Below are positions 1 to 42,302 of a DNA stretch of 42,302 nt, piece by piece. A program made the translations under genes and the position numbers. The stretch spans positions 1-42,302 of the forward strand of contig JAJRQD010000224.1 in assembly GCA_024280435.1 (NCBI GenBank). The letters are read 5' to 3'. Numbering within the stretch: position 1 is the first letter of the stretch; each line of letters opens with the position of its first letter. Source of the DNA: an archaeon. Lineage in GTDB: Archaea > Asgardarchaeota > Heimdallarchaeia > Heimdallarchaeales > Kariarchaeaceae. The notes beneath the pieces are model-generated. The model worked only from the letters and a program-made list of their open reading frames with translations, made no database searches and was not told where the DNA came from.

Positions 1-248
1 AAATGGAGAGCAGAGCATTATATTACTGTCTTAAAATATCCAGAACTTCCAATGACAAATAATCATGCAGAACGATTACTGAAAACAGTAATCGTTCATA
101 GATCAAATGGAAAACCATTGAGAAGTATTAGAGCAATGGAATTATGCTAACAGTATTGACTACCTGGAAACTACTGGGAAAACCAATTGCATCTTCATTA
201 AGAGAATGGATCGAAAATCAAATTGGTCAACCTAAATTGATAAAATAA
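1..248 (+). pseudogene. C-terminal remnant of an IS66-like DDE transposase, truncated by the window edge and frameshifted
   Basis: Frame 1 from base 1 reads KWRAEHYITVLKYPELPMTNNHAERLLKTVIVHRSNGKPLRSIRAMELC* (TAA 148-150). The -1 frame continues from 144 as MLTVLTTWKLLGKPIASSLREWIENQIGQPKLIK* (stop 246-248). The NNHAER...RS...TTWK pattern is typical of IS66-type transposase C-termini. Confidence 0.65.
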
Positions 249-333
249 CTAGGGGTGTGAAAGACACACAATTCACTTTAAAACATAATTGTGATAATTT
301 TTGTTACGCATATTATGAAATGGTAATAACTTA

Positions 334-1242
334 TTATGGAAGTCTTATTGGAATAATTCCGTTGCCAATCTCAACAAGTTCGTGTTGAACTTTTATTATT
401 TTTATTTTTCCTATCTCATTTTCTATTTCCGTAATTCTATTTTGGACTGAATTTGTGTTAAGATCTAGATCAAATAAAACAGCATAACCTTTTGTATCTG
501 TGATATATTTATTGTTGACAATATTTAAACCATAAAAATAATATTTATGATTGAAATGTTGTTCACCTATATTATTTATATTATCTAATGTAATTGATTT
601 CATTCTAATATCAGTTGAAAGTGAACCATATTTTTCTTTAACTACTTTTCCTAATATAAAATAATGTTCATTATTAAATTGAAATATTTTATAAGTTAAT
701 ATTTGATATAAAAATAATGAAGGTAATAATATTTTTATTTCTAATATTCTATCTTGTGTCAATCTTGAAATATATTTTTTCCTCTTATCTGCAGAATGAA
801 TTATGATTACTGAAATAATTTCAAAATATATGCCAATTAAGCCTATAATTAGTGCATACTCAAAAGAGCCTGTGAAATACTCAATAATAAATGGTAACGT
901 AATGATAAAATAAAGTGAAATATCACTCGTAAAAACATCTAGAGTTATAATAGCATTTTTTGTAATACTATTATAAAGTTTCAGTAATAGATTAACTATA
1001 AAATATAGTAATAAACCACTAATTAAATATATTATAACAAATAATAATTCTTGAATAATACTTGACGATATTGACTTTCCATTTAATCTTCTGAAAATAT
1101 TTACTCCATGTAATGAAAGTGCAATGAAAATAAATGGTAAGTTGAAATATTTACCGTATTTTACCTTTTTAGGATTTTTTATGCCATTACACGAATAGCT
1201 ATATGTTTTAGTTGTCATATTGTTATTTGAAATTATCACCAA
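334..1242 (-). CDS. polytopic membrane protein of unknown function, downstream partner of the CHAT-like gene
   Basis: 302-aa ORF with several hydrophobic helices and a soluble C-terminal region. Its start overlaps the 3' end of the 1236-2273 ORF by 7 nt on the same strand. Confidence 0.7.
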   Translation of the reverse strand: MVIISNNNMTTKTYSYSCNGIKNPKKVKYGKYFNLPFIFIALSLHGVNIFRRLNGKSISSSIIQELLFVIIYLISGLLLYFIVNLLLKLYNSITKNAIITLDVFTSDISLYFIITLPFIIEYFTGSFEYALIIGLIGIYFEIISVIIIHSADKRKKYISRLTQDRILEIKILLPSLFLYQILTYKIFQFNNEHYFILGKVVKEKYGSLSTDIRMKSITLDNINNIGEQHFNHKYYFYGLNIVNNKYITDTKGYAVLFDLDLNTNSVQNRITEIENEIGKIKIIKVQHELVEIGNGIIPIRLP

Positions 1243-2341
1243 GTAGGTGTGTCACCATAATCATATCTATCAGTTTGGAATTTATTCCATTCTATTAATA
1301 AAAATGCGCTGTATAATAACACTGAAACAATGATCAAAGCAGCTCTTGCACCAAAAGTACCTGAATCTGTAGTTACCGCACCAGCAGCAGCTAGTTGTCT
1401 ATACCAAGGAAGAAATGTTTTTACGAAATAAAGACTGAATTTTGCTACTTGAGCTAGAAACAACAATAATTTTGCAATTTTTGTTGTAGTGGGTGCATCA
1501 TTTGTCAATACATTTAAAAGGTCTCTAAAGCGGTACATCAACACAATTCCATCACTTATCATAATCCAACCCTTCAAGGCAACTTGCATAGAAGTAATTG
1601 GGACAACTGCAGCAAAAGTTGGCAAAAAGATTGCCATGAATAAAAGTAACATATTACCAATTCTTAAGAATGCTTCATTTAGACCTAATTTGTCGAATAA
1701 ATAATTACTCATTGGTAAAAAATCTTTGTCATTCGCATCAAGTGATACACGAGAAATTGCCTTGGAAAAAAAGATGTTAATATTTCTTCCACCATTGAAT
1801 ATATTAGAAATAAGAATAGATATAACATTTGATGCAAATATAGCATCAACTGTTTCTGAAAAACTATAAACAAATTTTCCAGTATTTTTAATTAATTTTG
1901 TAACTATTGACGATTCACATGCAAGAAAATAATGATAATCAGATTCAGATTCTTGAACAATGTTACTTATTATGTTCCATGATAATGTAGTTCCTTCGAA
2001 GTCTATTCCATTTTCACTACTATGTCCTACCCAAATAACAGGTGATTTGGTTGTGGTAATTACTAATATAGCTTCATAAAAGTTAAAATTTATTACTGCC
2101 GCTTTTGGAAAGTTTTGTTTGAGATCTGAAACAGCAGCTAGTTCTTCTAGTGAAGAACCAAACATAACAATAAAAGGAGATACTTCTGCTATAGTCGTAT
2201 TATTAGTAGTAAATGTATTAACTTCTCTAGGAAGGTTGTTTACTAATATTGGTGCAAATGATGATAGAACCATAATCGTAATTATAAATCCTACTACAAA
2301 TAAGTTGGTTGGTTTGATTTTGTTTATTTTATCAACTCCAT
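1236..2341 (-). CDS. membrane-anchored CHAT/caspase-like (clan CD) peptidase candidate; the intact ORF starts at 2273, and the likely true N-terminus at 2341 needs a -1 shift
   Basis: Contains VIWVGHSSENGI (candidate catalytic His) and DYHYFLACESS (candidate catalytic Cys) in CHAT-like order, followed by hydrophobic C-terminal segments. Upstream in the -1 frame, ATG at 2341 gives MELIK|INKIKPTNLFVVGFIITIMVLSS, a signal anchor. Confidence 0.5.
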
Positions 2342-2569
2342 AGAATCTATCGATTTATTTGCCTTAATAAACATTTAGCAAGTGTTTACCTCCCCCTTAT
2401 TTTTCTTAATTATTCATTGTTTTATCATAATATTCAATTAAGTTTTTCATTAATTAAATATATACAAATGACTGTTTAATTTGCGCGGGGATTATGTGTC
2501 TCAACCTATAAAATTATGGTAATATAGCGATTTTCACCAAAAATTTATAACACGGAAAAAAAGGTGGGA

Positions 2570-2821
2570 ATTATGGCTGCGTCCACAGACATTGGTTCCC
2601 ATTGTAATTGTAACAATCCACACACAGATTTTCTTTGATCCTTTTTGCTTTCTTTTTCCTTCCAGAACCAATTTATGTCTAGTTTCATCAAATTGAGTAT
2701 ACTTTGAATTTATGACCTTAGATACGATTTCATCTGATACCGGCTTTAAACTCTCACAAATCTTACCAAAACCACGATTTATTGCAGTTAGTGATAATTT
2801 CTTATGAAATGAATAAATTGA
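2570..2821 (-). pseudogene. internal remnant of an IS66-like transposase
   Basis: Minus-strand reading: SIYSFHKKLSLTAINRGFGKICESLKPVSDEIVSKVINSKYTQFDETRHKLVLEGKRKQKGSKKICVWIVTITMG, with the DDE-type 'DET' motif followed by a W-rich strand. No start and no catalytic C-terminus. Confidence 0.6.
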
Positions 2822-2943
2822 TCAGTTGAGAAATCCATACCTCCTATTTATTACTTTGTATATTTTTTGATAATGAGCTATCATATCAAAAATTACTGAT
2901 AATACCGGTTATACTTATATAATTGAATAATTCTGAATAGAAT

Positions 2944-3369
2944 ATGTCACAAGAAGGTAAATATAAAATAAATATGGTATCTGCAAATATGGAGACAACT
3001 GCCCGACAAAAGTCATTGAAAAGAATGGAGAGTAGTAATAGAGGAAGAGGACTAAATAATTCAACAAATAGTTTTGTAGCAGTATTTGGATTGACAATTG
3101 TTGCTTATTATGCCTACACGTACAGTATAAACCATTTAATCTCGTATCTTATACTGATCTCGCTTGGATATTTTATATGGTGGAGAGATAAATCTGTAAA
3201 TATTAAAAAGAATAAAAAATTACTTGCTGACCTGAGGGGTAGTGATGAAATAGTAATTGGTGATATAGTCATAGATAAAAGAGAACAGAAGAGTAGATGT
3301 TCCAATTGTAATCGCGAGTATACTGTAAAAACTTCATTCTGTCTCGGTTGTGGTGCCTCTTTCAATTAA
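2944..3369 (+). CDS. small membrane protein with C-terminal zinc ribbon
   Basis: 141-aa ORF; C-terminus CSNCNREYTVKTSFCLGCGASFN; hydrophobic mid-segment. Confidence 0.75.
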   Translation: MSQEGKYKINMVSANMETTARQKSLKRMESSNRGRGLNNSTNSFVAVFGLTIVAYYAYTYSINHLISYLILISLGYFIWWRDKSVNIKKNKKLLADLRGSDEIVIGDIVIDKREQKSRCSNCNREYTVKTSFCLGCGASFN

Positions 3370-4104
3370 ATTAATATTTTTTTTTCTAATAAATACTATA
3401 ACTATACTTGTTATAAATAAATAACTGAATATTGTATTATCAATTGAATTACTGATATCCAATTCTGGATCTATATTATCACTACTATTCTCAATAATAA
3501 ATTCACTATTTGTCTCATCATCTGAAATATTCAAGCTGTATATAGTATTTGTGAACTCTTTCATAATCACGCTGTATACTTTGATTGCTCCATCCAATCC
3601 ATAATACACAGTTGAATTAGTATATAATGAATCATCATTAGTACTTTTCAATTCACTGCTTGCATAGAAATAGGTATCGTACATAACTGCCACAAATGTA
3701 TTGGTGATATTTTGATTGAATGCTAGTTGGTTCTCAAAATTATAATTAATCGTCCAGTATTCCCAATCTGTGAATATAAAAAATTCAAACATACCAACAA
3801 AATTTATACTTATGAAATTTATTTCCTCATTATTAATGTATGCAGTTACAGATCCAAGATAAGACCCATCTTCAGGTACTGTCTCAAGTTCTAACTCAAA
3901 AATATCATTCTTTTGTACTTTCACTTCTTGCATGTTGGGTAAACTAACTGAGGGGTCCTCTCCTTCTACGTACAGGTCATGAACATAGTACTTGAATCTA
4001 TCTCCTACTGATACACCAACACTTCCTGCATCAATTCCCTGAATTAATGTTGTATTGGACAGTATAATAAATAAAGTAATTATGCTGAAAATTCTTCTAT
4101 TCAT
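3334..4104 (-). CDS. secreted or membrane-anchored protein with N-terminal signal peptide and C-terminal TM
   Basis: 256-aa ORF; N-terminal MNRRIFSIITLFIILSNTTLIQG; C-terminal TIFSYLFITSIVIVFIRKK anchor. Converges with and overlaps 2944-3369. Confidence 0.7.
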   Translation of the reverse strand: MNRRIFSIITLFIILSNTTLIQGIDAGSVGVSVGDRFKYYVHDLYVEGEDPSVSLPNMQEVKVQKNDIFELELETVPEDGSYLGSVTAYINNEEINFISINFVGMFEFFIFTDWEYWTINYNFENQLAFNQNITNTFVAVMYDTYFYASSELKSTNDDSLYTNSTVYYGLDGAIKVYSVIMKEFTNTIYSLNISDDETNSEFIIENSSDNIDPELDISNSIDNTIFSYLFITSIVIVFIRKKNINLIERGTTTETE

Positions 4105-4198
4105 ACTTATCTGTGGTAAATTAATTATTTAAATATAATCTGGTAAATATTATGCTTAGTAAAACAATTTATATAAAATTCAAATTATAATGGATATA

Positions 4199-5089
4199 TC
4201 ATATTTCATTGATAATTTTTTGAGTATGGTTTTTGTATCTTAATAATTTGTATCTTTTACTCATCCATATATCCAACAGAGATGCAATGAACTCAGTCTT
4301 TGCATGCAGAATTAGATGGCCTATATTATCAATAGTCACAAGAGTTGACAATTTCAACTGTCTGTTCAATTCCAGACTATCTGAGTAGGGAACAATCTGA
4401 TCTTTATTACCAGCAATTATTATTGTTTCACAGCTGATACTAGATACATCAATCTCCACATTCTGTGTAGTCTCATAGAATATTTTCTTATGCGTATTAA
4501 TATCCATTCTTTTTATCCTCTCAATGCCATTTTTGGCAAATTTCTTCTTCTCCTCTCCAATCACGAAAAATGGATAAACAAAGCTGAATATATCAACCAC
4601 AGATTCTAATATGAAATTAGGTGTTCTCTTACCAATCCCTAGCATTATTTTTGTAAATGCAGATTTGGAGAATTTATTACTTGGTGATATTAAAAATAAA
4701 GTCTCTACCATATCTGGATAGTCTGATGCAAATTGCAATGCGATTGCAGTGGCAAGTGAGGAAGCCATAATTGTAACTTTGTGTCCAGTGGGAACAATTG
4801 ATGAGATCACCTGATAACAATCATATGTAAAATCATCTATATTCCAATTGATATCATAAGGGCTAGCTGATTCTCCATGGCCTCTTAGATCCATAGATAT
4901 GATATTATAGTTATCATGATAATTCTGCTTGAAAAAATTGTAATCATCAGAGCTTCCAAGGTATCCATGAAGGAATACCAGTGTTGATTTTTCTGGCTCA
5001 AAATTATTGTGCTCCACATGAAGTTGATACAAAATATTCTGATCATACGGGGCATGAACCTGGATTATTGAATCTGTAATTGCTGACAT
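4199..5089 (-). CDS. alpha/beta hydrolase, MenH-like
   Basis: VFLHGYLGSSDDY oxyanion region, MASSLATAIAL nucleophile elbow, GNKDQIVPY acid and NIGHLILHAK histidine; located next to men-type genes. Confidence 0.7.
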   Translation of the reverse strand: MSAITDSIIQVHAPYDQNILYQLHVEHNNFEPEKSTLVFLHGYLGSSDDYNFFKQNYHDNYNIISMDLRGHGESASPYDINWNIDDFTYDCYQVISSIVPTGHKVTIMASSLATAIALQFASDYPDMVETLFLISPSNKFSKSAFTKIMLGIGKRTPNFILESVVDIFSFVYPFFVIGEEKKKFAKNGIERIKRMDINTHKKIFYETTQNVEIDVSSISCETIIIAGNKDQIVPYSDSLELNRQLKLSTLVTIDNIGHLILHAKTEFIASLLDIWMSKRYKLLRYKNHTQKIINEI

Positions 5090-5353
5090 AGTTGAAATAC
5101 CTCCTTATCGATAGATAGGGATAATAGATGAAATCATACGGATGATGATTTATATTGGCGGGTGTATACACACTCACCTACTATACTAATTGCATTACAA
5201 GTATATAAACATGATTGATTAAAAATCACACAAACATTTCACACCGCTCTATGTCGATGAATATTGCATAATTAAATGCAATAACCATCGTTTTATTCTA
5301 CAATTATCTGAAATAATATGTGGTAACGTATAATTAATTGTTTAAATATCACA

Positions 5354-6934
5354 TTAGATGATTAGAAGTGCTATAATCAGTAATAAGGTTGAGATGATAT
5401 TTAACATCAGTATTTGTAGGTAAATTCTTCTTTCATTCATTGTATCCAGTTCTTTATTGAACAGTACAGTAATTGGTAGTATCAGTAGTGTAAGTGTAAA
5501 TGCACTCTCAAGAAAACCAAATAAAATAAATGGCACGAGATAAATGGCTGTGAAAATCGATATAAACCTGATTAGAAATTTACTACGATGTCTACCCAGT
5601 TTCAGTACCAGTGTCTTTCGATTTGCTCTCTCGTCTGCTTCTAGATCAATCATATTGTTCATAATAACAATTAAACCAGAATACAATCCGGGTGTTATAC
5701 CAAGAAGAATAGTGTGGTACAATAGATCTGTATCTGAGCTAAGTATATAGTAACTGGCAAATACGGGGATTGGTCCAAATATTAGAATTATCACCAGTTC
5801 ACCAAGACCCTTGTGTGATAATCTAAATGGCCTACCGGAGTATGAATATGCAAGAATACCACCTGCAAGTGATAGATACAGAACAGTGTTCCCAGGTAGC
5901 AATGAATTGAGGTACATTCCAATTGCTATTGCAATAATAACCATGCTGACACCTGTTGAAATAACACCTCCCGGTGTGGCAAGTCCTTTGTCAATATATC
6001 TACCACCACTGAGCAGGGATGATTTAATTTTAAACTCATCATTCTGATTTTTATGATCCACATAATCAAAAATCAGGTTCATACCAATCTGTACCATCAA
6101 AAATCCTGTTACTATCAACAATACCAGTATCCAGTTGAATTTGTCTGCTAATACAGTTCCAAGTAGTATTGGTAATATGGTGGAGATAAAAATAGGTATT
6201 CTCAGTATTTGTTTCCAGTACTGATAGTTATATCTGAAAGCCTCTTTGACATCATCTATAAGATTGGATTGATTAGTCAATCTAATAGTTTCCAACTCTG
6301 ATTGATCTCCATATATCATCTTATGTGGATAGAATACAAATCTATCCTCATATTTTTTGATATTACCCTCTAGGAATATATTTCTGGCAGTGGGAAACTC
6401 ATTCGAGTGGTTAAAATACAGTTTACAGCCTGAGATAACCAGTAATTGTTTGAAAACAGGGTCCTCACTGCTGATCTCAAATTCCAATGTATCATCAGAT
6501 CTTTTCAGTTCTACTATCTGTGATCTTGACTGATTTCTGAAAGAGGTTATTATCATTGCTTCATTCTGCTCTAGTATTGATCTGTATAGTTTATCATTAT
6601 ATCGCTGAAGGTACTGACTACCATCGGGTATTGATTGCTGTACATATCCGGTGAATTCTTGTTTATCTGTATCCCATCCCATGACATTCTCAATATAGAA
6701 TTCATTATTCTCAACTCTTCCAATCAGCTCAAGAAATTCATAATTTCTCTTGTATGGATCATTATAGCTGAACAAAACAGTTGCATTGGTATTTTTTATT
6801 GAAATATTCAATTTAATTGAATTTTTATCAAATATTATATTTTCTAATTTCAATAATTGTGGATATTCATCATTATATGACATGATCACCCGATCAAACT
6901 GACTTAATCTGGATATTAATGGGTTACTTATCAT
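5354..6934 (-). CDS. UbiA-superfamily prenyltransferase with a ~220-aa N-terminal extra domain (possible split barrel)
   Basis: Aspartate motifs NLIFDYVDHKNQNDE and NNMIDLEADERANRKTL with multiple TM helices. The N-terminal half is soluble and beta-rich. Confidence 0.75.
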   Translation of the reverse strand: MISNPLISRLSQFDRVIMSYNDEYPQLLKLENIIFDKNSIKLNISIKNTNATVLFSYNDPYKRNYEFLELIGRVENNEFYIENVMGWDTDKQEFTGYVQQSIPDGSQYLQRYNDKLYRSILEQNEAMIITSFRNQSRSQIVELKRSDDTLEFEISSEDPVFKQLLVISGCKLYFNHSNEFPTARNIFLEGNIKKYEDRFVFYPHKMIYGDQSELETIRLTNQSNLIDDVKEAFRYNYQYWKQILRIPIFISTILPILLGTVLADKFNWILVLLIVTGFLMVQIGMNLIFDYVDHKNQNDEFKIKSSLLSGGRYIDKGLATPGGVISTGVSMVIIAIAIGMYLNSLLPGNTVLYLSLAGGILAYSYSGRPFRLSHKGLGELVIILIFGPIPVFASYYILSSDTDLLYHTILLGITPGLYSGLIVIMNNMIDLEADERANRKTLVLKLGRHRSKFLIRFISIFTAIYLVPFILFGFLESAFTLTLLILPITVLFNKELDTMNERRIYLQILMLNIISTLLLIIALLII

Positions 6935-7341
6935 CAGATCAACTCCATTGCAATCTGCACACTCTTATATGTGATAATAGTTGGTTTTATTTTTATTATC
7001 ACTCTTTTCCAGAAATACTGTATACTATCCTTTGCTCTGTACAGATCATATGCGTATCTATCCTTGCTAAACCATTCATCTTTATATCTCAACCAATCTG
7101 TATCGATATTATTATCTATCAATCTTGCAGTACCATAGATTATTAGATCATCAATATGAATTGTAACTTTATTATTCTTTCTTATATTATTCAGTTTATC
7201 TGAGAATATCACAGATGATGTGACTGTGAAGATACCATCTTTGAAAAAATAATGCATTGGAGTGATTGTGGTATACTCATCTGATGTAATCAGATCAAGC
7301 AGATAATTATTGTTAATGATCTCTAGAATCTCATCCAGCAT
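6934..7341 (-). CDS. pyridoxamine 5'-phosphate oxidase-like split-barrel protein
   Basis: 135-aa ORF with pattern ITPMHYFFKDGIFTVTSSVIFSDKLNNIRKNNKVTIHIDD...IIYGTARLI. Abuts the UbiA fusion. Confidence 0.6.
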   Translation of the reverse strand: MLDEILEIINNNYLLDLITSDEYTTITPMHYFFKDGIFTVTSSVIFSDKLNNIRKNNKVTIHIDDLIIYGTARLIDNNIDTDWLRYKDEWFSKDRYAYDLYRAKDSIQYFWKRVIIKIKPTIITYKSVQIAMELI

Positions 7342-7347
7342 CTCTCA

Positions 7348-8082
7348 TCACTTTCTTAATCCCAGCATGACTACTATTGATCCCATCAATCCTAGTTTGT
7401 AACGTGTGATGAATCCTGCATCATTATACAGTTTTTTCAATTCTTCTGGACTGTGGAACCTAGCATATGTTTCCTCTAATAATCTGAAGGGTGCTTTTCC
7501 CCTGGTCACTATCAACACTGCCAACTTACCAAGTAAACTCATCATCTGACCGACATACACATCTATTATTGGTGCTAATCTGGTAGCTCTTCTACCCATC
7601 TCAAGCATCATTATCCTTCCATATTTTCTGATTATTCTGTTATGTTCATGAAGTGTACTGGGATAGTCTGTGAAATGCCTTCCCACAAATCCAGACATCA
7701 CTCCATCAAATGCATGTCTACGAAATGGAGTCTTGGCTGCATCTCCCAGCACCAGATTCATACTACCCGCACTGTATACATCCCTATCCTTACAGTATTC
7801 AATCATAGAGTGGGATATATCCATACCCACCACAGATATTCCAGTATTCTGTTTGAACGCCTCATTTGAAAGATGACCTGTACCTGTACCTATGTCTAGT
7901 ATGGTTTCTAGAGGACTAATCTTCTCTGGTATCATATTTTTTATTGCAATATACCTGAATTGTCTATCAGTACCTAGGGACATGAAATTATTTAACAGAT
8001 CGTAGGATTGTGATAGTTTATGAAAGTCATCCCTGACTAGATCAACATATTCTGGATTTGAAGATGAGGTCACAATCGACAT
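7348..8082 (-). CDS. UbiE/MenG-like SAM-dependent methyltransferase
   Basis: FHKLSQSYDLLNNFMSLGTDRQFR, ILDIGTGTGHLS (motif I), LVLGDAAKTPF, GRIMMLEMGRR; UbiE/COQ5-like layout. Confidence 0.8.
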   Translation of the reverse strand: MSIVTSSSNPEYVDLVRDDFHKLSQSYDLLNNFMSLGTDRQFRYIAIKNMIPEKISPLETILDIGTGTGHLSNEAFKQNTGISVVGMDISHSMIEYCKDRDVYSAGSMNLVLGDAAKTPFRRHAFDGVMSGFVGRHFTDYPSTLHEHNRIIRKYGRIMMLEMGRRATRLAPIIDVYVGQMMSLLGKLAVLIVTRGKAPFRLLEETYARFHSPEELKKLYNDAGFITRYKLGLMGSIVVMLGLRK

Positions 8083-8190
8083 TGAAACTATAATTATTAA
8101 TACTTAACAATACTATAACAAATTGAAGAATACTCTTTTTGACATATCAAACTTAAGAATGATTAATAAGTTATTAAATAAACCTGAAAT

Positions 8191-9012
8191 GTGCAATACC
8201 CATTAGACCTGCTAGATCTAATTCATCAGGGAAAGTATGATGAGGCAGTAGCGTACAGCAATTTTCAATATGATAAGATAATCCGATCTAGGGTTGCAGA
8301 ACTTGGAGGTAAGTTCACAGACGCCCTTCACTGGGCAAATATGGCAATTGAGGAGAGTGAGGGAAATACACTTGCATTCGCGTATATTGCATCAAGCTAT
8401 GCTCTATGGAGGTTGAATGTATTTGATAAAGGCATATCGAATCTGAAAATTGCACAGGATTTATTGATTGATGATAGTGTGTATACACGCTATCTGAAGG
8501 CATTATCAATGAATATAGAGGGACTTATCCACTGGAAAGATGGTAGACAGCTAGATATTGCAATGGACCTATTCATACAATCTTTGAGGATCAGAGAGGC
8601 TAATTCTTTTGAAATTGAGATCAGCTACTCTCTGAATAATATCGGGAATACATATCTCAAATTGAGAGAGTTTGATAACTGTTATGATTATTACCAACGA
8701 GCTATGACTATGAGGAATAAAATAGGTTATCTACCATCTATTGCCGCATCATACAACAGTATGGGCAGATATCATGATGCCATGGAAGAATTTGATATTG
8801 CACTTGAATATCATCAGAGATGTCTGGAACATTGGGAAAAGGTTGGTAACAAGCAGTTCATTGCCAAGACACATCGGTTCATCGCAAGGACACTAAAATA
8901 TATGAACAAAAGTGATGCTAGTGATAAACACTACAATATCGCATTAAAAATATTCTCTGAACTGAAAAATGATACTGATATGGTTGCAACCATATCTGCA
9001 ATGAATAAATAA
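8191..9012 (+). CDS. tetratricopeptide-repeat protein (GTG start)
   Basis: Repeated TPR-like units, e.g. EISYSLNNIGNTYLKLREFDNCYDYYQRAMTMRNKIG and ASYNSMGRYHDAMEEFDIALEYHQRCLEHWEKVG. Confidence 0.8.
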   Translation: MQYPLDLLDLIHQGKYDEAVAYSNFQYDKIIRSRVAELGGKFTDALHWANMAIEESEGNTLAFAYIASSYALWRLNVFDKGISNLKIAQDLLIDDSVYTRYLKALSMNIEGLIHWKDGRQLDIAMDLFIQSLRIREANSFEIEISYSLNNIGNTYLKLREFDNCYDYYQRAMTMRNKIGYLPSIAASYNSMGRYHDAMEEFDIALEYHQRCLEHWEKVGNKQFIAKTHRFIARTLKYMNKSDASDKHYNIALKIFSELKNDTDMVATISAMNK

Positions 9013-9082
9013 GAATATAAAACTACCAACAAAGCTTATTTGTTTAATAATATTGAAATTCTATATATTTTAAAATGATAAT

Positions 9083-10428
9083 GTGAGTGATAACAAATTG
9101 GATAATATTCTGAGCATTTTCAATAAATATTCAGATAGAATCCAATCTGAAATGCAGGGAATAGGAGAGAAGGAGTATATCTCTGTAAGTTTTACATCTA
9201 AATTACTATTTGAGGATATAATTGCATATATCAATATTTTCCCAAGATTGATAATAGTCAACAATGAATATAAATTGGCATCGTTTGGTAGATTAGTTGA
9301 GCTAAGTTCATCGGGGAAAAATCGATTTGATATGCAGAATATACAGATGAAAGAGATATTCTCTTCATTCAAGTATGCAGGAGATGCATTTTTCATGGGA
9401 GGATATTCTTTCAATGAGGGAATGGATGATATCTGGCAACATTTCTCAGATTCTAAATTTGTTATGGGAAAATACAGATTAAAGAGGAGAATAATATACT
9501 AAGAATAATATTTAATATTCATAAGAATGAGGATCCTGCTGAATTAATTGATTATATCTCGGACCATCTTGACTTTATTACACCCATGAATATTGCTGTT
9601 AATAGTGAATTTATCAATAAATTATCACAGGAAAAATGGATCTACAATATAAATCAATGTCTGAAAGAGATCAGTAATACCGAATTGGAGAAGGTGGTGA
9701 TGGCAAGAGTAATTGAATTGAGGGATAAAAATCTATCACAGTTGAATCTTTCAATTTTCAATTATCTATCTGAACACTATGGAGGTAGTTATATCTATCA
9801 TTTAGAGTTTGAACCGGGAAGTTATTTTGTTGGTGCAACTCCAGAACTGTTGGTATCCTTATCAGATGGTAAAATATGTACATTGGCCCTTGCAGGTAGT
9901 ATAGGTCGTGATGAGGATGTACTCGAAGATAGATCAAATGCCCGTAAATTGCTGTCTGATGTTAAAGAGCTTGAAGAACATAAAATAGTGGTGGATCAGA
10001 TACTTAATCGTATGGAGAAATATTCAGATGATATAAGTGCAGATGAACATCCATCAATTATGAAATTACAGAATATACAGCATCTGAAGACTGATATTTC
10101 TGGTAATCTGAACTCTGAGTACAATATCCATCAAATTATTTCAGAACTGCATCCAACACCTGCTGTTGGTGGAAAACCAAGGAAAAAAGCAATGCAGTTG
10201 ATTAAAGATCTTGAGGTATACCGTGGATGGTATGCATCACCAATTGGATTTGTGGATAAAAATCTAGAGGGTATGTTCTTTGTGGCTCTTAGATCTGCTA
10301 TTGTATCTGAAGATACTATGAGGCTATATGCCGGTGCTGGAATTGTGGCTGCATCAGATCCAGTTAGAGAATGGAATGAGACCTGTATGAAGTTCAAACC
10401 AATAAAGGAGGCAATTAATAATGAATGA
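9083..10428 (+). CDS. menF: isochorismate synthase MenF, split by an apparent -1 frameshift at G GGA AAA (9466-9472)
   Basis: ORFs 9083-9502 and 9586-10428 join in the -1 frame as ...SKFVMGK|IQIKEENNILRIIFNIHKNEDPAELIDYISDHLDFITPMNIAV... The C-terminal half carries the chorismate-binding signatures (LEKVVMAR, GSYFVGATPELLVS, LALAGSIGRD, HPTPAVGGKP, GWYASPIGFVD, AGAGIVAASDPVREWNET). Confidence 0.85.
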
Positions 10429-12091
10429 GAACAGTAAATGGGTAGAGATTATTGTGGATGAGTGTGTCAAGGCAGGTGTGAGATATGCATGTATTGGAGC
10501 AGGATCCAGATCGACACCTCTCACAATTGCTTTTGTTAGAGATAAATCAATAGAGAGTATTTCTTTTGTAGACGAGAGATCAGCAGGTTTTTTTGCAATT
10601 GGATTGGCAATGTATAGTCAATCACCAGTGGTATTGATCTGCACATCTGGTACTGCACTGGCAAATTTCCATCCTGCAGTACTGGAGGCATTCTATGCAG
10701 GTCATCCACTGATTGTGTTAAGTGCAGATAGACCACATGAATTACGTTATTCTGGAGCTAACCAAACCATGGATCAGGTAAAGTTTTTCGGAACTAATAT
10801 TAAATATTCAGAGGATTTTGCCATACCTGATCCTCAACCCCTGCCAAAGTTTATTAGATATCTAAGAACAAATATATCAAAAGCATTGATAAAAGCAAGT
10901 AATAATCCAATTGGACCCATACATCTGAACTTTCCATTCAGAAAACCATTGGTACCCGAAACCGTATCAAGAGTGTATTCAGAGGGTCTATTATCTGATC
11001 TGGAGCGGAATGGTAGAGATAGTTCCTTTCTGAGCACAATCAGTGGTACTAAGCTATTGAATGCAGATCAACTACTAAAATTATCCAAAATATTAACTGA
11101 AAAAGGATTGATAATAATCGGCCCTAATTCTGGAATAAACTATCAGGAAATACTGATAGAATTCTCTGATACATTGAATTATCCAGTATTGGCAGATCCT
11201 GCATCTGGTGTGCGGTATTATAATAGCAATGTCATCAGTACCTATGATACCTTTATGAAAGATGAAATAATAGATGCAGATCTGATTATTCTACTGGGGT
11301 TCCCACCCACATCCACCCGATTATTGAACTATATACAGACACAACGCTGTAATAAAATAATAATTGATGATGGATTGTACAAAGATAGCTCTCTGACCAA
11401 TCATATTCACATAGATGCATCAGTTGAACATACTCTTAGTTCTATGATCAAGCTGATAAAAAGATCTAAGAATGATTTCTGGATTAATCAGTGGAGAGAT
11501 ATAGAATCAAAGACTATCAAAAGAATAAACAGTAAAATAAAGGATAAGTTTTTTGAGGGAACTATCTATCAGAATATAATCAACCGACTTGAAGCTGATG
11601 AATTAGTATTTGTGTCAAATTCTCTTGCCATACGTCATCTTGATCAGTTTGTATATTCCAGTAATATAAAATTACAAATATTCAGTAATCGTGGGCTCAG
11701 TGGAATTGATGGCAATCTATCAAGCGCATTTGGAATTGCCAAGGCATCAGCTAAGAGAATACATGTCCTCATAGGTGATCTGACATTCTATCATGATCTC
11801 ACCGCATTACTAACTACTATGAAAAATGAAATATCATTCAGTATCTATCTGATAAATAATTTTGGAGGAGGTATTTTCCATAGACTACCAATAGCTGAGT
11901 ATAAGGATGTATTCACCGATTATTTTATCACTCCACATTCTATTGAATTTGCCAAAATATCAGAGGCATTTTCTATACCGCATAAAATCATCAAAGATAT
12001 TGATACAATGAATAATACTGAATTCTGCAATGGTATCTATGAGTTTATTATAGATGCAGAAAAATCAAACTCTTTGATCAAAGAAATATAA
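10421..12091 (+). CDS. menD: 2-succinyl-5-enolpyruvyl-6-hydroxy-3-cyclohexene-1-carboxylate synthase MenD
   Basis: 556-aa ThDP enzyme: GAGSRSTPLTIA, DERSAGFFAIGLA, CTSGTALANFHPAVLEA, LSADRPHELRYSGANQTMDQ, NRGLSGIDGNLSSAFG; overlaps menF by 8 nt. Confidence 0.93.
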   Translation: MNENSKWVEIIVDECVKAGVRYACIGAGSRSTPLTIAFVRDKSIESISFVDERSAGFFAIGLAMYSQSPVVLICTSGTALANFHPAVLEAFYAGHPLIVLSADRPHELRYSGANQTMDQVKFFGTNIKYSEDFAIPDPQPLPKFIRYLRTNISKALIKASNNPIGPIHLNFPFRKPLVPETVSRVYSEGLLSDLERNGRDSSFLSTISGTKLLNADQLLKLSKILTEKGLIIIGPNSGINYQEILIEFSDTLNYPVLADPASGVRYYNSNVISTYDTFMKDEIIDADLIILLGFPPTSTRLLNYIQTQRCNKIIIDDGLYKDSSLTNHIHIDASVEHTLSSMIKLIKRSKNDFWINQWRDIESKTIKRINSKIKDKFFEGTIYQNIINRLEADELVFVSNSLAIRHLDQFVYSSNIKLQIFSNRGLSGIDGNLSSAFGIAKASAKRIHVLIGDLTFYHDLTALLTTMKNEISFSIYLINNFGGGIFHRLPIAEYKDVFTDYFITPHSIEFAKISEAFSIPHKIIKDIDTMNNTEFCNGIYEFIIDAEKSNSLIKEI

Positions 12092-12157
12092 TGCTAAATA
12101 CACCAAGATTTAATTGATAAAAAGTGCAATACATCAAGATCTAACACTTTAATTTAT

Positions 12158-12193
12158 CCACGATAAGTTCCTTAACCACGATAAGTTCCTTAA
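12158..12193. repeat. perfect 18-bp tandem duplication (CCACGATAAGTTCCTTAA x2)
   Basis: Two consecutive identical copies at 12158-12175 and 12176-12193. Confidence 0.95.
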
Positions 12194-12243
12194 GATAGAA
12201 ATACAATATAAATTTATACAATGAAATAAAACTGAGTAATGGA

Positions 12244-12713
12244 ATGGAAATATCAGAATTAATCAACTCTGATCAATTATCTTTTTTAATGTATTTGGAG
12301 TATATCAATTAGGTGTATATAAAATCGGAGCAATAGGAAGTATTCTAGGTGGCTTGATGACCATGGGAAGTTTATTCCTCGGCATTTGGGTAACGTTTGT
12401 ATTCACAAACAACGCCCTTGGATTGATTTGGTTCACAATATTTGCAATCTTAGGTGGATTGGCAATTGGATCATTAAATGGTAGAAAAGCAAAATCACAG
12501 GCAAAGTACAAGAATGAGTATACGGCATATGGAGCAATGTTTTTTGCGGCAATAATTTTTCTGGGTGTATATTACAGGTTCTTTGCATTTGCTAAGATAG
12601 AGGAAAAAGTAATAGGTTTGGATGCTGCCAGTGTTATCTATGTGGCAGTTGGTGGTGCATTGATGGGTCTGTTTGGCATTGGCTTGACAGTTGCCAATTC
12701 TCTTGCAGAATAA
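12244..12713 (+). CDS. small multi-TM membrane protein; reading frame restored by -1 shift at T TTT TTA (12282-12288)
   Basis: ATG 12244 gives MEISELINSDQLSF then, in the -1 frame, NVFGVYQLGVYKIGAIGSILGGLMTMGSLFLGIWV..., continuous with ORF 12354-12713. Confidence 0.6.
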
Positions 12714-12732
12714 TAAATTGCAGAATAATAAA
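12703..12732. repeat. 15-bp tandem duplication spanning the stop codon (TTGCAGAATAATAAA x2)
   Basis: Copies at 12703-12717 and 12718-12732; the TAA stop at 12711-12713 lies in the first copy. Confidence 0.9.
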
Positions 12733-12805
12733 GTAAAAAAATAAATATCATTCAAATTAAAAAAGCGTAAGGAAAGAAATATTTAATATAATTCACACTT
12801 CATTA

Positions 12806-14089
12806 TTGATTATGTTAGATCCAAAATTGATCCGTGAGAATCCGGAGATGATAAAAGATAATTTCAGAAGAAGGAAAGATCCGAAGCTAATTGAGATGGT
12901 TGATGAATTCATAGAGGTTGATAAAATCTGGAGAGCTGTTGATAAGGAGGTTAACAATCTAAGAAAGAATAGAAATACATTTGCCAAGAAAATAGGTAAG
13001 GCAAAGGGTGCTGATAAGAAGAAGCTCATTGATGAGATGCAGGGGATGAAGAGGGAGTTGGAGGAGAAAGAGATAAAATACAACGATGTAGCTGATAAAA
13101 GGCAGTATTTACTTGATAGAATGCCAAATCTACTTGATGATACAGTACCCTATGGGAAGGATGATGAGGATAATGTGATGATAAAAGAGGATGGAATGCT
13201 TCCTGAATTTGATTTTGATATTAAAGATCATCATCAGATAATTACTGATCTCAATCTTGCGGAGTTGGAGAGGGCAAGAAAAGTATCTGGTAGCAGATTC
13301 TATTATCTGAAAAATGAGGCAGTTATTCTTGAGATGGCTTTGATGAGGTATGCAATTGATATTTTAACCGAGAATGGAGCTGAGGTGATGTCTACTCCAA
13401 ATATGGTGAGAAAGGAGATACTGTATGGTTCAGGTTTCTTACCTCTTGGTGAGGAGGATATATACAAGATAGAAGGTGAGGATCTTGCATTGATAGGTAC
13501 TTCAGAAGTGACTCTGGCAGGATATCATATGGATGAGGTATTGTTGAAGGATGAGTTACCAATCCGATATGCAGGAATATCATCATGTTACAGAACTGAG
13601 GCCTCTGCAAGTACTAAGGATGATAAGGGTATATTCAGAGTACATGAATTCAAGAAAATAGAGATGTTCACCTATTCAGATCCAGAAAAATCAGCTGAGG
13701 AACAGCAGAGAATGATAGGTATTGCAGAGAAAATTTTCAAAGGATTGGATTTACCTTACAGGGTGGTGAATATCTGTACCGGTGATCTTGGTGGAGTGGC
13801 TTCAAAGAAACTTGATATAGAGGTATGGATGCCTGGTCAGAACAGATACAGAGAGGTTGTATCATGTTCTAACTGTACTGATTATCAATCACGTAGATTG
13901 AGAATTAAATACAGAGAACAGGAAGGAAAACCACCAATTGGGTTCGTACACACACTGAATTCAACTGCAATCACAACTACCCGGCCAATAATAGCGATAC
14001 TTGAGAATTTCCAACAGAAAGATGGATCAATTAAAATTCCAAAAGCACTTGTGAAGTACACCGGATTTGATACTATCAAAGCAAAATAG
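12806..14089 (+). CDS. serS: seryl-tRNA synthetase
   Basis: 427-aa class II aaRS: MLDPKLIRENPEMIKDNFRRR start, coiled-coil arm, GTSEVTLAGYHMDEVL, YRTEASASTKDDKGIFRVHEFKKIEMF, VVSCSNCTDYQSRRLRIKYR, HTLNSTAITTTRPIIAILENFQ. Confidence 0.96.
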   Translation: MIMLDPKLIRENPEMIKDNFRRRKDPKLIEMVDEFIEVDKIWRAVDKEVNNLRKNRNTFAKKIGKAKGADKKKLIDEMQGMKRELEEKEIKYNDVADKRQYLLDRMPNLLDDTVPYGKDDEDNVMIKEDGMLPEFDFDIKDHHQIITDLNLAELERARKVSGSRFYYLKNEAVILEMALMRYAIDILTENGAEVMSTPNMVRKEILYGSGFLPLGEEDIYKIEGEDLALIGTSEVTLAGYHMDEVLLKDELPIRYAGISSCYRTEASASTKDDKGIFRVHEFKKIEMFTYSDPEKSAEEQQRMIGIAEKIFKGLDLPYRVVNICTGDLGGVASKKLDIEVWMPGQNRYREVVSCSNCTDYQSRRLRIKYREQEGKPPIGFVHTLNSTAITTTRPIIAILENFQQKDGSIKIPKALVKYTGFDTIKAK

Positions 14090-14159
14090 ACTTATAGCTA
14101 TTTTATCTCCTATTAGTTTATTAAATATTAAATAATAATTCAAGTAAAGTGACTTTATC

Positions 14160-15287
14160 ATGACAAACCAAGTAAAATTGAAAAACTTTTCCGACTTCGA
14201 TAGGATGTTACAGTCAAAAAATCTGGTTGTTACACTTCTTGGTGCAATACTTGGATTTGCACTGTCTTATTTCACAATCACAATCTTAGCTGTTCCATAT
14301 ACACCTTTTGGACTATCATTATCTATTGGTGTAGTACTTGCAACAGCTGTATACACAAGAAATATTGGCTCTACTTTATTTGTAGGTTTGATCACAGGGA
14401 TTGCTCTCGTATCACCTTTTGGAGGTAGAGTTGATTTTATAGAGGGCTATATTCTATTGATTGTGGCGATCAGTGTATATATAGGTTATAATGCGGATAA
14501 ATTGAAATTAATACTTGATTGGAACAGAAGATATATGCAATGGGCAGTGTTATTTGCCTTCTATATCATTGGTATGGGATTTTTATCATCTGGATATGAG
14601 GACCGTTATTACAAATTCAAGATACCACTTGGAATCGGTGGGGATATGTTCTATGACACAGGATTGCCATTGTTGGAGATTGTTGCATTACTAGGTATAC
14701 TACTGATGTGGTTGGTATTCAACCAGTTATTAAAAGGTACATTATCTCTGAGTGATAGCTCTGCAAAGAAATACAGAATATTTGGATTATTGATGATACT
14801 CGTTGGATTTGTCATCTCTGCACTGAGTTTGATACTATTCTCCAGAACTATCTCACAATCACAGATGCTTGGTATTGTGAAGAATAGAGATCATCTTGCC
14901 ACTATTAATCAGTTCTTCTCACATCAAGCCACAGCACAGCAGTACAGTGTTATTGTGGAACCATTCAATGGATATGTGGCAATTGCCTATTCAATTATGT
15001 TCTATGCCATTGGACTATCATATTACAGTATTGGAAAATACAGAGGAAATATAGATGGTATCAGGGGGGGTGCATCAATTATATTCTTCTCAATTCCATT
15101 ATCTTTAGTGATATTCTTTTCCATCGGTTCATATTATATTCAGCCATTAATCAATCCGATTGGATTTTACGTGAGTTTTGAGATACTTCCTGTATTTTTA
15201 TCGATGTTATGGGCAGTGATGTTCTATAATGTTATATTTGCACTGATATACTACAAAATATTAATATCAATATTCAAAATGGAATAG
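14160..15287 (+). CDS. polytopic membrane protein of unknown function
   Basis: 375-aa ORF with many hydrophobic helices; no family recognised. Confidence 0.75.
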   Translation: MTNQVKLKNFSDFDRMLQSKNLVVTLLGAILGFALSYFTITILAVPYTPFGLSLSIGVVLATAVYTRNIGSTLFVGLITGIALVSPFGGRVDFIEGYILLIVAISVYIGYNADKLKLILDWNRRYMQWAVLFAFYIIGMGFLSSGYEDRYYKFKIPLGIGGDMFYDTGLPLLEIVALLGILLMWLVFNQLLKGTLSLSDSSAKKYRIFGLLMILVGFVISALSLILFSRTISQSQMLGIVKNRDHLATINQFFSHQATAQQYSVIVEPFNGYVAIAYSIMFYAIGLSYYSIGKYRGNIDGIRGGASIIFFSIPLSLVIFFSIGSYYIQPLINPIGFYVSFEILPVFLSMLWAVMFYNVIFALIYYKILISIFKME

Positions 15288-15291
15288 TTTA

Positions 15292-15765
15292 GTGTACACA
15301 AGATTCAGCAAAAATATAGAGGATAAAAACTGGGATCATTTGAAATATCTACAGAGATTGACTATGGCTCTGGTATTGATAATTATGCTGGTGTATGTGT
15401 GGATACTGATCACATCTTTCAATGGTATATTTGAGATTGAGATCGCACAACAGACACTAAGAACTCTCACACTATCTCTGATAATTGGAATAATCACCGG
15501 TCTGCTAATTGCATTTTTAGAGCTGGCAAAATACTATTTCAACAAGGAATGGGACTTGCATGTGGTGTTACCCAATTTTCTGTTCTTTCATCTTCTCCTG
15601 ACTTTCATCGTTATGGTGACCTCATATTTTGTAAATGAGGATACTACCTGGAATGCAGGTCTGGTCTATGGATTTGTACTTGGTGGATTGATTGCAATGG
15701 TGGCATATGCAGGGGAGATAAAGATTGAGCACTCAGAAGATGAATCCAAAGGATTAGCTGAGTGA
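15292..15765 (+). CDS. membrane protein of unknown function (GTG start), probably co-transcribed with 14160-15287
   Basis: 157-aa ORF with four hydrophobic segments, 4 nt after the preceding stop codon. Confidence 0.65.
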   Translation: MYTRFSKNIEDKNWDHLKYLQRLTMALVLIIMLVYVWILITSFNGIFEIEIAQQTLRTLTLSLIIGIITGLLIAFLELAKYYFNKEWDLHVVLPNFLFFHLLLTFIVMVTSYFVNEDTTWNAGLVYGFVLGGLIAMVAYAGEIKIEHSEDESKGLAE

Positions 15766-15817
15766 TATATTGGTACCTATAAATACTAAAATTCCTATAT
15801 ACTGCAATAATGAGATA

Positions 15818-17242
15818 CTACAATCTATACATATTCTTGTAATTTGATTTTATCTCTGCTCTGATTATCTTACCAGATGCAGTCTGTGGAAATTCATCAA
15901 AGATATAGTAGTCTTTTGGTATTTTATAACTTGCTAGATTATCTCTACAATACTGAATTATATGTTGCCTGTCAATATCTGTTGATAATATTAGTGCTGC
16001 TGTTAACCTCTCTCCCCAATCCTCATCCTGCACACCGAATACCACTGCATTCTCAATTCCATTGATCCTCAATAATATATCTTCTACCTCCTGTGGAATG
16101 ATATTCTCCCCACCCGAAATAATCAGATCGATTCTTCTCTGTAGTACATACAATCTACCATCTTTGATGTAGCCAAGATCTCCCGTTCTGAAAAATCCAT
16201 CATCATATTTTTCTGGTAAATCCAATCTGTAGTACCCATTACTGATATTCGGTCCACGTACCTCAATCTCCCCATAATTCTCATCTTTATACTGCTTTAT
16301 CCTTATCTCAACACCTGGTAATGGAGGTCCAACAGTATGATAGTCATCTCTCACAATTTCTGTAGTTGCCGTTGCCACCTGAGAGCAGCTCTCTGTCATT
16401 CCATAGGTCAATGCAATTGGTAATTTGTGAGCCATACATATTTTCACCAGTTTCTCATCTGTTCTCGCACCACCTAACAGTATCACGCGTAATGAATTAT
16501 CTCTCATATCATATTTTTTCAGAATACGGGATAACATCGTTGGTACCAGTGATATCATTGTTACCCTTTTGTTCTTTATACTATCAATAATACTATCGAT
16601 ATTGAATGAGTTATGAAGTAACATTGCAGTATTGTAGATGCATGATCTGAATATAATCTCCATACCACCCACATGATAGAATGGAATGCAATTCAACCAG
16701 ATATCATCTTTCTCAACCCCAAGCACTTTGGCAGAACTGATTGCACTTGAGTAGTGATTATCATAATTTAGTAGCACTCCTTTTGGATTTCCAGTGGTAC
16801 CCGATGTGAATATTATACAATGTGTATCCGTTTCTTTTATTATCCTCTTAACTTTTGTATCAATTCCATCCATTGAGATAATTGTATCCAATGAAATTAT
16901 ATTATCAAAATTAATCTCTCTATCAGTCACTAGTAGAGTTATATCTGAATGCACTATCTGTTCTTGTAGTAGTGAATTATTCAATCTGTAATTCAAGGGT
17001 ATTGTGATCGCACCCAATTCAATCAGTGCGTATATCAGATATACATATTCAATTGAGGTGGATAGTAGAATACCAACATGTGTATTATTCTCCACACCAA
17101 TCTCACTCAATTTGCATGCAAATTCAATTGATCTTCTATACAATTGAGAATAAGTGATGTATTGATTATTGTTTATAATTGCTACCTTATCTGGAGCCTG
17201 TTCATATGCATTTAATAACCAATTTATCAATTTACACCACAA
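15818..17242 (-). CDS. menE: o-succinylbenzoate-CoA ligase MenE (AMP-forming)
   Basis: ANL-superfamily motifs IIFTSGTTGNPKGVLL, YGMTESCSQVAT, GEIEVRGPNISNGYY, FRTGDLGYI, ISGGENIIPQEVE, PQTASGKIIR; 11-nt overlap with menA. Confidence 0.88.
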   Translation of the reverse strand: MWCKLINWLLNAYEQAPDKVAIINNNQYITYSQLYRRSIEFACKLSEIGVENNTHVGILLSTSIEYVYLIYALIELGAITIPLNYRLNNSLLQEQIVHSDITLLVTDREINFDNIISLDTIISMDGIDTKVKRIIKETDTHCIIFTSGTTGNPKGVLLNYDNHYSSAISSAKVLGVEKDDIWLNCIPFYHVGGMEIIFRSCIYNTAMLLHNSFNIDSIIDSIKNKRVTMISLVPTMLSRILKKYDMRDNSLRVILLGGARTDEKLVKICMAHKLPIALTYGMTESCSQVATATTEIVRDDYHTVGPPLPGVEIRIKQYKDENYGEIEVRGPNISNGYYRLDLPEKYDDGFFRTGDLGYIKDGRLYVLQRRIDLIISGGENIIPQEVEDILLRINGIENAVVFGVQDEDWGERLTAALILSTDIDRQHIIQYCRDNLASYKIPKDYYIFDEFPQTASGKIIRAEIKSNYKNMYRL

Positions 17243-18143
17243 TACCTATTGCATAGAGTATACTATAAATTAAACCTAGTTGTGCAGTCTTACCAAGTGT
17301 TTTATTCATAAGAACACCTTCATTGCCGCTCAATACATTCCTGATCAGTTTCCCGGCTTTACCCAGTGATAATAGTGGAAGCAGAATAAAGACAGAGTAA
17401 TTCATGAACAGTAGATAGAATGGTATTGCATAGGATATAATCAGTAATGTGATGAAATATATCTGAGATAGTTTTTTTCCCATGAAAACTGCAAGAGTGA
17501 ATTTACCCACCTGTTTATCCGCCTCTATATCTCTGTAATTATTGATAACAAGTATTGCCGTGATCAATAATCCGGTCGGTACTGAAATTATCATCACATG
17601 ATTTAATGATATAAAGGTAATTTGTGATATATGGCTTATTGCCTGTACATAGTAAGAACCTGTCACTGCCACCAATCCAAAGAATATGAATACAAATATA
17701 TCTCCAAGACCAATGGTACTTAGGGGGTATGGCCCACCAGAGTATAGTAATGCAAATATTATTGATAATATACCAATGATTAGAATTACAATCCCACCGA
17801 CATATATCAGATATAAACCAATGATTATCGCAGATACTATATTGATCACTATACCTATTTTCAATTCTTCAAGGCTGAGTAATCCAGATGCTGCTACTCT
17901 TGTTGGTCCTGTACGTTTATCACTCTCATTACCCTTAACAAAATCATAGTAATCATTGGCAAGGTTAGATAATATCTGTAATAGCAGAGAACCGATCATT
18001 GCAGCAAAAGCTGGCCAGAATGTAAAAAGGTCATCATGTATTGCAGTTGCAGTTCCTACCAGTACTGGAGAGATTGCAGCGGGCAAAGTCTTTGGTCTAA
18101 TTGCCATAATCCATACACGATATTTGGAAATACTCACAAACAA
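17232..18143 (-). CDS. menA: 1,4-dihydroxy-2-naphthoate polyprenyltransferase MenA
   Basis: 303-aa UbiA family: WIMAIRPKTLPAAISPVLVGTA, NLANDYYDFVKGNESDKRTGPTRVAASGLLS, NNYRDIEADKQVGKFTLAV; adjacent to menE. Confidence 0.9.
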   Translation of the reverse strand: MFVSISKYRVWIMAIRPKTLPAAISPVLVGTATAIHDDLFTFWPAFAAMIGSLLLQILSNLANDYYDFVKGNESDKRTGPTRVAASGLLSLEELKIGIVINIVSAIIIGLYLIYVGGIVILIIGILSIIFALLYSGGPYPLSTIGLGDIFVFIFFGLVAVTGSYYVQAISHISQITFISLNHVMIISVPTGLLITAILVINNYRDIEADKQVGKFTLAVFMGKKLSQIYFITLLIISYAIPFYLLFMNYSVFILLPLLSLGKAGKLIRNVLSGNEGVLMNKTLGKTAQLGLIYSILYAIGIVV

Positions 18144-18262
18144 ATATCAACTAGTGTATTAATATATTCTATGATTGATTGACAATAACTTTGGGTATTC
18201 TTCCAATTTCAAGTAAATCAGAAATAATTATTTATTAGTAATGGATATATCTTTCGAATAGC

Positions 18263-19060
18263 ATGTTTCTCAGACGTAATAAGAAAAAAATTGAGGCACT
18301 TGAAGTGGCTGATGATATTGCAGTATCTATAAAGGATGTGAATAAATTTTATCAGCAGAATACAAGAGAGATACATGCATTGAAAGATATCAATCTTGAT
18401 ATAAAGAAAGGTGAATTTTTTGCAATTATCGGAAGGTCTGGAAGTGGGAAAACCACCTTACTGTCACTTCTGGGTGCGATGGAGAGACCTACAAGTGGTA
18501 GAATCGCATTGAATGGACAGACCCTTGATTGTCTAAGTGATAAAGAATTGACACAGATCAGAAGAAACGATGTGGCAACAATTTATCAGTCTTATAATCT
18601 GATACCCGTGCTCACTGCACTTCAGAATGTAGAACTACCTATGTTACTGAAGGGAATGGATAAGGAGGATAGATTGAGAAGAGCTGAGAAATTACTTGTC
18701 AATGTTGGTCTCGAAGATAGAATTCATCACAAACCAGATGAGTTATCTGGAGGTGAGCAACAAAGAGTTGCAATTGCACGTGCACTATCAAATCGTCCCA
18801 GAATAATTCTTGCAGATGAGCCCACGGGCAATCTTGATGTAGAGATCACAGATGATATTCTTAAATTACTTGTGGGAGTAAATCGCGATCTTGGTACCAC
18901 ACTGATAATAATCACTCATAATATGGAAATTGCCAATATGGCAGATAGGATGGCATTAATGAAGAATGGTGTGATAGAGGAGGTCAGAAAAGGTCAAGGC
19001 GATGAGAATAGAAAAGAAGAGGATGGTATCAGAGAGAAACTGCCAATTGATTATTACTGA
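18263..19060 (+). CDS. ABC transporter ATP-binding protein, LolD/MacB-type, with no adjacent permease
   Basis: GRSGSGKTTLL (Walker A), LSGGEQQRVAIARAL (signature), IILADEPTGNLD (Walker B), ITHNMEIA (H-loop). Confidence 0.93.
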   Translation: MFLRRNKKKIEALEVADDIAVSIKDVNKFYQQNTREIHALKDINLDIKKGEFFAIIGRSGSGKTTLLSLLGAMERPTSGRIALNGQTLDCLSDKELTQIRRNDVATIYQSYNLIPVLTALQNVELPMLLKGMDKEDRLRRAEKLLVNVGLEDRIHHKPDELSGGEQQRVAIARALSNRPRIILADEPTGNLDVEITDDILKLLVGVNRDLGTTLIIITHNMEIANMADRMALMKNGVIEEVRKGQGDENRKEEDGIREKLPIDYY

Positions 19061-19141
19061 TAAAATATTTGAATAACTTATTTTCGATTTACAAGACTGA
19101 ATAACAGCAAAGATAATAAATGAGATAATCAATCAGTAATC

Positions 19142-19498
19142 ATGGACCTTACAGAAATTCAGGAGAAGCAGAGAGAATTCATATTATCAAGAAAATGGGA
19201 AAGATTTGATGCATCACTTATATTTGCACATTTAATAGAGGAATTGGGAGAGATTGCCTCTCATTTTCTATACAAAGCAGGTTACAAAGTGGCAGGAGCT
19301 GGTCATAAAGAGAATAATGATGATCTATCAACTGAATTTGCACAGGCATTTAATCTATTTCTACAACTGGCAATACAAGCAGAGGTTGATCTTGAAAAAG
19401 CATGGATTGCAGAACATGAGAAGAATCACAAACGTTTCTCAAAAGAAGAGTGGGAAAAGATAGCTGATAATGCGCAAAAATCAAAAAATCAAGTGTAA
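19142..19498 (+). CDS. MazG-like nucleotide pyrophosphohydrolase family protein
   Basis: HLIEELGEIASHFLYKAGY...DDLSTEFAQAFNLFLQLAIQAEVDLEKAWIAEHEKNHKRF; EExxE-type helix and downstream acidic helix. Confidence 0.6.
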   Translation: MDLTEIQEKQREFILSRKWERFDASLIFAHLIEELGEIASHFLYKAGYKVAGAGHKENNDDLSTEFAQAFNLFLQLAIQAEVDLEKAWIAEHEKNHKRFSKEEWEKIADNAQKSKNQV

Positions 19499-19620
19499 TG
19501 CATGTACAATCATTGCATTCCTACTGTAATATCTAAATTTATAGACAAAAAATAATTATAGAGTTGATTTGTAACTTAATCTTTTAAAATAAAAATATTA
19601 AATTACAGTTTGTATAAAAA

Positions 19621-20238
19621 ATGAGTAGAAGAAGAAGGAGACGTACCGCAAGTTCCGCATCAGATAAATTCAAAAACAAGATTTGGTGTGATATTAGGAC
19701 TCCAGACTATGTAGATGAGAAATCACTGGGCACATCACCAACAACTAACTTAGAACATATGATTGGAAGAACCGTTAAGACCTCGTTGATGGAGTTAACA
19801 GGTAACTTCAAAGATATCAATGTAGAGCTTACATTCAAAGTAACAAAACTAGATGGGCAGATTGCAAGAACTGAATTTTTCGCTCATGAATTATCAAGAG
19901 ATTTCAAGAGAAGTCAGATCAGAAACCACAGATCAAAAGTAGAGGGTATTTATACATTCACACTTGCAGATGGTTCTAGAATAAGAATTACCACATTCAT
20001 TGTAACACCACAGAGAATTCCATCTTCTGAGAAAAAAGAGCTGAGAAAAGTAGTATACGATAAATTAGTTGATACAATGCAAGATATGAAATTCCAGACA
20101 TTTGTTACCAAAGTGATCAGTGGTGAGATGGCAGCAATTTTATTAGAAGCAGCTGAGGACTATACTGATATAAAAATACTAGATGTATCAAAGGTAAAAG
20201 TGCTGAGGTTCCCAGAAGGCGTGGAAGTAGCAGCTTAA
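19621..20238 (+). CDS. 30S ribosomal protein eS1 (S3Ae)
   Basis: 205-aa ORF: KFKNKIWCDIRTPDYVDEKSLGTSPTTNLEHMIGRTVKTSLMELTGNFKDINVELTFKV; archaeal/eukaryotic S3Ae. Confidence 0.93.
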   Translation: MSRRRRRRTASSASDKFKNKIWCDIRTPDYVDEKSLGTSPTTNLEHMIGRTVKTSLMELTGNFKDINVELTFKVTKLDGQIARTEFFAHELSRDFKRSQIRNHRSKVEGIYTFTLADGSRIRITTFIVTPQRIPSSEKKELRKVVYDKLVDTMQDMKFQTFVTKVISGEMAAILLEAAEDYTDIKILDVSKVKVLRFPEGVEVAA

Positions 20239-20309
20239 ATTCTATCCAATATCTCTATTCAATTTATTGAAAAATTATTACTTGCTATACATCACAAATT
20301 ATACATATT

Positions 20310-21449
20310 TCAATTCTTCAACATTGCAAGTATATTTATCAATTCTCTCACAAATCTATCTATCTCATCTGTTGTATTGTAAATATGAGTTGAGAATTGC
20401 AATACATCATCGATATTGTATTTTTGCAGTGCCATATGTGTACAACCCATTCCCGATCTTACCATTATTCCTGAAATCTCATCAAGCATTAGGGATACAT
20501 CATGAGAACTGATTGCACCAAAATTCAGTGAGAATATATGTGAATTCTCAATTTTCCTATCCAATGCAATAATTCTGAATTTACTAGATCTAAGAGAATT
20601 AATTAATATACTGTGAAGATTAATTCTATGAGAAATTATATTATTAAAACCTATCTCATTGAAAAATTCAATATTCTTTGATACTGCAATACTTCCTGAG
20701 ATATTTGCAATACCCGGTTCAAACTGATCTATTGAATCAATCAAATCCAATTTTTTATTTCTGATGGTATGTATTCCTCTGAACCCTGTTGCATATGCTG
20801 GAATTATATCTCTGATATATAATAGAGTTGTATTCATTGGTCCAAGCATATCAACACTGGTATCTATAATTGCAAAATCAACCATATTCAACTCATTATC
20901 ATGCTGTACAATTGATCGTGAATAATCAACTGCTATCATACCACCTTTTGAATGAACTGATTTGGTTAATCTATAAATATCCCTCTTAATTCCCTCAACT
21001 GGAGACATATCTGAAATTATCAGCAGATCACCCTCCTTCATCAGATCATCTATCATCTCATACATAGTATCATCATCTATCCAGATAGTTGTAATACCTG
21101 ATTTTATCACAGGTACCTGTATTGCATGGCCATCGGCAATATGACTGAATAATTTTCCATTATATGCATTGAATACACTTTTAATGAGATTATACCAGGT
21201 TCCTTCTATTTCATTTGTAATTGCAAGATTATCAGTACTTATTCCCATAAAATCAGATATTATCGTCTTACTTTCCTCATATAACTCAACAGATCTTCGA
21301 TTATAGCGATGTAAGCCAGCTCTTAGAATACTTCCCCATCTCAAAAAATCTATCTGTGCCTCAATACTTATGTCTGGTTGCAATCCCTTGGTTAAACTAT
21401 CAAGGTATATTCCATCTGGATATCCGGAAAATGCATCTCTGTACTTCAA
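20310..21449 (-). CDS. class-V aminotransferase (SufS/NifS-like) homologue lacking the PLP lysine
   Basis: Fold-type I signatures retained: IAVDYSRSIVQHDNELNMVDFAIIDTSVDMLGPMNTTLLYIR, GIMVRSGMGCTHMALQKYNI, IYNTTDEIDRFV. The SxHKxxGP lysine position reads TSVDMLGP. Confidence 0.7.
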   Translation of the reverse strand: MKYRDAFSGYPDGIYLDSLTKGLQPDISIEAQIDFLRWGSILRAGLHRYNRRSVELYEESKTIISDFMGISTDNLAITNEIEGTWYNLIKSVFNAYNGKLFSHIADGHAIQVPVIKSGITTIWIDDDTMYEMIDDLMKEGDLLIISDMSPVEGIKRDIYRLTKSVHSKGGMIAVDYSRSIVQHDNELNMVDFAIIDTSVDMLGPMNTTLLYIRDIIPAYATGFRGIHTIRNKKLDLIDSIDQFEPGIANISGSIAVSKNIEFFNEIGFNNIISHRINLHSILINSLRSSKFRIIALDRKIENSHIFSLNFGAISSHDVSLMLDEISGIMVRSGMGCTHMALQKYNIDDVLQFSTHIYNTTDEIDRFVRELINILAMLKN

Positions 21450-21539
21450 TATATTTCATCTATAAAGTAATAGATTTAAAATTATCATTTTAAAAGCTGA
21501 TTAATAACATAATTTTGAATAAAATATCAATCTCATTAG

Positions 21540-21716
21540 AGCTACACCTCACAGACATACTGTGGAACTATAAGAAAGGCAAACAGATTATACAGGTGCA
21601 ATAGCTGTGGAGATATATTAATGGAGTAATAATGGTGGCCCCAGAGTATTAAAACACATTCAATGGTGAGAGCGAGTGAAATTCACAACTTAAAATTCGT
21701 ACAGATAAGATGATAC
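21540..21716 (+). pseudogene. TnpB (IS200/IS605 OrfB) C-terminal zinc-ribbon relic
   Basis: Frame reads SYTSQT-YCGTIRKANRLYRCNSCGDILME**, then a shifted frame gives NGGPRVLK, matching the TnpB pattern TSQxCxxCG...RxxCxxCG...DxNGAxNIL. No upstream RuvC domain. Confidence 0.6.
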
Positions 21717-21849
21717 TGAATAATCAGTAACAATCTAAAAATGGATTTTCAATAACAGAGTAATTAACAAAATAGAAAAGCAAATAAGAGATTTTTCAAT
21801 TTGTATTTGAAAACTCTTTTAATTGAAAATATGATAATAAGATTATAAC

Positions 21850-22419
21850 ATGAGTTCATACTTCCTTAAGATATCACTATTAGGCGATGGAGCAGTTGGA
21901 AAAACCTCACTGCGTAATCGCTTTATGGGTAGGGGTTTCAGAACAGAGCATTTAATGACCATAGGGGCTGACTTTGCAGCTCATGAATTTCCAGTTGATG
22001 GTAATAAAACTACTTTTCAAATATGGGACCTTGCAGGACAGGATAGTTTCAAAACTGTACGTGCTAGATTTTTTAATGGTAGTATGGGTGCTCTAATGGT
22101 GTTTGACGTTACTCGTAAGGATAGCTTCATGAATGTGACTAAATGGATAACGGAGCTATGGAATAACAGTGGTCGAGGAGTAGTTCCAGTGATTTTACTT
22201 GGTAACAAGGCAGATCTTAGAAGTTCTGATTCTGTTGCTGTGGAGCAGGCAAATAAATATGCAGCTGCATTGACGTAGAAATTGAAGAAAAAAGGTTTCA
22301 CAGTGCATTACCTAGACACATCTGCAAAAACAGGATTAAATGTTGAGGAGGCATTTACACTTTTGGCACGACAGATTGTTAAAGGATTGAAAGAGGGTAC
22401 TATAAAGAAAACTAGATAA
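21850..22419 (+). CDS. Rab/Ras-like small GTPase interrupted by an in-frame TAG (22276-22278)
   Basis: GDGAVGKTS (G1), WDLAGQD (G3), GNKADL (G4). After TAG the same frame continues KLKKKGFTVHYLDTSAKTGLNVEEAFTLLARQIVKGLKEGTIKKTR*, which supplies the G5 TSAK motif. Confidence 0.88.
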
Positions 22420-22495
22420 TATTGCTGAGTAAAAACTTGAAAATATATTGAATTATAATGGATAAACATTTGATACATTAATTTAGTATGTAGTT

Positions 22496-23044
22496 ATGAG
22501 ACTTAGATTTATCACCTCAAACAAGCATAAATTTTCAGAGGTAAAGCATGTATTTGATGAGCATAATCTGAAAATAGAGCATCTATCAATGAAATATACT
22601 GAATTACAGGCAGATACCACAGAACAGATTGCATTGGCCTCTGCTGCTTCTTTATCAACAATAATTGATGGTGATTTTATCATAGAGGATTCTGGGATAT
22701 CTGTGAATGCATTGAATAATTTCCCAGGGCCATATTCGTCATATGTATATCAGACATTGGGATGGCAGGGTATTCTCAAACTATTGGGGGATAAAAAAGA
22801 TAGAGATGCATATTTCACATCTGTATTTGTACTGTATCTGAATAATGAATTCAGTGTATTTTCAGGTAAATGCAAGGGCTCAATAGCACTAGAGGGACGT
22901 GGTCATGATGGATTTGGCTTTGATCCTGTATTCATTCCAGAAAATGAGATGCAGACATTTGCAGAAATGAGTGATGATCTTAAAAACAGTATATCACACA
23001 GATCAGTATCTATACGTAAACTGATTGATTTCATCAAAAGTTGA
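22496..23044 (+). CDS. XTP/dITP diphosphatase (HAM1/RdgB family)
   Basis: RFITSNKHKFSEVKHVF, IIEDSGISVNALNNFPGPYSSYV, GHDGFGFDPVFIPE, SHRSVSIRKL. Confidence 0.92.
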   Translation: MRLRFITSNKHKFSEVKHVFDEHNLKIEHLSMKYTELQADTTEQIALASAASLSTIIDGDFIIEDSGISVNALNNFPGPYSSYVYQTLGWQGILKLLGDKKDRDAYFTSVFVLYLNNEFSVFSGKCKGSIALEGRGHDGFGFDPVFIPENEMQTFAEMSDDLKNSISHRSVSIRKLIDFIKS

Positions 23045-23159
23045 TGTTAAATAAAAATTGATGTTAAATAAAAATTGATGTTAAAATAAAAATTGATGTT
23101 AAAATAAAAATTGATGTTAAAATAAAAATTGATGTTAAAATAAAAATTGATGTTAAAAT
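23041..23159. repeat. minisatellite: 7 tandem copies of a 17-18 bp unit (TTGATGTTAAAATAAAAA)
   Basis: TTGATGTT starts at 23041, 23058, 23075, 23093, 23111, 23129 and 23147; the first copy contains the TGA stop of the preceding gene. Confidence 0.95.
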
Positions 23160-23213
23160 TAATATTATTGGCAGATTAAAAAATGGATTTACTGTTGACT
23201 TCTGTAAATTCTC

Positions 23214-24446
23214 TCACAGAGTTGCTGCTACTTCATTTATTGATTCAGATATAATTTTCACAGCTGTATCGATCTGTTCTTTGCTAATTACCAGTGGAGG
23301 TGCAAATCTGATGATTGTATCATGTGTCTGTTTGGCAAGTAGACCTTTCTCTTTCATTTTCATGACGTATTTCTTGGCTTTTCCACCTTTTTCAGTGAAC
23401 TCAATTGCAATCAGTAAACCCTTTCCTCTAACTGCTTTGATTATTTCTTTTGGTAATTTGTCTAATTCCTCTCTGAAATATTTTCCTAGTTCATCTGATC
23501 TCTCAGCAAGCTTCTCGTCCTCAAGTACTTCAATTGCAGCTTTACCAATTGCACATGCAAGCGGATTTCCACCAAAGGTGGATCCATGTGAGCCTGAAGT
23601 CAGAACACTCATAATCTCTACACTACCGAGTGCAGCTGATATTGGCATCAAACCACCTCCAAGTGCTTTTCCAACAAGTAAAATATCTGGCTTGATGCCA
23701 TCATATTCAAAGCAGAAATTCTTTCCTGTACGTGCAAAACCTGTCTGTATCTCATCTGCAATCAGCAGTACATTATTCTTCTTACAGATATCATATGCAC
23801 CCCTGAGATATCCCTCTGGAGGTACTATCACTCCTGCCTCTCCCTGAATTGGCTCGACAAGAAATGCCACTGTATTGGGGGTGATTGCTTTCTCAAGTGC
23901 ATCAAGATCTCCAAATGGTATTTTCTTGAAACCATCTGGATATGGCCCAAAATCTCCAAAAGTATCTGGATCACTTGAGAAGCCAACAATAGTGGTTGTT
24001 CTGCCATGGAAATTATCCTCACATACGATAATCTCTGCTTTATCCTGTTCTACTTTCTTCTTCCAGTAACCCCATCTACGGGCTGTTTTGATGCCTGTTT
24101 CCACTGCTTCTGCACCGGTATTCATTGGACAGGCCATCTCCATTCCAGAATAATCACAGAGTTTTTTCATGAAACTTCCCAGTTGATCATTGAAGAATGC
24201 TCTGGAGGTCAGTGTGATTCTACTCATCTGATCTTTTGCAGCTGCAATAATCTTGGGATGAAGGTGTCCCTGATTGACTGCTGAATATGCTGATAAACAA
24301 TCAATATAGGTTTTTCCATCAACATCTGTCACATATACGCCCTCTGCCTTTGATAAAACAGCTGGGATTGGTGTGTAATTGGGTGATGTGTGTTCTTTCT
24401 CTTTTGCAATCAGTTCCTCTGATTTAGAATTATAGCTCTGAGCCAT
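23214..24446 (-). CDS. rocD: ornithine aminotransferase (class-III PLP aminotransferase)
   Basis: 410-aa ORF: CLSAYSAVNQGHLHPKI, MNTGAEAVETGIKTARRWGY, NFHGRTTTIVGFSSD, EPIQGEAGVIVP, ADEIQTGFARTGK, LLVGKALGGGLMPISAAL, HGSTFGGNPLACAI. Confidence 0.9.
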   Translation of the reverse strand: MAQSYNSKSEELIAKEKEHTSPNYTPIPAVLSKAEGVYVTDVDGKTYIDCLSAYSAVNQGHLHPKIIAAAKDQMSRITLTSRAFFNDQLGSFMKKLCDYSGMEMACPMNTGAEAVETGIKTARRWGYWKKKVEQDKAEIIVCEDNFHGRTTTIVGFSSDPDTFGDFGPYPDGFKKIPFGDLDALEKAITPNTVAFLVEPIQGEAGVIVPPEGYLRGAYDICKKNNVLLIADEIQTGFARTGKNFCFEYDGIKPDILLVGKALGGGLMPISAALGSVEIMSVLTSGSHGSTFGGNPLACAIGKAAIEVLEDEKLAERSDELGKYFREELDKLPKEIIKAVRGKGLLIAIEFTEKGGKAKKYVMKMKEKGLLAKQTHDTIIRFAPPLVISKEQIDTAVKIISESINEVAATL

Positions 24447-24574
24447 AATAAGAGGTTTAAATCACTTGGATTTTAAATTATTTCTCAATAACGAGTTTGT
24501 TATTTTTTGTATTGGAAATACTGAGCAAATTGTTGATTAAATAAATTCAAAATAAAATCATCTGTATAAAATAA

Positions 24575-24648
24575 CGGGCTGAAAGGGATTTGAACCCTCG
24601 ACCTTCGGCTCCGCAAACCGACGCAATTCCAGGCTATGCTACCAACCC
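24575..24648 (-). tRNA. tRNA-Arg (anticodon GCG)
   Basis: Minus strand folds as GGGTTGG/TCAGCCC acceptor, GCATAGCCTGGAATTGC D-arm, TCGGT-TTGCGGA-GCCGA anticodon arm, GAGGG-TTCAAAT-CCCTT T-arm, discriminator G; 74 nt, no encoded CCA, no intron. Confidence 0.9.
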
Positions 24649-24791
24649 AATGGTGTGAGAAATTTCTTTCCAATAGAATTTATTAATTCTATCAGTCTCA
24701 TACTAATTGCATTATTACAGAATTAAAACAAATCGATAGTTCTCTTCTTTTTTTAAAAGAAAATTTGAATAGACTAAACAATAAATTCTTG

Positions 24792-25658
24792 TTAATTGAC
24801 ATTTGTATTATCTTCTGATAATTTCAGATACATTAGAATAGCTAGTGTACGAATTGCAGTGATGGGGGGGAAGCTGAAATCAAATCCCAATGCGATTATA
24901 CTGAATACCAGTTTTGATTTTCTTTTCAGATAAATGAATGTGAATATGGTAAATATCTCTGCGAAATGCAGTGCAAAAAAATATGTTCCAGATCCTGAAA
25001 ATATAGCATACTGGAATACACCGAGCATCTGTTCAATTATCGTTCTCAAAATAAGTGGTACTACATCAATTCCCGTAATTATCATGGCAGCTGAGAAGCC
25101 AATCAGTGCAGATATCAGCATGATACTGATTTCCAGTTTATCTGGCTTTGCTCTGTAAATGAATATAATAATAGAGAATAATAACACCATCTCAAATATT
25201 ACTCCAAGGATAGTAATTACCGAGTTAAACTCAATAATGCTGAAAAATTCATTTAATGTGAATATTCCAAGTGTAATGGCATAGTATCTGAGTTTATTAT
25301 TTTTACTAATTATTATTGCAATCACAGTTGATACTGAGATGGTTAACAAGATATATTCAAAAATATCTGATGGATATCCTACTTTTAGAACAACCATAAT
25401 TCCTGCAACAATTGATAATATAACTGCTATATTTAGTAATAGATATTCATTTTTCTCTTCAGATCTCAGAGTAGCGCCTGTGATAAGTACAATGAAAATT
25501 GATAGGATGATAATCCATGCCTCAGTACTGGGTAATGTCATCTTATGAAATGCAATTGTATCTTTGAGTAGAATGTATATGATATTCAATAAGACAGTAA
25601 AGAATAGCAGGGTTTGATTATTATTCTTTACAGTGGAAATAAATTTACTGTAACTCAT
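24792..25658 (-). CDS. polytopic membrane protein of unknown function
   Basis: 288-aa ORF with many hydrophobic helices. Confidence 0.7.
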   Translation of the reverse strand: MSYSKFISTVKNNNQTLLFFTVLLNIIYILLKDTIAFHKMTLPSTEAWIIILSIFIVLITGATLRSEEKNEYLLLNIAVILSIVAGIMVVLKVGYPSDIFEYILLTISVSTVIAIIISKNNKLRYYAITLGIFTLNEFFSIIEFNSVITILGVIFEMVLLFSIIIFIYRAKPDKLEISIMLISALIGFSAAMIITGIDVVPLILRTIIEQMLGVFQYAIFSGSGTYFFALHFAEIFTIFTFIYLKRKSKLVFSIIALGFDFSFPPITAIRTLAILMYLKLSEDNTNVN

Positions 25659-25768
25659 GATCTCGATATTTCAATTTACTTTCTTAAATATTCATTTTGA
25701 TGATTACGTTTATTCTTTTATTTTCGAAGAAAAGCATTTATTAACCTGCAATCTTGATTGAGTACAGA

Positions 25769-25876
25769 ATGATATCAAAAAAGAACAGTGCAATGTATAC
25801 TTTCATCTTTTTGTTACCCGGTGGATCAATATGGTTACCCCTGTATCTCCTGTATAAGAATCTTAGAAAAGACTAG
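25769..25876 (+). CDS. possible 35-aa membrane microprotein
   Basis: ATG at 25769: MISKKNSAMYTFIFLLPGGSIWLPLYLLYKNLRKD*; hydrophobic core flanked by basic residues. Confidence 0.35.
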   Translation: MISKKNSAMYTFIFLLPGGSIWLPLYLLYKNLRKD

Positions 25877-26277
25877 TTTCTAATTGTGGATAATAACTCT
25901 ATTGTTTTATCATCCAGTTTTATTGTTTTGTTATTCTCATAATCAAATAAAACCTGCACTGTTTTAGCCCTTGCATATTTGATCTCTGTATTTTTATCAT
26001 AGATATCATATCTGAACACCCAGCTTTTGTTTCCAATCTCAGATACCCACATTTTGATGATCACATTTGACTTCAATGTGATTGGTAACAGATAATCTAT
26101 CTCAACTCTGGCAATGATAAAATTGAAATCCTTGAGATTAGTATCTGGGAATAATTCTAAAAACCATTCAGTTCTTGCAACCTCAAGATATGTGAGATAT
26201 ACTGAATTATTTACATGGGCAAGTCCATCTGTATCTCTGAAACGAGGTTTTATCTCAATAGAATAGTATTTTTCCAT
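25873..26277 (-). CDS. 4HBT-type hotdog acyl-CoA thioesterase
   Basis: IKPRFRDTDGLAHVNNSVYLTYLEVARTEWF is the 4-hydroxybenzoyl-CoA thioesterase-like signature. Confidence 0.85.
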   Translation of the reverse strand: MEKYYSIEIKPRFRDTDGLAHVNNSVYLTYLEVARTEWFLELFPDTNLKDFNFIIARVEIDYLLPITLKSNVIIKMWVSEIGNKSWVFRYDIYDKNTEIKYARAKTVQVLFDYENNKTIKLDDKTIELLSTIRN

Positions 26278-26325
26278 AATTGTGATGTATAGAGACTATT
26301 TTTTAGTATTGATATTCATTCCATA

Positions 26326-27174
26326 TCAGGATGGTATTTTATACCATGTATTGAAACCACAGAGTAATGTCTGATGTTTTATAGTTGGATTACTGGATCT
26401 TGGTACAAGCATCATCTCCTCTGCCTTGTATTCTTTGTTCATGAATATTAATTTCTCAGTATTATTGATATTATAAGTATCGCTGATATTCATTTCTGGC
26501 ATAATCACCACCCATGGCTTGATACTGTTTATTATCTGCTGTATATGTTTGATACCTCTATCATCGAGTGGTATCATTATTTTTTTGTTATTATTGGAAT
26601 AAACTACAATTGCCATAGGATTTGTGGGATCTATTTTTTTTTCAGGCTCGATTTTAATTATATTCTTACCAAGGTTCAGTGGATTAAGGTTTTTAGTCAG
26701 CTTTTTACCAAATTTGCTGATGTTTTTCAAGGATAAGGTATTTGTATTTTTTTTTTCTGATTGACTTTTCTCAATAATTTTTTTATCAATCTCTTCCATA
26801 TATACGGGATCCACTGACAATCCATCTATAACCTCCTCATCATACCCTAGAATTCTTAATTGCTTGACTGATATTCCCAATTCTCTGAATTGCAGTGAAC
26901 TTTTATTATTGGTGATCACTGGTTTGTTAGTATTCTCAGCCAATGTCACAGTTCGTTTTATCATCTCAGAATTAATTATAGAGGTCTGCATTGAGAGTAT
27001 GTGAGTGATACTCTGTGTATTCACCTCAGTTTCAGATTTACCTGGCAGGATATTCACCTCATTATTTGGATTAATCAGAATATGTATTCTTTTTTTCTTA
27101 GATTTGAATTTTTTACCCTCTGTGATGATCAGCTCAAAACAATAGTTCAAATATCCGCGTATGTAGATTACCAT
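26326..27174 (-). CDS. uncharacterised protein; possible degenerate UlaG-like metallo-beta-lactamase fold
   Basis: MVIYIRGYLNYCFELI...HILINPN...ITHILSMQTSIINSEMIKRTVTLAENTNKPVITNNKSSLQFRELGI resembles UlaG-type MBL spacing, but the HxHxDH motif is absent. Confidence 0.45.
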   Translation of the reverse strand: MVIYIRGYLNYCFELIITEGKKFKSKKKRIHILINPNNEVNILPGKSETEVNTQSITHILSMQTSIINSEMIKRTVTLAENTNKPVITNNKSSLQFRELGISVKQLRILGYDEEVIDGLSVDPVYMEEIDKKIIEKSQSEKKNTNTLSLKNISKFGKKLTKNLNPLNLGKNIIKIEPEKKIDPTNPMAIVVYSNNNKKIMIPLDDRGIKHIQQIINSIKPWVVIMPEMNISDTYNINNTEKLIFMNKEYKAEEMMLVPRSSNPTIKHQTLLCGFNTWYKIPS

Positions 27175-27405
27175 AAGGATCTCCCTTAATATAATAAAAG
27201 CAAATCAATTGTCGTATAAAAATTCGTGCCAATTATCATGGAATAATTGATAGAAATGTGAGATTATTGATTGGAGTACTCAAAAACTGATATCATCTGT
27301 TAAACCTTTAAATATAATAATTCTCTATTGTAATATGGAACTTCTGAACTTTTATTAAGTAATTTGTAAATTGTTACTTGTACAGGGGTAACAAAAATAA
27401 TTATG

Positions 27406-27415
27406 TTTAAATATA
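27406..27415 (+). promoter_or_regulatory. putative archaeal TATA box upstream of the 27439 gene
   Basis: TTTAAATATA ends 23 nt before the ATG at 27439, in an otherwise intergenic divergent region. Confidence 0.4.
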
Positions 27416-27438
27416 ATCACACTGATTAATTATTATAC

Positions 27439-28611
27439 ATGAGTAGCACATATGATTTCAACAAAAAGAAATATCTGATTGTTATTCCCGTGATTTCATT
27501 TATACTGATATTTTCAGGCATATCTGGAATAATTATAAACTCATTATCAACGGGGTATCTCAATCAGAATTTATCAAATACAACAACACTGATCAATAAT
27601 TCTGAATTTGATTCAATGCAACTATATTTTGATGATGATGGTACTCCAAATATAAAAATTCAGATCACCATTGTTCCACTTGACAACAAGAAAATACCTG
27701 TAACCAACTTCAAATTGAATTTCTACCTGATGAATGATAAACCAAGTCTATCTTTTGGTAAAAATTTCACAGAATACAGTTTATCCAATGAATTCACTGA
27801 TAATCTTATTGATCAATCAAATTCAGTCAGTTATGAATCTAATTTCTACAAGAACGATGCCTCTTCTCCTTTATTTCTAGTGGTTGAGAATGATGGCTCA
27901 CAGGAATTATATCTAAAGATGGATATAAATATAGTTGGAGCTGATGTAAATTCAGAAGTAACAAGAGTGCTTGCAATAGTAGGAAGCTCTCTGTTCACTC
28001 TTTTCATGATATTGGTCACCATAGCGGCTACTATGGAATTTTTTGAACCCGGTAATTACAGGGCCAGATTTCTAACAGAGGAGTTGGATGCCAAAGTAGC
28101 CCGTATAATTAAAAATTCAGAGCCATGGGAGACTATCATGCTGGCATTATCTGTGATTTTTCTGCCAATAGGTACTTCTATGACATTGGCAGGTGTGGAT
28201 ACACCCGCACTATTCTTCTCATTTCTAGGTATTGTAATAGTGTATTACAGTGTGTCAAAAAGAATAGAGTTACATGAATCGATAAAATCAATTTTGATCG
28301 TGCAAAAAGAGATCACTCTTGGTAACCTTAGCTTCCAGGTGAAAAAGAAGGAGGAAGATGTTAAATCAGCAATCTATTATCTGATATCTCATCAGAGATT
28401 TCCAATTCAATTCAATGCAAAGACCAATATGGTTGTTCTGTCTGAGGTGAAAGATGAGGATACTAGTTCTGTTAAAACACCTGTGGATAGTATTCAAACC
28501 GATCTGTATGAGATACCTGAAATAACATGTGCTTATTGTGGTGGTAAGGCAATTGTTGCCAATGCTAAATTCTGTGCAGATTGTGGTGCCTCCATGGTGG
28601 CAAATAAATAG
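27439..28611 (+). CDS. membrane protein with C-terminal zinc ribbon
   Basis: 390-aa ORF; N-terminal TM, central TM pairs, C-terminus CAYCGGKAIVANAKFCADCGASMVANK. Confidence 0.75.
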   Translation: MSSTYDFNKKKYLIVIPVISFILIFSGISGIIINSLSTGYLNQNLSNTTTLINNSEFDSMQLYFDDDGTPNIKIQITIVPLDNKKIPVTNFKLNFYLMNDKPSLSFGKNFTEYSLSNEFTDNLIDQSNSVSYESNFYKNDASSPLFLVVENDGSQELYLKMDINIVGADVNSEVTRVLAIVGSSLFTLFMILVTIAATMEFFEPGNYRARFLTEELDAKVARIIKNSEPWETIMLALSVIFLPIGTSMTLAGVDTPALFFSFLGIVIVYYSVSKRIELHESIKSILIVQKEITLGNLSFQVKKKEEDVKSAIYYLISHQRFPIQFNAKTNMVVLSEVKDEDTSSVKTPVDSIQTDLYEIPEITCAYCGGKAIVANAKFCADCGASMVANK

Positions 28612-28624
28612 GAGATGAATTGTA

Positions 28625-29641
28625 ATGAGTAAATCTGCATATCCTGGATTGGTAGAGGCTTTATCTAGTTTCAAAGATTATGGTTTCACACAATTACAGG
28701 CAGCTGCATACATCGCAATTTTGAAACTAGGTGAGGATACTGGTTCTGCAATTGCAAAAGAATCAGGTATCAACAGGAGTAAAATTTATGATACACTCAA
28801 TCAACTAGAGGAGATGGGTGCGGTGAGAGTTATCTCCAGGGAGAATAGACCACGATATGTGGCAATTAATCCGGATAAAGTATTTGGAGACATACTTAAT
28901 AATTTCACCATTCATCTTGATAACAGTAAAACTAAACTGATGAGTGTAATCACAGATCAGGTGAATGTGGATCCTGTAACAATGACTATAACCACATTGA
29001 AGTTGAAAAATCTTAATGTGAATGAATATGATTATTTAATCAGCTCCAGCGTAAAATCAAGAGGAAAATTCCTAGAGCAATTAAAAAAAGATATCCTCCC
29101 AGGATATAATGTGAAAATACTAGATCTCAATGATTTTGTCAATCTAGGTCTGGTAATGTTGCTAAATGATGATGAAGTTTTGATATTTCCAACCCCAACT
29201 GGTAGTACAGTAACAGCAATTAAGTTGGAAGATGTGAATATATCAAAATTCATGCTTGGAATAATTGAATCATGGTGGCTTAATGATATACCCGAATATA
29301 TATCAGATGAGATCAATGCTGGAAATATGATCGGTCTGCATGTTGGAAAAACTCTTAGCATGAGGTATCAACTGAAAGATGGGCGTGATTATGCATTTGA
29401 CCGGCCGGTATCTTATCTTATCACAGATACTCACATCAGTTTCTTCTATGAAGGGCAGGAGAATCCAAAAATCAATCTGAGATTTCTCAAAGATGTAGTC
29501 AATTTAGAAGATGGTGGAATGAATCTTGTATTCAGAAATTTTGAGAATAAACTGATTGGAGAACTATTGATGTATCCTGTGGAGAAGAGTATCTTTCTCA
29601 AAAATATACTATTAATGGTTGCTAGACTTGCAAATAAATGA
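28625..29641 (+). CDS. TrmB-family transcriptional regulator
   Basis: 338-aa ORF; N-terminal wHTH YGFTQLQAAAYIAILKLGEDTGSAIAKESGINRSKIYDTLNQLEEMGAVRVISRENRPRYVAINP. Confidence 0.88.
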   Translation: MSKSAYPGLVEALSSFKDYGFTQLQAAAYIAILKLGEDTGSAIAKESGINRSKIYDTLNQLEEMGAVRVISRENRPRYVAINPDKVFGDILNNFTIHLDNSKTKLMSVITDQVNVDPVTMTITTLKLKNLNVNEYDYLISSSVKSRGKFLEQLKKDILPGYNVKILDLNDFVNLGLVMLLNDDEVLIFPTPTGSTVTAIKLEDVNISKFMLGIIESWWLNDIPEYISDEINAGNMIGLHVGKTLSMRYQLKDGRDYAFDRPVSYLITDTHISFFYEGQENPKINLRFLKDVVNLEDGGMNLVFRNFENKLIGELLMYPVEKSIFLKNILLMVARLANK

Positions 29642-29745
29642 TTAATAATTACTTTATTAAATGCAATCAGTGAATCCGTATATTATCAATTCTTTTTTAA
29701 AAGAATGAATGATAATAGAGTATAGAATAAAAAGGCGTACTTAAT

Positions 29746-30045
29746 ATGGTTGAAATAGAGATTTTATCCAAGAAAGAAAACACTCTGTTGGACAGAGATG
29801 AGATTAAATTCAAAGTAGTACATGAGCAGGCTGCAACACCAACAAGAGATACAGTAGCTGCAAAACTCGCTGCCATGCAGAATGTAGATCGAGATCAAAC
29901 AATCCTAGTTGAGATCAGAAGTCAGTTTGGTATTAATGAATCTATTGGTTTTGCAAATATTTACAAAGATAAAGCAGTTGCAATGAAAGTTGAACAAACA
30001 TATCTATTGAAAAGAAATGGCCTAATCAAGGAGGAAACAGAATGA
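29746..30045 (+). CDS. 30S ribosomal protein eS24
   Basis: 99-aa ORF: NTLLDRDEIKFKVVHEQAATPTRDTVAAKLAAMQNVDRDQTILVEIRSQFGINESIGFANIY; overlaps the eS31 start (ATGA). Confidence 0.9.
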   Translation: MVEIEILSKKENTLLDRDEIKFKVVHEQAATPTRDTVAAKLAAMQNVDRDQTILVEIRSQFGINESIGFANIYKDKAVAMKVEQTYLLKRNGLIKEETE

Positions 30046-30185
30046 GTAAATATTACAATGTAAAAGGTGATAAAGTAGAGAAGAAATTCAAAGAATGTCC
30101 AAAATGCGGAAATGGATATTTTATGGGCGAGCATTCCGATAGATACCATTGCGGAAAGTGCAACTACACCATCAAGAAAAAATAA
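30042..30185 (+). CDS. 30S ribosomal protein eS31 (S27Ae), missed by the ORF track because of length
   Basis: MSKYYNVKGDKVEKKFKECPKCGNGYFMGEHSDRYHCGKCNYTIKKK*; zinc finger CPKC...CGKC and gene order after eS24. Confidence 0.92.
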   Translation: MSKYYNVKGDKVEKKFKECPKCGNGYFMGEHSDRYHCGKCNYTIKKK

Positions 30186-30235
30186 AAAACATTCACGGAT
30201 TATAAAATATTTAAAATCATAGGGAATATGACAAA

Positions 30236-30757
30236 ATGCGAAAATTACACAAAATTATATTTTCTCTATCTGGAATATTGTATATCATCACAGGGTTATT
30301 TTTACTGATTGTATTCTCTGATTATATTATTCGTAATGCTGTGTCATTGCTGACAAATGGTCATATAGATCCTCTGTCAAATGATCTTGATGATAAAGAT
30401 AATTATATTTTTGATTTTATTGTTTTCATATTTTTACTATCCAGTCTTACAATAACTATATTCCATATATTCAGATTTATTTTCCCAAATATTGGAAAAC
30501 GAAAAATAGATATAATGCCAATTCTCAGTACTCCTTTTGATATTGTGAAATATATCAGTACTGAAGATGAGATATTAGTGTTAGATATACTGAAAGAATT
30601 ACATCCTCGTGCATATAAATTTGAGATTGCCAGAAAGACAGAGTTATCTAAAATGAAGGTGCACCGAATTGTCACCCGATTAGAACAGCGGGATATTGTT
30701 GAGATAACTAAAATAGGTAGAAATAGCCAGGTAAGGTTGAAAAATTGGCTGACATGA
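30236..30757 (+). CDS. membrane-anchored winged-helix protein
   Basis: Two N-terminal TM segments followed by wHTH EILVLDILKELHPRAYKFEIARKTELSKMKVHRIVTRLEQRDIVEITKIGRNSQVRL. Confidence 0.75.
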   Translation: MRKLHKIIFSLSGILYIITGLFLLIVFSDYIIRNAVSLLTNGHIDPLSNDLDDKDNYIFDFIVFIFLLSSLTITIFHIFRFIFPNIGKRKIDIMPILSTPFDIVKYISTEDEILVLDILKELHPRAYKFEIARKTELSKMKVHRIVTRLEQRDIVEITKIGRNSQVRLKNWLT

Positions 30758-30763
30758 AATTTT

Positions 30764-31813
30764 TTATTTTGTAAATATTCTCATTATTGTCTCAAGAGGG
30801 CCTCTTGAATATTTTCTCCGCCAGAAATGACTTGTAGTCACTGTGAGAATGAAAAAAGATACTGAGTAATAAAACACAAATATCTGTGAGTAATTTTCAG
30901 ATAAACCCGATATTATCTCGAAAATACTCACCCCAATTATAATATGTGAGAAATAATTTGATAGAGATAATTGTCCAGTCTCAATTAACCATCTGAATGG
31001 TCCTGAGTTAAATCTCTCAGTAATAATAATGGATACTGATATAACAAAAATAGCTACTGAACTACCCATCAGTATGAATAATGGAAAGGGAGGTAATGGT
31101 TGAGTATCAAAGATATATGGTTCTCCAATAGTTTCTAGATAGTCACTTGTAATCTGAATTATAAATATAAGAATTGATGACACTATCAATAACCTCTTAC
31201 TAATCAATCTGAGATCCAATCTACCAAGCCACATACCAAGAAAAATAAAGGAGATCCATGGAAATACAGGATGAAATCCATTGTAGAACAGATGTCTTAA
31301 CATCCCGATCGGTGTCCAGAAATCAGTATAGACTAGAGTATTGAAATTCCAACCGGTCTCATAATCGACAATAAGTATCAATAGTAAGAAAATAATATTT
31401 GATAGAATTATAAATACCAACAGTTTTTTATTGCTAACTCTACTGGTGAATGCAGCAATTAGAAGGTATACTCCATAGAAATGCAGTATATCTGCAGACC
31501 ATACAGGTGTGTATAATAATCCAAATACAAATAAGAATATAGCTCTTTTTATAAGTGTTCTCTGTTTCTCAATTGTAAAATCCCTCATCATCAAAGTGAT
31601 CCCAATTCCTGCAAGAGTTACAAAGGTAGCAGCCGCTTTTCCCTCAAGTGTGGTGAGGAATACTCGTACCACAGTGTTATCAGATTTTCCTCCAAAAATA
31701 ATATTGTAATTCACAAATATCATACCAAAGATTGCTAATGCTCTGGCAAAATCAAGTCCGTAAATTCTGTTAGTTTTGATTTTCTCAACATTGTTCATAA
31801 ATATAGTATACAC
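30764..31813 (-). CDS. DUF418/YeiB-like or related acyltransferase-like membrane protein
   Basis: 349-aa ORF; RIYGLDFARALAIFGMIFVNYNI start typical of DUF418/DUF1624-type multi-TM families. Confidence 0.65.
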   Translation of the reverse strand: MYTIFMNNVEKIKTNRIYGLDFARALAIFGMIFVNYNIIFGGKSDNTVVRVFLTTLEGKAAATFVTLAGIGITLMMRDFTIEKQRTLIKRAIFLFVFGLLYTPVWSADILHFYGVYLLIAAFTSRVSNKKLLVFIILSNIIFLLLILIVDYETGWNFNTLVYTDFWTPIGMLRHLFYNGFHPVFPWISFIFLGMWLGRLDLRLISKRLLIVSSILIFIIQITSDYLETIGEPYIFDTQPLPPFPLFILMGSSVAIFVISVSIIITERFNSGPFRWLIETGQLSLSNYFSHIIIGVSIFEIISGLSENYSQIFVFYYSVSFFILTVTTSHFWRRKYSRGPLETIMRIFTK

Positions 31814-31954
31814 ACGGGTAATAATATAGTTTTTTTGAAACTTAGGTAACCTCTATTATATTTTCAGTGATAAATGAGTAACGAAAACTGTTATTGTGGA
31901 TTTCAAACTGTCAAAATCTGAAATTAGGCAAAATTAACTATTGTTGTCTTTATT

Positions 31955-32497
31955 CTATTTAATGTGCATTTGTCCCATAAACTCAATTGCAAATGATTTT
32001 GCATCCTGATCCAGTTCTCTGATAACAACTCCCTCATTTGGCTGACCATATATGATAATTGACCCTAGAGGTGCTTCCACAAGAAATGGTAATACCAACA
32101 GATCTTCCTCACCTTCAACCAACAGATGAATAAATTCATTATTCTTTTTTACTATCTCACGTATTCTATTCCATGCATCTGTTGAAATCTCTGCTGCTGG
32201 GCAGATTACATTTATCACTCTGTATTTATGATGATTAATTTTTTTATCCAGCTCTACTCTTTTGGTGTAGCCATCTGTCACAATTATACCTGGGAAATAG
32301 TTATTCTCAAGCAATATCTCAGAAACCACATCTCCAACGGAAATTGTCAGAGCATTGGACTTTGAATTGAGATATTCCAATAATCTAGGTGTGGTCTCCT
32401 CAATTGTACCTGCAATTAATGTACCCATGGGTTTTTTTAGCTTATATCTAAGATCCTTCTGGAGTATTAAATGTCTAATCTGTATGATAATCACCAA
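31955..32497 (-). CDS. GTP-dependent dephospho-CoA kinase (DUF359 family)
   Basis: GTLIAGTIEETTPRLLEYLNSKSNALTISVGDVVSEILLENNYFPGIIVTDGYTKR...VEGEEDLLVLPFLVEAPLGSIIIYGQPNEGVV; next to spt4/rpoE1 as in many archaea. Confidence 0.9.
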   Translation of the reverse strand: MVIIIQIRHLILQKDLRYKLKKPMGTLIAGTIEETTPRLLEYLNSKSNALTISVGDVVSEILLENNYFPGIIVTDGYTKRVELDKKINHHKYRVINVICPAAEISTDAWNRIREIVKKNNEFIHLLVEGEEDLLVLPFLVEAPLGSIIIYGQPNEGVVIRELDQDAKSFAIEFMGQMHIK

Positions 32498-32524
32498 ATA
32501 TGTTTCAATATGAAGTTAAGTATT

Positions 32525-32713
32525 TTAACGTACTTTTACAGCATATTTACCATTGGCAGTAATTCCCATCTTCTGGGCTATTGTAGATTTTTCATAATCA
32601 ATAACAACAACAATACCTGAGAAATCCTCCGATAGATCATGTGATTGACAACCCGCACACTGGTTAACCTTCTTATCAGTCTCTATTTTACGACAGTGTC
32701 TACAAGCTCTCAT
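32525..32713 (-). CDS. spt4: transcription elongation factor Spt4 (RNA polymerase subunit E'')
   Basis: MRACRHCRKIETDKKVNQCAGCQSHDLSEDFSGIVVVIDYEKSTIAQKMGITANGKYAVKVR; 4-nt overlap with rpoE1. Confidence 0.93.
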   Translation of the reverse strand: MRACRHCRKIETDKKVNQCAGCQSHDLSEDFSGIVVVIDYEKSTIAQKMGITANGKYAVKVR

Positions 32714-33267
32714 GCACTTTCACCCATTACCTCTTCTTTCCACTCCTCGATCCACTCGAGCTTACCCATTCCTGCCTGACGCATTGATACACCAACTCTC
32801 ATAGCATTTCTCTGCACACCAACAACCACTATCTTTCCTCTAACCACATCATCAATGAAAATTGCCTTGTCTGATTTCTTACCAACCAATTTCTCCTGTC
32901 CCTGGTGATATGTGAAGAAATCATCAGCCATCTGTGATACATGACACAATGCCTCGATAGTACTTACTCTGATGAATGCACCAAAGTCTATTAATTCCTT
33001 AACCTGGCCTTCTATCACCTCACCCCTCTCAGGAAGATATGAGAGCACAGTAAAATCACAGTTATAGAAACCACCTGCATCTCCAGATATTAAACGACCG
33101 GTTGATACACCTTCTGCATCTAACACGGCTACTATAAAACCTAATTCCTCAAAGATGCGTTCTTCAAGACTATCTCTGGCCAACTCTAGTAGTATGCTTG
33201 TTAAATCCTCATCAAAGCGGTTAGGAGCAACTCTTAAAGTTGAAGTTATTTTAGAAATATAATACAT
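32710..33267 (-). CDS. rpoE1: DNA-directed RNA polymerase subunit E' (Rpo7)
   Basis: MYYISKITSTLRVAPNRFDEDLTSILLELARDSLEERI...S1-like domain GEVIEGQVKELIDFGAFIRVSTIEALCHVSQM. Confidence 0.93.
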   Translation of the reverse strand: MYYISKITSTLRVAPNRFDEDLTSILLELARDSLEERIFEELGFIVAVLDAEGVSTGRLISGDAGGFYNCDFTVLSYLPERGEVIEGQVKELIDFGAFIRVSTIEALCHVSQMADDFFTYHQGQEKLVGKKSDKAIFIDDVVRGKIVVVGVQRNAMRVGVSMRQAGMGKLEWIEEWKEEVMGESA

Positions 33268-33506
33268 TGAACATTATCTAATCTATCTTTGATTAATTTA
33301 AATAATATGATATAAATCATTACAAATTACTTTCTTGATATTAAATGTGTTAAGAAAAATTTATCTGAAAGTGTTATTTGAATCTAGTCCAAGTCAAAAT
33401 ACTCAGCATGTATTTCTGTTTAATTACAAAAATCAATAAACTAATAGCTGATTTTTGTATTAAATCTATCTCTATATTTAAATTATATTGTGATAAAAGA
33501 GAGAAT

Positions 33507-33887
33507 ATGGCAGATAAGACTATACTCAATATCGGAAACTCTGATGGTAAGACAAGTAAATTTATACTTGAAGCAGACAAAAGAACACCCCTATACGGCT
33601 TAAAAGTAGGTAGTGAAATAGAAGGTGATTTATTGGCTGATGAACTATCAGGCTATGTATTCAAGATTACAGGTGGTTCTGATGAAGATGGAGTACCTAT
33701 GAGGGCTGATTTAGATACTAGTGAGCGAAAAAGAATATTATTCAAAGGACGTACCGCAGGATACAAGCCAAAGAAAGGTGAAAAAGGAATTAGAAGAAGA
33801 AAACTAGTTCGCGGTGCTGAGGTTCAAGATGATATTGCCCAGCTTAACCTAAAAGTAATCAAGGCCGGAAAAGCTCCAATAGAATAA
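33507..33887 (+). CDS. 30S ribosomal protein eS6
   Basis: MADKTILNIGNSDGKTSKFILEADKRTPLYGLKVGSEIEGDLLADELSGYVFKITGGSDEDGVPMRAD...RRRKLVRG. The internal ATG at 33507 is preferred to 33378 because conserved sequence starts there. Confidence 0.9.
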   Translation: MADKTILNIGNSDGKTSKFILEADKRTPLYGLKVGSEIEGDLLADELSGYVFKITGGSDEDGVPMRADLDTSERKRILFKGRTAGYKPKKGEKGIRRRKLVRGAEVQDDIAQLNLKVIKAGKAPIE

Positions 33888-33927
33888 TATCTTAGATTCA
33901 AGTCTAACCCCAGGAAAGTGATTTAAC

Positions 33928-35607
33928 ATAGCAGCTAAAAAGAAAACAACAGATTCAACAAAAAAGGCAAAGTCTACTAGTACCGCTAAAAAGACTACTG
34001 CCAAAAAGGCTAGTACAGCTAAAAAGACCACCACTAAAAAAGCTAGTGTAGCAAAACCCAAAAAAACAACTTCTAAAAAGGCTGCTACAAAAAAGGATAC
34101 AGAGGAGAAACCCAAGAAAAGAGTATCAAGAGCCAAGAAAGTGGATACAGAGGAGAAACCCAAGAAAAGAGTATCAAGAGCTAAGAAAGTGGATACAGAG
34201 GAGAAACCCAAGAAAAGAGTATCAAGAGCCAAGAAAGTGGATGCTGAGGAGAAGCCAAAGAAAAGAGTATCAAGAGCTAAGAAAAAGGAAGAGGAAGTCA
34301 AGCCAGAAAGGTCTAAGAAGAAACCCAAGCCAACAATGGCACCTTCAATTAATATCGGTACTGCAGGTCATGTAGATGAGGGTAAGTCCACTCTGATCAA
34401 ATTATTGACAAATAAATTCCCAGATGAACATTCTGAGGAGCTTAAAAGAGGTATCACCATAAGATTAGGATATGCAGATTGTGATATACTGAAATGTCCT
34501 GTGTGCCCAGATCCAGAATGCTGGACAATATATGATGAATGTCAGAACTGTGGAAAGACAACAGTACCTGAAAGAAGGGTCAGCTTTGTAGATGCACCTG
34601 GTCATGAGATACTGATGAATGTGATGTTATCTGGAGCTGCAATCATGGATGGTGTGATGTTGTTGATTTCTGCCACAAATGCTGTACCTCAACCACAAAC
34701 AAGAGAGCATCTTGCTGCATTGACTGCACTGGGTGTTGAGAAGATTGTAATTGTACAGAACAAGATTGATCTTGTCACACAGGAAGCAGCCATGCAGAAC
34801 TACAATGAGATCAAGGAATTTATCAAAGGAACTATCGCAGAGAATGCACCCATCGTTCCAATTTCATCATTACATGGAGCAAATCTTGATATTCTATTAT
34901 CTGCATTACAACATTTCTTACCTGATCCAAAAAGAGAGCTTGATGCACCACCAACAATGATGGTGGCAAGATCATTTGATATCAACAGACCTGGAACCAA
35001 GCCCAGTAAATTGAAGGGTGGTGTCTTCGGTGGCTCAGTATTGACTGGTACTTTGAAAGTGGGTGATGATATAGTAATTCTACCAGGGCTCAAGAAGAAA
35101 GAAGGAAAGAAGATCAAGTATATACCGGTGCAGACAAAAGTTCAATCAATCAATATGGGTGAATTTGGTTCTGTAAAAGAGGCAACTCCTGGTGGATTAC
35201 TAGGCGTACAGACCACAATAGATCCATCAATGGCAAGATCTGATAGTCTTAGTGGAAGTATTCTAACATCTCCAGATGCACTGAAACCAGTGGTATCAGA
35301 GGTAACAATTGAATTGACCCTTTTTGATAATGTGGTTGGTATGGTAAATACTTCTGGTCAAACAGGAAAAGAGGTGAAACCAATTGCCAAGAATGAAGCA
35401 TTATTGCTAACAGTTGGTACTGCCACTGCCGTTGGTACGGTTATTGAGGTGAAGAAAAACTGGGCCAGATTAACAATCAATCCTCAGATAGCAATTATCC
35501 CCGAGACAAAGATCGCAATCTCACGTAGATTTGACAAACGTTGGAGATTAATTGGATATGCAATCATCACAGAATATACGGAAATACCAATTACAATAGT
35601 TAAATAA
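33928..35607 (+). CDS. translation initiation factor aIF2 gamma subunit with Lys/Ala/Thr-rich N-terminal extension; probable AUA start
   Basis: GTPase core NIGTAGHVDEGKSTLIKLL, zinc knuckle CPVCPDPECWTIYDECQNCG, VSFVDAPGHEILM, VQNKIDLV. An open frame runs back to ATA 33928 after TGA 33919, with AGGAAAGTGA 6 nt upstream of ATA. Confidence 0.9.
   Translation: MAAKKKTTDSTKKAKSTSTAKKTTAKKASTAKKTTTKKASVAKPKKTTSKKAATKKDTEEKPKKRVSRAKKVDTEEKPKKRVSRAKKVDTEEKPKKRVSRAKKVDAEEKPKKRVSRAKKKEEEVKPERSKKKPKPTMAPSINIGTAGHVDEGKSTLIKLLTNKFPDEHSEELKRGITIRLGYADCDILKCPVCPDPECWTIYDECQNCGKTTVPERRVSFVDAPGHEILMNVMLSGAAIMDGVMLLISATNAVPQPQTREHLAALTALGVEKIVIVQNKIDLVTQEAAMQNYNEIKEFIKGTIAENAPIVPISSLHGANLDILLSALQHFLPDPKRELDAPPTMMVARSFDINRPGTKPSKLKGGVFGGSVLTGTLKVGDDIVILPGLKKKEGKKIKYIPVQTKVQSINMGEFGSVKEATPGGLLGVQTTIDPSMARSDSLSGSILTSPDALKPVVSEVTIELTLFDNVVGMVNTSGQTGKEVKPIAKNEALLLTVGTATAVGTVIEVKKNWARLTINPQIAIIPETKIAISRRFDKRWRLIGYAIITEYTEIPITIVK
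34093..34284 (+). repeat. four in-frame 48-bp (16-aa) repeats KVDTEEKPKKRVSRAK inside the aIF2-gamma extension
   Basis: Units at 34093, 34141, 34189 and 34237, near identical. Confidence 0.93.
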
Positions 35608-35691
35608 AAACCTTAAATATTTGACAAGTATAGTTTAAATATTTGTAATATAAATATAAATATAAATTAATCAATTAATATTACTGATATA

Positions 35692-36078
35692 ATGAAAGTA
35701 TTTCTTGATACAAATGTTCTTCTACACGTGGAGAAGTTGAAAGTAAACATACAAGATAGTATTGATAACCTGATTGGTAATGCAGAAATACTTATTCATC
35801 CAATGGTTGAGGCAGAGATCATTTCTGCGCTGCTAGATAAGGGTAAAAAAGGACAACAAGCTAATCTTGCAATGCAGCTCTTATCCCATTTCTCACAGTA
35901 TCTTGATGATAAGGAGTATCCTGGGACTGATACTGCATTATTAATCACTGCAAAAAGAGAGAATGGAATTGTATTCACTCTGGACCTTGCTCTGAAAAAA
36001 AGATGTAGCAATGCAGGTATTCCAGTGATCTCATCATATAAATTCAAAAGATTAAAGCTATATGGCCAGGATTTCTAA
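35692..36078 (+). CDS. PIN-domain protein (archaeal type, downstream of aIF2-gamma)
   Basis: MKVFLDTNVLLHVEKL, PMVEAEIISALLD, GTDTALLITAKRENGIVFTLDLALKKRC; conserved acidic residues of the PIN fold. Confidence 0.88.
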   Translation: MKVFLDTNVLLHVEKLKVNIQDSIDNLIGNAEILIHPMVEAEIISALLDKGKKGQQANLAMQLLSHFSQYLDDKEYPGTDTALLITAKRENGIVFTLDLALKKRCSNAGIPVISSYKFKRLKLYGQDF

Positions 36079-36112
36079 ACACAATTTATTTATTTAAAAT
36101 GTAAATATTTAT

Positions 36113-37627
36113 TTGAGTGTCAGCTTTGTTAATAATATGTCATCCAAATTAATTGGAAAATACAAGGTTGGGATTATAATCACAATAATTCTGATCTCAT
36201 CAGGCTTGTTCGCAATACCTGCAATACAGAATAATATTAATGCTGATGATTATATTTCTAATTTTACACAATCAAATGTGGCATATGGTGATGGGATAAA
36301 TGTGAAAGTACTCTTTCCAGAGAATACACATTACAAGGGAAATGATATTCCATTCTCATTGGAAATCAGTGTAATAGGCTCTGCAATTAAATTATCTTAC
36401 ATACTTATAAACGTAAGTAACACTGTGAGAAGTGCGACACAGAGAGTAGTGCTGAATCAGACAGTTGGAGTGGGTAATCACACCATAGCTTCTCAGTTCA
36501 CAGCTACATTTGATATGAATGGATTTTTAGCACTGAATTATGGTGCTTACACATTGGATGCATATGAACTGGTTTATTCACAGAGACATATAGAAGAAAA
36601 AATATCTGAAAGCTTAGAATTTGATTTTGATATCATTGAATGGCCTGTGGTGAATGAATTCAATGCAGCTAATTGGAAATTCTCTGATAACATTGATATC
36701 AGCTTCAATAAAGGTGTTCCCTATGAATTGACAATTACACCCAAAGTAAGTTCTGGTACTGCAGTACTTAATGTGAGCCTGCAAACCACCTCTTATGTAG
36801 TGCTGAATTATACTGTCAGCACTCTTAGCTCATCAACAATTCAATTGGGATTTGAAGGTGATATATCCTATGATGAGAATGGAGATCAGATTTTTGTCGG
36901 AAATCTTAAGGATGTACAGAATTTCACCATTATATATGATTTTTCCCTATCTGAGAGTGTGACTGTACAACTATTGATGCTCACGCAACGTATTCCTATA
37001 TTTGTCGTCAATGCAAATAATAACTGGCATGGCTATGCCACAGATGGTTTATATTTTGAGAGACCTGACTATTATCTGAAGCAGGTAAGTTTCAGATTCC
37101 AAGCAACATTCAATATCACGATGATCGAGATTATAGAGGTGGAATTTGATATGAACGCAACCAGTAGTCTGTATGCACTGATCTCCACTGCAAATGATGC
37201 TATTGGTAAGTCACTGAAACTGGTAAATAATACATGGAATATAGGTGCAGGCCCTCAGCCTGGAAATGCTGGGTTGGATATTGAATTAGTCTATACCAAC
37301 AGAACTATGGACCATCTGGGTATTGTCATTGGCTCTGAAGGGGAGGCATATAATATTGCAGTCAATGCAAGAGGATCTAATTTTGAGGGAAATTACAGAA
37401 TAACATCTAATTTTGGCGATAATCTGATACAACATGAGCTATCTCACGTGTTTGGTGCACCAGATCGCTGGACTGATACGGATAGTGCATCTATAATGAG
37501 TAAATCCAAGCCTGATGATGCATTTTTTGATATTGCCACATTTAAGTTCTGGTTACTGAGAAGCAATTGGCTGGATGAAGATATAACAACGATGATGAAC
37601 AAAGCCAAACTATTTATGATAACATAA
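36113..37627 (+). CDS. secreted or membrane-anchored metzincin-like zinc metalloprotease candidate
   Basis: N-terminal hydrophobic segment KVGIIITIILISSGLFAIPAI; HELSHVFGAPD (HExxHxxGxxD) at 37433-37465, followed by SIMSKSK as a possible Met-turn. An ATG alternative start lies at 36137. Confidence 0.65.
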   Translation: MSVSFVNNMSSKLIGKYKVGIIITIILISSGLFAIPAIQNNINADDYISNFTQSNVAYGDGINVKVLFPENTHYKGNDIPFSLEISVIGSAIKLSYILINVSNTVRSATQRVVLNQTVGVGNHTIASQFTATFDMNGFLALNYGAYTLDAYELVYSQRHIEEKISESLEFDFDIIEWPVVNEFNAANWKFSDNIDISFNKGVPYELTITPKVSSGTAVLNVSLQTTSYVVLNYTVSTLSSSTIQLGFEGDISYDENGDQIFVGNLKDVQNFTIIYDFSLSESVTVQLLMLTQRIPIFVVNANNNWHGYATDGLYFERPDYYLKQVSFRFQATFNITMIEIIEVEFDMNATSSLYALISTANDAIGKSLKLVNNTWNIGAGPQPGNAGLDIELVYTNRTMDHLGIVIGSEGEAYNIAVNARGSNFEGNYRITSNFGDNLIQHELSHVFGAPDRWTDTDSASIMSKSKPDDAFFDIATFKFWLLRSNWLDEDITTMMNKAKLFMIT

Positions 37628-37696
37628 TTCTGAATTCATTTTATAGTTATCCTGAATAATTATCATACATTGTAAGTTAAAACAATTTTTTTATGC

Positions 37697-38071
37697 TTAG
37701 ATTATGTACTCTTCTGGTATCAAGCCTCTATCATAGAGTACCTGTGCACCATTTTTTCTGTATCTGAATTCCAAGCGTCCTTTTCCTTCCTCATCCAGAC
37801 CATATTGGGGAATAATTATGACCACATCTCCTGGCCTTACCCACATACGCTTCCTGTATTTTCCTGGTATTGATATCTGACGAGTGAAGTCATCCATACA
37901 TCTCACGAGTAAAAGTCCACCTCCAAGTGATTGTATCACCTGGCCAAGTACCTCGCCATCCTGTGCCTTGGGTAATCTAACTCTTACTACTTCATCTGCA
38001 ACTGTTGTTCTGTTGCTTTTTTTTCCTTTCTTTCCTGGTTTTTTCTTCTTTGCTATGCTATTGCACCTCAA
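37697..38071 (-). CDS. translation initiation factor aIF1A
   Basis: VRVRLPKAQDGEVLGQVIQSLGGGLLLVRCMDDFTRQISIPGKYRKRMWVRPGDVVIIIPQYGLDEEGKGRLEFRY; OB fold. Confidence 0.94.
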   Translation of the reverse strand: MRCNSIAKKKKPGKKGKKSNRTTVADEVVRVRLPKAQDGEVLGQVIQSLGGGLLLVRCMDDFTRQISIPGKYRKRMWVRPGDVVIIIPQYGLDEEGKGRLEFRYRKNGAQVLYDRGLIPEEYII

Positions 38072-38168
38072 ACTTTACTAGTATACTAGCTATATGTATT
38101 ATCTATAACTACTCCTTAAATAAGGCTTATGAAACTATGTAGATAATTTAATTATTTATTTTCCATTT

Positions 38169-38870
38169 TTATTCGAATTGTTCGTTCATCTTTAGTAATT
38201 TTAAGATCCTAGTACCATATAATGTGAGATATGGGAGGTAAATATATGGTATTATTTTCTGGAATGTGGCATTTGGAATATTATTGAGAAATTCAGGTAC
38301 TTTTTGCACATAATTTCCACCCGTAATTATTATTGTGATAAGAATAAATAACATGTCGATTTTTAATGAGTATCTGATTTTGTATTCATCATTTTTTGGA
38401 AGTAAAACTAGGCTGATACCGAATAGAAAAATAGTGATCATTATACTCAAGTATAATCTCAATGCCAATTTACTATGTATTTCCAAGTATAATCCCATAT
38501 CATACACACCTACCATGAACAGAAATACTGAACTGATCACACCTGAGATTGAGGCTAAAATAGGAATAACTATCTTCTTTTTTAATGATCTGAAATTACT
38601 TGGATAGTAAATAAAAAACGGGATCATAAATGTGGCTGTAATATACATAGAAATATTGAATATCTCTGGATATCTCGCTTTGCTCCATTTCTCTCCATTC
38701 TCACCAATTGTATTTGCTCTAGCACCAAGTTCTGATAAAAACTGATTGAAAAACTGATAATCTCCATAAAATGATATTGCAAGAATATTTCCAATAATGA
38801 ATATACTTGTTGCAATATGTAACGACCACACTGCAAATATCCTATACTTTGTCTGAAAATATAATGTCAT
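38169..38870 (-). CDS. DUF998-like membrane protein, paralogue 1
   Basis: 233-aa multi-TM ORF; near-colinear with the neighbouring ORF 38926-39702 (KYPEIFNISMYITATFMIPFFIYYPSNFRSLKKKIVIPILASISGVISSVFLFMVGVYDMGLYL). Confidence 0.65.
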   Translation of the reverse strand: MTLYFQTKYRIFAVWSLHIATSIFIIGNILAISFYGDYQFFNQFLSELGARANTIGENGEKWSKARYPEIFNISMYITATFMIPFFIYYPSNFRSLKKKIVIPILASISGVISSVFLFMVGVYDMGLYLEIHSKLALRLYLSIMITIFLFGISLVLLPKNDEYKIRYSLKIDMLFILITIIITGGNYVQKVPEFLNNIPNATFQKIIPYIYLPYLTLYGTRILKLLKMNEQFE

Positions 38871-38925
38871 ATTATTGCAGTTTTCATATAATATAAGAAT
38901 TTTTTTGTTATTATAATCAGTTTCG

Positions 38926-39702
38926 CTAATTTTTTAATAGTTTCAAGTTTCTTATACCATATAATGTAAGATATGGTAAAAATGTATATGGCATTATTTT
39001 CTGAAATGTGGCTCTTGGAATGATACTTATAAAATCAGGTACCTCTTGCATATAGTTTATACCTGTGATTACAAATGTCAATACTATAAATATCATATCC
39101 AGTCTCAAAGAATAATGTTTCCTGTATTTATCATCCTCTGGAAGTAATATCAGGCTTATTCCAAATAGTGTGATAGTGAATATTATCCCAAGATACAGGT
39201 TAAGAGCCACCTCTATATGCTTATCAAGGTATAATCCCATATCATACACACCTACAAGGATTAAATATATCGAACTGATGATACCTGAGACTGCGGTCAG
39301 TATGGGTACTATAATTTTACTCTCAAGTGATCTGAATTGACTTGGTAGGAATACAAAAAATGGTACCATAAACACAGCTGTGATATATAATGAGATATTG
39401 AATATTTCAGGATACTCCGCTTTTGGCCACATATTACCATCCTCATCCATCACATCAGCTCTAGAACCAAGTTCTGAGAAAAATTGATTGAAAAACTCAT
39501 ATCCATCATAGAAAATAATTGCAATTATATTTCCAATAATAAACAATGCAGTTGCAATGAACAGGGACCAGATTGCATAACGTTGGTACTTTGTATTGTT
39601 ATAGAATGACATATATTGTGTAACTATTTGCCCTATAAGTATCTCACTAATTATTATTAGAAAACGAAAAACATTTTTGATTTTATTTCCCATTGTGAGC
39701 AA
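38926..39702 (-). CDS. DUF998-like membrane protein, paralogue 2
   Basis: 258-aa multi-TM ORF; AEYPEIFNISLYITAVFMVPFFVFLPSQFRSLESKIIVPILTAVSGIISSIYLILVGVYDMGLYL aligns with paralogue 1. Confidence 0.65.
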   Translation of the reverse strand: MLTMGNKIKNVFRFLIIISEILIGQIVTQYMSFYNNTKYQRYAIWSLFIATALFIIGNIIAIIFYDGYEFFNQFFSELGSRADVMDEDGNMWPKAEYPEIFNISLYITAVFMVPFFVFLPSQFRSLESKIIVPILTAVSGIISSIYLILVGVYDMGLYLDKHIEVALNLYLGIIFTITLFGISLILLPEDDKYRKHYSLRLDMIFIVLTFVITGINYMQEVPDFISIIPRATFQKIMPYTFLPYLTLYGIRNLKLLKN

Positions 39703-39732
39703 TTTTATATATTACTGTACCACATGTAATAT

Positions 39733-41421
39733 GTGAGCAACGAATCATTAAAAATAGTTAAAAACACAGAGTATAATTCTCTAGATCAGTTAATTCAGAT
39801 TATAGAGATCAGTTTCGTATTTCTAATCACTTTCTCTCTGATAGCACTGATAGACAGTGCATTTAATCAGGCAAATCTATATGCCGGGATCGCATCGGAT
39901 TATCTAGGAGAGCGTGATATTGGTAGTCTACGAGGTGGAAATTATGAAGAGATAGTCAGGATCACACTGATCTTTAATCTATTTCTATTTGCATTCTCTC
40001 TATTCTTCGGAATCTGGATACGCAGAACTAGAGATGGATGGACATGGCCTGATTTTGGATATTCATTCAGAACTGATAAGTATTCATTCGGCCAATTAAT
40101 GAGCAGAGGTGTATTACTAGGACTTATTGCAGTACTACTGTATTTTATCATTCTTATGCCAATCTCATTCTATCTCAATGGAGATAAGGGATTTCTGCTT
40201 TTTGCATATTCCTATGCAGATGGCAATATCTATTCTGCACAGGCATTGAATTCTGAGTATTACTTTGGTATTGTGGAGATGGGATTCATCTGGCCTGCCT
40301 CTGCTGGTTTCTTCTTCTTTGCATATGTATACACCTCTATCAACAATAAATTCCCAACTGGAGTTGCCAATATTCTGGCCACTTTTTTCTATCTATTCTA
40401 TCTTGTATTTTTCTTTGTCATACAGGGAGGTGCCAAGATAGAGGGCCTAATAAAATTGGTGACAAACCCTCGTGAGTATATAGTGGCGTGGGTGACGATT
40501 TTCTCATTACTGGTGATATTGTATATTAATTTTGCCAGCTTTGCAGAGACTAAGAGCATAGTAGTGCCATTCGTGATGAATTTTGTATTCAATGTGGGAA
40601 TAACACTTGTACGTGCAGTTAATTCACTGATTTTCTTTGATACTGGAAATACTGTAAAAATGCTTATTCTGCCTCTTATTGTGCTATTCATAGTAATTAT
40701 ATGGTATATCAAGAGGAGAGAGGATTTCTCCACAATTAAAATCGGAATTAATCATCTAAGATCAATGAATTATTCAGTATTCAAATTAATTGGCTTCTTT
40801 GTACTGTTCATGCTCCTATCCTTCCTGGTACCTGGTATAATAAATGAATTACTGTTCAAAAAAGTGTCTCTTGATTACTGGGTGATAACTGCATTATTTG
40901 CAATTGATTTTCTTGTTATCATCTCTATTTCAGTTGTTGTTCTGACATATGAGCCCACAGATGTGCATGATGTGTTGCTTATCTCAAATGATGGTCTACC
41001 AATAGGGTCTCACATAGAGTTATTTGAGACTGATGATGTATTGATTTCAGGTTTCTTCACTGCACTTGCATCAGTTGATCAGGAACTCTCATCGGATTCA
41101 GGCTTGAAATCGATCAAAAGAGGGAATATGGAGATATTAATTGAAGATGGTGTGAACACAAGATTGATAGTGCTTGCAGATCGAGATCAGAAAGATATTA
41201 GAAATCAGATACAGTATCTATTTCGTAAGTTTGAGGTAGAGACATCGGTTGGTGAGATAGAGGCAGTCAATCATGGTAAGGTATCTCCATCTGCGAATAA
41301 ACTGGTGGAGGATATTGGTAAATTATCAAATACCTTCAGTATTCCAGATCAGACAAAATGGATTGCCACACTCTCTATTGTACTGGGTCCATTGATGTTG
41401 ATATTAATTGGTTTGATTTGA
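39733..41421 (+). CDS. polytopic membrane protein with soluble longin/roadblock-like C-terminal domain and terminal TM anchor
   Basis: 562-aa ORF with many TM helices, then DVLLISNDGLPIGSHIELFETDDVLISGFFTALASVDQELSSDSGLKSIKRGNMEILIEDGVNTRLIVLADRDQKDIRNQIQYLFRKFEV, then WIATLSIVLGPLMLILIGLI. Confidence 0.65.
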   Translation: MSNESLKIVKNTEYNSLDQLIQIIEISFVFLITFSLIALIDSAFNQANLYAGIASDYLGERDIGSLRGGNYEEIVRITLIFNLFLFAFSLFFGIWIRRTRDGWTWPDFGYSFRTDKYSFGQLMSRGVLLGLIAVLLYFIILMPISFYLNGDKGFLLFAYSYADGNIYSAQALNSEYYFGIVEMGFIWPASAGFFFFAYVYTSINNKFPTGVANILATFFYLFYLVFFFVIQGGAKIEGLIKLVTNPREYIVAWVTIFSLLVILYINFASFAETKSIVVPFVMNFVFNVGITLVRAVNSLIFFDTGNTVKMLILPLIVLFIVIIWYIKRREDFSTIKIGINHLRSMNYSVFKLIGFFVLFMLLSFLVPGIINELLFKKVSLDYWVITALFAIDFLVIISISVVVLTYEPTDVHDVLLISNDGLPIGSHIELFETDDVLISGFFTALASVDQELSSDSGLKSIKRGNMEILIEDGVNTRLIVLADRDQKDIRNQIQYLFRKFEVETSVGEIEAVNHGKVSPSANKLVEDIGKLSNTFSIPDQTKWIATLSIVLGPLMLILIGLI

Positions 41422-41455
41422 AATATTTGAAATACCATTAATTATTATAAAGATC

Positions 41456-42302
41456 ATGTTTGATAAAATTGCTATTATTGGAGTACCACAGGATTTAGGT
41501 GCTTCTAGAAGAGGAGTCGATATGGGTGCTTCCGCCATCAGGATCGCTGGTATTCATTCCGCGATTAACAAACTTGGCTATAATACATATGACTTTGGAA
41601 ATATATCCTGCCATGATATAGATCAGAGTGGTATAATTAATTTTGACAATAATCTCAATTATCTTGATCAAATTATCGATTCATGCAATATGCTTAAGAC
41701 AAGAGTTGAAGAAGCAATTGATCAGAACTACCTGCCTATTGTACTCGGTGGTGATCACTCGATTGCAATTGGTACACTTGCTGGTATGAAGAGATTGCAT
41801 GGTGGTAGGACTGGAATTCTATGGATTGATGCACATGGTGATTTTAATACTGATGAAACCTCTAAATCGGGCAATATTCATGGTATGCCATTTGCAGTGA
41901 TCAACAACATAGGTTCAAGAAGATTACTTGATATTGGTCCATCTCCCAGTGTGATAGAGGAAAATTCAGTACTGATTGCTGCCAGAGATCTTGATAGAGA
42001 AGAGGTTGAATTATTGAGAAATTCAAAGGTTACAGTATTCACGATGTCTGATATTGATAAACTTGGAATGCATGAAGTGGCACATCGTGCTATAAAAATT
42101 GCCACCAATGATGTGGATTATCTACATGTATCATTTGACATAGATTCTCTTGATCCAGACTTTGCACCTGGAACTGGAACCAGAGTACCCGGTGGATTGA
42201 CATACAGGGAAGCACATCTGCTGATGGAACTGGTACATGATTCTGGTAAACTGTCCTCAATTGAGATGGTAGAGATCAATCCAACACTTGATATTCGCAA
42301 TA
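41456..42302 (+). CDS. arginase/ureohydrolase, truncated by window end
   Basis: MFDKIAIIGVPQDLGASRRGVDMGASAIR, LGGDHSIAIGT, WIDAHGDFNT, SGNIHGMPFA, SFDIDSLDPDFAPGTGTRVPGGLTYREA; open to the last base. Confidence 0.9.
   Translation, partial: MFDKIAIIGVPQDLGASRRGVDMGASAIRIAGIHSAINKLGYNTYDFGNISCHDIDQSGIINFDNNLNYLDQIIDSCNMLKTRVEEAIDQNYLPIVLGGDHSIAIGTLAGMKRLHGGRTGILWIDAHGDFNTDETSKSGNIHGMPFAVINNIGSRRLLDIGPSPSVIEENSVLIAARDLDREEVELLRNSKVTVFTMSDIDKLGMHEVAHRAIKIATNDVDYLHVSFDIDSLDPDFAPGTGTRVPGGLTYREAHLLMELVHDSGKLSSIEMVEINPTLDIRN

What the first reader, a model, noticed from the sequence alone, without database searches (positions are those of the whole stretch)
334..2341. Two-gene cassette: membrane-anchored CHAT/caspase-like protein plus partner membrane protein
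The upstream ORF has a His motif (VIWVGHSSENGI) and a Cys motif (HYFLACESS) spaced and followed by helices as in CHAT/C80-type clan CD peptidases, with an N-terminal signal anchor and C-terminal TM helices. The downstream ORF overlaps it by 7 nt and is a multi-TM protein with a soluble tail. CHAT proteases are established effectors in bacterial defence and cell-death systems; a membrane-anchored version paired with a second membrane protein beside transposase relics could be an undescribed archaeal defence or regulated-death module. The function is inference.
Basis: partly seen in the sequence, partly recalled or inferred. Interest (0 to 1): 0.7.

Follow-up and report, generated by a model that had tools for sequence, protein, structure and literature searches.

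The report
Asgard archaeal swappable toxin-like gene pair
The two genes are one copy of a large Asgard-archaeal family in which an exported caspase-like domain carries interchangeable membrane-embedded tails, each tail moving together with its own matching membrane-protein gene, which is the layout bacteria use for toxins with paired immunity proteins and has not, as far as I could find, been described in these relatives of eukaryotes.

Summary
Both ORFs are real. ORF A (1236-2273, minus; frame open to 2354) has the His and Cys motifs claimed. In 92 divergent Asgard homologues the His is kept in 91, the Cys in 91 and an Asp in 88. A domain-only AlphaFold model is confident (pLDDT 93): a Rossmann-like sheet with His just after strand 3 and Cys just after strand 4. 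CHAT membership is not supported. Clan-CD ancestry is likely but rests on weak C25/C13 matches; Foldseek finds no caspase among its 50 best. ORF B is downstream, but its sequence is not conserved. What is conserved is the layout: signal peptide, caspase-like domain, variable multi-TM tail, then a variable membrane protein. Tail and partner change together (47 domain-related pairs share both, 4 only the partner; shuffles never exceed 14). Identity collapses at the domain-tail junction, also between two paralogues of the window's own genome. One contig of a relative carries a full gene plus four 5'-truncated tail+partner cassettes entering at one shared DNA block before the catalytic Cys; solitary and tandem partners occur. 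This is polymorphic-toxin/immunity architecture, not reported from Asgard archaea in the papers I could search. Toxicity and immunity are inferred, not shown.

The parts
1236..2354 (-). ORF A: exported caspase-like protein with variable multi-TM tail (first ATG at 2273; open frame to 2354)
   Evidence: homologues in 72 of 231 Asgard genomes
2250..2303 (-). N-terminal hydrophobic signal/anchor (LFVVGFIITIMVLSSFAP) after a Lys-rich start
   Evidence: 66 of 69 family members have such a segment, 61 with net positive charge before it
2240..2395 (-). 5' leader block, about 78-100% identical in DNA (per 40 columns) to three paralogues of the same genome (contigs C92, C205, C224)
1743..2195 (-). caspase-like domain (residues 27-177)
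   Evidence: domain-only AF2 model pLDDT 93.1, pTM 0.89; HMM
2004..2039 (-). His motif VIWVGHSSENGI; H84 (2022-2024), G89
   Evidence: H84 in 91/92, G89 in 89/92 homologues
1908..1934 (-). Cys motif HYFLACESS; C119 (1917-1919), S121
   Evidence: C119 in 91/92, S121 in 83/92 homologues
1845..1847 (-). D143 of the (V/I)DA motif; in tail-swapped pairs identity mostly drops between C119 and about 19 residues after D143
   Evidence: D143 in 88/92; change points
1239..1742 (-). variable C-terminal tail (residues 178-345), 3-4 TM helices, acidic C-terminus
   Evidence: nearest tail is that of paralogue C92, E 9e-9
334..1242 (-). ORF B: partner membrane protein, about 5 TM (691-1149) plus soluble tail; candidate immunity protein
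   Evidence: weak relative of the C92 partner, BLASTP E 4e-4 for the pair, Z 3.9

Best explanation
A and B are one member of an Asgard-wide polymorphic effector/immunity-type system. A is exported by an N-terminal Sec-type signal. Its caspase-like Cys peptidase domain sits outside the cell and most likely processes the protein itself at or near the junction with the tail. The hydrophobic tail then inserts into and damages the membrane of a competing cell. B, a membrane protein, neutralises the cognate tail in the producer and its kin. Recombination between a full-length gene and 5'-truncated tail+partner cassettes, at DNA coding for the Cys-motif region, swaps tail and partner in one step. Shown: conserved dyad, modular architecture, tail-partner co-variation, junction breakpoints, truncated cassettes, solitary partners. 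Inferred: peptidase activity, self-cleavage, membrane damage, immunity, delivery to other cells.
For: (1) H, C, D near-invariant in 92 homologues; H after strand 3 and C after strand 4. (2) 47/73 full-length members are followed within -60..+150 nt by an ORF with at least 2 TM, against 21/154 background membrane genes (Fisher 3e-14) and 35/391 genes overall. (3) Among domain-related pairs: tail and partner both related 47, tail only 39, partner only 4, neither 496; label shuffles mean 3.3, maximum 14 of 5000. (4) Domain up to 82% identical while the tail is at the random level, with the change near the junction, including paralogues C205/C224 of the window's genome. (5) In relative G007, one contig holds one full gene and four truncated cassettes, all entering at the same 48-167 bp block (82-90% identity) that codes for the stretch up to the Cys, each with its own tail; additional partner copies lie nearby. 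(6) Partner family A4: solitary copies without any tail and tandem copies. (7) Two partner families lie almost only in genomes that carry the A family. (8) Other C-termini on the same domain are alpha/beta-hydrolases, and TSP3 repeats or beta-sandwiches typical of surface proteins. Zhang et al. 2012 (PMC3482391) describe caspase-like peptidases just upstream of toxin tips, toxin-immunity cassettes, strings of immunity genes, and pore-forming toxin tips.
Against: No tail matches a known toxin and no partner a known immunity family. Co-variation would also fit two subunits of one membrane complex. A Sec-exported protein with a TM tail may stay in the producer's membrane, and no delivery route was identified. 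19 of the 73 full-length members have no ORF of at least 75 aa within the distance window (in the L162/L164 type the partner match begins about 120-170 nt after the A match; others have none). Several relatives are MAG fragments. For the window itself, tail-partner lockstep rests on one weak partner match.
Confidence: 0.6

Rival explanations
1. A hypervariable cell-surface recognition complex: A-tail and B are two subunits of a membrane receptor or adhesin that diversifies for self/non-self recognition, with the peptidase domain maturing surface proteins.
For: Co-variation of tail and partner; exported domain; other members are large surface proteins with TSP3 repeats and beta-sandwiches. The Thermococcales VARTIG module is a hypervariable exported protein followed by TM genes and is discussed in these terms (PMC8416519).
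Against: Solitary and tandem partner genes without a tail and truncated tail+partner cassettes are the known signs of toxin/immunity loci; some C-termini are enzymes.
Confidence: 0.22
2. Intracellular defence / regulated cell-death module: a caspase-like protease activates a membrane-perforating tail on infection and the partner restrains it.
For: Caspase-like domain joined to a membrane tail; restraint by a partner is compatible with co-variation; multi-copy and fast turnover.
Against: Signal peptide puts the domain outside; no sensor domain found in A or B; no PADLOC match above chance level; swapping of tail and partner from cassettes is not a known property of such systems.
Confidence: 0.1
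3. Membrane-protein maturation protease (gingipain/clostripain-like housekeeping) whose tail is only an anchor and whose neighbour is unrelated.
For: Weak C25/C13 matches; export signal.
Against: Partner association and lockstep with the tail; cassettes.
Confidence: 0.05

Closest known systems
Bacterial polymorphic toxin systems (CDI, Rhs, T6/T7-delivered; Zhang et al. 2012, PMC3482391)
   Same: Constant exported N-terminus, polymorphic C-terminus, co-varying adjacent partner gene, truncated tip+partner cassettes, strings and orphans of partner genes; caspase-like peptidase directly before the tip.
   Different: Short protein (about 350 aa) without filament, Rhs repeats or known delivery system; tails are multi-TM, of no known toxin family; the recombination block is inside the peptidase domain itself; found in Asgard archaea, whereas that paper calls such systems generally absent from archaea except some methanogens and haloarchaea.
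VARTIG module of Thermococcales (PMC8416519)
   Same: Archaeal, hypervariable C-terminus through recombination, downstream TM genes, organised like polymorphic toxin systems.
   Different: Ig domains, no caspase-like domain, different lineage.
Pore-forming colicins with membrane immunity proteins (own knowledge)
   Same: Hydrophobic helical killing domain paired with a small multi-TM immunity protein.
   Different: Plasmid-borne, receptor/translocation domains, no peptidase domain.
Clan CD peptidases C25 (gingipain), C13 (legumain), C14, CHAT
   Same: His after strand 3, Cys after strand 4, beta hairpin after the His; His-Cys spacing 35 residues (about 33 in gingipain RgpB, own knowledge).
   Different: Smaller domain, only sub-threshold similarity to C25/C13, none to CHAT; no direct Foldseek match to a caspase or gingipain in the top 50.

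Membership tests
Polymorphic toxin system | constant N-terminal/trafficking part with interchangeable C-terminal tips | tested here: met
   domain up to 82% identical with tails at background identity
Polymorphic toxin system | adjacent cognate partner that changes together with the tip | tested here: met
   47 / 39 / 4 / 496; permutations maximum 14
Polymorphic toxin system | truncated tip+partner cassettes sharing a homology block with the full gene | tested here: met
   (relative G007); other partial copies in G000, G028, G035 and G040 (G035 and G040 are cut by contig ends)
Polymorphic toxin system | orphan or tandem immunity genes | tested here: met
   solitary L326, L327, L338, L339; tandem L318, L332
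Polymorphic toxin system | export signal or delivery-system domain | tested here: met
   N-terminal hydrophobic segment in 66/69 members; no dedicated secretion system identified
Polymorphic toxin system | tip is a toxin, partner protects | not testable with these tools
   no known toxin or immunity domain in the TM-tail class
Clan CD (caspase-fold) cysteine peptidase | conserved His and Cys at the C-terminal ends of strands 3 and 4 | tested here: met
Clan CD (caspase-fold) cysteine peptidase | detectable fold or profile match to a known clan member | tested here: inconclusive
   Pfam C25 E 1.7e-3 (best of 2 members), C13 E 1.3e-3 (1 member), below cut-offs; hhalign puts H on H and C on C but at probability 5-13%; Foldseek best matches flavodoxin-like, none E<1e-3
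Clan CD (caspase-fold) cysteine peptidase | peptidase activity | not testable with these tools
   needs a protein assay
CHAT (PF12770) | match to the CHAT profile | tested here: not met
   no match; the genome's own CHAT proteins are elsewhere
Known anti-phage defence system (PADLOC) | match to a defence profile | tested here: not met
   only isolated matches with E>0.01

The most novel reading that the evidence does not exclude
Asgard archaea possess their own class of recombining toxin/immunity system in which a caspase-fold peptidase is at once the exported carrier, the self-processing unit and, through the DNA around its catalytic Cys, the recombination anchor, with membrane-embedded killing tips and membrane immunity proteins.
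Probability: 0.45. Interest if true: 0.87.

Novelty: new variant of a known kind. Interest (0 to 1): 0.74.

Why it matters
Zhang et al. [quoted passage not shown] A family in 72 of 231 Asgard genomes, up to 16 matches in one genome, would make antagonism or kin recognition in these organisms directly testable. It would also show a caspase-fold domain working in an extracellular conflict system in the lineage from which eukaryotes arose. The partner families have no database name, so they are ready-made candidates for new immunity proteins.

Tried and rejected
Foldseek with the full model and with the domain alone: flavodoxin-like or chimeric hits only, not decisive for a caspase fold. The first hhalign comparison used wrong strands for some loci and was repeated correctly. 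PDB sequence search: nothing. Idea of a sequencing frameshift at the start of A rejected because four paralogues share it. Idea that B is a conserved partner rejected. Viral, phage and plasmid origin: no match. CHAT/defence reading not supported. Makarova et al. 2019 (mBio, archaeal polymorphic toxins) could not be read, so prior mention of a member there cannot be excluded.

Full report
Observation. ORF A (1236-2273, minus; open to 2354) and ORF B (334-1242, minus) are present as described, with the His and Cys motifs at 2004-2039 and 1908-1934. The same offset, inside nearly identical DNA, is found in three paralogues of the same genome, so it is a feature of the locus rather than a read error; the true start is open. 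IS66 transposase fragments lie on both sides.

Family and distribution. The window is contig C259 of a 4.03-Mb, 342-contig genome. Homologues of A occur in 37 of 60 genomes of the class and 72 of 231 of the phylum. Named records of the relatives are Candidatus Heimdallarchaeota, with one Thorarchaeota. A one-pattern scan of 85,462 bacterial and archaeal species genomes confirmed only these Asgard records; its sensitivity is limited. Genome G008 has 16 matches, the window's own genome 8. No relative was found in phage, plasmid or viral collections.

Domain. In 92 divergent homologues H84 is kept in 91, C119 in 91, G89 in 89, D143 in 88, W99 in 87, S121 in 83. The domain-only AlphaFold2 model from 72 sequences has pLDDT 93.1 and pTM 0.89. 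It is a beta-alpha Rossmann-like unit with the His two residues after strand 3, a beta hairpin, a helix, and the Cys two residues after strand 4. That is the clan CD arrangement (established knowledge of caspases and gingipains). Database support is weak but points the same way: two members match Pfam C25 (best E 1.7e-3) and one C13 (E 1.3e-3), all below cut-off. The alignments place His on His and Cys on Cys for C25 and C14, at low probability, and a receiver-domain control aligns elsewhere. Foldseek finds no significant PDB match; its best are flavodoxin-like. CHAT is not supported. I take a clan-CD-like peptidase as likely (about 0.85) but unproven.

Architecture. 66 of 69 members have an N-terminal hydrophobic segment before the domain, 61 of these with a net positive charge in front of it, which predicts export. 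In longer relatives the same N-terminal domain precedes alpha/beta-hydrolases, TSP3 repeats, DUF2341 or a beta-sandwich, again pointing to the cell surface. In the class of the window a tail with several TM helices follows (at least 2 TM in 63 of 73).

Partner. B has no close homologue next to other A genes and only one weak match elsewhere in its own genome. Yet 54 of 73 full-length A genes have a same-strand ORF within -60 to +150 nt, and in 47 this ORF has at least 2 TM, against 21 of 154 for other membrane genes and 35 of 391 for all genes in the same loci. The members are related, so these P values overstate independence, but the partners fall into about 30 sequence clusters.

Lockstep. 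Among pairs with related domains, both tail and partner are related in 47, tail only in 39 (most of those displayed involve one locus, L056, whose downstream ORF has one TM and looks unrelated), partner only in 4, neither in 496. Shuffling partners gives at most 14 in 5000. Pairs with nearly the same domain have mostly either both or neither in common. For the window, the nearest tail is that of paralogue C92 (E 9e-9, Z 11.9), and its partner is also the most plausible relative of B in this genome (pairwise BLASTP E 4e-4, Z 3.9).

Junctions. Among pairs with domains over 55% identical, 19 have tails at background identity, and most change points lie between the Cys and 19 residues after D143. 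Paralogues C205 and C224 of the window's genome fall from 82% to 23% at D143+5, visible also in DNA.

Cassettes. On one 995-kb contig of relative G007, within 888-917 kb, one full-length gene (903812-904969) and four 5'-truncated copies lie together. All enter at the same place, the DNA for SWxxISTLVKSSxxQRHFFLSCDS, sharing 48-167 bp at 82-90% identity, and each continues into its own tail with a membrane-protein gene after it. Additional copies of partners follow or lie between them. At 766-770 kb a second full gene is followed by partner, truncated copy, partner. Elsewhere partners of family A4 stand alone or in tandem.

Reading. Zhang et al. 2012 (PMC3482391) describe polymorphic toxin systems by these features: interchangeable tips supplied as toxin+immunity cassettes, strings of immunity genes, processing peptidases including caspase-like ones just before the tip, and also pore-forming tips. 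They call such systems generally absent in archaea outside some methanogens and haloarchaea. The Thermococcales VARTIG module (PMC8416519) is the nearest archaeal analogue I could read. Two surveys of Asgard or archaeal defence held here do not mention caspases or CHAT. Makarova et al. 2019 could not be read. I therefore file this as a new variant of the polymorphic-toxin kind by architecture. Membership by function remains untested.

Mechanism and limits. Shown: dyad conservation, modularity, co-variation, junctions, cassettes, solitary partners. Inferred: peptidase activity, self-release of the tail, membrane damage, immunity by B, delivery between cells. The chief difficulty is how a Sec-exported protein with TM helices reaches another cell; vesicle transfer is one possibility, for which I have no evidence here. 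The strongest rival is a hypervariable surface recognition complex.

Noticed in passing
window 2240-2395: The 5' leader of A (including a five-codon ORF ATGGAGTTGATAAAATAA one frame off the main frame) is almost identical in four paralogues of this genome although the proteins are mostly only about 35-45% identical; no canonical start lies upstream in the main frame except a GTG in C224. Possible frameshift, unusual start or recombination block.
   Followed up: partly
window 1-147 (+) and about 2537-2818 (-): IS66-family transposase fragments flank the gene pair (Pfam PF03050, E 2.6e-5 and 8.7e-6).
   Followed up: partly
C-terminus of A homologues: Many tails end in an acidic motif such as DYxDxDxIVG at the very C-terminus (D-x2-D in the last 25 aa of 50 of 95 members, 18 end in (I/V/L)VG-like residues). 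Role unknown, perhaps a recognition or cleavage site.
   Followed up: no
L312 and L317/L308: The same exported caspase-like domain is joined to alpha/beta-hydrolase (lipase/esterase-like) domains, in L317/L308 also to TSP3 repeats.
   Followed up: no
L299, L303, L301 (1597-2115 aa): Giant surface proteins begin with the same caspase-like domain and carry TSP3 repeats or DUF2341 and a beta-sandwich.
   Followed up: no
G007 contig C4 888-917 kb (L048, L049): Dense array of truncated cassettes, repeated partner genes and other repeated genes (for example 892778 and 900305) that looks like a hypervariable island.
   Followed up: partly
window 3337-18143: Neighbouring genes are ordinary: alpha/beta hydrolase, UbiA, UbiE-like methyltransferase, TPR protein; chorismate-binding enzyme, TPP enzyme, seryl-tRNA synthetase, AMP-binding enzyme and a second UbiA lie at 9586-18143.
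   Followed up: no
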